From Armatimonadota bacterium (GTDB lineage: Bacteria; Armatimonadota; UBA5829; JAUSEB01), in the NCBI GenBank assembly GCA_030650495.1, contig JAUSEB010000004.1:1-44872 (forward strand): a DNA stretch of 44,872 bases, in the 5' to 3' direction. The notes beneath the pieces were generated by a model. That model made no database searches, was not told the origin of the DNA, and saw nothing but the letters and a program-made list of their open reading frames with translations. This document shows, in pieces, positions 1 to 44,872 of this stretch. Positions within the stretch are counted from its first letter, which is position 1. Each line of letters starts with the position of its first letter. Both the position numbers and the translations under genes were made by a program.

Positions 1-102
1 GATAGTGTAGTATTACATCAGCCATTATTGTTTATAGCATTTGAGCGTATCATTGTCAAGTGTTTTATACCATAGCGCCGCAAATAATAAACACGAGTTT
101 TA

Positions 103-741
103 TTAGCGGGATGTATTGCGCAGAGAGGCTGGATCGCTGACACCTTTGAGGGTAAGCATGCCGCCGTCGGAGCTGATCTCGGTGATCTGAGCCGGAAGAA
201 CTGAAGGTCCGAACGCGATATATGCGTTGATCATCTCGTCCACTTTGGCCGCTAATTGACCCGGCGCGGGGAGTTTTCCCACAGTGACCGAATCGGAGCG
301 AAAAGCAATTTTGCCGCCGGTCGCATGGGAGAGTTGTCCGCTTACGGTGACATAAACTCTTCTCCCGTGGAAAGTTACGTACCCGGACCCATTGACGCGA
401 TCTGACTGGAATTCTATTCGCGGCTTTTCAACTTTGCGATTTGCTAAAACACCGGCGGCGGACTTGTCCGTTCGTAGAAAGTTGGTAGCGTCCTGCTGAG
501 CAATGCTTACCTGGAAGGATTTCTTCTCACCGGCTTTTGCGGCCTGGCTCGCTTCCTCCAATTCACGCTCGGCTGCTTCTATGGCCTGCCTGGCATGCTC
601 GGCTTCCGACCATGTTATTATCTCCGGTTCTTCGGGAGGAGTGTATGTAGCGAGTCGTGCTGCGACGAGCAGTCCGATTATCAATATCCCTGCCGCCAGA
701 TAAGCTATAGGTGATAGTTTCCTGCGTCTTGAAGACCTCAT
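103..741 (-). CDS. Membrane-anchored protein with coiled coil and an LmeA/YpmS-like outer domain
   Basis: A 212-residue protein of unknown function. A basic N-terminus is followed by one membrane segment (about residues 12-29). An acidic/alanine-rich helical stretch (about 44-75) is likely coiled coil, and a beta-rich soluble domain runs to the C-terminus. The pattern of an N-terminal anchor plus a domain with alternating strands ending in an ITEI..DGGMLTLKG-type segment resembles the DUF2993/DUF2140 (LmeA, YpmS) group, so an extracytoplasmic or cell-envelope role is likely. That assignment is by overall look only. No strong ribosome binding site precedes the ATG at 741. It lies 118 nt downstream of the TrkA-like gene on the same strand, with a dispersed repeat between them, so co-transcription is uncertain. 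Confidence 0.7.
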   Translation of the reverse strand: MRSSRRRKLSPIAYLAAGILIIGLLVAARLATYTPPEEPEIITWSEAEHARQAIEAAERELEEASQAAKAGEKKSFQVSIAQQDATNFLRTDKSAAGVLANRKVEKPRIEFQSDRVNGSGYVTFHGRRVYVTVSGQLSHATGGKIAFRSDSVTVGKLPAPGQLAAKVDEMINAYIAFGPSVLPAQITEISSDGGMLTLKGVSDPASLRNTSR

Positions 742-787
742 TTGTGTTTTTGAGACTCCACCCGAATAGTTTTCACCTCACCGCGCC

Positions 788-834
788 CGGCGCCTTCGGC
801 ACCGGCATCGGCAGCAGGCTACCGATGCAACAGA
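788..834. repeat. Dispersed palindromic element (GGCGCC/CATCGG family), copy 1
   Basis: A 47-nt element with two small hairpins: GGCGCC-TTC-GGCACC and CATCGG...CCGATG. It matches 22781-22827 almost base for base and is present in inverse orientation at 5785-5828. A TTCTAAC-type tandem tract (834-853) directly follows this copy. Confidence 0.85.
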
Positions 835-859
835 CTTCTAACTTCTAACTTCTAAACCC

Positions 860-1522
860 TCAACCCGTCCCCATAAACACCGCTCTCAGCTGTGGCTCAA
901 GATCCGATTCGACAAGCGCTATCACGCTGTCATGCATCTCCAGTTCGGTATTAACATGCGGAATAAGCGCATGATCGTCCCGGACGATTGAAATAATGAG
1001 CGTGTTCGGCGGAAGCCCCAGTTTGCCGATTTCCTTGCCGACCACCGGCGACTCCTCGCCCAAATCGATTTCCACTATCTCGATGTTGCCCCGCTTGAGA
1101 GCGGCGATCGGGAACATATGGTCGGTCTCGATCTGCTGCTCGATCAGATTGAATATTATCTTAGTGCTGCTGACCGTCTCATCTATACCCAAACGTTGGA
1201 AAATCTCCTCGTTTTCGGGGTTATTTACGCGCGCTATGGTTCGCGGCGCTTTGAAGCGATGTTTCGCCATCTGGCAGATCACTAAATTATCTTCATCGTC
1301 TCCGGTAGTCGCGACGACCACGTCCGCCCGCTCCATACCGTACTGTTTCATCGTCCGCACTTCGCATGCATCCCCGCGGACCGCGACTTCGCCCAGTTCC
1401 TCAAACAACTTCTCCGCCCGCCCCCTGTCTTTCTCTATCAGAACGACCTCATGCCCCGCGCTCATGAGACCTTTGGTCAGGTAATAGCCTACCCTGCCGC
1501 CGCCGCCTATTATAATGAACAT
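860..1522 (-). CDS. trkA: TrkA-family potassium uptake regulator (RCK_N + RCK_C)
   Basis: A 220-residue cytosolic gating subunit of a Trk/Ktr-type K+ channel. The N-terminal Rossmann fold begins with the nucleotide-binding glycine motif GGGGRVG (residues 7-13), followed by acidic residues of the ribose-binding strand (VVLIEKD). A C-terminal RCK_C domain follows at about 135-220 (EIDLGEESPVVGKEIGKLGL). The ATG has a GGAGG box 7 nt upstream. It starts 17 nt after a second TrkA_N gene, so the two probably form one transcript and perhaps a heteromeric ring, as in other two-gene TrkA systems. No membrane TrkH/KtrB subunit is in the window. Assignment to the family is firm; the ion is inferred from the family. 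Confidence 0.93.
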   Translation of the reverse strand: MFIIIGGGGRVGYYLTKGLMSAGHEVVLIEKDRGRAEKLFEELGEVAVRGDACEVRTMKQYGMERADVVVATTGDDEDNLVICQMAKHRFKAPRTIARVNNPENEEIFQRLGIDETVSSTKIIFNLIEQQIETDHMFPIAALKRGNIEIVEIDLGEESPVVGKEIGKLGLPPNTLIISIVRDDHALIPHVNTELEMHDSVIALVESDLEPQLRAVFMGTG

Positions 1523-1539
1523 CTTCTATCCTCCATACC

Positions 1540-1998
1540 CTAAAAGTTCAACTCGTCTTCTATTTCGCAGTATTCCAACACCGGACGCGGCTCCTTGCCA
1601 AGCAGGAAATCCGTCATCAGACCGGCGCCTATGGAAGTAGTGCACAGCGTCTCGATGCCGAGTTGGTGATAAGCGGTCGCCCGGACGGGATCGTATATTC
1701 TGGCCAAGACTTTCGGCGCTTTGAAGATTTCTTTGGCTATCTGAACCGACATTATATTGGTGTTGTCGCCGTTGGTCACCGCGACAAACGCGTCCGCGGT
1801 TTCTATGCCGGCCTTTTTCAGCACATCCACTTCTGTTCCCGACCCGACAATCGTGCGTATATTGGGGTCAGGCTCGCTGCCCAAACGACGAAAAGAGTCC
1901 GCGTTCCAGTCGATAATCGTCACGCTATGACCTTCACGGGACAACATGCGGGCCATGGTCGAGCCGACTCTCCCACAGCCTAATATGACTACCTTCAT
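1540..1998 (-). CDS. TrkA_N-only NAD-binding protein
   Basis: About 152 residues: a single RCK_N Rossmann domain with LGCGRVG near the start and an aspartate after the second strand (TIIDWNAD). The family is the NAD(H)-binding part of Trk potassium regulators, but this protein stops right after the Rossmann domain and has no RCK_C. The start at 1998 is chosen over an upstream in-frame candidate at 2019 because a GGAGGG box lies 10 nt before it and the protein then begins directly with the first beta strand (MKVVILG). It is the first gene of the pair with the complete TrkA-like gene 17 nt downstream. A heteromeric regulator is the simplest reading. Confidence 0.88.
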   Translation of the reverse strand: MKVVILGCGRVGSTMARMLSREGHSVTIIDWNADSFRRLGSEPDPNIRTIVGSGTEVDVLKKAGIETADAFVAVTNGDNTNIMSVQIAKEIFKAPKVLARIYDPVRATAYHQLGIETLCTTSIGAGLMTDFLLGKEPRPVLEYCEIEDELNF

Positions 1999-2062
1999 TA
2001 CTCTACGTCCCTCCGTCAACTTCTCTCACTAGAAATACGATGTTATAAGAAACCTGGTTCCA

Positions 2063-2091
2063 GCTTCGGGGTAAAAAGGTTCCCTAAGCAT
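2063..2091. repeat. Dispersed 29-nt repeat (GCTTCGGGGTAAAAAG family), copy 1
   Basis: The arms GCTTcGGG and CCCtAAGC can pair around an A-rich loop. The same sequence recurs at 2428-2450 (partial) and 11283-11311 (identical except one base). All three copies lie between genes in the same orientation. Confidence 0.8.
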
Positions 2092-2094
2092 ACA

Positions 2095-2274
2095 TTAATG
2101 GCGGGTTAACATGATTGCGCGGAATAGCCCATAGATAACAGCCAGCGCGCCGAATACCATGCTCCCGGTCTGGCGTTCCGGCAGGCTGCTTATTATGAGC
2201 AGAATACCCGCTATGATAAGCCCAATGGAAATTATTAACCTGAATTTTCGTAACTGCTCGACGCGATCCGGCAT
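2095..2274 (-). CDS. Small two-helix membrane protein
   Basis: A 59-residue protein with two hydrophobic helices (LIISIGLIIAGILLII and MVFGALAVIYGLFRAIML) joined by a short polar turn, and a charged N-terminus (MPDRVEQLRK). The start at 2274 has a GGGAGG box 6 nt upstream, so it is preferred to the in-frame candidate at 2292. Function unknown. It could be a small accessory membrane protein of the adjacent TrkA genes, but its own repeat-bounded position gives no real support for that. Confidence 0.65.
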   Translation of the reverse strand: MPDRVEQLRKFRLIISIGLIIAGILLIISSLPERQTGSMVFGALAVIYGLFRAIMLTRH

Positions 2275-2427
2275 TTTAGCCTCCCTGAGCAAACATCAAC
2301 AGAGTATACCTCCGGGGGAAAGGCATGTCAACGCGGATTTGGTTGTCGGTTGATGGTTGACGGTTGTCGGTTTCTATGCGTCGGAAGGCTTTTTGCGCCG
2401 ACGCAGGCTTTATATCTATAGCTGAGC

Positions 2428-2450
2428 GCTTCGGGGTAAAAAGCTTCCCT
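2428..2450. repeat. Dispersed GCTTCGGGGTAAAAAG-family repeat, copy 2
   Basis: Partial second copy of the 2063-2091 element. The preceding 2341-2372 stretch is a degenerate GGTTGTCGGTTGATGGTTG-like tract similar to one at 13340-13362. The 198-nt gap 2275-2472 holds nothing else recognisable. Confidence 0.7.
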
Positions 2451-2472
2451 CATAAGAAAACCTCCGTCGCGT

Positions 2473-2928
2473 TTACGTAAGTGAGATTAAAGTAACGAAT
2501 ATGGCAGTTGTTAACACTGTTGCAATTGCATAAACTTTCAGATGTCTATAATCTCGGCTTTTCTTGAGTTTTACGCCAATGAATGTGCCCCAAACGCCAA
2601 AAGCAACGAACGCCGCGAGAAGCGCAATTAATAGTATGTTATCAGCGGTTTCTGACTCTTGGGCATCATTTGTGAAAGACATAATCGCTGGGCTTGTTAA
2701 GATCGAAAGCATCCAGCCCAAGCATACCGGAACAAAAATCAACTGTGAGGATACAAGGCCAAGTAAAACGCCTGCGCCTGAGGCAAACAGGATGCCCGAT
2801 GCCCAGAATAGACCCGTTTCGATAGCGGAACTGGACCCGGTTGCGACAATCAAAGACATAAACCAGACCCCGCAGGCTACTACGCCGAACACAAGTGCGA
2901 GTAAAAAGCTCAAGATGATCTTACGCAT
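2473..2928 (-). CDS. Four-helix integral membrane protein, unknown function
   Basis: 151 residues with four predicted membrane segments (about 5-28, 38-62, 66-85, 97-118) and a final helix near 132-150, so four or five spans. A short charged loop (KLKKSRDYRHLK) precedes the last one. The ATG at 2928 has AAGGAG 9 nt upstream. I recognise no family motif. The gene lies just downstream of the URO-D-like gene on the same strand (31-nt gap), so it may be the last gene of that transcript. Confidence 0.7.
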   Translation of the reverse strand: MRKIILSFLLALVFGVVACGVWFMSLIVATGSSSAIETGLFWASGILFASGAGVLLGLVSSQLIFVPVCLGWMLSILTSPAIMSFTNDAQESETADNILLIALLAAFVAFGVWGTFIGVKLKKSRDYRHLKVYAIATVLTTAIFVTLISLT

Positions 2929-2959
2929 CAGATCGATCTCCTTTTGGCTAGCATTAGTC

Positions 2960-4069
2960 TCACAGCATCGCCTCTGCCGCCGTCAGCCATTCCATATAAT
3001 TACGCTTGTAGGTATCAGTGCAGGGGATGTCGAAAGGCGTGCAAGTGGGGCTCATTATGTAACCAGTGCGACCGCCTACCGTTTTGGCAATCCCCTTAAC
3101 CCAAGTCGTAAAATAGCCTTCGGGAGCCGAATAGAAGTCCTGATCCTGCACGTGGCCCATAAGACAGATGGCGCCGCTGGCCTGGTTGAGCAGCTCGGAC
3201 AGTGAGATGTCACCCTGCGGCGGTGGCTCTATCGGTTCCAGCATATCGGCGCCTGTTTCGATCATCTGCTCGAACACCTGCCGCACACGACCGTGGCAGT
3301 GGATGGCGGCCAATTTGCCTGCTTTGTGCGCGACTTCGACTAATTGCCGCATATACGGCGTAACGAGCTCCGCGAATACGGACGGCGGGATCATCGGAGG
3401 CGTGCATAACTCCGGTCCGCTGGTGTGGAAAACGCAGTCCATATCGCCGGACGCAGCCACCACAAGCTTCATATTCTCCAGGCTACGCTCGAACGCCCAA
3501 TCGACCATCCGCTTGATCGAAGGCAAATCCGTAAGCGTGCGTATGCAGAAATCCTCATAGTGAAATAGTGACGCCATTTGATACATGGGATCGTCGAAGC
3601 CGAGCAGGATTATTCCTCTATCCCCAACAGACTTGTGGAGCGAGAACGCATTGCTCAGGTCATATTCCGGCGGTTCATAAGGCAGCGACATATACTTCTC
3701 GATGTCCTCATCGTCAGCAATAAGATGCTTCATCATCAATCCGGGCTTGTTCAGATAGTTGCGATACTCGCTTTTCAAATCACCTTTGGGCGTGTGGATT
3801 GTGGTCGTGACGATTCTTTCCTCGCCATTGATCTCCGTCACGGTATCGACAACACCTTCGGCTGGCCGCGAGAGACCAACGCCGGCTCCCACCGAGCTGA
3901 CTTTGATAACCACGCCCACGTTGGTCTCGATCTGCTCCATAATTTCGCAATAAGAAGCGTCGCGTGTATGATCGTTGTCCGAATAGGGATGGATATTATA
4001 GGTGGCGTACGGGACCCTATCCACCGCCCCTCGCCTTATTGCGGCTAACAGCCGTTCTTTTCTCGTCAA
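2960..4069 (-). CDS. Uroporphyrinogen decarboxylase (URO-D) superfamily / MtaA-like protein
   Basis: 369 residues of the URO-D fold, an (alpha/beta)8 barrel shared by haem-pathway UroD and corrinoid methyltransferases (MtaA, CmuA). It begins with the family's MTRKERLLAAIRRGAVDRVPY signature. The mid-C-terminal AIHCHG motif and a late cysteine (SPTCTPF) sit where methyltransferases place their zinc ligands (H-x-C...C). The HCH order here differs from the usual H-x-C, so catalysis is uncertain. The conserved arginines of true UroD near the N-terminus are not evident, so haem synthesis is unlikely. TTG start at 4069. It follows a GlcD-type FAD oxidase by 24 nt and is probably co-transcribed with it. 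A role in demethylation or catabolism is inferred. Confidence 0.85.
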   Translation of the reverse strand: MTRKERLLAAIRRGAVDRVPYATYNIHPYSDNDHTRDASYCEIMEQIETNVGVVIKVSSVGAGVGLSRPAEGVVDTVTEINGEERIVTTTIHTPKGDLKSEYRNYLNKPGLMMKHLIADDEDIEKYMSLPYEPPEYDLSNAFSLHKSVGDRGIILLGFDDPMYQMASLFHYEDFCIRTLTDLPSIKRMVDWAFERSLENMKLVVAASGDMDCVFHTSGPELCTPPMIPPSVFAELVTPYMRQLVEVAHKAGKLAAIHCHGRVRQVFEQMIETGADMLEPIEPPPQGDISLSELLNQASGAICLMGHVQDQDFYSAPEGYFTTWVKGIAKTVGGRTGYIMSPTCTPFDIPCTDTYKRNYMEWLTAAEAML

Positions 4070-4093
4070 TTTGGAAACCTCACTATCAGTTGT

Positions 4094-5587
4094 TCAGAAC
4101 AAATTTCCCGGATTCAGACGCCCGTCGGGATCAAATAGCATCTTTAACTCGCGCATTTGCTCGATGTCTTCATCATTGTACATCATCTTCAGGAACGGCG
4201 CTTTGAGCTTGCCGATGCCGTGCTCGGCGGAAACCGAACCTCCCATTTCCACAACACGCTTTGCCCAGGAGAGATACAGCGACTTGCCCCGCTCATACTC
4301 CTCCATATCGCGCGGCAGGATGTTCACATGCACGTGGTTGTTGCCGATGTGTCCGAATATCACCGACTCCAGCCCGTTCTCCTTCAAACCGGCGTTGTAC
4401 ATGTCCATCGCGGCTTCCAGGCTATCGTCAGGAACGGACATGTCGGTCCCCAGCTTGGTAAGATCGGGATTACTCCGTTTTCGCTCATCTATGAGCAAAT
4501 TCACCGCCTCAGGTGTAGCGTGGCGGAACGCCTTCAGCGGCTCCAACTCGCGGCTGTTGACGGCGTACCAGGTGTCCTCATCGCTTCCGCCAATCTCCAT
4601 AATTGCGTCCATAACCTGCATCACGGCTTCTTCGAGAGCTTCATCGCTATCTCCGTGAAACTCGATATATACCGCCGTGTGGTAGTGCGGCTTGAGGACT
4701 GGGATTTCGACGAACGCCGGGTTGTCCGATTTCATCCCGCGAAGCAAATTCAGCGCGTCGTGATTGAAATACTCTATCGCGACCGGACGTGAGGCTATCC
4801 CGCGCGCGAACCGTACGAACTTGAGCGCCGCTTCCTCCGAAGGCAGGAATATAGTCAAGCCGTTGATCGCCTTAGGTTTGGGAATCAGCCGCAATTCGAT
4901 CTCAGTGACTACCCCCAGTGTGCCTTCCATTCCGATGAACAGGGCGAGCATATCCATATCGTCGGCGACGAAATATCCCGCCGCGGACTTGACGTTCGGC
5001 TGGGTGTATGAGGGCAATTGGCCGGATATGACGCGGCCATCTTCAGTTGCAAGAGAGAACGACCGCCCGCTCGCGTGGCTCTCTCCTCTTGCAAGCGAGA
5101 GCATTGAACCGTCGCTAAGCGCCATACGAAGCGATTGCACCCAGTTGCGGGTCGAGCCGTAGGAGAAGGTCAACGCCCCGGAAGCATTTGCGGCGGCCAT
5201 GCCGCCGATGGAGCACGAAGTCTCAGTGGGATCGGGCGGGAAGAACAGACCCTGCGCCTCGACGACTTTGCGAATATCCGCAAGAGTGGCTCCCGGCTGA
5301 ACCGTCAGACTATGGCCGGAATCATCATTGCCGATTTCGCCGATCTTGTTCATCCGGCTCAGGTTCAAAACAAGCCCGCCATAAGGCACGGCTCCGGCGA
5401 CAAGTCCCGTCCGCGCCCCCTGCGTCGTAATGGCAACGCCCCGCGCCCGCGCTTCATTGATAACCTCGATGACCTCCGCCTCGGTCGCCGGAAACGCGAT
5501 GAAATCCGCCGTCCCCACCCGCCGCGACTCATCGCGCAGGTAGTCGGTGTATTCGTCACTCCAGGGTCTGATCAAGTCTTGGGCCAA
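4094..5587 (-). CDS. FAD-linked oxidase, GlcD / D-lactate dehydrogenase (cytochrome) type
   Basis: 497 residues, the normal length for this family. The N-terminal FAD_binding_4 domain (about 35-215) carries the pyrophosphate loop TTQGARTGLVAGAVP and CSIGGMAAANASG. The C-terminal FAD-oxidase_C domain (about 250-495) carries FGHIGNNHVHVNILP and the closing SAEHGIGKLK...LDP-like segment (FDPDGRLNPGNLF). The family oxidises 2-hydroxyacids (glycolate, D-lactate, D-2-hydroxyglutarate) and passes electrons to quinone or an Fe-S partner. No GlcE/GlcF is nearby, so the substrate is open. The TTG start at 5587 has AGGAGA about 9 nt upstream. First gene of a likely two- or three-gene operon with the URO-D-like gene. 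Confidence 0.92.
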   Translation of the reverse strand: MAQDLIRPWSDEYTDYLRDESRRVGTADFIAFPATEAEVIEVINEARARGVAITTQGARTGLVAGAVPYGGLVLNLSRMNKIGEIGNDDSGHSLTVQPGATLADIRKVVEAQGLFFPPDPTETSCSIGGMAAANASGALTFSYGSTRNWVQSLRMALSDGSMLSLARGESHASGRSFSLATEDGRVISGQLPSYTQPNVKSAAGYFVADDMDMLALFIGMEGTLGVVTEIELRLIPKPKAINGLTIFLPSEEAALKFVRFARGIASRPVAIEYFNHDALNLLRGMKSDNPAFVEIPVLKPHYHTAVYIEFHGDSDEALEEAVMQVMDAIMEIGGSDEDTWYAVNSRELEPLKAFRHATPEAVNLLIDERKRSNPDLTKLGTDMSVPDDSLEAAMDMYNAGLKENGLESVIFGHIGNNHVHVNILPRDMEEYERGKSLYLSWAKRVVEMGGSVSAEHGIGKLKAPFLKMMYNDEDIEQMRELKMLFDPDGRLNPGNLF

Positions 5588-5642
5588 TACGGTATTCTCC
5601 TCACTATCAAATGAATACTTCGATATACCCCGATAATACCCT

Positions 5643-5784
5643 TCGTCGTGCGTTGAGCGTCGTGCGTCGTTCGTAGTGCGTCGACCGTCGTGCGTGGCGC
5701 GTGGCGCGTAGTTCGTCGCGCGTGGTCCGTCGTGCGTGGTCCGTCGAGCGTCGACCGTCGTCCGTCGTTCGTGGTTCGTGGTTC
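5643..5784. repeat. Degenerate CGTCGTGCGT tandem tract
   Basis: About 140 nt of imperfect 7-10-nt units built from CGTCGTGCGT, CGTGGTTCGT, CGTGGTCCGT and similar words, with no unique spacers. A shorter tract of the same words occurs at 44489-44526. The tract creates an artefactual open frame rich in RTT on the minus strand. Together with 5785-5948 it makes up the 360-nt non-coding gap between the divergent oxidase and toxin-antitoxin genes. Confidence 0.85.
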
Positions 5785-5828
5785 GTTGCTTCGGTAGCCT
5801 GCTGCCGAAGCCGGCGCCGAAGGCGCCG
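5785..5828. repeat. GGCGCC/CATCGG-family palindromic element, inverted copy
   Basis: The reverse complement matches 788-834 and 22781-22827 with a few differences (TCGGTAGCCTGCTGCCGA arm, then GGCGCCGAAGGCGCC). It is fused directly to the end of the CGTCGT tract. Confidence 0.8.
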
Positions 5829-5832
5829 AGTC

Positions 5833-5855
5833 CCCTCTCCCTTGACGGGAGAGGG
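5833..5855. repeat. Hairpin CCCTCTCCC / GGGAGAGGG
   Basis: Perfect 9-bp stem with loop TTGAC, followed by TTAGGGTGAGGG. A related half-element (ACCCCAACCCTCTCC) is present at 8341-8355. It lies between divergent genes. There is no T tract on either side, so a terminator role is doubtful. Confidence 0.7.
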
Positions 5856-5879
5856 TTAGGGTGAGGGTGATAAAATCAC

Positions 5880-5907
5880 TTGAATACACTAAGACTTGTG
5901 GTATAAT
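5880..5907 (+). promoter_or_regulatory. Promoter of the toxin-antitoxin pair
   Basis: A -35-like TTGAAT (5880-5885), 16-nt spacer and perfect TATAAT (5902-5907) with an extended TGn just before it (5899-5901). It lies about 40 nt upstream of the antitoxin start. Self-repression by the AbrB-fold antitoxin at this site would be expected from the family. Confidence 0.75.
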
Positions 5908-5948
5908 GATATTGCATATTTCGCAAATTGCGATTTTCGGAGATTGTT

Positions 5949-6221
5949 ATGTTACTAAAACTCAGGAAGAACGCGCAGATCACGCTGCCAGCCCAAATCC
6001 GCAAGTCCGCGCATCTTGAAGAGGGGGATTTGCTCGACTGTGAGGTTCGGGAGGGGCATATCGTGCTGACCCCCAAGAAGCTCATAAACAAGAGTGACGC
6101 ATGGTTCTGGTCAAAACAGTGGCAGAAGGCGGAGGCCGAAGCCCAGAAGAACATCCAGACCGGCGACCTTCAGGAATTCGACACCGTGGACGATTTGCTG
6201 AAACACCTGAAGGGGGAGTAG
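5949..6221 (+). CDS. AbrB/MazE-fold antitoxin-like DNA-binding protein
   Basis: 90 residues. The first about 45 form a SpoVT/AbrB swapped-hairpin domain (LKLRKNAQITLPAQIRKSAHLEEGDLLDCEVREGHIVL is spread over residues 3-40), the usual DNA-binding part of antitoxins. The acidic helical tail (QTGDLQEFDTVDDLLKHL) is typical of a toxin-wrapping segment. The ATG at 5949 is chosen because GGAG lies 6 nt upstream; an in-frame TTG at 5928 lacks a site. The stop is one base from the GTG of the toxin-like gene, so translation is coupled. Expected role: neutralise the downstream toxin and repress the shared promoter. Confidence 0.88.
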   Translation: MLLKLRKNAQITLPAQIRKSAHLEEGDLLDCEVREGHIVLTPKKLINKSDAWFWSKQWQKAEAEAQKNIQTGDLQEFDTVDDLLKHLKGE

Positions 6222-6222
6222 C

Positions 6223-6483
6223 GTGCGGTTTGTTATCACGAAAAGGTTCGCGGAAGCCTACCGCTCGCTGCCGGAAACCCTGCGTAAGAAAGCCAATAAA
6301 GCACTGCGCCTGCTCGTCGAAAACCCCAGGCATCCGTCGCTGCGCCTGAAGAAGATACAAGGCGCCGGTGGGATATGGGAGGCGAGGGTCGATAAAGCCT
6401 GCCGGATGACGCTGGAGATACACTCGGATTACTTCCTGCTGAGGAATATCGGGAAGCACGATGAGACGCTTGGGGAACCGTGA
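6223..6483 (+). CDS. RelE/ParE-superfamily toxin
   Basis: 86 residues with the RelE/ParE fold pattern: an N-terminal strand (MRFVITKRF), two helices (AYRSLPETLRKKANKALRLLVENP), then strands with a W-E-A-R core (GIWEARVDKACRMTLEI) ending in LLRNIGKHDETL, the typical GKHDE..Y-type terminus. Relatives either cut ribosome-bound mRNA (RelE) or poison gyrase (ParE); which applies cannot be read from sequence. GTG start, preceded by AGGGGGAG inside the antitoxin's last codons. Pairing of an AbrB-fold antitoxin with a RelE-fold toxin is a known type II arrangement. Confidence 0.88.
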   Translation: MRFVITKRFAEAYRSLPETLRKKANKALRLLVENPRHPSLRLKKIQGAGGIWEARVDKACRMTLEIHSDYFLLRNIGKHDETLGEP

Positions 6484-6501
6484 TTTACCGATTCATATAT
6501 A

Positions 6502-7635
6502 CTAAGTATTGAACCCCATTTCATTGAGTATCATTTGGCGGGCTATATATTTTACTAATGGAAGATGGCGATATACTTCGTCAAGATTTAACATCTCTTC
6601 TGCTGGGCGAGCAGCAGGCCCCTCATTATCCAGGAAAGCATGAGCGACACCGTGTCTTATCGGACGTAGTATATTATCGCAGATATTTGTATAATTTTTA
6701 CCAATTGCCTGTTTCAACAGATCATGAGGTACGTGCTTATTCAGCCAATCTTCCTCTTGAAGTCGTTCTTGTGGAAAAGAGATAGATGCTCCGCTTGCCT
6801 TCGCTGCTTTATTACGTACTCTCCGTAATTCTCTCACCAACTCAATTACCTTGAAAAAACATAGGAACTGGTATACCGGGCTTGCAGTACCTAGAGCTTC
6901 TCTATATAGAACAAGAGGGTGGTATAGCTTCGGCACTTCTCCAACCACTGGTTCAAGTTTATTGTTTAGTGCCGAACGCTTGTACGGTGGATGGATAAAC
7001 TCACATATGTAAGTCCCTGACGATTTCTCCTCAACACGTATTCTGGCAATATCAATCGGCACATCACGTTCAAATGACAACTGAGTCAGAATCGCAGTCA
7101 AATGCTTGAGCGCAACACTCTCAGCATTTTCAAATGACTCAGCTTTGATAGTTGTATTAATATGAGACAATGATCCCGCCTCATTGGGATAACAGTAATA
7201 TATGATATTATTTGGCTTCACACTTCCGTCCATAAGCATAATATCCAAACGAACAAAAACTGATCCTATATCCTTCGATTGAATAGGTGGGTAAAGCGCA
7301 AGCAATGAATCTCCTTTTATATTTGGTCTGGTTTCAAATATCGTATCTGTAAGACATAACGCCGTAGGGGACCTCATTGTGAACTCAACTTCATATTCTC
7401 CTGTTGCACCATTGAGACGTTCAAGATCAACGCTTGATGGTATTGATGAGTTTGTAGGCTGAATCACCAACCTCTCTTTCCGTAGATAGCCGTGTGTTAG
7501 CATATCATCGGCTACTTTCTGATCGAGTGTGACATTCAGCGAATGCTGTTCAGGTGCTTTGTTGCCTATATAACAACAATGCTTGTACTTGCGTCCACTA
7601 CCACATGGACAAGGCTCATTTCTACCAATCTTCAT
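6502..7635 (-). CDS. SEC-C zinc-motif protein with a C-terminal HEPN-like R-x4-H segment
   Basis: About 377 residues. The first 21 (MKIGRNEPCPCGSGRKYKHC...) are the SEC-C zinc motif, the metal-binding tail found on SecA and many accessory proteins. The middle (about 35-240) is beta-rich and unrecognised. The last third is helical and holds FLCFFKVIELVRELRRVRN and then IRHGVAHAF, an R-x4-H pattern as in HEPN RNases and MauJ-like domains. The start at 7635 puts SEC-C at the terminus and has AAGGAGT 12 nt upstream. An in-frame ATG at 7701 overlaps the upstream stop as ATGA and would add 22 residues. Base composition is visibly AT-richer than the neighbours, which suggests acquisition. A role in defence or stress is possible but unproven. 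Confidence 0.75.
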   Translation of the reverse strand: MKIGRNEPCPCGSGRKYKHCCYIGNKAPEQHSLNVTLDQKVADDMLTHGYLRKERLVIQPTNSSIPSSVDLERLNGATGEYEVEFTMRSPTALCLTDTIFETRPNIKGDSLLALYPPIQSKDIGSVFVRLDIMLMDGSVKPNNIIYYCYPNEAGSLSHINTTIKAESFENAESVALKHLTAILTQLSFERDVPIDIARIRVEEKSSGTYICEFIHPPYKRSALNNKLEPVVGEVPKLYHPLVLYREALGTASPVYQFLCFFKVIELVRELRRVRNKAAKASGASISFPQERLQEEDWLNKHVPHDLLKQAIGKNYTNICDNILRPIRHGVAHAFLDNEGPAARPAEEMLNLDEVYRHLPLVKYIARQMILNEMGFNT

Positions 7636-7697
7636 ACTCTTATACTCACTCCTTCTTTGACGCCATCCCACACTAAAAATGGCGGATAGTCTCCAGC

Positions 7698-8306
7698 TCA
7701 TTCAATCTTCGCCCCGTAACACTGCGCGAAGTGAATAGCCTGTGTGATGTCCATTCGCGCGCCTTTAATGTCCGTGTTTCGCAAATCTACTTCGGTTAGT
7801 ATTGCGCCACGCATGTCCGCTCCATCCAACACGGCTTGCGCCAAATTGGCTCTCGTTAAATCCGAATCGCGCAAATCGGTTTCGGTGAGGTCGGCGCCGT
7901 AGAGGTCGGCTTCCACCAACTTGAGGCCGCGGAGGTCGAGGCAGCCCAGGTTCTGATGCCGCAGGCTTATCCACGACCAGTCGCAGTCCTTGACCGTAAC
8001 GCTGTTCAGGTCAGCGTCGATAAACACCGCGCCGAGCAGACGGCAGTTGTCTAACTTGGCCGCGAACAGGCTGGTCTTGGTGAAGGCGCTGTTGGTGAAA
8101 TAGCAGTCGGTGAACTCGGCGGAGTTAAGGCGGGCATTAGTGAAGTCGCACTCCTCGTACCGGCAGCCTTCCGCGCGGGCCTCGCTCAGTTTAACGCCGA
8201 CGAACCGGCAGCGCAGAAATTTGCAGCGTAGGAACTCCGTCTCTGACAAATCCTTCTCATCGAAGACCTGGTCTACGTATTCCGCGTCGGTCCAATTCTG
8301 CTCCAA
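7698..8306 (-). CDS. Pentapeptide-repeat protein
   Basis: About 202 residues, almost entirely A(D/N)LXX-type pentapeptides (for example LVEADLYGADLTETDLRDSDL, spread over the second half), which fold into a right-handed quadrilateral beta helix. The first half has a looser, cysteine-rich version (RCKFLRCRFVGVKL). No signal peptide, so it is probably cytosolic. The TTG at 8306 is chosen because GAAAGGAA lies 6 nt upstream. A GTG at 8342 in the same frame would add 12 residues and lacks a site. Relatives include gyrase-protecting Qnr/MfpA proteins, but most have unknown roles. Its stop overlaps a possible ATG of the SEC-C gene. Confidence 0.9.
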   Translation of the reverse strand: MEQNWTDAEYVDQVFDEKDLSETEFLRCKFLRCRFVGVKLSEARAEGCRYEECDFTNARLNSAEFTDCYFTNSAFTKTSLFAAKLDNCRLLGAVFIDADLNSVTVKDCDWSWISLRHQNLGCLDLRGLKLVEADLYGADLTETDLRDSDLTRANLAQAVLDGADMRGAILTEVDLRNTDIKGARMDITQAIHFAQCYGAKIE

Positions 8307-8455
8307 CCGGTGTTCCTTTCTATATATTGCGGAAGACCTCACCCCAACCCTCTCCTAAAATTTTCCGCCTGCGGCAGCGCAGCTATTATCCATCAGTTAG
8401 GGGAGTTGTGGCAATAGAATGAAGTGTATTGAGCGGAAACCTTCGGTCGGTTCAT

Positions 8456-8480
8456 GTGCGGGGTCGGGAGACCCGCGCAC
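8456..8480 (-). terminator. Hairpin downstream of the sigma/anti-sigma operon
   Basis: Arms GTGCGGGGTC and GACCCgCGCAC with a GGGA loop and one bulge. It lies 55 nt past the anti-sigma stop. There is no U tract, so termination is only a suggestion. The rest of 8307-8534 shows no gene. It contains half of a CCCTCTCC-type element at 8341-8355. Confidence 0.4.
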
Positions 8481-8534
8481 AGCGATGTGTGGGGGAATCT
8501 ATGGCGGGGTATTAATTCTTGCTTCCGAACATCG

Positions 8535-10535
8535 CTACGGCTTTCTGACTCGGATCAGCCCCTGTGCCCAGACGCCTGTCGGGGTGCGGACTGATGCACT
8601 TGCTCCAGTAGGAGTATTACGCGAAATTTTACGGGTACTACGGTCGTCCGGACGTCCAGTCACCTGGAATAGAAATGGAAAGGTTCTTTGATAAGAACTG
8701 TCATCGCTGTAGGCCACCTTGGTACTGTAATGAATATTCACTGTCCCATAGCCTGGAAGTGAATCGGGGATCCAGCTGGACCCTCCGCCCTCATCCTTCT
8801 CCGGTTTGCTGTTTCGTAGAGCGAGCGCAGGCGCTCCCCACGACGCCACGTTTTGTATATCAGGAGTTGTGAGTTCAAGTCGCGGAGTTTTGGAATCACT
8901 CCGCAGGACAAAACTCAGCAGATATATCCCCATCCCAACCTTGGGTTCTTCTAATGGAACATCCGTTGCTAAAGCTCCTAATATTGCAGACCCACCGCGC
9001 CCTTGCTTTGCAAGATCAGACAAGCGGCACAGTTGCCTGCCTGCATCGTCATTCCAGGCGATCAAAAAGCGATGCTTACGGTCGCGATCCAGATAAAGTA
9101 AATCGGAAGAGCCATGCTCCCAATCCACACCTTTGGGAACTCTGCGGGCTACCTCCGAGAGCATAGCCCGCTCGTCTTTCTGGCTTTCTAATGCCGCCTG
9201 ATTATCCAAATCCATGCTCAGGCTAAGCGCAGGCTTGGCATCCCCCGGCCACTCATACAACCAGATGGATTTCATGTACTTGACTTTGTCGTTGGGAGTA
9301 TAGATGGTACTTCCTTCTTGTGCTATACCCATTGCCCAGCTAATGTGGCCCTTGTCGGTTCTTATGTCCAGCGGGTAATCAGCCTGACTGCCCGTGGATC
9401 CGCTTAGCCGCCAGACAACAGCGCCATCCTTGGGAATCAACCTTACGTAATAGACATCCCCTGGAAGCTCCGGCGTAGTAGCGATTCCATTCACTTGTAT
9501 AAGGCACACAGGAATCTCCCAGTTTTCGGAGTCAATCCGCTCTCCGGCCATAGCCTGGGCAATATCAACGAAATGCTCTCGTAGACCATCTCTGAGACCG
9601 CTCACCGGCGCGATCGTACAACTAAACCTCATGCCTTTAGTCTTGCTGACTTCACTTATAAGCTCTGAAGGTTGCCAGCGCGCGTCGGGGAACCGAGCTG
9701 CCAGCCTCTGCAGCCCTTCATTCCAGTCTAGTTGCTCACCATTTTGCGGCGTAAAAACGGAATTCTGTTTACCAAGCGGCGTCCCGGCGTCGCTGCCGGA
9801 TTCCGCTTTCGGCAAGGCAGTAACAGATGGTTCTCCCTGATCCCGCGCTATCAGCGCCTGGCCGGCGTTTACCTGACGCCTGTAGTTACCCTTCCTCACG
9901 GAAACCAAGCCTTCTTCAACTAACACATAATCCAACGCCTGTCTCGTTCCTACTTCAAACCGCGTGCCTTGGTCAATTACCTCGAGGCGGCGAGTTAGGA
10001 CGCGAAGGCCGGACCCATGGCGCACTGAAGCAGTAACCCATCCTTTATCAAGTCGTATGGATTTGTCATCAATACGGCTGATCTTCGAGCCAGGCCCAAC
10101 TTTAAGTTGAATATCGCCTTCCATCCGTACAGTCTGCGTTTGGATGCCGGCGGCTATCTGTGTTCCCACCTTCAGGAATTGCGGCGCTGCCGCAAAGTGA
10201 TGGATTACGAATCCAATTATTACCGTTGCAGCCAATGCCCCCATCCAAACCAAACTCCGGCGGCCCCATATCGGTGTTCGGTATATCTTTTCTGTGATTG
10301 ACATGCGTGTCTCCTTCCGAGCCGGCTCCTCCAGCCATTCGGCTCTCGTCTCTTCCGGCGCTTCGATGGTATAAGTCCATTCGAACATTCTCCGCTGTTC
10401 CCGCCACTCTTCCAACAGCTTGCGGCATTCGGCGCAATGCTCCAGGTGTGCGATAGCGCGCGCCGCCTCTTCAGAAGTGGCTTCGCCATCCGAATAGCAC
10501 GATATAAGCAATATGATTCCCCTGTCGCACGCCAT
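8535..10535 (-). CDS. Zinc-finger anti-sigma factor with FecR-like domain and large C-terminal region
   Basis: 666 residues. The N-terminal anti-sigma zinc finger has H-x3-C-x2-C (HLEHCAECRKLL, about residues 30-41). One membrane helix follows at about 90-112 (WMGALAATVIIGFVI), then a FecR-like beta domain at about 115-225 (GDIQLKVGPGSKI...GTRFEVG...YVLVEEGLVSVRKG...NAGQALIA). The remaining about 400 residues are unrecognised and would lie outside the membrane. The ATG at 10535 follows GGAGGT by 7 nt. It is encoded 56 nt downstream of the ECF sigma gene, so it is the cognate inhibitor that holds sigma at the membrane until an external signal. Far longer than a usual FecR, so the C-terminal part may be the sensor. 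Confidence 0.85.
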   Translation of the reverse strand: MACDRGIILLISCYSDGEATSEEAARAIAHLEHCAECRKLLEEWREQRRMFEWTYTIEAPEETRAEWLEEPARKETRMSITEKIYRTPIWGRRSLVWMGALAATVIIGFVIHHFAAAPQFLKVGTQIAAGIQTQTVRMEGDIQLKVGPGSKISRIDDKSIRLDKGWVTASVRHGSGLRVLTRRLEVIDQGTRFEVGTRQALDYVLVEEGLVSVRKGNYRRQVNAGQALIARDQGEPSVTALPKAESGSDAGTPLGKQNSVFTPQNGEQLDWNEGLQRLAARFPDARWQPSELISEVSKTKGMRFSCTIAPVSGLRDGLREHFVDIAQAMAGERIDSENWEIPVCLIQVNGIATTPELPGDVYYVRLIPKDGAVVWRLSGSTGSQADYPLDIRTDKGHISWAMGIAQEGSTIYTPNDKVKYMKSIWLYEWPGDAKPALSLSMDLDNQAALESQKDERAMLSEVARRVPKGVDWEHGSSDLLYLDRDRKHRFLIAWNDDAGRQLCRLSDLAKQGRGGSAILGALATDVPLEEPKVGMGIYLLSFVLRSDSKTPRLELTTPDIQNVASWGAPALALRNSKPEKDEGGGSSWIPDSLPGYGTVNIHYSTKVAYSDDSSYQRTFPFLFQVTGRPDDRSTRKISRNTPTGASASVRTPTGVWAQGLIRVRKP

Positions 10536-10591
10536 ATCAATTACCTCCAGCAAAACCTCAGGAGACTTCGTCTATTCCCACAAAAACCTTG

Positions 10592-11098
10592 CTAACGTTT
10601 CTCCGGAACCTTAACTCCGGCGCCCCTAAGAATCTCTCTCAGGCGCTCTTTTGCCCGAAGACAACGAACCCGAACGGCGCCCTCCTTGATCCCAAGCGAG
10701 TCCGCCAATTCTTTATAAGAAAGTCCGAGCAAGTATTTCCCAGCAAGTATCTCTCGATCTTCTTCAGCCAGCTTCAACATCTGCTCTATTACGATTCCCC
10801 GTACTAAGGACTCCGCGTCCTCCGGTCCCGCAACCACGCGTTCTTCCAAAAGCTCCACTTCCGGCCTCCGAGACCGGCGATAGCCAATAACCTTTCGCCG
10901 CAAGATAGCGTACAACCAGGCTCCTGCTTTCTCAGGTTCGCGCAGTCCCGCAAAGCCTCTATAGGCGTCCACAAGCGTATCCTGGACAATATCGCAGGCC
11001 GCTTCCCGATCACCACAAAGATGGTATGCCGCTCCTGTCAGCGGTTGTCGGTAGCGTAGCACGAGAGTATCAAATGTAAAGTCATTTAAAGTGTGCAT
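10592..11098 (-). CDS. ECF-type RNA polymerase sigma factor
   Basis: 168 residues, normal ECF length. Sigma region 2 covers about 10-75 (YHLCGDREAACDIVQDTLVDAYRG, then AWLYAILRRKVIGYRR) and region 4 about 105-160 (LAEEDREILAGKYLLGLSY, then a helix-turn-helix KELADSLGIKEGAVRVRCLRAKERL). The start at 11098 is preferred because AGGA lies 6 nt upstream; an upstream in-frame ATG at 11167 has no site. First gene of an operon with its membrane anti-sigma factor. Targets cannot be read here, and I could not find a matching promoter pair elsewhere in the window with confidence. Confidence 0.93.
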   Translation of the reverse strand: MHTLNDFTFDTLVLRYRQPLTGAAYHLCGDREAACDIVQDTLVDAYRGFAGLREPEKAGAWLYAILRRKVIGYRRSRRPEVELLEERVVAGPEDAESLVRGIVIEQMLKLAEEDREILAGKYLLGLSYKELADSLGIKEGAVRVRCLRAKERLREILRGAGVKVPEKR

Positions 11099-11282
11099 AG
11101 ACTGTCCTATGACCGGGCTGATCGCACTTAAGAACGCGTCGTCAGTAATTAAGTGGAAGATTCTCATGCAAGTGTTACAAAAACTCTACGAAAATGCAAA
11201 ATAATTTTCCGGGTGATTTTGCGGGCAGAGCCAGCGGCGCCCGGCTGTTGGTTTATGTGCGGGATGAGTCGTCCAACGTCGA

Positions 11283-11311
11283 GCTTCGGGGTAAAAAGCT
11301 TCCCTAAGCAT
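11283..11311. repeat. Dispersed GCTTCGGGGTAAAAAG-family repeat, copy 3
   Basis: Same 29-nt element as 2063-2091 with a single base difference (AAGCTT instead of AGGTT in the middle). It lies in the 250-nt gap between the sigma gene and motB, where nothing else is evident. Confidence 0.8.
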
Positions 11312-11348
11312 AGGAAGCGGAAAAATGCAGCGCGATAGACTAATACGC

Positions 11349-12209
11349 CTAATTACCTATGGAAACGCCTTTGTACTCTTGCCTTTCTGCTGTCTTGCCA
11401 CCACCGCCGTTGTTCAGTAAGCCGAATTTTTTCTCCTCCATCACGCTCTTCAGCACGACTGTTATGCTGACACGCCTGTTTGAATAGTGTTCTGGATGCT
11501 TAGGGTCGCGGGGATCGGTTGCCGCGTAACCTCTTACTTGCGCGACCTGGTTTTCTTGAAGGCCGGCGGCGTCCATCACTTGCCGCGCGGCGTTTGCGCG
11601 GTTGGATGACAGTTCCCAGTTGGTGTAGCCATATCGACTGGAGAGAGGACGGGAATCGGTATGCCCGGAGATGATTATATTATTCGGTAATCCGCGCAAT
11701 TCAGCGGTCATAAGCGCCAGCAAATGGCGCGTGGTGGGTTTAATGGCCGCGCTGCCGCTGTCAAAGAAAAGCGATTCCTTGTCGTCCAGCAAGTCTATTC
11801 TCAATCCCTCGTCCACCAGCTTAATATCGACGAAATCCTTCATCTTCTTAAACTCAGGATCGGAAGAGACCATCTTCACAATCCTCTCTTTGGCGCCTTG
11901 AAGAACCTTTCTTTCATCGGCATCGTAAGATGCTTTTGTGCGGTTGGATATGCTTCCCGCCTGGGCATCAGTAATTTTGAATAACGCGTTTCCGGCTTTC
12001 ACCTCCTGCATAAAAGCTTCGGGGTTTTTGAAATAACCTGCAATGGCGGCCTTCACCTCTTGGCTCATTCCGGTGATCCACATGACCAGGAAGAACGCCA
12101 TCATCGCGGTCACGAAGTCGGCGTATGCGACCTTCCACGCGCCTCCATGATGTCCAGCATGCGTCTTTTTGCGCTTTACAATACGAATATTAGCCTTTTC
12201 CTCGGCCAT
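11349..12209 (-). CDS. motB: Flagellar stator protein MotB
   Basis: 286 residues. A cytoplasmic basic N-terminus is followed by one membrane helix that begins AYADFVTAMMAFFLVMWI. Asp31 in YADF is the ion-carrying aspartate of stators. A plug/linker follows, then an OmpA-like peptidoglycan-binding domain (about 140-255) with ISGHTDSRPLSSRYGYTNWE and SSNRANAARQVM. It anchors the MotAB complex to the wall and couples ion flow to rotor torque. Starts 9 nt after motA with AAGGAGAC in between. The C-terminal extension (residues 262-286) is not conserved. No other flagellar genes are in the window. Confidence 0.95.
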   Translation of the reverse strand: MAEEKANIRIVKRKKTHAGHHGGAWKVAYADFVTAMMAFFLVMWITGMSQEVKAAIAGYFKNPEAFMQEVKAGNALFKITDAQAGSISNRTKASYDADERKVLQGAKERIVKMVSSDPEFKKMKDFVDIKLVDEGLRIDLLDDKESLFFDSGSAAIKPTTRHLLALMTAELRGLPNNIIISGHTDSRPLSSRYGYTNWELSSNRANAARQVMDAAGLQENQVAQVRGYAATDPRDPKHPEHYSNRRVSITVVLKSVMEEKKFGLLNNGGGGKTAERQEYKGVSIGN

Positions 12210-12218
12210 AACGTCTCC

Positions 12219-13121
12219 TTAAGCCGCCGCCTGCTCTGATTCTGACGAGGGCGCGGCTTTGTCAGCTTTATTGCGCCTCTTGCAGGTATCCTCAAGTTCC
12301 CTGAAGCTTGGCCGCATTTCCGGCTCGATGCCGCGGCGCGCGAACTCAACGGAAACCAGAGGGTTGTCCCCCCTGGCGAATGAAACAACAGCGTTCTTAA
12401 TACACGACATATACTGCCCCTCGCATTTTGCCACATTTTCACAAGCCTTCGAGAGAGGAGCAAAGATCGCATAAGCCAGCAATACGCCAAGAAATGTTCC
12501 AACCAGGGCAGCCGCGACTTTTTCACCGACTTGCTCCGCCGGACCGCCGATGGCCTGCATTGTGATTACGACGCCCAAAACCGCCGCGACAATACCGAAT
12601 CCCGGCATCGCGTCACCTATTGTCGAAAGTATGCCGGAAATCTTCATCGCGTCTTCGTGCTGGGCTTCCAGGTCTATCTCCATCATATCCGAGAGGTCGT
12701 ATACGCTGATCCCCCCCATAACAACCAGTTTCAGCGTATCGCACAGAAGATCGACCGCGTGGTGGTTGTTTTTGAATGAAGTATAGTTTGCCAGGATGTC
12801 GGATGTGTCAGGGTCTTCCACATGACGCTCCAAAGCCATCAGTCCGTCGCGACGGCTATGTTGGAACATATCGTACATCGCCTGCAGAAGTTCGAGGAAA
12901 GTCGCCTTTTTATACGGATTGCCCTTGAGCAAGCCCATAACGGACTTGATGATTGCGCCTAATGCCTTTGGCGAGTAACCGATGATGACGCTGCCGAGGG
13001 CGGCCCCACCAATTATGATGAACTCGGAATACTGCATCAGCACGGCGATGTTACCGCCGTGCATCAAGTATCCCGCAAGTATGCTTGCGAATACTACAGC
13101 CAGTCCTATTATCAGGAACAT
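12219..13121 (-). CDS. motA: Flagellar stator protein MotA
   Basis: 300 residues, about the length of the E. coli protein. Four membrane helices: two near the N-terminus (MFLIIGLAVVFASILAGYLM; FIIIGGAALGSVIIGYS) and two at about 155-215 (PGFGIVAAVLGVVITM; VAAALVGTFLGVLLAYAIFA). Between them lies the cytoplasmic charged domain that touches the rotor protein FliG. The proline in DAMPGFGI is the conserved one at the channel. The alanine-rich acidic tail (KAAPSSESEQAAA) is extra. Proton use is suggested by similarity to the Mot rather than Pom branch, but not proved. First of the motAB pair. Confidence 0.95.
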   Translation of the reverse strand: MFLIIGLAVVFASILAGYLMHGGNIAVLMQYSEFIIIGGAALGSVIIGYSPKALGAIIKSVMGLLKGNPYKKATFLELLQAMYDMFQHSRRDGLMALERHVEDPDTSDILANYTSFKNNHHAVDLLCDTLKLVVMGGISVYDLSDMMEIDLEAQHEDAMKISGILSTIGDAMPGFGIVAAVLGVVITMQAIGGPAEQVGEKVAAALVGTFLGVLLAYAIFAPLSKACENVAKCEGQYMSCIKNAVVSFARGDNPLVSVEFARRGIEPEMRPSFRELEDTCKRRNKADKAAPSSESEQAAA

Positions 13122-13364
13122 TGGCGTATAAAACCTTTCTTCTTATAAAGCATAAATATGAATGATGGCAGCCACCAACAGGCGAATTCACGCCCTGAAC
13201 CGGCGGCGACAAACCAGGTTGCGCACGATCTCCGGTAATGGCCGCAAAAGAAGTGTTCCATAAAACAAGCGTGGCGTCCAAGTAAATTCTACAGGAAATA
13301 GCGCCGATGTCATTATGAAAACGCCCAACGGCGGTTTTGGTGGTTGTCGGTTGAGGGTTGAGGG

Positions 13365-13400
13365 AAAGCTGTCAGCTGTCAGCTGACAGCTGACAGCTTT
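13365..13400. repeat. Perfect 36-nt palindrome of the AGCTGTCAG family
   Basis: Left arm AAAGCTGTCAGCTGTCAG is followed at once by its exact reverse complement. Related copies: 22768-22838 (split), 23979-24008, 30427-30446, 32320-32346, 39022-39053, 43140-43157. It sits in the 380-nt gap between the divergent motA and glycosidase genes, after a GGTTGTCGGTTGAGGGTTGA tract. Confidence 0.95.
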
Positions 13401-13430
13401 GACTCTCTCGACTCCCTCAAACACACAAAA

Positions 13431-13438
13431 AAGGACAT
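13431..13438 (+). promoter_or_regulatory. AAGGACAT motif upstream of the glycosidase-like gene
   Basis: AAGGACAT followed by AACCCACCATTTG, 64 nt before the start codon. The same octamer precedes three other plus-strand genes (19089-19096, 20263-20270, 39068-39075) at 91, 60 and 48 nt from their starts. No copy was noticed in other intergenic regions. Confidence 0.4.
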
Positions 13439-13501
13439 AACCCACCATTTGGCGAAGTTGCCGAATGTTGAATTATCAGATTTGTAAATGGAGGAAAGTA
13501 A

Positions 13502-16500
13502 GTGGCGAGAATTATGGAAAGAAGTAAGCCCGTAAAGCTTACGACAAATAACCACATCGAGCCTAAAACCGGCGAGATGATGGACGCCGCGCCGTTCGGC
13601 GAAATACGAAGTTGGGAAGACGGAAAAGACATTGGTGTCCTTTGGGAAGATTTTAGGGACATCTTCAAAGTGGTGGTCGAATTCGCCGACGCCCCGCCTG
13701 ATCCGTCGACCGTAAAACTTCAATACTGGAGCTCCGTTTGGCCCAAACGCCGCGTGCCCCGGAACGTAGTCTCAGGTTCGGGTGGAGCCGGATGGATTAA
13801 CATCGGAGACTGGTACAACGGCGAATGGATAGACGCCGATGTTGACGTGAAGATCGACGGCAAGGTGTGGACATACACCTTCCGCTCTTTGATCGCAAAA
13901 GAGTTCCCCGATCTCAAGGACTTCGACGCCGACTATCGCGCCACATACAAAGTGCGGCTTCTGTTCTCCGGCAAAGCCGCCCAAATGGCCGCGTTTCATG
14001 CGTTCACGGACACGACCTGGGATCAGACCAAAGCAATCGTCGAATGGAGCGGAAACACGGCAGCCGGGCAAGTCTGGGACAAGGTCGAGGCGTTCAACGG
14101 CTATGCTGCCAACGTCAAGCCAAAAGACGGCGGACTTGCTATGGACATCTGGTACAGCAAACCCGTAGCGATCCACTCTTTCGACGACACGATTGTCACT
14201 ATCAGAGCTAAAAAGAACAGCTTCTCATTTGCCGCAAAAGAGCTGGTAAAGGGAAAGCGAATCTACATCCGCGAATACGGCGTTCTCGTCCAATCCGCGC
14301 AAGAACCGGCGACATTTGAGGAGGTCGAGGAGGCGTATCAGAAGGCGACCAAGGACCTCTACCGGCAGATTCACGATCTTCCAGAACAAACGCTAGACAG
14401 GGCGTGGAGCGATATGCCTCGCAAGGGCAGGATTTACATGCCGCTGGCGGTCGAAGGCGGCAGGCAGCATTTCGGGATTCAGCCGAACGGCGACATCAGG
14501 ATGAGCCGCAACTGGCAAATGCGCATCCAGGCTTCGGACAGCGACAAGGCCAAGTGGAAAACAAAGGAGATGTTCATCAAGTTCGGCCTGCCACACGGCT
14601 CCAAAACCGGCGCTTGCCGTGAAGAAGGCGATTTGCCGATTGCAAATACTTGGTACGAGAAAGACGGCGTTCGCTACGTCCAGGACGCATTTGCGACCGT
14701 CCTCTACGGCAAACTCCCGCCCGAAGGCCGGATAAACGCCGAAGAAGCGCAGGCTCTGATGCTGAGATTTCGTTTTACCAACTGCAATGACATGCCATCG
14801 AAAGTCGTTCTGCCAATTGAGGTCGAGTTGCAGAAAGAGGGACTTGAGCCGCTGGTTGAGAAAGCCGGCCTGATCTACAGCAAAACGGACGAAGGCGATT
14901 TGCTTCGCGTTTATGTGAATACCAATGGCATCGCCAAGCTGACCGGCGAAGAGAAAACGATCAAATGCGAAGTCGAAGTTCCCGCGCGGAAGACCGTCGA
15001 GTTCTACGCGACTATTGCGTTCCAGACGCTGGAAACTGCTGATGAAATCGCGCAATTAAAGAAGCTGAACTTCGACGAGCAGCACAAGATGATAGCAGGT
15101 TATTGGCGTAAACGGCTGTCCGAAAGCTCCCAGCTAAAGACGCCTGAGCCGATGATAAACGAGTTCTACTCCGCCCACGCGAGCCATTTGCTCATCAACA
15201 GCGAGAATGAGGTCAATGGCCGCAACGACCACGCTATGCTGAAGGTCGGCACCTTCCATTACGGTGTATTCTCGAACGAGTCCGTTATGATGACTTCCGA
15301 TATGAACCGCCGGGGCTATCACGATCTGGTCGAAAAATGCATGCAGACCTGGATTGATTATCAGAGCACTGCCGAGCTGCCGGGCGATTACACGAACATC
15401 AACGGCGTATTTTACGGCGCAGGCGGCTATGAGGACGGCGGCTACAACCAGCACCACGGTTGGACCCTTTGGGGAATGGCCGAGCATTACTGGTTCACCG
15501 GCGATAAGAAATGGCTTGAGAAAGCCGCGCCAAATCTTATAAAAGGCTGCGACTGGATCATCGAGCAGCGAAGCCGCACCAAGACCGATGAGTGCGCCGG
15601 CCTCAGAGCCATCGAATACGGGCTTATGCCTCCGGGATCATTGGAAGATATTCCCGACTGGCGCTGCTGGATGTCCAATAACGACTTCAACTTCTGGGGT
15701 ATGAATAATGTCGCCAAGGCGCTCATCGCCATAGGCCACCCGGACGGCAAAAGGCTGCTTAAAGAGGCCGGAGATTACCGCGAGGACATCCGAAAAGCGT
15801 TCTTCGAGGCGATGGCCCGCTCTCCCGTTGTCGCCCTGCGCGATGGCAGTTACGTTCCGAGCATCCCGTCGGAAGTCCACCGGCGCGGGCGGTGTTTCGG
15901 CTGGATAACCGAGACGCTCGAAGGCTCCATCTATCTGCTCCGCACCGGCGTTATTGACCCGGACGAGCCGATGGCCCAATTGATAATGAAAGACTACGAG
16001 GACAACCGCTACTTATCCGACAGCTACGGCTACCAGATTCCGTTCTTTGAGCGCGACTGGTTCAGCCTTGGCGGGTTCTCGCAGCAGCCAAATCTACTAT
16101 GCAGTCCGACGCCGTATCTGACCCGCGATGAGATCAAGCACTACATTCGCGCGTATTTCAACGCGTTCGCGGCGGGCTACTTCCCCGAAAGAGGAATGAT
16201 AACGGAACATCCCCTACCCAATTTAGGCGACTATGCGGGCGACCATTTCAAGTCCTCCGACGAAGCGCTCAATACGAGTTGGGTCAGATGGATGTTCATT
16301 TGGGACGAGACGGACGAGCTGCATTTGGGCAAAGCGATACCGAGATATTGGCTGGCCGACGGCCAAGAGATCGGCGTCGAGCGCGCCCAAACCCACTTCG
16401 GCGAAATGAGCATCCGCCTGAAGAGCAGCGCCGCCAGCGGCAGCATTGAGATGACCGTTGAGCCTCCGACCCGCCGCGCGCCCACCGCCACCTACGCCCG

Positions 16501-16639
16501 CTTCAGGCATCCCGAAGGCAAGAGTATGAACCGCGTAACCGTAAACGGCAAGCCTTACTCCAACTTCAACGCGGAGAAAGAGTGGGTTATCCTTGAGCCG
16601 TTGAAAGAAAAGACGGTGATCGTGGCTTATTACGATTAG
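13502..16639 (+). CDS. Six-hairpin glycosidase-like protein
   Basis: 1045 residues. The N-terminal half (1-540) is beta-rich and probably holds two or three carbohydrate-binding-like domains. An (alpha/alpha)6 barrel follows at about 545-930, recognised from repeated aromatic/acidic helix pairs: NEFYSAHASHLLINSE (about 550), YNQHHGWTLWGMAEHYWFTG (about 645), WGMNNVAKALIAIG (about 730), CFGWITETLEGSIYLL (about 800). A short C-terminal beta domain closes it. This layout is that of six-hairpin glycosidases (rhamnosidase, glucoamylase and similar), but I cannot name the GH family or the catalytic acids. No signal peptide is seen, so action may be intracellular on imported oligosaccharides. The GTG start has GAGGAAAG just upstream. 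Monocistronic, with a hairpin after the stop. Confidence 0.75.
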   Translation: MARIMERSKPVKLTTNNHIEPKTGEMMDAAPFGEIRSWEDGKDIGVLWEDFRDIFKVVVEFADAPPDPSTVKLQYWSSVWPKRRVPRNVVSGSGGAGWINIGDWYNGEWIDADVDVKIDGKVWTYTFRSLIAKEFPDLKDFDADYRATYKVRLLFSGKAAQMAAFHAFTDTTWDQTKAIVEWSGNTAAGQVWDKVEAFNGYAANVKPKDGGLAMDIWYSKPVAIHSFDDTIVTIRAKKNSFSFAAKELVKGKRIYIREYGVLVQSAQEPATFEEVEEAYQKATKDLYRQIHDLPEQTLDRAWSDMPRKGRIYMPLAVEGGRQHFGIQPNGDIRMSRNWQMRIQASDSDKAKWKTKEMFIKFGLPHGSKTGACREEGDLPIANTWYEKDGVRYVQDAFATVLYGKLPPEGRINAEEAQALMLRFRFTNCNDMPSKVVLPIEVELQKEGLEPLVEKAGLIYSKTDEGDLLRVYVNTNGIAKLTGEEKTIKCEVEVPARKTVEFYATIAFQTLETADEIAQLKKLNFDEQHKMIAGYWRKRLSESSQLKTPEPMINEFYSAHASHLLINSENEVNGRNDHAMLKVGTFHYGVFSNESVMMTSDMNRRGYHDLVEKCMQTWIDYQSTAELPGDYTNINGVFYGAGGYEDGGYNQHHGWTLWGMAEHYWFTGDKKWLEKAAPNLIKGCDWIIEQRSRTKTDECAGLRAIEYGLMPPGSLEDIPDWRCWMSNNDFNFWGMNNVAKALIAIGHPDGKRLLKEAGDYREDIRKAFFEAMARSPVVALRDGSYVPSIPSEVHRRGRCFGWITETLEGSIYLLRTGVIDPDEPMAQLIMKDYEDNRYLSDSYGYQIPFFERDWFSLGGFSQQPNLLCSPTPYLTRDEIKHYIRAYFNAFAAGYFPERGMITEHPLPNLGDYAGDHFKSSDEALNTSWVRWMFIWDETDELHLGKAIPRYWLADGQEIGVERAQTHFGEMSIRLKSSAASGSIEMTVEPPTRRAPTATYARFRHPEGKSMNRVTVNGKPYSNFNAEKEWVILEPLKEKTVIVAYYD

Positions 16640-16652
16640 GAAAACAACTAGA

Positions 16653-16684
16653 GTTGGGCGGGGAACTCCAAATCCCCGCCCAAC
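16653..16684 (+). terminator. Perfect hairpin after the glycosidase-like gene
   Basis: A 12-bp stem (GTTGGGCGGGGA pairing with TCCCCGCCCAAC) and 8-nt loop, 14 nt past the stop. A T-rich stretch comes only about 15 nt later, so it is either a weak terminator or another palindromic repeat. Confidence 0.5.
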
Positions 16685-16752
16685 GTCTATCTGACAGGAT
16701 TGTTTTATTTTAGGTATGTCTGTTTAGCAGCTTCGAGGAGGAAGAGGCCAAA

Positions 16753-18960
16753 GTGACTATTAAACGGCTATGCTTGGTTGGTTTTCTTGTATTCCCTCTA
16801 GTTATTCTATATATGGCGCTTGCCTACAACGAGCAAGCAGTAAAAGGCGTAAAAGCTGTTGATCCTAGACAACCTCTATATAGACATATTGTAATCCAAC
16901 CTTCCCCTATGAGTCAGAATGAGCCTGAATTAGTTCTTCAGTACGCTCATACCGACTATCCACTCGATGTCTCATTCGCCGTAAAAGCGCCGATTTTTGC
17001 CGCGAACGATGGAAATGGTCATATAGACATTTGGAACACAAGGACACAAACTCTGGAGCGCGTCATTGATACCGGCGTTAAGGAGAGCAGGCGGAACTAC
17101 ATCACTAGGGCTATCGCTCTTTCGCCAAGTGGGAAAACGCTTGCTTATTTAACCAATGATGGTGAGGCTCAGATTTGGGACACTAGTTCAGGTAAATTGC
17201 TAAAGAAACTTCCCAAGCCACTTGGCGAACTGCCCGTAAGCGTAACTTGGTCGGCAGATGGGCTGAAAGTCGCAGCCGGAAGCACGACATCTGTTCGCGT
17301 ATGGATCGTTGAATCCGGTAAGACACTCCGCACATTCCCCGCTGCCGGTGATGTCGCATTTTCAAAAGACGGGCGAATTCTTGGGATAGCCAGTGAAAGC
17401 GGCGCGTCTTTGTTCGATATAACTACAGGCCGCAAGATACGCTCCTTCCACGATAAAGCAGGAGTGAGTTGGCCAATCGCAATTTCACCTGATGGGCGGT
17501 ATGTCGCTACAGGCGGGGAAGACCCGAGCTGGGACCCTGGACCACTCCCTCAAGACGAGGATGGAAATGAGTACCCGCCAACAGAATCGTTTTACTCACA
17601 TGAACTGAAAGTGAAGATTTGGGACCGTCGCACAGGCAGGCGGCTTAGACTGCTGCCGGGCCATAATAACCTTGATGGCGGCACAAAAACACTGCAATTT
17701 ACATCAGACAGCCGCAGACTATTTAGCAGCGGAGATAGTTACACTGCCTTGTGGGATATCCGGTCGGGTAAAAAAGTTAAAGACATCAATGGATATGGCT
17801 CCATATCTCTTTCCCCCGATGGCAAGTATTTGTTAAAACCGCACATGCCGCCTCTCCCAATACGGTCTATTGCTTTTTCACCTGATGGAAAAATACTTGC
17901 CGCAGGAGATGAAACCGATGGTTCAACAGGTCTGCGCTTATGGGACATTGGAAGTGGCCAGCTTGCTCTCGCTCTTCAAGGACCACCGCCGAATTTGCAT
18001 AGCGTCAGCTTTATCTCAAATCATAAGGTATTAAGTAATAGCCTAAACGGAGGATACATTTGGGACGCCTCCACCGGAAAAATACTCACAAAGCACAGAG
18101 GGCTGACGGAAGAGCTTTTTTCTGGATGGGCGCTGCTTACACCAGATGGTTCAAAAATAGTCAACGAATCCATGGGCGGTTTCCAGAAGTCTTTTGCGGT
18201 TTTAGATGCGGTGACCGGCAAATCCATTACAACCCTCCCCACAGGTCACACCGGTTCACTGAATAACGTCTCATTTTCACCTGATGGACGCTATTTGGCG
18301 AACGAGAATTCCCGTGACTCTACCGTAACAATCTGGAATCTGGACACAGGCAGAAAGGTATCAGAACTCGATAATATTGGTAGGGGAGGCGCTTACCTTT
18401 TCTTCTCCCACGATGGTAAGACTATGGCAGGGTCTCTACCGGGTCTTGTGCGCATGCCTGATAACAAGCAGATGACGGATAATAGGCTTATTCTATGGGA
18501 CACTAATTCAGGTAACACAAAGAAGCAAATCATTTTGAGCGAAAAACCGGCGCGTGTTCTGGCATTCACACCCGATGGGCGGACTCTTGCCGCAGGAATA
18601 GGCGCCGATATCCATCTATATGATACTAAAACCCTACATGACAACGGATCGCTAAGCGCAGGCAAATCCCCAATAACCGCATTGGCATATTCTCCAGACG
18701 GCAGTCGCATCGCCGCTGGTCACGAAGACGGCATAATACAAATATGGGATGTGGAACCTTACAAACTCTTGATCACAATGCTTGGTTTCACATCCGCTGA
18801 CGGTAAGAATATTTCTCAAGATTGGATTGCTTACACCCCTGACGGCTTCTATGACTGGTCTCCGGGAGCGACAAAGCTGATAAGGTGGAGATATAAAGGG
18901 AAACTCTACCCGGCAAGTGCATTTACTCAAAAACTACAACAGGATAAGTTGCTCAAGTAG
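16753..18960 (+). CDS. Membrane-anchored WD40 beta-propeller protein
   Basis: 735 residues. One N-terminal hydrophobic helix (about 4-22) acts as an uncleaved anchor or signal. The rest is WD40-like repeats with SPDGKYL / IWD / LWDI endings, enough for two propellers. Clear repeats are near 115-145, 245-300, 370-400, 500-530 and 635-665. The C-terminus has DWIAYTPDGFYDWSPGA near residue 690, a module that often closes WD40 proteins linked to caspase-like or signalling partners. No enzyme domain is present, so it is probably a scaffold. The GTG start follows GAGGAGGAAGAGG. Codon use is somewhat AT-richer than in the flanking sugar genes. Confidence 0.85.
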   Translation: MTIKRLCLVGFLVFPLVILYMALAYNEQAVKGVKAVDPRQPLYRHIVIQPSPMSQNEPELVLQYAHTDYPLDVSFAVKAPIFAANDGNGHIDIWNTRTQTLERVIDTGVKESRRNYITRAIALSPSGKTLAYLTNDGEAQIWDTSSGKLLKKLPKPLGELPVSVTWSADGLKVAAGSTTSVRVWIVESGKTLRTFPAAGDVAFSKDGRILGIASESGASLFDITTGRKIRSFHDKAGVSWPIAISPDGRYVATGGEDPSWDPGPLPQDEDGNEYPPTESFYSHELKVKIWDRRTGRRLRLLPGHNNLDGGTKTLQFTSDSRRLFSSGDSYTALWDIRSGKKVKDINGYGSISLSPDGKYLLKPHMPPLPIRSIAFSPDGKILAAGDETDGSTGLRLWDIGSGQLALALQGPPPNLHSVSFISNHKVLSNSLNGGYIWDASTGKILTKHRGLTEELFSGWALLTPDGSKIVNESMGGFQKSFAVLDAVTGKSITTLPTGHTGSLNNVSFSPDGRYLANENSRDSTVTIWNLDTGRKVSELDNIGRGGAYLFFSHDGKTMAGSLPGLVRMPDNKQMTDNRLILWDTNSGNTKKQIILSEKPARVLAFTPDGRTLAAGIGADIHLYDTKTLHDNGSLSAGKSPITALAYSPDGSRIAAGHEDGIIQIWDVEPYKLLITMLGFTSADGKNISQDWIAYTPDGFYDWSPGATKLIRWRYKGKLYPASAFTQKLQQDKLLK

Positions 18961-18985
18961 GTATCTGATTGTCTGCTATAAGTAT

Positions 18986-19061
18986 GCTTCGGGATACGCA
19001 TTTCATCCCGAAGCGCTCTCACATGCCAGATACTTCGGGACGAAAGACGAGTCCCGAAGTA
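18986..19061. repeat. Two CTTCGGGA-type hairpins
   Basis: The first has arms GCTTCGGGAT/ATCCCGAAGC (18986-19014, loop 9). The second has arms TACTTCGGGAC/GTCCCGAAGTA (19031-19061, loop 9). Both are perfect. The first could end the WD40 transcript. The second is the uninterrupted form of the outer element split at 41600-41751. Confidence 0.85.
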
Positions 19062-19076
19062 TAGCTTTCCCTCCTC

Positions 19077-19130
19077 CCCATTTTCATTAAGGACATTTCC
19101 GCCAATACGCCTAAGTATTTCTTGGTAAAT
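19077..19130 (+). repeat. 54-nt leader repeat upstream of dapF-like gene
   Basis: CCCATTTTCATTAAGGACAT and the following TTCCGCCAATACGCCTAAG recur at 20250-20305 with a few changes, in both cases in front of a gene (57 and 25 nt from the start codon). It includes the AAGGACAT octamer (19089-19096). It may be a shared promoter/leader or a repeat that brought one. Confidence 0.7.
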
Positions 19131-19186
19131 CATCCCTGAGGGTGGAGTTTTCGGCGCCTCGGCGGAAACGAAATCAGGAGTAGAAA

Positions 19187-20026
19187 GTGCATTTCGCAAA
19201 ATATCACGGCTTGGGCAATGACTATATCGTTATCGAGCCTGGAGAGTTTGATGGTGAGCCTGCAACCGGCCAGATCGTGCGGATATGCCACCGCAACTAT
19301 GGCGTTGGATCTGACGGCATTCTATATGGGCCACTGAGCGCTAAAGATGCGGATTTTGGGCTGAGGATATTCAACCCGGACGGAAGTGAAGCGGAAAAAA
19401 GCGGCAATGGGCTTCGCATATTCTCACGCTATCTCTGGGACAAAGGCATGGTTCAAGAAGAACCTTTTACCATATCCACAATTGGCGGGCTTGTGCGCTC
19501 ACGTGTCTTCGATGGCGGCAAGCAAGTGACCGTTGAGATGGGAAAGGTCAGCTTCAACAGCAGGGTTATACCTATTGTAGGACCAGAGCGTGAGGTAATC
19601 AACGAAAATATCTCAATTGCGGGGGGCCAACTCACATTTTGCGCCGCGACCATAGGCAATCCGCACTGTGTGGTGATTTGCGATACTATAAGTGAAGAAG
19701 AGACCAGGCGATTAGGCCCGCTTATAGAGAACGACGTGAGGTTTCCAAATAGGACTAATGTCCAGTTTTTGCAAATAATAGACCGCGAAAATATCCGCAT
19801 CGAGATATGGGAACGCGGAGCCGGATACACGCTGGCGTCAGGCAGCAGCAGTTGCGCGGCGGCGGCTGTCGCTCACAAACTTGGTCTGTGCGGTTCGCGG
19901 ATAACGGTCCACATGCCGGGAGGCCAAATGGAAGTTTCCGTTGCTGAAGATTTCTCAATTAAGATGACCGGCCCCGTCATTAATGTATGCAGCGGCGAGG
20001 TTTCAGATGAAGCATTCCTGCATTAG
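19187..20026 (+). CDS. Diaminopimelate-epimerase homologue lacking both catalytic cysteines
   Basis: 279 residues, full DapF length with both alpha/beta domains: N-terminal FAKYHGLGNDYIVIEP, YGVGSDGIL, a central GNPHCVV, and ERGAGYTLASGS before the second active-site loop. True DapF interconverts LL- and meso-diaminopimelate with two cysteines in the loops (E..CGNG and ACGxGAC). Here both are serine: Ser72 in EKSGNGLR (codon AGC, 19400-19402) and Ser218 in ASGSSSCA (codon TCA, 19838-19840). Cys223 remains nearby. Serine in these places is seen in related proline-racemase-fold enzymes with other chemistry, so this may not be a DAP epimerase. GTG start with AGGAG 6 nt upstream. Annotated dapF by similarity, function open. 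Confidence 0.85.
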   Translation: MHFAKYHGLGNDYIVIEPGEFDGEPATGQIVRICHRNYGVGSDGILYGPLSAKDADFGLRIFNPDGSEAEKSGNGLRIFSRYLWDKGMVQEEPFTISTIGGLVRSRVFDGGKQVTVEMGKVSFNSRVIPIVGPEREVINENISIAGGQLTFCAATIGNPHCVVICDTISEEETRRLGPLIENDVRFPNRTNVQFLQIIDRENIRIEIWERGAGYTLASGSSSCAAAAVAHKLGLCGSRITVHMPGGQMEVSVAEDFSIKMTGPVINVCSGEVSDEAFLH

Positions 20027-20058
20027 CAGAATTCGCGAAAGGAATTATTTTCCCCGGT

Positions 20059-20083
20059 GTTTCGGGAATCTTGTTCCCGAAAC
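20059..20083 (+). repeat. Hairpin GTTTCGGGAA / TTCCCGAAAC, also possible dapF terminator
   Basis: Perfect 10-bp stem with loop TCTTG, 33 nt after the stop codon. An identical 25-nt copy is at 27073-27097, where it interrupts a gene remnant, so it is a dispersed element rather than only a terminator. Confidence 0.85.
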
Positions 20084-20090
20084 GATTGTA

Positions 20091-20226
20091 TGCTGCGGGA
20101 ATGGTCTTATAGTAGAGACTTATATATTTAATCCACCGCAATTCCCGCAGTACGTGAGTGAGTTTGCTGCGGGAACTACTTTATTCTTAATCCAAGGCTT
20201 TATCCAAATACACCGTTCCCGCAGCA
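20091..20226. repeat. Two TGCTGCGGGAA-type long-loop hairpins
   Basis: The first has CTGCGGGAAT at 20092 pairing with ATTCCCGCAG at 20141. The second has TGCTGCGGGAAC at about 20176 pairing with GTTCCCGCAGCA at about 20215. Loops are about 30-40 nt. A third copy is at 21527-21589, beyond the next gene. The first element and that copy also match each other as a 30-nt inverted repeat (one mismatch) bracketing the DUF2961 gene. Confidence 0.8.
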
Positions 20227-20249
20227 TAGCGCGCCAAGCAACAACCCCA

Positions 20250-20305
20250 CCCATTTTTCATTAAGGACATTTCCGCCAATCCGCCTAAGTAGTCTCATGG
20301 TAAAT
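20250..20305 (+). repeat. Leader repeat upstream of the DUF2961 gene
   Basis: Second copy of 19077-19130, ending 24 nt before the start codon. It carries the AAGGACAT octamer at 20263-20270. With the hairpins before it, it fills the 303-nt gap after dapF. Confidence 0.7.
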
Positions 20306-20329
20306 AAGCAACTCTAACCGGAGGGTAGG

Positions 20330-21505
20330 ATGTTAGACGACACAGGTATACTTGGTGGATTGACGAAAGTTAGGAAGGCGCGGACGCTTAGGGCCTCATC
20401 CTGGGCGGTTGACGGGCGGAACCGCGATTCATGGGACATCCCGCTCGGCAAGTCGGTCGTGCTGGCCGATCTCAAAGGCCCCGGCTGCATCACGCATATT
20501 TGGATGACGCAGAACAGGCCGGGCGTTTTGCGCAACGCCGTGCTCAAATTCTACTGGGATGACGAGGAAGAACCCAGCGTCCTCGTTCCATTAGGCGATT
20601 TCTTCTGCATGGGGCATGGGATAATAAACTCGTTCCAGTCGCTGCCGTTCACGGTATCGGTCAACGAGGCGCTAGAGAAGAAATTCGGCACACCCGCCGC
20701 CTTTAACTGCTATTTACAAATGCCGTTTCGGAAGTCCGCCCGCATAGAACTTGAAAACCAGGCTTCCGAAAAGCACGTCCAGTATTTCTATATAGACTAT
20801 GAGGTTTATGACGAGCAATTTGATGATGATGTCGCGTATCTCCACGCGCAATTCCGCCGCGAAAACCCCTGCGACGGCTGGGGGCACGAGATACTCGCTA
20901 ACGCGCCCGAATGCGACATTGTGAACAAAGAAAAAGAGGCGTGGGACAACAACTACGTCATCTTGGAAGCCAAAGGTCGCGGGCATTATATCGGCTGTAA
21001 TTTGTCCGTCACGAACCTTCAGGGCACGCGCTCATGGTGGGGCGAAGGCGATGATATGATATGGGTTGACGGCTACAAATGGCCGCCCGACATTCATGGC
21101 ACCGGCTCGGAGGACTATCTCAACCAGGCTTACGGTATGCAGAAAAACGCGTATCTGATGAATGGTTCGTCCATTTACGAGAAGCAGACCGACGGTTATC
21201 AGACCTCCTACGTTTTCCATCTGACCAACCCGATCAGGTTCAACAAAGAGATTAAGGCGACTATCGAACACGGCCACGGGAACCATTTGGCTGATGAAAT
21301 GGCCTCGGTCGCGTACTGGTATCAAATAGAGCCGCATAAGCCGTTCGGCATTTTGCCCGTCGAGCAGCGGCAGCCAATCAAGAAAGAGCTTTGGGGAGAT
21401 TGGATTATTGATCCGGCCAATCAGACTCCGCAGAAAAAAGTCAAACTCAACGCCGAGATGAAAGAGATGAAAAAGCGTTACGCTGACCGAATGAAGGCGA
21501 AATAA
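20330..21505 (+). CDS. DUF2961 / GH172-family protein
   Basis: 391 residues. The DUF2961 signature is clear: an N-terminal SWAVDGRNRDSWDIPLG, GPGCITHIWMT, FYWDDEEEPSVLVPLGDFF, then the later WWGEGDDMIWVDG and DIHGTGSEDYLNQAYG. This double jelly-roll family is now GH172, with characterised members acting on arabinofuranose or fructofuranose linkages. The two carboxylates of the active site are probably among the Glu/Asp residues of the GEGDD and GSEDY motifs (family knowledge, not tested). No signal peptide, so intracellular. GGAGGGTAGG immediately precedes the ATG. The sugar-catabolic neighbourhood fits. Confidence 0.88.
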   Translation: MLDDTGILGGLTKVRKARTLRASSWAVDGRNRDSWDIPLGKSVVLADLKGPGCITHIWMTQNRPGVLRNAVLKFYWDDEEEPSVLVPLGDFFCMGHGIINSFQSLPFTVSVNEALEKKFGTPAAFNCYLQMPFRKSARIELENQASEKHVQYFYIDYEVYDEQFDDDVAYLHAQFRRENPCDGWGHEILANAPECDIVNKEKEAWDNNYVILEAKGRGHYIGCNLSVTNLQGTRSWWGEGDDMIWVDGYKWPPDIHGTGSEDYLNQAYGMQKNAYLMNGSSIYEKQTDGYQTSYVFHLTNPIRFNKEIKATIEHGHGNHLADEMASVAYWYQIEPHKPFGILPVEQRQPIKKELWGDWIIDPANQTPQKKVKLNAEMKEMKKRYADRMKAK

Positions 21506-21526
21506 TAGGAAGTCGCGGGGTCACTG

Positions 21527-21589
21527 TGCTGCGGGAATTGCGATAGACTAAGCGCATCAATCTCTGCTATAAGACCATTCCCGCAGCAT
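21527..21589. repeat. TGCTGCGGGAA-type long-loop hairpin, third copy
   Basis: GTGCTGCGGGAATTG at the left and CATTCCCGCAGCAT at the right, loop about 30 nt. Forms a long inverted repeat with 20090-20119. Confidence 0.8.
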
Positions 21590-21590
21590 A

Positions 21591-21672
21591 CTAACCCCCC
21601 TCAATCCCCCCTTCTCAAGGGGGGAAGTGTCGTAGCTCCCCTCCTTACGAAGGAGGGGTTGGGGGAGGTTAA
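21591..21672. repeat. CCCCTCCTTACGAAGGAGGGG element, copy 1
   Basis: About 80 nt. It has outer arms CTAACCCCCCTCAATCCCC and GGGGTTGGGGGAGGTTAA, and inner hairpins CCCCCCTT/AAGGGGGG and CCCCTCCTTACGAAGGAGGGG. Copies in the same orientation are at 25671-25742 and 36148-36226. It supplies the sequence just upstream of the propeller gene's AAGGA site. Confidence 0.92.
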
Positions 21673-21688
21673 AAAGGAACACGGTAAT

Positions 21689-22762
21689 ATGAAAAGCAAA
21701 TATCCCGTCACGCAAATCTCATCCGGCGCCGGTCCCGCTGTCCACAGCTATTTCGATCTGTGTCCCGAAAGCTTCGATGCAACGCGGGTGTTGTATTACG
21801 AATTTACGGAAGACTCGGCGAGAAACGGCTATGTGATGGTCGCGACCCTGAACAAGTCCGCCAAATTGCCGCTTCGCCACGATCCCACGGGCGAGCCATG
21901 CTCCGGCTCCTCGCACGAGGGAGTGGAGCAGCAGTGGGTCGATAATAATACAATCGCTTACAGGGGAGGCGAACGAGATCACCGCGAAACCGTTATTTGC
22001 TCTATCCACGACAATTCAATTCGCCGCCTGCCGGGAGCGATACGCATGTTCTCACCCGTGAACGGAATGGGACTCAACACGTCTGGGACCTCGCGGAACG
22101 ACGAGCCTGCCGTCTACCTGATGGATTTCCAAAGTGGTAAAACCCGCCGCTTATTTACCCGAAAGGATTTATTTGAGCGCCACCCCTGGCATGACAGCAT
22201 CAAGGACCTCGATAAAATCTACTTCAAGCACTCCAAATGGACCCTTGACGGCAAACGTTTCTTTGTCGTGTTCACAAACGAAGGCTATGACAGGCCGGCG
22301 GGAGTCAGGGGTGTAAAGTCCATATTCGTGGCGGACGCCGGCTGCTCCAACATCCGTTATCTCTGCGAATTCGGCCATCACCCGATGTGGGCGGATGATG
22401 GGACTTTCGCATACGCGTTCGATTTCAGGCAGGACAAAATGCTCAATTTGGTAGCGCATCCAATTGACGGACGCGAGGCGTATCCACTGTTAAGTAATAT
22501 TCACGGCTGGCACGCGAGCCTTAATCCTGAAGGAACCAAAGTGGTCACTGACGTGGGTGCATGGAAGGAAAAAGGCAACGGAGCGTTGTTGTTATACGAT
22601 CTGAAAACGGGCGAATACACCGAGCTTGTCATATATAAGATGGTAGACGCCAGCCACGCGGGCTGCCACGCGCATCCGGTATGGTCGAGGAATGGCAAGC
22701 GTGTATATTTCAACTCCAGCGACACCGGCGTACCGCAGTTGTATGCGATTGATTTGGTTTAG
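21689..22762 (+). CDS. Oligogalacturonate-lyase-like (PL22) beta-propeller protein
   Basis: 357 residues forming a seven-bladed TolB/WD40-like propeller. Blade endings such as YLMDFQSGKTRRLF, DGTFAYAFDF, GALLLYDLKTGEYTEL and HPVWSRNGKRVYFNSS are visible. The order and the histidines in HSKWTLDGKRF, GHHPMWADDG and CHAHPVWS are those of the oligogalacturonate lyase family (PF14583/PL22), which cleaves unsaturated digalacturonate in the cytosol using a metal held by histidines. No signal peptide. The ATG at 21689 is chosen because AAGGA lies 10 nt before it. An in-frame TTG at 21659 lies inside the repeat element and is unlikely. Specificity for pectin fragments is inferred. Confidence 0.82.
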   Translation: MKSKYPVTQISSGAGPAVHSYFDLCPESFDATRVLYYEFTEDSARNGYVMVATLNKSAKLPLRHDPTGEPCSGSSHEGVEQQWVDNNTIAYRGGERDHRETVICSIHDNSIRRLPGAIRMFSPVNGMGLNTSGTSRNDEPAVYLMDFQSGKTRRLFTRKDLFERHPWHDSIKDLDKIYFKHSKWTLDGKRFFVVFTNEGYDRPAGVRGVKSIFVADAGCSNIRYLCEFGHHPMWADDGTFAYAFDFRQDKMLNLVAHPIDGREAYPLLSNIHGWHASLNPEGTKVVTDVGAWKEKGNGALLLYDLKTGEYTELVIYKMVDASHAGCHAHPVWSRNGKRVYFNSSDTGVPQLYAIDLV

Positions 22763-22767
22763 TGATT

Positions 22768-22838
22768 AAGCTTTCAGTAGCGGCGCCTTCGGCGCCGGCA
22801 TCGGCAGCAGGCTACCGATGCAACAGAGCTGACAGCTT
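22768..22838. repeat. AGCTGTCAG-type palindrome split by a GGCGCC/CATCGG element
   Basis: Outer arms AAGCTTTCAG (22768-22777) and CTGACAGCTT (22829-22838). Between them lies the 47-nt element also found at 788-834. This fills the gap between the convergent propeller and aroF genes. Confidence 0.8.
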
Positions 22839-22843
22839 TTCCG

Positions 22844-23866
22844 CTACAACTTCCTATCCACCGCCTCGGCGATTCGGCGAAGCTGGTTCATTAAGGCTGC
22901 AAACTTTTCAGGCTTTAACGACTGCGGGCCGTCGCTCTTAGCGTGGGGCGGATCGTTATGCACCTCTATCAGCAGGCCGTCCGCGCCTGCGGCAACCGCT
23001 GCTCTGGCCACAGCCCCCACCATTCGCCAATCACCCGTCGCATGGCTTGGATCGACCATAACGGGCAAATGCGTCCATCGCTTGAGAACCGGAAGAGCGT
23101 TGATGTCGGTGGTGTTCCTGGTCGAGTCCTCAAAAGTGGTGATTCCGCGCTCGCATAGTATGACGTTCTGGTTACCCTCCGCCATTATATACTCAGCGGA
23201 CATTAGCAAATCTTTGACTTTCGCCGCAGGACCTCTTTTAAGCAGCACCGGCCTGACGCCTGAGCCTACCTTCTTCAGCAGGGCGAAGTTCTGCATATTG
23301 CGCGCGCCTATTTGCAGAATGTCGGCGTAATCCGTCACCAGGCGCACGTCATGGGTATCGATGACCTCGGTCACTATCGGCAGGCCGACTTTGTCTCTCA
23401 CCCTGGCAAGCATCTTAAGACCTTTTTCGCCAAGTCCCTGGAAACTGTATGGAGAGGTTCTGGGCTTGAACGCGCCGCCTCGGAGTATCTTGGCGCCGGA
23501 TTGTTTGATCGCTTCCGCAATTTCCAGGAGATGGCCTTCATCCTCAACGCTGCACGGACCGGCGGCAACTGTAATCTCATTTCCGCCGATAATAACGTCC
23601 CGCACTTTAACGATCGAGCCTTCGGGATGATAGGACCTCGACGCAAGCTTCCAGAGATCGGAGATAAGGTCCACACGAGCAACTCCCGGCATATTCGAGA
23701 AATGCTCGATCAGATCCGCCTTGTGCGCGTCGACTTCACCCAAAACCGCTATGACCTTGCGCTCAACGCCGGGGTTCATAAACGGCCTAAACCCTACTCT
23801 CTCTATCTCCTGCTCCACCTCGCGGATTTCATCCGGCGTGGCGTCCAAGTCCATAATTATAATCAC
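22844..23866 (-). CDS. aroF: 3-deoxy-7-phosphoheptulonate (DAHP) synthase, type I-beta
   Basis: 340 residues. The N-terminal ferredoxin-like regulatory domain (about 1-70) is followed by a TIM barrel with [40 protein letters not shown] and [10 protein letters not shown], all family hallmarks for phosphoenolpyruvate, erythrose-4-phosphate and metal binding. It makes the first intermediate of the shikimate pathway. The ferredoxin-like domain matches the Thermotoga-type enzyme, which is feedback-inhibited by tyrosine/phenylalanine. GTG start at 23866 with GGAGGA 6 nt upstream. It supplies chorismate for pabBC further along. Encoded alone, with palindromes on both sides. Confidence 0.95.
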
Positions 23867-23978
23867 GGCGTATCCTCCGTCTCTTCTTTCAAATACTCAC
23901 GCAAATCAAACATAGGCCGTGGAAACAGCTTATCCGAGGAGGAACTACATGTCAATACGGGGAGGGAGTTGGGTTTAA

Positions 23979-24008
23979 GCTGTCAGCTGTCAGCTGACAG
24001 CTGACAGC
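23979..24008. repeat. Perfect 30-nt AGCTGTCAG-family palindrome
   Basis: GCTGTCAGCTGTCAG followed by its reverse complement, 6 nt from the stop of the helical-repeat gene. It lies between two minus-strand genes. Confidence 0.92.
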
Positions 24009-24014
24009 ATAAAA

Positions 24015-24626
24015 CTAATCTCCGCGCTTATCTGTGGTTATCCGCAGTTGGCTCTCAACACCAGCGTCCGCCATCTCCTGCACAGAGCGTATGAACCTGC
24101 GCATGCGTTTGCGGTCCCAGTCATCGGCTGAAAGCTGGTAAGCCCTTCTGAGATAGGGCAGCGCCTTTCCCGGCTGATTGAGCTTTCTTGCGTAAATTGT
24201 GCCCATTATCTCATGAACGGCCATATTGTCGGGGTTATTATGAACGCCTTCTTTCAGATATTCGATTCCCTCGTTGGTGCGGTCCATCCCCATGCACAGC
24301 ATCCACGATCCGAGTAAATAGGCATCCACGAAATGCGGGTCCAAATCCGTGATGACTTTGACCAGAGGGAGTATCTCTTTGTTAGCGCGCCAATTGGTGT
24401 TCGTGCGGATGAATTCATGATGGTACTTTTCCACTTTAATCCACAACACATTTGCTATCACCGATCGGAATTCACCGGCTAAGGCGTACATAGCCGATTC
24501 ACTCTTACCGGCGCGTCCAAGGCTGGTCTTCTCATAATTGGCGTCAACAACGGGTTCGAGGATGCATAATGCAGCGAATATGGCTATGAATGGCAAAAAT
24601 TTCCGAATGGCTGCCGTTTTTCTCAT
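24015..24626 (-). CDS. Membrane-anchored TPR-like protein of the ABC locus
   Basis: About 203 residues. An N-terminal basic segment and hydrophobic helix (FLPFIAIFAALCILEPVV) form a signal anchor. Helical repeats follow, of which AYLLGSWMLCMGMDRTNEGIEYLKEG and the next (AVHEIMGTIYARKLNQPGKALPYLRRAY, spread over two helices) are TPR-like. The start at 24626 has GGAGG 9 nt upstream and overlaps the stop of the small membrane gene (ATGA-type), so translation is coupled. The last residues (LRITTDKRGD) and stop are encoded by a dispersed GATAACCACAGATAAGCGC-type repeat. Likely a partner of the exporter encoded just upstream. Confidence 0.8.
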   Translation of the reverse strand: MRKTAAIRKFLPFIAIFAALCILEPVVDANYEKTSLGRAGKSESAMYALAGEFRSVIANVLWIKVEKYHHEFIRTNTNWRANKEILPLVKVITDLDPHFVDAYLLGSWMLCMGMDRTNEGIEYLKEGVHNNPDNMAVHEIMGTIYARKLNQPGKALPYLRRAYQLSADDWDRKRMRRFIRSVQEMADAGVESQLRITTDKRGD

Positions 24627-24853
24627 GTCATTCGCCTCCGAACCGCAATTCGCCGGATAGCCTTGACAATAAAGAACACAACAATGAGCGCGGCTATACC
24701 CAGCATTTGGAGGCGAGTTTCGCACCGATAATCGGGGCAAATCCAGTGATACTCTGCGCCCTCATGCTTATGCGCCAAGACCGCCGGCATGCTAAGCGCA
24801 AACAAGCCTATACTTGGTAGGAGTAATAAAATCAGACGCCGCAACTTTCCCAC
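24623..24853 (-). CDS. Small secreted/membrane protein with a C-x4-C pair
   Basis: 76 residues. A cleavable-looking signal peptide (GKLRRLILLLLPSIGLFALSM...ALA) is followed by a short exposed segment with HKHEG and two cysteines in CPDYRC, then one membrane helix (MLGIAALIVVFFIV) and a very basic tail. The GTG at 24853 lies 2 nt after the permease stop with GGGAG in the permease's last codons. The gene's stop overlaps the next start. That gapless packing argues that it is real. The paired cysteines and histidines suggest metal or haem binding, or a disulfide. I recognise no family. Confidence 0.7.
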   Translation of the reverse strand: MGKLRRLILLLLPSIGLFALSMPAVLAHKHEGAEYHWICPDYRCETRLQMLGIAALIVVFFIVKAIRRIAVRRRMT

Positions 24854-24855
24854 AG

Positions 24856-25629
24856 CTACAACTCCCGCCTTGCGAAGATGGCGCAGGCCAAACCTACAGT
24901 GAAAGCCGCATATAAAACACCATAAGCGGCCACAAGCAGCAAGTAAGATGTTGGGGTTTGCACACCGTGTACAAGAGCGTCCTTGAAGTTGAAACATTCG
25001 AGATTAGGTATAAGGTGGTATAAGAATTTTCCAATAACCTTAACAGTTCCATTATCGTTCGCATTCAGCAAAGTGGCAAGATAACCGATCTTGACCGTCC
25101 CTAACACGAACACCAGAAACGACACGACCGCAGCCGCCACGGGAGTTGCAAATGTGGACAAAAGCACTGTAATACCCGCGAGTACCGCAGACTCCAGCAA
25201 AACAAATCCGATTGCCGTGAACATGAAAGTATCCACATGATGCTGATACCTGAACAGCAGCGCGCTAAACGCTAATGTCATAACCGCGACACTGGCAATT
25301 GTGGTAATGAGCGTGCCGAGGTACTTCCCCATCACGTATTCCCACCGCCTCAACGGACGGGCGAGTATCGGATAGATAGTCTTATTCTCCACATCAGTGG
25401 GTATCGATCCGCATCCAAGCGCAATGGCTATCATGCCGGCGCTGAGCATTATGCTCGCCAAGCATAAATCTTTTAATACCTTAACCTGCACGCCTAACGT
25501 AAAGAACGACAGGAGTGTCGAGCTGAAGATAACTACAACCGTGCCCAACACGAGCACGTGGAAAACCTGCTTGCGAGCATTCTCCAGAAGATTCAGCCTT
25601 GCCAGTATGAGCGTTCTTCTTAAAGCCAT
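24856..25629 (-). CDS. ABC-2 type transporter permease
   Basis: 257 residues with six membrane helices. The pattern IALGCGSIPTDVENKTIYPILARPLRRWEYVMGKYLG (spread over residues 70-105) is typical of NosY/ABC-2 permeases. A large polar loop near residues 185-215 precedes the last span. It pairs with the ATPase encoded upstream to form an exporter of unknown cargo. An 80-nt repeat element separates the two genes, and the downstream two genes overlap or abut. NosY-type permeases often serve copper or haem maturation, which would suit the two-cysteine neighbour, but this is inference. Confidence 0.88.
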   Translation of the reverse strand: MALRRTLILARLNLLENARKQVFHVLVLGTVVVIFSSTLLSFFTLGVQVKVLKDLCLASIMLSAGMIAIALGCGSIPTDVENKTIYPILARPLRRWEYVMGKYLGTLITTIASVAVMTLAFSALLFRYQHHVDTFMFTAIGFVLLESAVLAGITVLLSTFATPVAAAVVSFLVFVLGTVKIGYLATLLNANDNGTVKVIGKFLYHLIPNLECFNFKDALVHGVQTPTSYLLLVAAYGVLYAAFTVGLACAIFARREL

Positions 25630-25670
25630 TTCTTACTATTACCTCAGAAACTGTCCAGCATGATTAGCAA

Positions 25671-25742
25671 TACCCCCCTCAGTCCCCCCTTCTAAAGGGG
25701 GGAAGCTCCCCTCCTTACGAAGGAGGGGCTGGGGGAGGTTAA
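25671..25742. repeat. CCCCTCCTTACGAAGGAGGGG element, copy 2
   Basis: Same element as 21591-21672, here between the ABC ATPase stop and the permease start. The inner hairpins are intact. Confidence 0.92.
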
Positions 25743-25748
25743 ACCTCA

Positions 25749-26672
25749 CTACGCGGCCAATCGCATGAACGCGTCTTCCAGTGTTTCCCGTTCAGGAGAG
25801 ACCCCAAGAAGTGGTAAACCGTGAGCTTCCAGCGTTTTAATCGCATCGAAAACTCTATTCGCGGGAACCTTAACGACTGCCGCTCCCAGCGCCTCGGATC
25901 CATCGGACATTTGTCCGCCTAATAGGATTAACTGTTCCGCCGCTTCTTTTGTCATCCGAGCGCACGCCACATTCATCATATCGCCGGTTTGTTTGATCTC
26001 ATCCGGCGCGCCGCGACATACGAGAGTTCCTTTGCTTAGTATCGCAACCTGGTCGCAAATCTCTTCAACTTCCGAAAGCAAGTGCGAACTCATAAAGACC
26101 GTAGAACCGGCGTTTTTCAAAGACAAAATAAGGTCCTTCATCTCCCTGCGGCCGATTGGGTCCAGGCCGGACGTCGGCTCATCCAGTATGAACAGCCGGG
26201 GATTGCCGATAAGCGCCTGGGCTATACCGACCCTCTGCATCAAGCCCTTGGACAACTTGGCCACGCGCACTTGCTGATACTCCTCAAGCCCTGTGATCGA
26301 TAAAGCGGACTCTATCTGCGCTTTCCGCTCCTTGCGCCCAAGACCGAGCAGCGCCGCATGCAGCGAAAGAGCCTCGCGAGGAGTCAGAAACTTGTGGAAA
26401 TAAGGCTGTTCCGGCAGATACCCCACATCCCGCCTGACCTCAGGGATGGATATGTCACGCCCGAATATCTCCGCTCTGCCGCTGGTAGGACGGATGAAGC
26501 CAAGAAGCGCCTTTATGGTGGTGGTCTTTCCTGCTCCATTTGGCCCAAGAAAGGCGAACACCTGCCCTTCCATAACGTCCATTGTAAGCTCATTCACCGC
26601 GACTCGAGCGCCGCGCCTGCGAGGAAGCGGATATACTTTCGTGAGGCTTTCCGTTCGAATTGCAATTCCCAT
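25749..26672 (-). CDS. ABC transporter ATP-binding protein (ABC-2 exporter)
   Basis: About 307 residues. Walker A GPNGAGKTTT, signature LSKGLMQRVGIAQAL, Walker B LFILDEPTSGLDP, followed by the H-loop (SSHLLSEVEEI). The C-terminal 80 residues are the regulatory extension common in CcmA/NosF-type exporters. The ATG at 26672 is preferred to an in-frame TTG at 26693; GGGAGAG lies 12 nt before it. First gene of a four-gene locus with the permease, the two-cysteine protein and the TPR-like protein. Confidence 0.93.
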   Translation of the reverse strand: MGIAIRTESLTKVYPLPRRRGARVAVNELTMDVMEGQVFAFLGPNGAGKTTTIKALLGFIRPTSGRAEIFGRDISIPEVRRDVGYLPEQPYFHKFLTPREALSLHAALLGLGRKERKAQIESALSITGLEEYQQVRVAKLSKGLMQRVGIAQALIGNPRLFILDEPTSGLDPIGRREMKDLILSLKNAGSTVFMSSHLLSEVEEICDQVAILSKGTLVCRGAPDEIKQTGDMMNVACARMTKEAAEQLILLGGQMSDGSEALGAAVVKVPANRVFDAIKTLEAHGLPLLGVSPERETLEDAFMRLAA

Positions 26673-26801
26673 AACTGCGATACACTCTCCCAAATGAGAT
26701 TATCGGCAACAGAGCGTATCACTGGAGGTCAAGCGTCAATAGGCGGCGAGGCGCTTGTCAAATGTGGGGAAACCGTAGGGGCGAAGCATATCGAAATAAA
26801 G

Positions 26802-26903
26802 GGCGCCGATAGTGAAATCGGCGCCGTAATTCCGTCATCCTGAGCGAAGCGAAGGATCTACCCAAGTAACCGATTAGATTCTTCACTTCGTTCAGAATGA
26901 CGG
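26802..26903. repeat. Two palindromic repeats in the ABC/valS gap
   Basis: GGCGCCGAT/ATCGGCGCC (26802-26825, perfect, loop 6). Then a longer inverted repeat whose arms read CCGTCATCCTGAGCGAAGCG (from 26832) and its imperfect complement ending AGAATGACGG (to 26903). The second is the CGTCATnCTGAGCGAAGCGA word that recurs at 38599. The 507-nt gap 26673-27179 otherwise holds only the remnant at 26995-27069 and the hairpin at 27073-27097. Confidence 0.85.
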
Positions 26904-26994
26904 GTTTGCTTCTGTCGATTCATGAATAATGCGAATTTATTCGCCGGGCGCTGCGCCAAGCCTCCACGGCCATGCATGCTATGGAATACGTGGA

Positions 26995-27069
26995 TAATCT
27001 CTTCACATATATGCTGTATGTGCCTGTCGCCAACGGCTGATTCGCAATGACTTTCACATAGTAGGTTCC
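26995..27069 (-). pseudogene. Possible remnant of a PPC-type (pre-peptidase C-terminal) domain
   Basis: In one frame this reads GTYYVKVIANQPLATGTYSI then YVKRL, the G-x-Y-x-V...TGxYxLxV pattern of PPC beta-sandwich domains carried by secreted enzymes. No start, signal peptide or rest of a gene is present, and a dispersed hairpin repeat directly precedes it in the reading direction. Most likely the tail of a lost secreted protein. Confidence 0.4.
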
Positions 27070-27072
27070 GAT

Positions 27073-27097
27073 GTTTCGGGAATCTTGTTCCCGAAAC
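27073..27097. repeat. Hairpin GTTTCGGGAA / TTCCCGAAAC, second copy
   Basis: Identical to 20059-20083. It interrupts or caps the PPC-like remnant. Confidence 0.88.
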
Positions 27098-27179
27098 CAA
27101 CCAACCCCCGTATCCCCGAGTAGGAGCAAAGCGACGTATCAAGGGGCGGCACAACCTATCGCAAACATCCCACTAACAA

Positions 27180-29933
27180 CTATCGACTATCGACTGAACT
27201 CAGCGCCGCCAATCGCTCCTCCAGCTTCGCCTTCTTCTCCTGAAGCTCCTGCTGGATGCGGCGCTCTTTTTCCACAACCTCAGCAGGCGCCCTTGCAATG
27301 AACTGCTCGTTCGACAGCTTGCCCTCGGTCCTCGAAAGCTCTTTCCCAAGCGCCTCAAGCTCCTGCTCGATCTTCGACAGTTCCTTCTCTACATCGATCA
27401 GACCGGCCACGGGAACGTGCAAATCGAAGTCCATAAAATGCGAGCTGACATAATTCCTCTTCTCGCTGTCGGGCAGAGACTCCGCGAATGTAATCTCCCC
27501 AACCCTTGCCAGCGACTTCACGCCTTCTGAGATAGCCTGAATTCGTTCTCGCACGGCATCAGATGGCGAAGTGACGAGCACGTTGACCGGGCGGCCCGGC
27601 TGCGCGCCCAGTTCAGTCCGCAGATTGCGAATAGCGCGGGTAATCTCCATCATCTCATCCATCTGCTTCTCGGCTGTTTCATTCACCCAAACCGAGTCAG
27701 CCACCGGGAACGGGCGGATCATCAAGCTGTCTCCGCTGTGCGGGATTGCCTGCCAAATCTCTTCGGTGATAAACGGCATAACGGGATGCAGCAGCCGCAT
27801 CGTCGTCTCCAGCACGTGCCAGAGAAGATATTGGACCTGCTTGCGCTCATCGGAAGTATCTCGCAGACGCGGCTTTGCAAGCTCCAAATACCAGTCGCAG
27901 TACTCGCTCCAGATGAACTCATACAGCGCGCGGCAGGCGTCGTCCATATCGTATGCGGCAAACCCCTTGTTGACCGTAGTGACAAGCCTGTTCAAACGGC
28001 TGAGTATCCAGCGGTCTTCCAACCGCAGCTCGAAGGTGGAAAGGCGTATATCCGGGTCTTCGCCCAGATACCAATTCTCGACCCATTTGTGCTCGTTCCG
28101 AACTACCGGAACACCAGGCGGCAGGTGTTCTTCTTCGTGATCCAGGTTCATCAGGACGAAGCGGGAAGCGTTCCAAATCTTATTGCAGAAGTTCCGTATG
28201 ACTTCCACGCGCCCGCCGGAGAATCGCATGTCCTGCCCCTCACCGGCCTGCTGGAGAAGGGCAAATCGAAGCGCGTCCGCGCCGTATTGGTCGATAAGAT
28301 CGAGCGGATCGACCCCCGTGCCCAGCGACTTGCTCATCCTGCGGCCTTCTTCGTTCTGGACCGTCGCGTAGATATAAACGTCGTGGAATGGAATCTCTTT
28401 CAAGAACTCCAGGCTCGTGAAGATCATCCGTGCGACCCACAAATAGATAATATCTCGCGCCGTGACCAACACATTCGTGGGGTAGAAATAGTCGAGATCA
28501 GGCGTCTTCTTAGGCCAGCCGAGAGTTGCGAAAGGCCAAAGAGCTGATGAGAACCACGTATCCAGCACGTCCGGGTCTTGTGTCAGATTCTTGCTACCGC
28601 ATTTAGAACAAACCTCCGGCGCGCTCTTTGCCGCGATATACTCGCCGCAGTCGTCGCACCGCCAGACTGGTATGCGATGCCCCCACCAAAGCTGCCTCGA
28701 TATGCACCAATCCCGGACGTTTTCCATCCAATCCAAGTATAATTTTGTATATCTTTCCGGGATAAACTTGATCTTTCCGCTCTTCACGACATCGATGGCG
28801 GGCTGCGCCAATTCCTTCATCCGGCAGAACCACTGCTCCGAAAGAAGCGGCTCTATTACGGTTTCACAGCGCCTGCAGGTCGCCACCGAAAGCGCATAGT
28901 CGTCAACTCTTGTAAGATAACCCTTGTCGCGCAATTCCTCAACCAGCTTCGCGCGAGCTTCGTAGCGGTCCATACCGGCGTATTTGCCTGCTTCTTCGGT
29001 CATCTTGCCGTCGGGACCAATCACAATCACGCTGTCGAGATTGTGCCGCAGGCCCATCTCGAAGTCGTTGGGGTCATGCGCGGGAGTCGTCTTGACCGCC
29101 CCAGTTCCGAATTCGGGATCGACATAACTGTCATCGAAAATGGGTAGCTTGCGACCGACAATCGGCAGAATTGCATTCTTGCCGACCAGACCCAGATATC
29201 TATCATCTTCAGGGTTCACGGCCACGCCCGTATCGCCGAGCATCGTTTCCGGCCTTGTCGTCGCCACACGGATATTCCCCGTGCCGTCCTCCAGCGGATA
29301 GTCTATATAGTAGAGCTTGCCGTCAATGGCCTCGTATTCGACCTCAATATCGGAAATCGCCGTATGGCAGCGCGGGCACCAGTTGATGACTCGCGCGCCG
29401 CGATAGATATAACCCTTATTGAACAGGCGCACAAACGACTCGATCACCGCGTCGGAATACTGCTCGTCCATCGTGAACCGCTCGCGCTCCCAATCGAACG
29501 AATACCCCATCCGCTTGAATTGATTGAGAATCGTCCCGCCGTAGTGCTCCTTCCACGCCCAAACGCGCTTCAGGAACTCCTCGCGCCCAATATCGTGCCT
29601 GGTCAAGCCCACTTCGGCAAGCTGCTGCTCGACTTTATTCTGAGTAGCAATCCCGGCATGGTCCGTCCCTGGAAGGCACAGAGTCTCATACCCCTGCATC
29701 CGCTTCCAGCGAGTCAGGACATCCTGGATGCTGTAACAAAGCGCATGGCCGATATGCAGCGAGCCTGTCACATTTGGAGGGGGAATAGTTATACAATACT
29801 GCTTCTTCCCCGGCTCAATCTGCGCGGCAAAGTATAACTTTTCCAGCCAAAACTTATACCATTTGTCCTCTACGGTCTTGGGATCATATACCTTCGGAAG
29901 CTGCAACTCATCTCTCTCATTCTCTGTCGCCAA
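27180..29933 (-). CDS. valS: Valyl-tRNA synthetase
   Basis: 917 residues, normal for ValRS. Class I signature PPPNVTGSLHIGHAL, editing (CP1) domain with TTRPETMLGDTGVAV, KMSKS-type loop RRMSKSLGTG, anticodon-binding helices, and the C-terminal coiled coil (about 855-910, KELSKIEQELEALGKELSR) that contacts the tRNA. It charges tRNA-Val. The TTG at 29933 has AGGAGGAG 4 nt upstream. An ATG at 29948 lies before that site and would be misplaced. Expression is controlled by the T-box leader upstream. The final SVDSR and the stop come from a CGATAGTCGATAG-type repeat. Confidence 0.95.
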   Translation of the reverse strand: MATENERDELQLPKVYDPKTVEDKWYKFWLEKLYFAAQIEPGKKQYCITIPPPNVTGSLHIGHALCYSIQDVLTRWKRMQGYETLCLPGTDHAGIATQNKVEQQLAEVGLTRHDIGREEFLKRVWAWKEHYGGTILNQFKRMGYSFDWERERFTMDEQYSDAVIESFVRLFNKGYIYRGARVINWCPRCHTAISDIEVEYEAIDGKLYYIDYPLEDGTGNIRVATTRPETMLGDTGVAVNPEDDRYLGLVGKNAILPIVGRKLPIFDDSYVDPEFGTGAVKTTPAHDPNDFEMGLRHNLDSVIVIGPDGKMTEEAGKYAGMDRYEARAKLVEELRDKGYLTRVDDYALSVATCRRCETVIEPLLSEQWFCRMKELAQPAIDVVKSGKIKFIPERYTKLYLDWMENVRDWCISRQLWWGHRIPVWRCDDCGEYIAAKSAPEVCSKCGSKNLTQDPDVLDTWFSSALWPFATLGWPKKTPDLDYFYPTNVLVTARDIIYLWVARMIFTSLEFLKEIPFHDVYIYATVQNEEGRRMSKSLGTGVDPLDLIDQYGADALRFALLQQAGEGQDMRFSGGRVEVIRNFCNKIWNASRFVLMNLDHEEEHLPPGVPVVRNEHKWVENWYLGEDPDIRLSTFELRLEDRWILSRLNRLVTTVNKGFAAYDMDDACRALYEFIWSEYCDWYLELAKPRLRDTSDERKQVQYLLWHVLETTMRLLHPVMPFITEEIWQAIPHSGDSLMIRPFPVADSVWVNETAEKQMDEMMEITRAIRNLRTELGAQPGRPVNVLVTSPSDAVRERIQAISEGVKSLARVGEITFAESLPDSEKRNYVSSHFMDFDLHVPVAGLIDVEKELSKIEQELEALGKELSRTEGKLSNEQFIARAPAEVVEKERRIQQELQEKKAKLEERLAALSSVDSR

Positions 29934-29961
29934 TTCGCTCCTCCTCATATACGCTTTTGAA

Positions 29962-30046
29962 TGTAGCCTAGCCCCCTTGTGGGCGTAAATGAAACTGTAG
30001 CCTAGCCCCTTGTGGGCGTTATAACGGGGACAAGCCCCTAGGCTAC
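29962..30046. repeat. TGTAGCCTAGCCCC tandem/palindromic element
   Basis: Two direct copies of TGTAGCCTAGCCCC...TTGTGGGCG (29962-29985, 29997-30018), the second followed by its complement (GGGGACAAGCCCCTAGGCTAC, in part) to give a hairpin. A relative forms the core of 41633-41706. It separates the T-box terminator from the valS start. Confidence 0.8.
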
Positions 30047-30055
30047 GGCAAATAC

Positions 30056-30387
30056 AAAAAGCCCCACTCGACCCGCACAAGGACGAGAGGGGCGCAAATG
30101 CTCCTTCGTGGTACCACCTTGATTCTCCCGACAAATCGGGACTCGTTTTCGCTATAACGGGCTTACCCGGCGAAGGTTACATGGAAGAGTGTAGTTAGTT
30201 GTTAGTTGTTAGTGGCTAGTAAATACTAGCAACTAACTACTAGCTACTAACAACTTATCTTTCACCTTCGCGGCTCCGGGGCGACCTTCGGTCGGGGCTT
30301 CACAGCCGGGAGACTCACACCAAACGCTCCCTCTCTGAGGCCGGCTTGCCGCCTACTCCTCCCCATCACTGCCTTTGCTTATATTAT
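30056..30387 (-). promoter_or_regulatory. T-box leader of valS
   Basis: Read on the minus strand. A stem I region with GTGATGGGGAGGAGTAGGCG, the AGAGAGGGAGCG motif and GGTGTGAGTCTCCC is followed by a T-box antiterminator (AAGGTGGTACCACG, 30121-30108). A Rho-independent terminator comes next (stem 30093-30061, GCCCCTCTCG pairing with CGAGTGGGGC, then five T at 30060-30056). Uncharged tRNA-Val would pair with the leader and T-box to favour antitermination. I could not fix the specifier codon with certainty; a GTC in the stem I internal loop is a candidate. A 67-nt repeat lies between stem I and the antiterminator. Confidence 0.92.
30191..30257. repeat. TTAGTTGTTAGTTG palindromic tract inside the T-box leader
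   Basis: GTAGTTAGTTGTTAGTTGTT at the left and AACTAACTACTAGCTACTAA at the right, meeting at CTAGTAAATACTAG. The whole tract can fold on itself as an independent hairpin, so it could sit in the leader as a neutral side arm. Similar TTAG/CTAA words flank the tRNA genes. Confidence 0.85.
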
Positions 30388-30393
30388 CAAGTC

Positions 30394-30423
30394 ATTTTAC
30401 CGGATATAGCGGCTAAAGGTCAA
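30394..30423 (-). promoter_or_regulatory. Promoter of valS
   Basis: TTGACC (30423-30418), 18-nt spacer, TAAAAT (30399-30394), about 7 nt before the T-box leader begins. The -35 hexamer contains the TGA stop of the upstream pabBC gene. Confidence 0.7.
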
Positions 30424-32237
30424 CCGGCAGCTGACAGTTGACAGCTTTTCCCATCTGATACTTCACCAACCGAGATAGCGCCTCGCACCGAGTTGCCTAT
30501 GATTATTTCATCAGCGGCGCTCAACTCTTCAACAGAAATCGACCTCTCTACCCCGCCCGTTTCTCGCAGATAGTCCGCGCGCCAGACACCGGGCAGAAGA
30601 CCGTCTCCTATCGGAGGAGTGATCCATTCATCGCCTATCCGCACGAAGATGTTCGTAATAGACCCCTCAGTCAAATTCCCCTTTTCGTTCTGGAAAATAA
30701 CTTCATAAAACCCCTGCTCGACCGCCTGCTCCCGCGCCTCGTTGTATAGCTTTCGCTCAGTCGTTTTGTGGAAAAGAAGCCGGTCTCGCGAGTCCGTGCG
30801 CCGCGATGATAGCAGTATACGGACCGGCTCCGCCGGAGCCGCCGCTATGGGACGCGAATTCAAGCGCAGTTTACCCTTCTCGTCCAATTCCATCCGAACA
30901 ACCAAGGGAAGGACGCCGCACGATCGGACGAATTTCCGCGGCGCAACTCTGGCGCAGGCCTTTTCGAATGGGAAATCCCAATACTCCGCCGACTTCGCCA
31001 GCCGTTCAATATGCTCGTTTTCGTATAAATATACTCCTGATTCCGTGAGCAGCATAGTCTCAAACAGCCTAAGATCGGGAATCAAAGAAAAAGCAAAGCT
31101 GGATTTGAGTAACGTCTCCTCATACTCGCTCTGGGGGTCAGAGTCCCATACTATTCCTGAACCTATACCGAGGTCGAATTCGCCGCCCTTATGAACCAGC
31201 GTGCGAATAGCTATATTGCAAGTGAAGTCACCTCCGGGGGCAAAAATGCCGATTGTCCCCGTGTAAACGCCCCTCGGTTCGCGCTCCAAATCACGGATTA
31301 TCTCCATAGTCCTTCGCTTTGGCGCGCCGGTGATAGATGACCCCGGAAAAGTAGCCGCCATTATTTCCCTGAAAGAAACTCCCTCCCTGAGAACCCCGGT
31401 CGCGGCGCTGGTCATCTGCCACACGCTGCGATACTTCTCCGTCGCGAACATCTCAGGAACGTGAACAGTCCCGTAACGGCAGATACGTCCGAGGTCGCTG
31501 CGCATCATATCGAGAATCATCACGTTCTCGGCGCGGTCCTTTTGGCTCTCCACAAGCTCGCGAGCCAAATCTACATCTTCCTCCAATGTGCGGCCGCGGC
31601 GGCGGGTTCCCTTCATCGGGCGAGTATCCAGAATGTCCCCGCGCTTTTGCAGAAACATCTCCGGTGATAAGCTGAGAATTTGCGCCTCCCCTAAATTCAG
31701 ATAGGCCGCGTAAGGAACCGGATGAGAACGCGCAAGAGCCAAAAAGTAGCCAAGCGGATCGACTTCCGCCGAGAACCGGGCGTGGCAAGTGTAGTTGACT
31801 TGATAGGTGTCTCCCGATGCGATAAGCTCTTTGATTCGGGCAATAGCAGCGTTAAAGTCATCAACTGTGACATTCAGGCTCACATCGGAATTGCCGATAC
31901 TCACGGCGTCATCAATCAGACGCAGTTTGTCTTGACGAACCGCCAGCACATTGGACGCTGGATAGCAGCCCAACCAGACAAGAGGCGTCTGACCATTTGG
32001 CTGATGCGTCGAGAGGTCGAAAGCCCGTCCCGCTTCATAAGATAAATATCCGGCGACGTAATGGCCACGGCGGATTTCCGCTTCCGCCTCATCAAGCAGT
32101 CCGGACACAAGTTCGGGATCATCAGTCGAGAGTACGCGCGCGGGATCGTGGAGAAGCAGGGCTTCGCAGCCCGGAAGCCACGTATCCTCTCCCCATAACA
32201 AAACACCGCCCGGATTTTGGAGCAAATTAGAAATCAT
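30420..32237 (-). CDS. pabB: Aminodeoxychorismate synthase component I fused to 4-amino-4-deoxychorismate lyase
   Basis: 605 residues in two parts. Residues about 1-365 are a chorismate-binding enzyme with PMKGTRRRG, DMMRSDLGRIC, FPGSSITGAPK and GIGSGIVWDSDP. Residues about 370-598 are a PabC-like PLP enzyme with LFETMLL, HKTTERKLYNEA, LTEGSITNIF and DGLLPGVWR. The fusion makes 4-aminobenzoate for folate from chorismate and ammonia. The glutamine amidotransferase subunit (PabA) is not nearby. The last nine residues (KSCQLSAAG) and the stop derive from an AGCTGTCA-family repeat, which replaces the normal end. ATG start. Upstream of valS on the same strand. Confidence 0.92.
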   Translation of the reverse strand: MISNLLQNPGGVLLWGEDTWLPGCEALLLHDPARVLSTDDPELVSGLLDEAEAEIRRGHYVAGYLSYEAGRAFDLSTHQPNGQTPLVWLGCYPASNVLAVRQDKLRLIDDAVSIGNSDVSLNVTVDDFNAAIARIKELIASGDTYQVNYTCHARFSAEVDPLGYFLALARSHPVPYAAYLNLGEAQILSLSPEMFLQKRGDILDTRPMKGTRRRGRTLEEDVDLARELVESQKDRAENVMILDMMRSDLGRICRYGTVHVPEMFATEKYRSVWQMTSAATGVLREGVSFREIMAATFPGSSITGAPKRRTMEIIRDLEREPRGVYTGTIGIFAPGGDFTCNIAIRTLVHKGGEFDLGIGSGIVWDSDPQSEYEETLLKSSFAFSLIPDLRLFETMLLTESGVYLYENEHIERLAKSAEYWDFPFEKACARVAPRKFVRSCGVLPLVVRMELDEKGKLRLNSRPIAAAPAEPVRILLSSRRTDSRDRLLFHKTTERKLYNEAREQAVEQGFYEVIFQNEKGNLTEGSITNIFVRIGDEWITPPIGDGLLPGVWRADYLRETGGVERSISVEELSAADEIIIGNSVRGAISVGEVSDGKSCQLSAAG

Positions 32238-32319
32238 GAGTTTTTGAACCGCTGCAACTGAATAGAATGATACAGCCTACGGTGTGGAAATGGGAAGAGT
32301 TTTTGTTGTTGGTTAGTTT

Positions 32320-32393
32320 AAGCTGTCAGCTGACAGGTGACAGCTTTTCCATCTGCGTTTATCTGCGCTTATCTGCGTTAATCTGCGTTCTTC
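32320..32393. repeat. AGCTGTCAG palindrome plus four 10-nt ATCTGCGTTA units
   Basis: CTGTCAGCTGACAG (32323-32336) is palindromic. Then TCTGCGTTTA, TCTGCGCTTA, TCTGCGTTAA and TCTGCGTTCT run in tandem (about 32352-32391). Its complement (GATAAGCGCAGAT) is the word found at the 3' ends of the helical-repeat and GH29 genes. Confidence 0.85.
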
Positions 32394-32404
32394 CCTGAAC
32401 TAAA

Positions 32405-34837
32405 CTACAACTTCGCGCGTGGCGATGCGCCTTCGGGGTTCAACAGAGCTATTCGCAGAACGTCGTCCGCATGCTCGACCATCTCGAACTTTATCTGCTT
32501 GCGAACATTCTCGGGGATCTCTTCTAAATCTTTTTCGTTTTCCTTGGGGATAATTACCGTACGTATGCCTGCTCTATGCGCGGCCAGGACCTTCTCCTTG
32601 ACTCCGCCCACGGGCAGCACACGGCCTCGAAGCGTTATCTCGCCGGTCATCGCCACATCCTTGCGTACCGGACGTTTCGTCAAAGCCGAAGCCAAAGCCG
32701 TTGCAATCGTGACTCCAGCCGAAGGACCATCTTTCGGCACGGCGCCCGCCGGAACGTGGATGTGAACGTCAGTCCGCTCGTAGAACTCTTCGTCCAAATC
32801 CAGCGCGCGCGCCTTGGACCGCACATAGGTAAGCGCGGCCTGCGCCGACTCCTTCATCACGTCGCCCAACTGCCCGGTAAGAAGAAGTTTGCCGTCATCG
32901 GAACGCATCAAGCCAACCTCAACGGAGACTATGTCGCCGCCAAATTCCGTGTAGACAAGGCCGGTCGCCACCGCGATTTCGTCCTTTTCTTCAGCCAGAC
33001 CGTAGTGGTATCTGCGCTGGCCGAGGTATTTCTTCACATCGTCTTCCTTGACGATAACGAGCTTCTTTTTCCCCTTTGCGACTTGTTTGGCGATCTTGCG
33101 GCAAATGCTGGCCACTTCGCGTTCGAGGTTCCTTACGCCCGCTTCGCGCGTATATTCGCGCATTATCTTCCGCAGGGCTTCCGACTCGAATTGTATATTC
33201 TTGATAGTCAGGCCATTTTCTTTGATTTGCTTAGGAACCAAAAACTGTTCGGCTATTTTGAGTTTTTCATCTTCGATGTAGCCTGCGAACGGGATAACCT
33301 CCATCCTGTCGCGCAATGCCGGAGGCACGGTGTCCAAGACGTTGGCTGTGGTGATAAACATAACGTCCCTAAGATCGAACGGAACTTCCAGGTAATGATC
33401 GCTGAACGCGTCGTTCTGCTCAGGGTCGAGAGCTTCCAAAAGCGCCGCCGATGGATCGCCGCGAAAGTCAACGCCGATTTTGTCTATCTCATCCAGCATG
33501 AACACGGGATTTCGATATCCGGACTGTTTGATACCCTGAATGATCCTGCCGGGAAGCGCGCCGACATAGGTGCGCCTGTGCCCTCTGATCTCGGCTTCGT
33601 CGCGCACGCCGCCGAGAGAAACACGGAAGAACTTGCGCCCCAGCGCCCGCGCGATGGACTTTCCGATGGAGGTCTTGCCTACGCCCGGAGGGCCGACGAA
33701 ACACAGTATCGGGCCTTTGTTGGTCCCGGTCAGCTTCCTCACGGCGAGGAATTCCAGCACTCGCTCCTTGACTTTTATAAGTCCGTAATGATCTTCGTCG
33801 AGGACTTTGGCCGCTTCGTCCAAATCTAGCGTTTCGTCCGTGCGCTTGTTCCACGGAAGAGATATAATCCAGTCAAGATATGTCCGCACCACAACGCCTT
33901 CGGGAGAAGCGTAAGGCATCTTTTCAAGGCGGTCAACTTCTTTCAGCGCGCGCTCCGAGACCTCCTGCGGCATCACGGCCTGGGCGATTTTGTCTTTGTA
34001 TTCATCTATCTCACCCGTACGCTCGTCCTGCTCGCCGAGTTCCTGCTGGATAGCCTTGAGCTGCTCGCGCAAAATGAACTCGCGCTGGGTGTTCCCCATC
34101 TCTTTTTCGACGCGCGACCTGATGTTGCGCTGGATTTCGAGTATTTCACACTCTTTCTGGAGGATAACATTCAAGCGTTCCAGACGCTGCCGGATCGGAA
34201 CTATCTCCAGTATCTCTTGCTTCACTTCCACCCGTACCGGCAGCATGGGAGCAATTGTGTCCGCCAGCTTCCCCGGATCGTCCATATTCACGACACTGAC
34301 CATCACCTCAGGCGGAATTGTCCGCCCGTTCTGGACTATCTGCTCGAACTGGGTCACCACGCTTCGCATCAGCGCCTCGATCTCGACACCCCGCTCGTCC
34401 TCAGCATAGAGTATCTTATACCGCGCTTTGAAATAGGGTTCGACTTGGGTGTATTCATTGATCTTCACGCGCTCGATGCCTTCTAGCATAACGCGAACCG
34501 TGCCGTCCGGAACCTTCAACACCTGCATTATTTCCGAGAGCAGACCCACTTCGTGTATGCCGTCAATGTCCGGGTCTTCGGCGGCTACTTCGCGCTGGGC
34601 CGCCAGGAGGATAAACTTGTGTTTCGACATCGCCAATTCGAGGGCGCGTATGGACTTTTCCCGGCCTACAAATAGTGGAAAAAGCTGTCCCGGAAAGTAG
34701 ACGGCCTCGCGCAGAGGGACAAGCGGAAGCGTTCGCGGGAGCTTGCGTTCCATAGTTGGAGTCGCAGCCACCGCTATTAAGTGTTCCGGCAGTTCCACCA
34801 CCGGTGTTTCATCGTGAGGAGTTACTTTACGAGCCAT
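32405..34837 (-). CDS. lon: ATP-dependent protease Lon
   Basis: 810 residues, full length. N-terminal substrate-binding LON domain (about 35-240, starting [15 protein letters not shown]), coiled region, AAA+ module with Walker [10 protein letters not shown] (about 378) and Walker [12 protein letters not shown], sensor and lid, then the S16 protease domain. The catalytic serine is in [10 protein letters not shown] (about 702) and the lysine in [11 protein letters not shown] (about 745), with the usual 43-residue spacing. It degrades misfolded and regulatory proteins in the cytosol. The ATG comes 3 nt after the clpX stop, so translation is coupled. Confidence 0.97.
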
Positions 34838-34840
34838 TGT

Positions 34841-36109
34841 TTAAGAGGCTGCTTTCATTTCGCTCAGCGTTACTAGGATCGGCTCCTTGGCTTCGAGAAT
34901 CGTTTCCGCCGAGACTATACACTTTTTAACGTCTTTTGTAGACGGGATTTCGTACATTATATTCAGCATTACTTCTTCGATGATGGTCCTGAGAGCCCTT
35001 GCCCCCATTCCCCGCTTGAAAGCCTGAGCAGCTATTGCCTGCAGGGCGTCTTCCGTGAATATTAAATCTACGCCGTCGTAATCGAAGAACTTTCTATATT
35101 GTTTGACCAGAGCGTTCTTTGGCTCAACCAAAATCTTGACCAGGGCTTCTTCATCCAGCGCTTCGAGTGTGGCTAAGACGGGAAGCCGACCAACGAACTC
35201 CGGTATGAAACCGTATCGCAGCAAGTCTTCGGGAAGAGCCTTTTCAAGGATTTTGCCTCTATTGACGGCGTTTTTCCCTGATGACGCGGTGCGGAATCCC
35301 ACGCTTGAGTGATCTCCTATACGCCGTTCGATTATCTGATCCAACCCCTCAAATGCTCCGCCGCAGATGAAGAGTATGTTCGACGTGTCGATCTGCACGT
35401 ATTCCTGCTGCGGATGTTTACGTCCGCCCTGTGGTGGAACGTTGGCGACCGTACCCTCCAAAATCTTGAGCAAGGCTTGTTGAACTCCCTCGCCGGATAC
35501 GTCGCGAGTGATGGAAGGATTCTCGGACTTGCGCGTGATCTTGTCTATCTCGTCTATGTAGACGATTCCGCGCTGCGCGTTTCTTATGGTTGCCTGAACG
35601 CTCTCACCGGTGTCAGCAGCCTGTATGAGCTTGAGGAGGATATTCTCCACATCCTCGCCCACATAACCCGCCTCGGTCAGCGAAGTCGCGTCGGCGATTG
35701 CGAACGGAACATTGAGTATCTTTGCAAGAGTCTGGGCCAGAAGCGTCTTGCCTGAGCCGGTCGGGCCGATAAGAAGAATGTTACTCTTCTGCAGCTCGAT
35801 GTCCGAATGAGAGGCGTTGATTCGTTTGAAGTGGTTGTATACGGCTACTGAAAGCGACCGCTTGGCCCTTTCCTGCCCCACCACATACTGGCTCAGTATA
35901 CGGTAAATCTCTTTCGGTTTTGGAATGGACCCTATACTGGTAAAGTCGTCGGTCTGGGCTGTCTCGCCTCGAATAATGTCGTTACAAAGCTCGACGCATT
36001 CCAGGCAGACTCCACCGTATACACCGAGAATCAGCTTCTTAACCTGGTCGCGGCTTTTGCCGCAGAGCGCGCAACGCCCATCTATGCGGTCTAATCCAGC
36101 TCTCGCCAA
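34841..36109 (-). CDS. clpX: ClpXP protease ATPase subunit ClpX
   Basis: 422 residues. N-terminal zinc-binding domain with Cys13, Cys16, Cys35 and Cys38, then AAA+ module: Walker [13 protein letters not shown], Walker [10 protein letters not shown], pore loop GYVGEDV, arginine-rich GRLPV region, and an IGF-like loop region that docks to ClpP. It unfolds substrates and feeds them to ClpP. The TTG start follows AAGGAG by 9 nt. It lies between clpP and lon, with a palindromic repeat element in the clpP-clpX gap. Confidence 0.97.
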
Positions 36110-36147
36110 CTCTTCATTCTCCTTATAAGACGGACTAGGGTATTGGA

Positions 36148-36226
36148 TTAACCCCCTGTAGTCCCCCTTCTAAAGGGGGACGGTATGGACTCCCCTCCTT
36201 ACGAAGGAGGGGCTGGGGGAGGTTAA
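36148..36226. repeat. CCCCTCCTTACGAAGGAGGGG element, copy 3
   Basis: The outer arms TTAACCCCC (left) and GGGGGAGGTTAA (right) are intact. It sits in the 127-nt gap between clpP and clpX. Confidence 0.93.
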
Positions 36227-36236
36227 TCTCTAACGC

Positions 36237-36824
36237 TTAGCCTTCGGTTTTCTCAAGTACCGTGTCTACTATTCCATATTCGCGCGCTTCTTCCGCCGAC
36301 ATGTAATAGTCGCGGTCAATATCTTTTCCGACCTTCTCCACAGTCTGGCCGGTGTGCTTCGCAAGTATCTCCGTCAGCAGCGTTTTATACCTGAGCACTT
36401 CCCTCGCCTGGATGTCTATATCGGAAGGCGTGCCCTGGAATCCCGCGCTGCCCTGGTGGATCATTATTCTCGCGTTCGGAAGCGCGTTTCTCTTGCCTTT
36501 AGCGCCGCCGGACAGAAGCACCGCTGCCATGCTCATGGCTTCGCCAATGCACCACGTCGCTATGTCTGGCTTGATGAACTGCATCGTGTCGTAGATCGCC
36601 AGTCCCGCGCGCACGTACCCGCCTGGGCAGTTGATGTAGAGATCGATGTCCTTATCGGGGTCTTCTTTCGCCAAGAACAGCATCTGCGCAACGATCAAAT
36701 TGGAGATGTCTGTGTCGATCGGCGTTCCGATGAAGATGATCCGATCTTTCAGCAAGCGGGAGTATATATCGTAGGCGCGCTCGCCGCGCGCCGTTTGTTC
36801 CACTACCATTGGTATTAGAGCCAC
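36237..36824 (-). CDS. clpP: ATP-dependent Clp protease proteolytic subunit ClpP
   Basis: 195 residues, standard length, no propeptide extension. Catalytic Ser98 ([11 protein letters not shown]), His123 ([11 protein letters not shown]) and Asp near residue 172 (DIDRDYYMS) are all present. The usual GQAASMGA is GEAMSMAA here, a mild variation. It forms the tetradecameric chamber used by ClpX. GTG start overlapping the tig stop by one base (TAGTG), with AAAGGAG 10 nt upstream, so it is translationally coupled to trigger factor. Confidence 0.97.
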
Positions 36825-38128
36825 TATTCGGAATCTCCTTTCATAGCTATATCTTTAATATTGGATGATTCGACCAAAAAAACGAGTGTTTTCTTTCTAA
36901 GTATTTGCGATGAAAGCCTGGATTTTCCTTCCGTACGGTCCAAATAGGCTTCCATCGATGCTTTCGCGACCTTCCGCTCGTTAGCCAAGCGCTCGATTTC
37001 CGCTTCCACGTCTTCATCGGTGACGGCAATTTTCTCACGCGCCGCCACTTCGAATACGGCAAGATTAACCTTGATGTCCCGCTCCGCGTTCGATCTCAAC
37101 TCATCCTGCAACTGGTCGAAACTCTTATCCATCTCTTTCAAATAATCCGTGAGATCGATCTTGGCTTCCTGCAAACGCTGAAGCAGGTCTTGCAAGCGAT
37201 GCTGGGCCTCGTGCTCAAGCATGGCTTCGGGAAAGTGAATATCCGACTTCTCGACTATCTGCCAGATCAGTTGTGATTCCACTTGCCGGTTAGCTACATT
37301 GGCGGCGGCATCCTCCATCCCTGAGCGCATAGTCGCTTTCAGTTCCTCAACGCTTTCCTTCCCGAGGGATTTCGCCAATTCATCAGTCAGTTCGGGAATC
37401 TTCCGCTCTTTAATTCCCAAAACTTTTGTCTTGATCTGGATAGTCTTGCCTGCAAGCTCAGTGTCTTCGAAATCTTCGGGATAACCAATATCTATTACCC
37501 CTTCTTCGTCGATACTCATACCTATGAGCTTTTCATCGAATTCAGGAAGGTTCGCGCCAGCCTGCACGGTCTGCGTAAACGGCTTGCTGTCTTCGGCCAA
37601 CTCGTCCACGCGCTGCATCTCGACAGCCACTACATCGTCCTTCTGAACCGGGCGGCCTGTGACATCCTCCAACTTGGCGGCGCGTTCGCGCACATCATTA
37701 ATTTGCCGCTCAACGTCCTCATCCGAGACAACATGAGCCATTCGTTCAATCGTCAAGCCCGTGTATTCGCCAAGTTCAACCTTGGGAGCTAATGGGACCG
37801 TAGCCTTGAACACAAACGGCTGCTCCGCTTCCATCTGTACGACCTCCACATCGGGAAAATCGTACGGATCGATCTCCGCCTCCGTGATAGCTTGCGCGTA
37901 TGCCGGGGGTATGAGCGACCGCGCGGCCTCATCCTTTACTTCGCCCTCATCAATATAACGCTCAAGAATAGCGCGAGGCGCTTTCCCTTTTCGGAAGCCC
38001 GGAATAGACACCCGCTTCGCCAAATGCCTGTAAGCGTCATTTATCGCCTCGGCGACTTGCCCGGCCTCTACCTCGATGTTCAACTCAACCTTACACGGTT
38101 CCAACTGCTCTTTTGCTTTTAGCGCCAA
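36824..38128 (-). CDS. tig: Trigger factor (ribosome-associated chaperone/PPIase)
   Basis: 434 residues. N-terminal ribosome-binding domain with the [13 protein letters not shown] signature (about 44-56), central FKBP-like PPIase domain (about 150-240, DDVVAVEMQ...[10 protein letters not shown]), then the long helical C-terminal chaperone arms. It binds nascent chains at the ribosome exit. TTG start with AGGAG 6 nt upstream. It heads the tig-clpP-clpX-lon group. Confidence 0.96.
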
Positions 38129-38173
38129 CGCATTCTCCTACTTAAATGTCTTGAACGATTATTCAAACAAAAT

Positions 38174-38246
38174 AGGGTATGACATATAGGATAATTCAGC
38201 GGCTATTGGAAAACACATCCACTGCCTATCCTTTATCCCATACCCT
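38174..38246. repeat. AGGGTATG inverted repeat upstream of tig
   Basis: AGGGTATGACATATAGGATA at the left and TATCCTTTATCCCATACCCT at the right (15 of 20 pairs match), spaced 33 nt. It lies between tig and tRNA-Gly on the same strand and could terminate the tRNA transcript or carry tig signals. Confidence 0.65.
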
Positions 38247-38261
38247 GGTCTAATGTAAGAA

Positions 38262-38336
38262 TGGAGCGGGAGACGGGATTCGAACCCGCGACATCCACCT
38301 TGGCAAGGTGGCGTTCTACCACTGAACCACTCCCGC
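38262..38336 (-). tRNA. tRNA-Gly (anticodon GCC)
   Basis: 75 nt with encoded CCA. Acceptor GCGGGAG/CTCCCGC, anticodon loop TTGCCAA, T loop GGTTCGAATCC. Decodes GGC/GGU. First in position of a three-tRNA minus-strand cluster. Confidence 0.97.
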
Positions 38337-38338
38337 GT

Positions 38339-38480
38339 TTAGATGTTAGAGGTTAGAAGATAGAAGATATCTTTCCCTAACCTCTTACCTCTAATTCCTA
38401 ACCCCTAGACTTTCAAAGTTAGATGTTAGAAATCAGAAACAGTTCGTTCTAACCTCTAACCTCTAACTTCTAGCCTCTAG
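38339..38480. repeat. TTAGAGGTTAGAAG / CTAACCTCTAAC tracts between tRNA genes
   Basis: Alternating purine-rich (TTAGATGTTAGAGGTTAG) and complementary (CTAACCTCTTACCTCTAA) runs make two back-to-back long hairpins that fill the tRNA-Gly/tRNA-Leu spacer. Confidence 0.85.
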
Positions 38481-38482
38481 AC

Positions 38483-38566
38483 TGGTGGGCGAGAGGAGAG
38501 TCGAACTCCTACGCCTCGCGGCACTAGGTCCTAAGCCTAGCGTGTCTGCCATTCCACCACTCGCCC
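38483..38566 (-). tRNA. tRNA-Leu (anticodon TAG)
   Basis: 84 nt with encoded CCA and the long variable arm of a class II tRNA. Acceptor GGGCGAG/CTCGCCC, anticodon loop CTTAGGA, T loop AGTTCGACTC. Reads CUN leucine codons. Confidence 0.97.
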
Positions 38567-38567
38567 G

Positions 38568-38655
38568 GTTTAGATGTTAGATGTTAGAATAGACCGTCAT
38601 TCCGAGCGAAGCGAGGAATCTGCTTTTCTAACTCCTAACTTCTAACTTCTGGACT
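38568..38655. repeat. TTAGATGTTAG / CTAACTTCTAAC hairpin with a CGTCATTCCGAGCGAAGCGA insert
   Basis: TTAGATGTTAGA on the left and TCTAACTCCTAACTTCTAA on the right enclose the CGTCATTCCGAGCGAAGCGA word also seen near 26832. It fills the tRNA-Leu/tRNA-Lys spacer. Confidence 0.8.
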
Positions 38656-38658
38656 GAC

Positions 38659-38734
<76 letters not shown>

Positions 38735-38868
38735 ACGCCCCCGCTCTTAGTCGGTAGATATTATACCGACTCATTCAGCCGGCCGTCAAGCCTTAGCCGC
38801 GTCAAGCCCTCACAACCAAGAGCAAAATCATTATGTCAAATGGTATGTGATTTGTCAAATAAAGTATC

Positions 38869-38993
38869 AGTTCAGTTCTGTGGGATCGAACTGCCTCAAT
38901 ACACGTCACCCTGAACTCGATTCAGGGTCTATTCCTTCGTAGAATAGATGCTGAATCAAGTTCAGCATGACGTAATTCCCACAGAACTGAACT
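38869..38993. repeat. Nested palindromes: AGTTCTGTGGGA element around a CGTCAnCCTGAACT element
   Basis: Perfect 17-bp outer arms (AGTTCAGTTCTGTGGGA at 38869-38885, complement at 38977-38993). Inside lies a second inverted repeat (38903-38973) whose own arms are small hairpins CCCTGAA/TTCAGGG and GCTGAA/TTCAGC. Together with 39022-39053 it fills the 388-nt gap before the epimerase-like gene. Confidence 0.92.
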
Positions 38994-39021
38994 CTTACCA
39001 AATAAAAAGCCAACTGGAGAA

Positions 39022-39053
39022 AGCTGTCAGCTGTCAGCTGACAGCTGACAGCT
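39022..39053. repeat. Perfect 32-nt AGCTGTCAG-family palindrome
   Basis: AGCTGTCAGCTGTCAG followed by its reverse complement, 69 nt before the epimerase-like gene. Confidence 0.95.
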
Positions 39054-39067
39054 AAATACACTCCAAG

Positions 39068-39075
39068 AAGGACAT
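39068..39075 (+). promoter_or_regulatory. AAGGACAT motif upstream of the DUF4432 gene
   Basis: AAGGACAT then AAGCCCCCCATTGTTGAAC, 48 nt from the start. The following bases resemble those after the octamer at 13431. Confidence 0.4.
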
Positions 39076-39122
39076 AAGCCCCCCATTGTTGAACTTCTTG
39101 TGCGGCGGAGGTGTCATAACTG

Positions 39123-40211
39123 ATGGCAAAACTATACGGTAAGAACTACACGAAAGATGAACTACTGAAACGAGTAGGCGATATATCACAGATAGCCGAG
39201 GCTCGAAGCGTTGAACTGCAAAATGGAAACGAGGCCGGATTGCGCGCTATCGAGTTCCGCACCGGGTCCGGGTTCAATTTCACCGTCCTTGCCGACAGAG
39301 GCATGGACATTTCCTCTTGCGACTACAGCGGGCAATCGCTCTCGTGGCAGTCTTCTACAGGCAATGTCGCGCCGGAATTTTACGAGCCGGAAGGTCTCAA
39401 ATGGCTTAGGACCTTCTACGGCGGCCTTGTGTGCACCTGCGGCGTGACTTATGCGGGAGCGCCATGTGTCGATGAAGGTGAAGAGCTTGGCCTCCACGGT
39501 CGATTCTCTCATATTCCGGCAAAGAATGTCTGTGTCGATAGCGAATGGCAGGGCGATGACTACGTGATTTGGGCGCAGGGTAAGATTCGCGAAACCCGCG
39601 TATTCGGCGAAAACATCGTCGTCACCAGGAAGATATGGACCAAACTCGGCGAAAATAGATTCTGGCTGCGCGACATAGTCGAAAACATCGGCTTCGACAC
39701 CGTTCCCCACATGATGCTTTACCACATCAACGGCGGCTTTCCGGCTGTTGACGCCGATTCCGAACTCCTCTCCCCCACCCTCTCCGCCAAACCCAGGGAC
39801 ACGGAAGCGGAAGTGGAGAAAGAACTGTATAACAAATTCCCAGCGCCTTCCGTGGGTTTCAAAGAGCGGGTTTACTATCACGACATGGCGACGGACAACG
39901 AAGGCGCGGTGTACACAGCATTAGTCAATAAGAATTTCAACAACGGCCAGGGCTTCGGCTTCTACGTGAAATATATCAAGTCCCAATTGCCGCGATTCAT
40001 CGAGTGGAAAATGAACTGCGCCGGGACGTACGTTGTCGGCATGGAGCCTGCCAACTGCCTGGTCGAAGGTCGCGACAAAGACCGCGCCAGGGGAATTCTC
40101 CAGTTCCTCCAGCCCGGCGAAAAACGCGAATACGAGCTAGAAATCGGCGCGCTGCCGTCAAATAATGAGATCGCCGAACTCGAAGAGCGGATACGAAAAA
40201 TCAGACCCTGA
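39123..40211 (+). CDS. DUF4432 aldose-1-epimerase-like protein
   Basis: 362 residues of the galactose-mutarotase fold. N-terminal GLRAIEFRTGSGFNFTVLADRGMDIS and WLRTFYGGLVCTCGVTY are DUF4432 hallmarks. ELGLHGRFSHIPA and MMLYHINGGFP supply histidines that in mutarotases act on the anomeric carbon. GMEPANCLVEGR near the C-terminus is also typical. No signal peptide, so cytosolic. Likely interconverts anomers or binds a sugar acid; the substrate is unknown. It stops 17 nt before the fucosidase gene, so the two form an operon. Confidence 0.88.
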   Translation: MAKLYGKNYTKDELLKRVGDISQIAEARSVELQNGNEAGLRAIEFRTGSGFNFTVLADRGMDISSCDYSGQSLSWQSSTGNVAPEFYEPEGLKWLRTFYGGLVCTCGVTYAGAPCVDEGEELGLHGRFSHIPAKNVCVDSEWQGDDYVIWAQGKIRETRVFGENIVVTRKIWTKLGENRFWLRDIVENIGFDTVPHMMLYHINGGFPAVDADSELLSPTLSAKPRDTEAEVEKELYNKFPAPSVGFKERVYYHDMATDNEGAVYTALVNKNFNNGQGFGFYVKYIKSQLPRFIEWKMNCAGTYVVGMEPANCLVEGRDKDRARGILQFLQPGEKREYELEIGALPSNNEIAELEERIRKIRP

Positions 40212-40228
40212 ACAGCGGAAAGTGAGAA

Positions 40229-41578
40229 ATGGAAATGGCAATCACAAATGAACACAGATTGGGATTAGGATTAGGGTGGGCGTTTACAGCTCTGCTTGTC
40301 GCGTTGCTGGCGCTGGCGCTATGCGTCCCATTGTGGGCAGCAACAGCCGTCGAAGATCAATCGTATTCGCGGGCGACCCCGGAGCAAATGAAATGGTGGA
40401 GCGAGGCGCGCTTCGGGTTGTTCGTCCACTGGGGGCCGATAAGTCTGAAGGGGACGGAGATCGGTTGGTCGCGCGGCAAGTACGGTGGCCGGGGTCTGGA
40501 GCAGGGCGGAGGCATTATACCGGTTGAAGAGTATGATAATCTCTACAAGCAATTCAACCCGGTGAAATTCGATCCCGACGAATGGGTCCGCATTGCCAAG
40601 GCCGCCGGGATGAAATATCTTGTCTTCACTACTAAACACCACGACGGCTTCTGCGAGTTCGACAGCAAACTGACCGACTACAAGATCACGAACTCGCCTT
40701 ACGGCAAGGACATCGTGGCGCAGCTTGCCAAAGCCTGTTACAAAGCCAAGTTGCCTCTGGGATTCTACTATTCGCCGCTGGACTGGCATCATCCCGATTA
40801 CTTCACAGCCAACCATGCTCGGTACATCGAGTATATGCACGGCCAATTGCGCGAGTTGTGCACGAACTACGGAAAGATCAGTATAATCTGGTTCGATGGG
40901 CTTTTTTCGACCGCGGAGGACATGGATTCGCCGCGCATGATCAAGATGATCCGCGAATTGCAACCGGGAATTCTGATAAACAACCGAGCGGGACTGCCGG
41001 CGGATTTCGGCACACCCGAACAGGAGATTGGCGGTTTCGACAACACCCGGCCATGGGAGAGTTGCATCACTATTGGGAACAGGTGGTCGTGGAAGCCGAA
41101 CGACAACATCCAGTCGCTCAAAGAATGCATCGACACATTGGCGCTCTGCGCCGGCGGCGATGGCAATCTGCTGCTGAATGTTGGCCCTATGCCGGATGGG
41201 CGCATCGAAGACCGACAGGTCGAGAGGCTCAAGGAGATCGGCGCTTGGCTGAAGAAGAACGGCGAGAGCATCTATGCGACCCATGGCGGGCCGTTCATGC
41301 CGACCAAGAACATCGCCAGCACATACAAGAGCAAGACCGTCTTCCTGCACATTCTTAAATGGCCGGAAGGCGCCGATGAGATCAAGCTGCCAGGTATTGG
41401 GAAGAAAATAGTGTCCGCCAGACTCTTGACCGGTGGCAAAGTGAACGTGGAGCAGCGCGCCGATTGCATTCAGGTAATGATCAAGCCGGAAGATCGAAAC
41501 GCGTTGGACACCATAGTCGCGCTCAAGCTGGACGGACCGGCATCGGATATCGAACCGGTTCGGTTAACCACGGATTAA
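40229..41578 (+). CDS. Alpha-L-fucosidase, GH29 family
   Basis: 449 residues. The N-terminal about 38 residues form a long signal peptide ending LCVPLWAATA, so the enzyme is exported. The GH29 barrel follows: RFGLFVHWGPIS, KYLVFTTKHHDGFCEFDS, LGFYYSPLDWHHPDY, and IIWFDGLFS with the likely nucleophile Asp223. The WESCITIGNRWSW segment is typical of the subfamily; the acid/base residue cannot be set by eye. A beta-sandwich C-terminal domain closes the protein. It removes fucose from oligosaccharides in the periplasm. The last codons (VRLTTD, stop) lie in a TAACCACGGATTAACGC repeat. Second gene of the pair with DUF4432. Confidence 0.93.
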   Translation: MEMAITNEHRLGLGLGWAFTALLVALLALALCVPLWAATAVEDQSYSRATPEQMKWWSEARFGLFVHWGPISLKGTEIGWSRGKYGGRGLEQGGGIIPVEEYDNLYKQFNPVKFDPDEWVRIAKAAGMKYLVFTTKHHDGFCEFDSKLTDYKITNSPYGKDIVAQLAKACYKAKLPLGFYYSPLDWHHPDYFTANHARYIEYMHGQLRELCTNYGKISIIWFDGLFSTAEDMDSPRMIKMIRELQPGILINNRAGLPADFGTPEQEIGGFDNTRPWESCITIGNRWSWKPNDNIQSLKECIDTLALCAGGDGNLLLNVGPMPDGRIEDRQVERLKEIGAWLKKNGESIYATHGGPFMPTKNIASTYKSKTVFLHILKWPEGADEIKLPGIGKKIVSARLLTGGKVNVEQRADCIQVMIKPEDRNALDTIVALKLDGPASDIEPVRLTTD

Positions 41579-41599
41579 CGCAAATAATCCCTATGCTTC

Positions 41600-41751
41600 C
41601 TTCGGGACGAAAAACGGGAGTGTTCAAAAACCGTAGCCCCGGCCCTTGTGGCCGGTCGGCGATAGTGAATCTACGCTCAGCAGACGGGGCACAAGGCCCC
41701 GAGCTACAGGTATATAGGACTTTTTGAACATTCCCAAAACGAGTCCCGAAG
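41600..41751. repeat. Three-level nested inverted repeat
   Basis: Outer arms CTTCGGGAC/GTCCCGAAG (41600-41608, 41743-41751). Middle arms GGGAGTGTTCAAAAA/TTTTTGAACATTCCC (41616-41630, 41721-41735). Inner arms GTAGCCCCGGCCCTTGTG and its near complement (41633-41650, 41689-41706). The outer and inner elements occur alone at 19031-19061 and 29962-30046. It fills most of the 271-nt gap before the beta-helix gene. Confidence 0.93.
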
Positions 41752-41790
41752 TATAGCCTTTCGTGTTTTTAATATTTCGTGCTTTCGTGA

Positions 41791-41818
41791 TTCATGAACT
41801 CCCCATGGATGCTATAAT
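41791..41818 (+). promoter_or_regulatory. Promoter of the beta-helix gene
   Basis: Extended -10 TGCTATAAT (TATAAT at 41813-41818) with a weak -35 candidate TTCATG (41791-41796, spacer 16). It lies 31 nt before the TTG start. Confidence 0.6.
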
Positions 41819-41849
41819 ATCCTAGCTCATCAGGAAAGGACGAACTAAT

Positions 41850-43130
41850 TTGCGAATCAAATCATTCATCTCTCTCGTCATTATTCTTGCATTTGCCGCA
41901 AGCATGGCCTGGGCCAAATCGAGCGATAAATCCGCTCCATTTGGCGCGGTCAGCGTGAAATCCTTCGGCGCCAAAGCCGACGGCAAGACCGACGACACCG
42001 CCGCATTCCAGAAAGCCATAGATTCTCTTAAAACTAAAGGCGGAACAGCTTTCGCGCCGGCGGGAGCCTATCTCATCGCCGGATCTCTGACTCTGTATCC
42101 CGGCGTGACTCTAAGCGGAGTATGGGAGGCCCCGCATCTGTCCATCAACAAGGGGACTGTCATCCTTGCCACCGGCGGCGAAGGAGATGAGAACGGTAAG
42201 CCTTTGGTCAACATGGACTGGAACACTTGCGTAAAAGGCCTGACCGTCATTTACCCAAACCAAAAGGCTAACAAGATCACGCCTTACCCCTGGACCTTCA
42301 TCGGCAAAGGAATGCACTGCACCATCGAGAACGTTACCCTGGCCAATTCATACAAAGCCATCGCTTTCCCGACCTGGAACGAAGTGCATTACATCAAGAA
42401 CGTCTACGGCTGCCCCCTCAAAGAAGGCATTTTCATAGACAACTGCACCGACATCGGTAGGATCGAAGACGTTCACTTCAGCATCAACTACTGGACTCGC
42501 GCCGAAGCCCCTTACGTCGTACCGAAAGAAGATCACGACAAGCTGGAAAACTTTATTGTGAACAATCTGGTCGCTTTCCGTATTGGCAGAACCGACTGGG
42601 AGTATATGACCAACTGCTTCAGCATACTTGCCAAAATTGGCTACCATTTCGTAAAAACCGAAAAGGGCAACGGAAACGTGGTTCTGACCCAATGCGGCGC
42701 TGATGGAACAGCCATCGCCGTTCAGGTTGATTCCTGCCAGCCGCACGCGGGCATTGCCTTCGTAAACAGCCAGTTTATGTGCAAAGTAGTTATTACGGAC
42801 ACGAACAACGGTCCGGTGAAGTTCTCCAACTGCGGCTTCTGGCCAACAGCCTTGGTAGAAGGCCAGGCGATTCTCGAAGGATATTCCACGGTCACATTCT
42901 CCACTTGCCACTTCCTCGAATGGGGAAGGAAAAACCCAAAAGCCGTTTGCATCGTAGCAAAACACGGTTCGCTAATAGTCACGGGCTGCGACTTCATGGC
43001 CGGAAAGCCACAGATAGAACTTGGACCGGACGTCAGTTCCGCTGCGATATTCGGCAATCTCTTGCGCGGCGGTCAGAAGATCATCAACAACAGCAAGGGT
43101 AACATTCAAATCGGGCTGAATATCGATTGA
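41850..43130 (+). CDS. Secreted right-handed beta-helix protein, pectate-lyase-3-like
   Basis: 426 residues with a signal peptide (RIKSFISLVIILAFAASMAWA). The mature start has the classic SVKSFGAKADGKTDDTAAFQ segment and GGTAFAPAGAYLI of Pectate_lyase_3/GH28-like beta helices, followed by coil repeats (FIDNCTDIGRIEDVHF; VNSQFMCKVVI; FSNCGFWP; VTGCDFMAG). The family includes polygalacturonase-like enzymes and tailspike hydrolases, but the catalytic aspartates of GH28 are not clear here, so it may bind rather than cut. TTG start with AAAGGA 10 nt upstream. Extracytoplasmic action on pectin-like chains is inferred from context. Confidence 0.85.
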   Translation: MRIKSFISLVIILAFAASMAWAKSSDKSAPFGAVSVKSFGAKADGKTDDTAAFQKAIDSLKTKGGTAFAPAGAYLIAGSLTLYPGVTLSGVWEAPHLSINKGTVILATGGEGDENGKPLVNMDWNTCVKGLTVIYPNQKANKITPYPWTFIGKGMHCTIENVTLANSYKAIAFPTWNEVHYIKNVYGCPLKEGIFIDNCTDIGRIEDVHFSINYWTRAEAPYVVPKEDHDKLENFIVNNLVAFRIGRTDWEYMTNCFSILAKIGYHFVKTEKGNGNVVLTQCGADGTAIAVQVDSCQPHAGIAFVNSQFMCKVVITDTNNGPVKFSNCGFWPTALVEGQAILEGYSTVTFSTCHFLEWGRKNPKAVCIVAKHGSLIVTGCDFMAGKPQIELGPDVSSAAIFGNLLRGGQKIINNSKGNIQIGLNID

Positions 43131-43139
43131 GTTGGAAGA

Positions 43140-43310
43140 AGCTGTCAGCTGTCAGCTTCCCTGATGGCGCGGGATATGTATCCCGTGCCTCTTCCCCAGG
43201 GCATTTGCCCCCAAAGATAAGTTACACGAAAGATATTACTAATCGGTTATTAGAAGATTTGCCAGGGACAAATGTCCGAGGAAAAGCGCCGGGGATGAAT
43301 ATCCCCGGCG
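43140..43310. repeat. AGCTGTCAG half-palindrome and a large two-arm palindromic element
   Basis: 43140-43157 is a direct AGCTGTCAGCTGTCAGC run. Then 43166-43215 and 43263-43310 are inverted copies of each other, each carrying two hairpins of its own: GGCGCGGGATA/TATCCCGTGCC and GGGCATTTGCCC on the left, GGACAAATGTCC and CGCCGGGGAT/ATCCCCGGCG on the right. About 47 nt of AT-rich sequence lies in the middle. It sits between convergent genes and may also act as a bidirectional terminator. Confidence 0.88.
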
Positions 43311-43353
43311 ATCAGAATTACTCCCTAAACACTCAACCCTCAACCAACAACCC

Positions 43354-44409
43354 CTATTGCAATCCCGCCGGCATTTCCGCGAGCTTCGCTCGCACATCCA
43401 GCCGCTTGCCGTCTCTGGCGATTTTGAACGTGATTGTATCCCCGACTTCGATCTTCCTGATCGCCTCCTGCAATTCGTCGCCTTCGACCACAGGCTTGCC
43501 GTTTACGTGTGTAATAATATCGCCTTTTTGAATCCCGGCCTTAGCCGCCGGACTGTTGGGTTCGACCTCGCCTACTATCAACCCTTGTTTGACGGGGAGG
43601 TCGTATGCCTGCGCGATCTCCGGGGTGATGCTCCCATACGCAATACCGACCCAAGGGATAATCACCCGCCCCTTCTCCAAAACGCTTTTGAGTATGGCCG
43701 CCACCGAGTTCGACGGAACGGCAAACCCCAAACCAGCGCCCGGAGCCCTGGCGATTATAGTGTTCAGGCCAATCACTTGCGCGCGATTATTGCACAGCGG
43801 GCCGCCGGAATTCCCCGGATTGATAGCCGCGTCCGTTTGGATGAGGTTGTTCAAAGCGAGTCCGGGCACGTCTCTACCCGTCGCGCTTATGACCCCCACC
43901 GTCACCGTCCGCTGTAAGCCCAGGGGATTCCCTATTGCGATTGCCGTCTCGCCAACTCTCAACCTGTCGGAGTTCCCAAGCGCGGCCGCCGGAAGATTTC
44001 TCTGATCGATTCTCAGTATCGCGATGTCGGCCCGCGGATCGCTTCCGAGCACGCGCCCCGTCACCATCTTGCCGCTTGCCAGAGTAACGCGGACCGTGCT
44101 GTGACCCTCGATCACATGACGATTTGTGACTATATAACCATCCGGCCTGACAATGACGCCGGAACCGAGTCCCGTTGTCTCCTCGCCCAGACCTAATAGA
44201 CTCTCCGTAGTAGTCGTCACCTGCACAACCGCCGGTCCGACACGGTCAACCACGTCGGGAATCGACATAACGACCCCCGCCGCCGGAGCCACGATCCGCA
44301 TTGTGCTGACCGGCTTATTCACAGGACGCTGCGCCTGAACCACGTGATACCCGCCTATTCCCAACAAAAACCCAAGGATCAAGGCCAAAGTCACTTTGCG
44401 CCCGTTCAT
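43354..44409 (-). CDS. HtrA/DegQ-type serine protease with one PDZ domain
   Basis: 351 residues. An N-terminal hydrophobic segment (VTLALILGFLLGIGGYHVV) is a signal anchor, so the protease lies outside the membrane. The trypsin-like domain has the triad His98 (VTNRHVIEG), Asp about 128 (ADIAILRID) and Ser201 (NPGNSGGPLC). A single PDZ domain follows (about 250-340, GLIVGEVEPNSPAAKAGIQKGDI). It degrades or refolds damaged envelope proteins. Length and one PDZ fit the DegS/HhoA-like group rather than two-PDZ DegP. Encoded alone, convergent with the beta-helix gene. Confidence 0.95.
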   Translation of the reverse strand: MNGRKVTLALILGFLLGIGGYHVVQAQRPVNKPVSTMRIVAPAAGVVMSIPDVVDRVGPAVVQVTTTTESLLGLGEETTGLGSGVIVRPDGYIVTNRHVIEGHSTVRVTLASGKMVTGRVLGSDPRADIAILRIDQRNLPAAALGNSDRLRVGETAIAIGNPLGLQRTVTVGVISATGRDVPGLALNNLIQTDAAINPGNSGGPLCNNRAQVIGLNTIIARAPGAGLGFAVPSNSVAAILKSVLEKGRVIIPWVGIAYGSITPEIAQAYDLPVKQGLIVGEVEPNSPAAKAGIQKGDIITHVNGKPVVEGDELQEAIRKIEVGDTITFKIARDGKRLDVRAKLAEMPAGLQ

Positions 44410-44488
44410 ATAAACTCCCCCTAACCTATTGCATTACCCGTTGCCTCTCTACCCTGCGTTGGTATACACAAAACGCCCGGCTCTTTGC

Positions 44489-44687
44489 GTGGCGCGTGGA
44501 CCGTCGTGCGTCGTCCGTTGTACGTGACTGGGTGGCTGTTTCCGAACAGCCACCCTAACACCAAAGCCGGATTTCCGAATCCGATATCTCTCTTATTTCA
44601 GTTATCAAAAAAGCAATTCGTTTCAACCCGTTTTTAAGGGTAAATTTGAGCTTCCTGCGAAACGATTTCACGCTCAAGTTGAGCGTG
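44489..44687. repeat. Repeat cluster upstream of the HtrA gene
   Basis: A short CGTCGTGCGTCGTCCGT tract (44489-44526) is followed by the perfect hairpins GGGTGGCTGTT/AACAGCCACCC (44530-44555) and CGGATT/AATCCG (44568-44583), both with TCCG loops, and CACGCTCAA/TTGAGCGTG (44669-44687). In the 463 nt from 44410 to the window end I see no convincing gene. The minus-strand frame at 44555-44746 lacks a binding site and any family feature. Confidence 0.8.
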
Positions 44688-44872
44688 GAGATAATTCGTT
44701 TTGGTGACTTTTTTATTTTCCGCCTCTCTCCCTCGTGAAAAGGCAAATACGGGTTGTTTGTTGATAGTTGGCAGTTGTTGGTTTTCTTGACTCATCGCTC
44801 GTTACTCGCCACTGATTTTTTCTCTCCCATGTACATGTACCTGTCATGGGGCATTTTGACATCGGTACTGGC

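What the first reader, a model, noticed from the sequence alone, without database searches (positions are those of the whole stretch)
41600..41751. Three palindromic elements nested inside one another
Three different inverted repeats share one centre: CTTCGGGAC arms outside, GGGAGTGTTCAAAAA arms inside them, and a GTAGCCC...GGGCTAC-like element innermost. The outer one exists uninterrupted at 19031-19061 with a 9-nt loop, and the inner family exists alone at 29962-30046. The simplest history is repeated insertion of short palindromic elements into the loops of others, that is, hairpin loops as preferred targets. No transposase is near, so a trans-acting enzyme (REP-associated tyrosine transposase, IS200-like, or a group acting on single-stranded loops) is expected elsewhere in the genome.
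Basis: partly seen in the sequence, partly recalled or inferred. Interest (0 to 1): 0.78.

Follow-up and report, generated by a model that had tools for sequence, protein, structure and literature searches.

The report
REP-loop-targeting MITE carrying REPs
A tiny non-coding mobile element has landed, here and in almost every other copy examined, exactly in the loop of one particular hairpin-forming repeat, and it carries other repeats of that general kind as cargo; this is a clean, genome-wide case of a known but rarely documented behaviour in a little-studied bacterial phylum.

Summary
The nesting is real. 41616-41735 is a 120-bp MITE (15-bp TIRs GGGAGTGTTCAAAAA) in the loop of a 27-bp palindrome CTTCGGGAC-N9-GTCCCGAAG, flanked by a 5-bp TSD (AAAAC). 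Intact palindromes identical to the reconstructed empty site occur elsewhere in the genome. In 1.16 Mb read, 39 of 40 complete copies with both flanks, and 29 of 29 contig-edge copies, lie in this one palindrome family, although 242 other comparable hairpins were free. TSDs are 4 bp in 26-bp palindromes and 5 bp in 27-bp ones. MITE orientation is 23:25, so the composite is not a fixed unit. A sister-genus genome (Armatimonadota) has different MITEs with the same TIR in the same palindromes. Two other genera have many palindromes but no such MITE. There the palindromes flank RAYT genes (one intact, one truncated), so the outer element is a REP family. The innermost element is MITE cargo: a GTAG-tagged or, in 141-bp copies, CGTC-tagged REP dimer. 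No MITE lacking cargo was found, so three successive insertions are not shown. "Hairpin loops in general" is rejected. The MITE's transposase was not found. Best verdict: new variant of a known kind (REP-targeting transposable element).

The parts
41600..41608 (+). left stem arm of the outer REP-like palindrome (CTTCGGGAC)
41743..41751 (+). right stem arm of the outer palindrome (GTCCCGAAG), followed by the conserved NATAG tail (TATAG, 41752-41756)
41611..41615 (+). left target-site duplication AAAAC, in the palindrome loop
   Evidence: without one copy and the MITE the site reads CTTCGGGACGAAAAACGAGTCCCGAAG, found intact in contigs C101, C115 and C406
41736..41740 (+). right target-site duplication AAAAC
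41616..41735 (+). MITE, 120 bp, no ORF; GTAG-cargo subtype; 48 complete copies in the 1.16 Mb read
41616..41630 (+). left terminal inverted repeat GGGAGTGTTCAAAAA
   Evidence: I14
41721..41735 (+). right terminal inverted repeat TTTTTGAACATTCCC (one mismatch)
   Evidence: I14
41633..41707 (+). cargo: inverted pair of GTAG-tagged REPs (GTAGCCCCGGCCCTTGTGGCCGG ... GGGGCACAAGGCCCCGAGCTAC)
   Evidence: GTAG/CGTC REP classes described in PMC3733652
18987..19013 (-). uninterrupted outer palindrome (27 bp), first half of an outward-tagged dimer
19033..19059 (+). uninterrupted outer palindrome CTTCGGGACGAAAGACGAGTCCCGAAG, second half of the dimer, 19-nt spacer
29963..30046 (+). GTAG-tagged REPs standing alone: a dimer plus one more unit, no MITE ends

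Best explanation
Two unrelated mobile repeats, one inside the other, the inner one carrying repeat cargo. (a) Outer: a REP-like element, a 26-27-bp imperfect palindrome CTTCGG-nnn-(8-9-nt A-rich loop)-nnn-CCGAAG with a 3' tail NATAG, often in outward-tagged inverted pairs 19 nt apart; it is the REP family of a REP-associated tyrosine transposase (RAYT). (b) Middle: a family of DDE-type MITEs with 15-bp TIRs GGGAGTGTTCAAAAA that transposes almost only into the loop of this REP. The transposase makes staggered cuts centred on the dyad axis, which on repair give a 4-bp TSD in 26-bp and a 5-bp TSD in 27-bp REPs. Insertion is in either orientation, mostly intergenic, and keeps a long hairpin. (c) Innermost: a GTAG- or CGTC-tagged REP dimer that the MITE carries as cargo. 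Shown: anatomy, target family, TSDs, free orientation, empty and filled paralogues, palindromes without MITEs in related genera, the RAYT-palindrome link in two genera. Inferred: the DDE chemistry, that an IS supplies the enzyme in trans, and how the cargo got in.
For: 39/40 complete copies with both flanks in the palindrome loop, 32 with a perfect TSD; 29/29 contig-edge copies likewise. TSD 4 bp in 26 of 27 reconstructed 26-mers (the other one base short) and 5 bp in the clean 27-mers. Reconstructed empty sites exist intact: 83 CTTCGGCTT-N8-AAGCCGAAG and 10 CTTCGGGAC-type sites. MITE orientation 23:25; two cargo classes and several MITE subtypes in several palindrome types. Dimers occur empty-empty, empty-filled and filled-filled. 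Sister genus G001: 141-286-bp MITEs with the same TIR in the same palindromes. G011 (61 copies) and G014 (24) have the palindrome and no exact palindrome-plus-TIR junction. In G011 a RAYT gene lies between two inverted palindromes, about 26 bp from each end, and a truncated RAYT is framed likewise in G014. 242 other hairpins untouched.
Against: No autonomous element with these TIRs was found; the PF13751, PF01609 and PF00872 transposases of G000/G001 have other ends. One 93-bp copy (L104:12057) lies outside a palindrome with no clear TSD. About five copies have mismatched flanks without TSD: recombination between copies, or misassembly. The RAYT-palindrome link comes from related genera; the two RAYTs found in G000 are flanked by other palindromes. 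No orthologous empty/filled pair between strains.
Confidence: 0.9

Rival explanations
1. Fixed composite: a MITE entered the palindrome once or a few times, and REP plus MITE then spread as one unit (RAYT-mediated or by recombination).
For: Most copies sit in the same REP subtype (CTTCGGCTT/CAAAGAAC). Copies with mismatched flanks show some later recombination.
Against: 23:25 orientation; 120- and 141-bp MITEs in the same REP subtypes; TSD follows each host palindrome's own loop; MITEs in either partner of otherwise similar dimers; different MITEs in the sister genus.
Confidence: 0.05
2. One reading: hairpin loops in general are preferred targets of a single-strand (HUH/Y1) enzyme, with three successive insertions.
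For: Insertion is in loops; RAYT genes are present.
Against: 242 other strong hairpins untouched, P about 10^-20 under an any-hairpin model; TIRs plus TSDs are not made by HUH enzymes; no empty MITE without cargo.
Confidence: 0.03
3. Structure-reading version of the main model: the transposase recognises the extruded cruciform or hairpin of this REP and measures the cut from the stem, so loop length sets TSD length.
For: Different complementary stems are used (CTTCGGCTT, CTTCGGCTC, CTTCGGGAC, CTTAGGCTT); cut centred on the dyad; TSD 4 for 8-nt loops, 5 for 9-nt loops.
Against: CTTCGG/CCGAAG and an A-rich loop are shared by nearly all targets, so binding of each half-site as ordinary duplex explains the same data; other hairpins are not used.
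Confidence: 0.25

Closest known systems
IS elements that target REPs: IS1397/ISKpn1 (IS3), IS621, ISPa11, ISPpu9, ISPpu10, ISRm19 (IS110), ISRm22 (IS4); Tobes & Pareja 2006, PMC1525189
   Same: Near-total target choice for one REP family; ISRm22 inserts at the palindrome axis (PMC1525189)
   Different: Those are full IS elements with a known transposase, about 4-10 copies each; this is a non-coding MITE with dozens of copies, unknown transposase, and REP cargo
GTAG- and CGTC-tagged REP dimers within palindromes (A. variabilis, T. roseum, H. neapolitanus); Di Nocera et al. 2013, PMC3733652
   Same: REP dimers enclosed by other inverted repeats; the H. neapolitanus enclosing palindrome (GGGaaGCTT-GAAAaACC) looks somewhat like this TIR
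   Different: There the REP was taken as inserting into a target palindrome and the passages read report no TSD for the enclosing repeat; here the enclosing repeat is itself a TSD-flanked mobile element in the loop of a third family
REP/RAYT (REPtron) systems
   Same: CTTCGG palindromes are short, dispersed, tagged, form inverted dimers and flank a RAYT gene in related genera
   Different: Tag is CTAT-N on the hairpin's 5' side instead of GTAG; loop of 8-9 nt; cognate RAYT not found in this genome
Bacterial MITEs (RUP, Correia/NEMIS, Nezha, MITEAba12)
   Same: 70-300 bp, non-coding, 15-bp TIRs, TSD, dispersed
   Different: Near-absolute insertion into one REP loop; cargo of tagged REP dimers

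Membership tests
MITE (non-autonomous DDE-type element) | terminal inverted repeats, short length, no coding capacity | tested here: met
   15-bp TIRs, 93-142 bp in G000
MITE (non-autonomous DDE-type element) | target-site duplication | tested here: met
   32 of 40 copies with both flanks have a perfect 4- or 5-bp TSD at the ends; reconstructed empty sites found
MITE (non-autonomous DDE-type element) | parent autonomous IS sharing the TIRs | tested here: inconclusive
   none in G000/G001 by TIR pairs in fetched DNA or by PF13751, PF01609, PF00872. A parent may be lost or missing from the assembly; other transposase families were not searched
REP element (outer palindrome) | 20-40 bp dispersed, mostly extragenic palindrome in high copy | tested here: met
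   at least 83 + 10 intact copies; 28 of 103 centres in ORFs >= 150 aa against 79% coverage
REP element (outer palindrome) | terminal GTAG or CGTC tag | tested here: not met
   conserved tail is NATAG 3' of the hairpin, CTAT-N on the other strand; so it is not a member of the GTAG or CGTC superfamilies
REP element (outer palindrome) | association with a RAYT gene (REPtron) | tested here: met
   intact RAYT framed by inverted copies in G011 (L297); truncated RAYT likewise in G014 (L296). Not seen in G000 itself
GTAG / CGTC REP (cargo) | GTAG or CGTC tag at the foot of a hairpin, inverted dimers, standalone copies | tested here: met
   TIRs and TSDs present

The most novel reading that the evidence does not exclude
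A DDE-type transposase that reads the extruded hairpin of a RAYT-made REP, so that loop length sets TSD length. Its MITEs ferry GTAG and CGTC REP dimers as cargo, giving the CGTC class, which has no known transposase, a second route of spread.
Probability: 0.22. Interest if true: 0.75.

Novelty: new variant of a known kind. Interest (0 to 1): 0.55.

Why it matters
It is an unusually clean natural experiment in target choice, with dozens of insertions, intact targets, palindrome-only genomes and two loop lengths. It shows one mobile repeat using another's hairpin as a mostly intergenic landing site. It also shows CGTC-tagged REP dimers, whose lack of a dedicated transposase is an open question in PMC3733652, lying inside TIR/TSD-bounded elements. 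It adds a CTAT-tagged REP family tied to a RAYT in Armatimonadota.

Tried and rejected
Autonomous parent IS: TIR pairs 0.6-3 kb apart in the fetched loci, three transposase families in G000/G001 and imperfect inverted repeats around their genes; none fits. A KSB1 match to the palindrome-plus-TIR pattern (L145) shows no second end and was set aside as chance. A second G001 family (TIR GGGGGTGTTGAAAA) was tested as further evidence for dyad targeting: several copies have 5-bp TSDs but most do not lie in long palindromes, so it does not support a general rule. A first count of 6049 'other hairpins' was an artefact of N runs; the corrected figure is 242. A script's stem list shifted some filled sites by one base through tied scores; its stem list for filled sites was not used for numbers, and its gaps of 17-18 nt next to filled sites are probably the same shift. 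The outer palindrome as a terminator of the gene ending at 41578: the scan shows no T-tailed hairpin there.

Full report
Observation. At 41600-41751 a 27-bp palindrome CTTCGGGAC-GAAAAACGA-GTCCCGAAG is split by a 120-bp element with 15-bp terminal inverted repeats (GGGAGTGTTCAAAAA, one mismatch) and an inverted pair of GTAG...CTAC units within. The strand folds at z = -8.1. The bases AAAAC are repeated on both sides of the element. Removing one copy and the element gives CTTCGGGACGAAAAACGAGTCCCGAAG, which exists intact in contigs C101, C115 and C406. The site lies between ORFs 40229-41578 and 41850-43130, both + strand.

Genome-wide copies. G000 (3.59 Mb, 464 contigs) has 163 TIR hits against 10 for the reversed control. 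I read 1.16 Mb of it, mostly contigs chosen because they hold TIR hits. That holds 48 complete copies; 40 have both flanks, and 39 of these sit in the CTTCGG palindrome loop, 32 with a perfect TSD (two of the 39, L063:11064 and L106:2227, in degenerate palindromes that the arm test did not pass and that I assigned by eye). All 29 contig-edge copies show CTTCGG (at most one mismatch) at the right distance. The exception is a 93-bp copy at L104:12057. The palindrome centres cover about 0.1% of the DNA, so chance gives about 10^-114. Among 242 other hairpins with perfect 9-bp stems and 6-10-nt loops none was used, while 65 intact ones belong to the CTTCGG class; an any-hairpin model gives about 10^-20. 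These counts treat copies as independent, which recombination between copies may weaken, but free orientation and several subtypes show many separate events.

TSD rule. Of 27 copies whose reconstructed site is a 26-bp palindrome (8-nt loop), 26 have a 4-bp TSD and one has 3; in clean 27-bp palindromes (9-nt loop, few copies) it is 5 bp (sequences). The cut is centred on the dyad in both.

Not a fixed unit. Orientation of the MITE against the palindrome is 23:25 over 48 copies, and 120- and 141-bp types occur in the same palindrome types. Palindromes form outward-tagged inverted dimers with a 19-nt spacer, seen empty-empty, empty-filled and filled-filled. About five copies have unlike left and right arms and no TSD, as expected from recombination between MITEs, though misassembly of a fragmented genome is possible.

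Related genomes. It has 141-286-bp elements with the same TIR in the same palindromes. The phylum of the window is inferred from this. G011 and G014, same order, have 61 and 24 exact CTTCGGGAC palindromes and no exact palindrome-plus-TIR junction. The target family thus exists without the MITE.

What the outer palindrome is. In G011 (L297) a 185-aa protein with the HUH motif and the YMHENPIRRNLV motif, matching NCBIfam REP_Tyr_transpos at E = 4e-21 (75.3 bits, just under the 80-bit cut-off), lies between two inverted copies of CTTCGGGAC-GAAAAACA-GTCCCGAAG, about 26 bp from each end of the gene, tags outward. A truncated relative (61% identical) is framed the same way in G014 (L296). This is the layout of a RAYT with its REPs. 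The two RAYTs found in G000 (C324, C114) are flanked by different palindromes, so the cognate enzyme was not found in this genome.

What the cargo is. The 120-bp copies carry inverted GTAG-tagged REPs, the 141-bp copies inverted CGTC-tagged REPs; both classes occur alone elsewhere in the genome, and both are described in PMC3733652. No MITE without cargo was seen, so the innermost level is cargo, and how it got in is unknown.

Mechanism. TIRs plus TSDs point to a DDE-type transposase acting in trans (established knowledge of IS/MITE biology). It was not found: transposases with PF13751, PF01609 or PF00872 in G000/G001 have other ends. Whether the enzyme reads the duplex half-sites or an extruded hairpin is open; varied but complementary stems and the loop-linked TSD length fit both.

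Known context. IS elements of five families target REPs, and ISRm22 inserts at the palindrome axis (PMC1525189). REP dimers enclosed by other palindromes were noted in PMC3733652. Four literature searches showed no MITE with this near-absolute REP-loop targeting and REP cargo, but the library holds open-licence papers only. Verdict: new variant of a known kind.

Noticed in passing
L116:1255-1853 (G000 C324) and L295:1232-1830 (G011 C107): Another RAYT group (HYH motif) framed by inverted 22-bp palindromes CTTCGGTAGCCTGCTGCCGAAG / CTTCGGTATCCTGATGCCGAAG: related genomes seem to keep several RAYT-REP pairs with different palindromes.
   Followed up: partly
L117:5604-6350 (G000 C114) and L293:1198-1839 (G014 C82): RAYT or RAYT-like Y1 genes framed by GTTTCGGGA...TCCCGAAAC palindromes, a family also seen in the window at 20059 and 27073.
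   Followed up: partly
L168:1362-1514, L177:1501-1650, L255:1215-1514, L256:1501-1652, L259:1501-1794 (G001): A second MITE family with related TIR GGGGGTGTTGAAAA; the two copies read in full carry CGTC-like REPs; some have 5-bp TSDs (ACAGT, TCAGA), and two lie in GGGAC...GTCCC palindromes without clear TSD.
   Followed up: partly
L101:1571, L107:1091, L104:17795, L076:8315, L066:7626: MITE copies whose left and right palindrome halves come from different palindrome types: possible MITE-mediated rearrangements, or misassembly.
   Followed up: no
window 13360-13405, 23969-24018, 32320-32346, 39022-39053: Dispersed palindromes built of AGCTGTCAGCTGACAGCT units, unrelated to the finding.
   Followed up: no
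window 30191-30255 and 38326-38486: Low-complexity GTTAGAAGTTAG / TAGTTGTTAGT-type repeats with inverted arms; similar CTAACTTCTAACTCC tracts often lie next to REPs in other contigs.
   Followed up: no
window 20089-20228 and 21517-21598: Inverted repeats sharing CTGCGGGAAT / ATTCCCGCAGCA, perhaps another dispersed repeat family.
   Followed up: no
window 38596: A CGTC-tagged REP unit (GTCATTCCGAGCGAAGCGAGGAATCT) standing alone, without MITE ends.
   Followed up: no
L182:1-300 (G000 C399) and L186 (G000 C313): DDE_Tnp_1_6 transposase pieces cut off at contig ends, with a shared end containing GGCTGTTGCAGAACTATGCAACAGC: an IS lost in assembly, not the parent of this MITE.
   Followed up: partly
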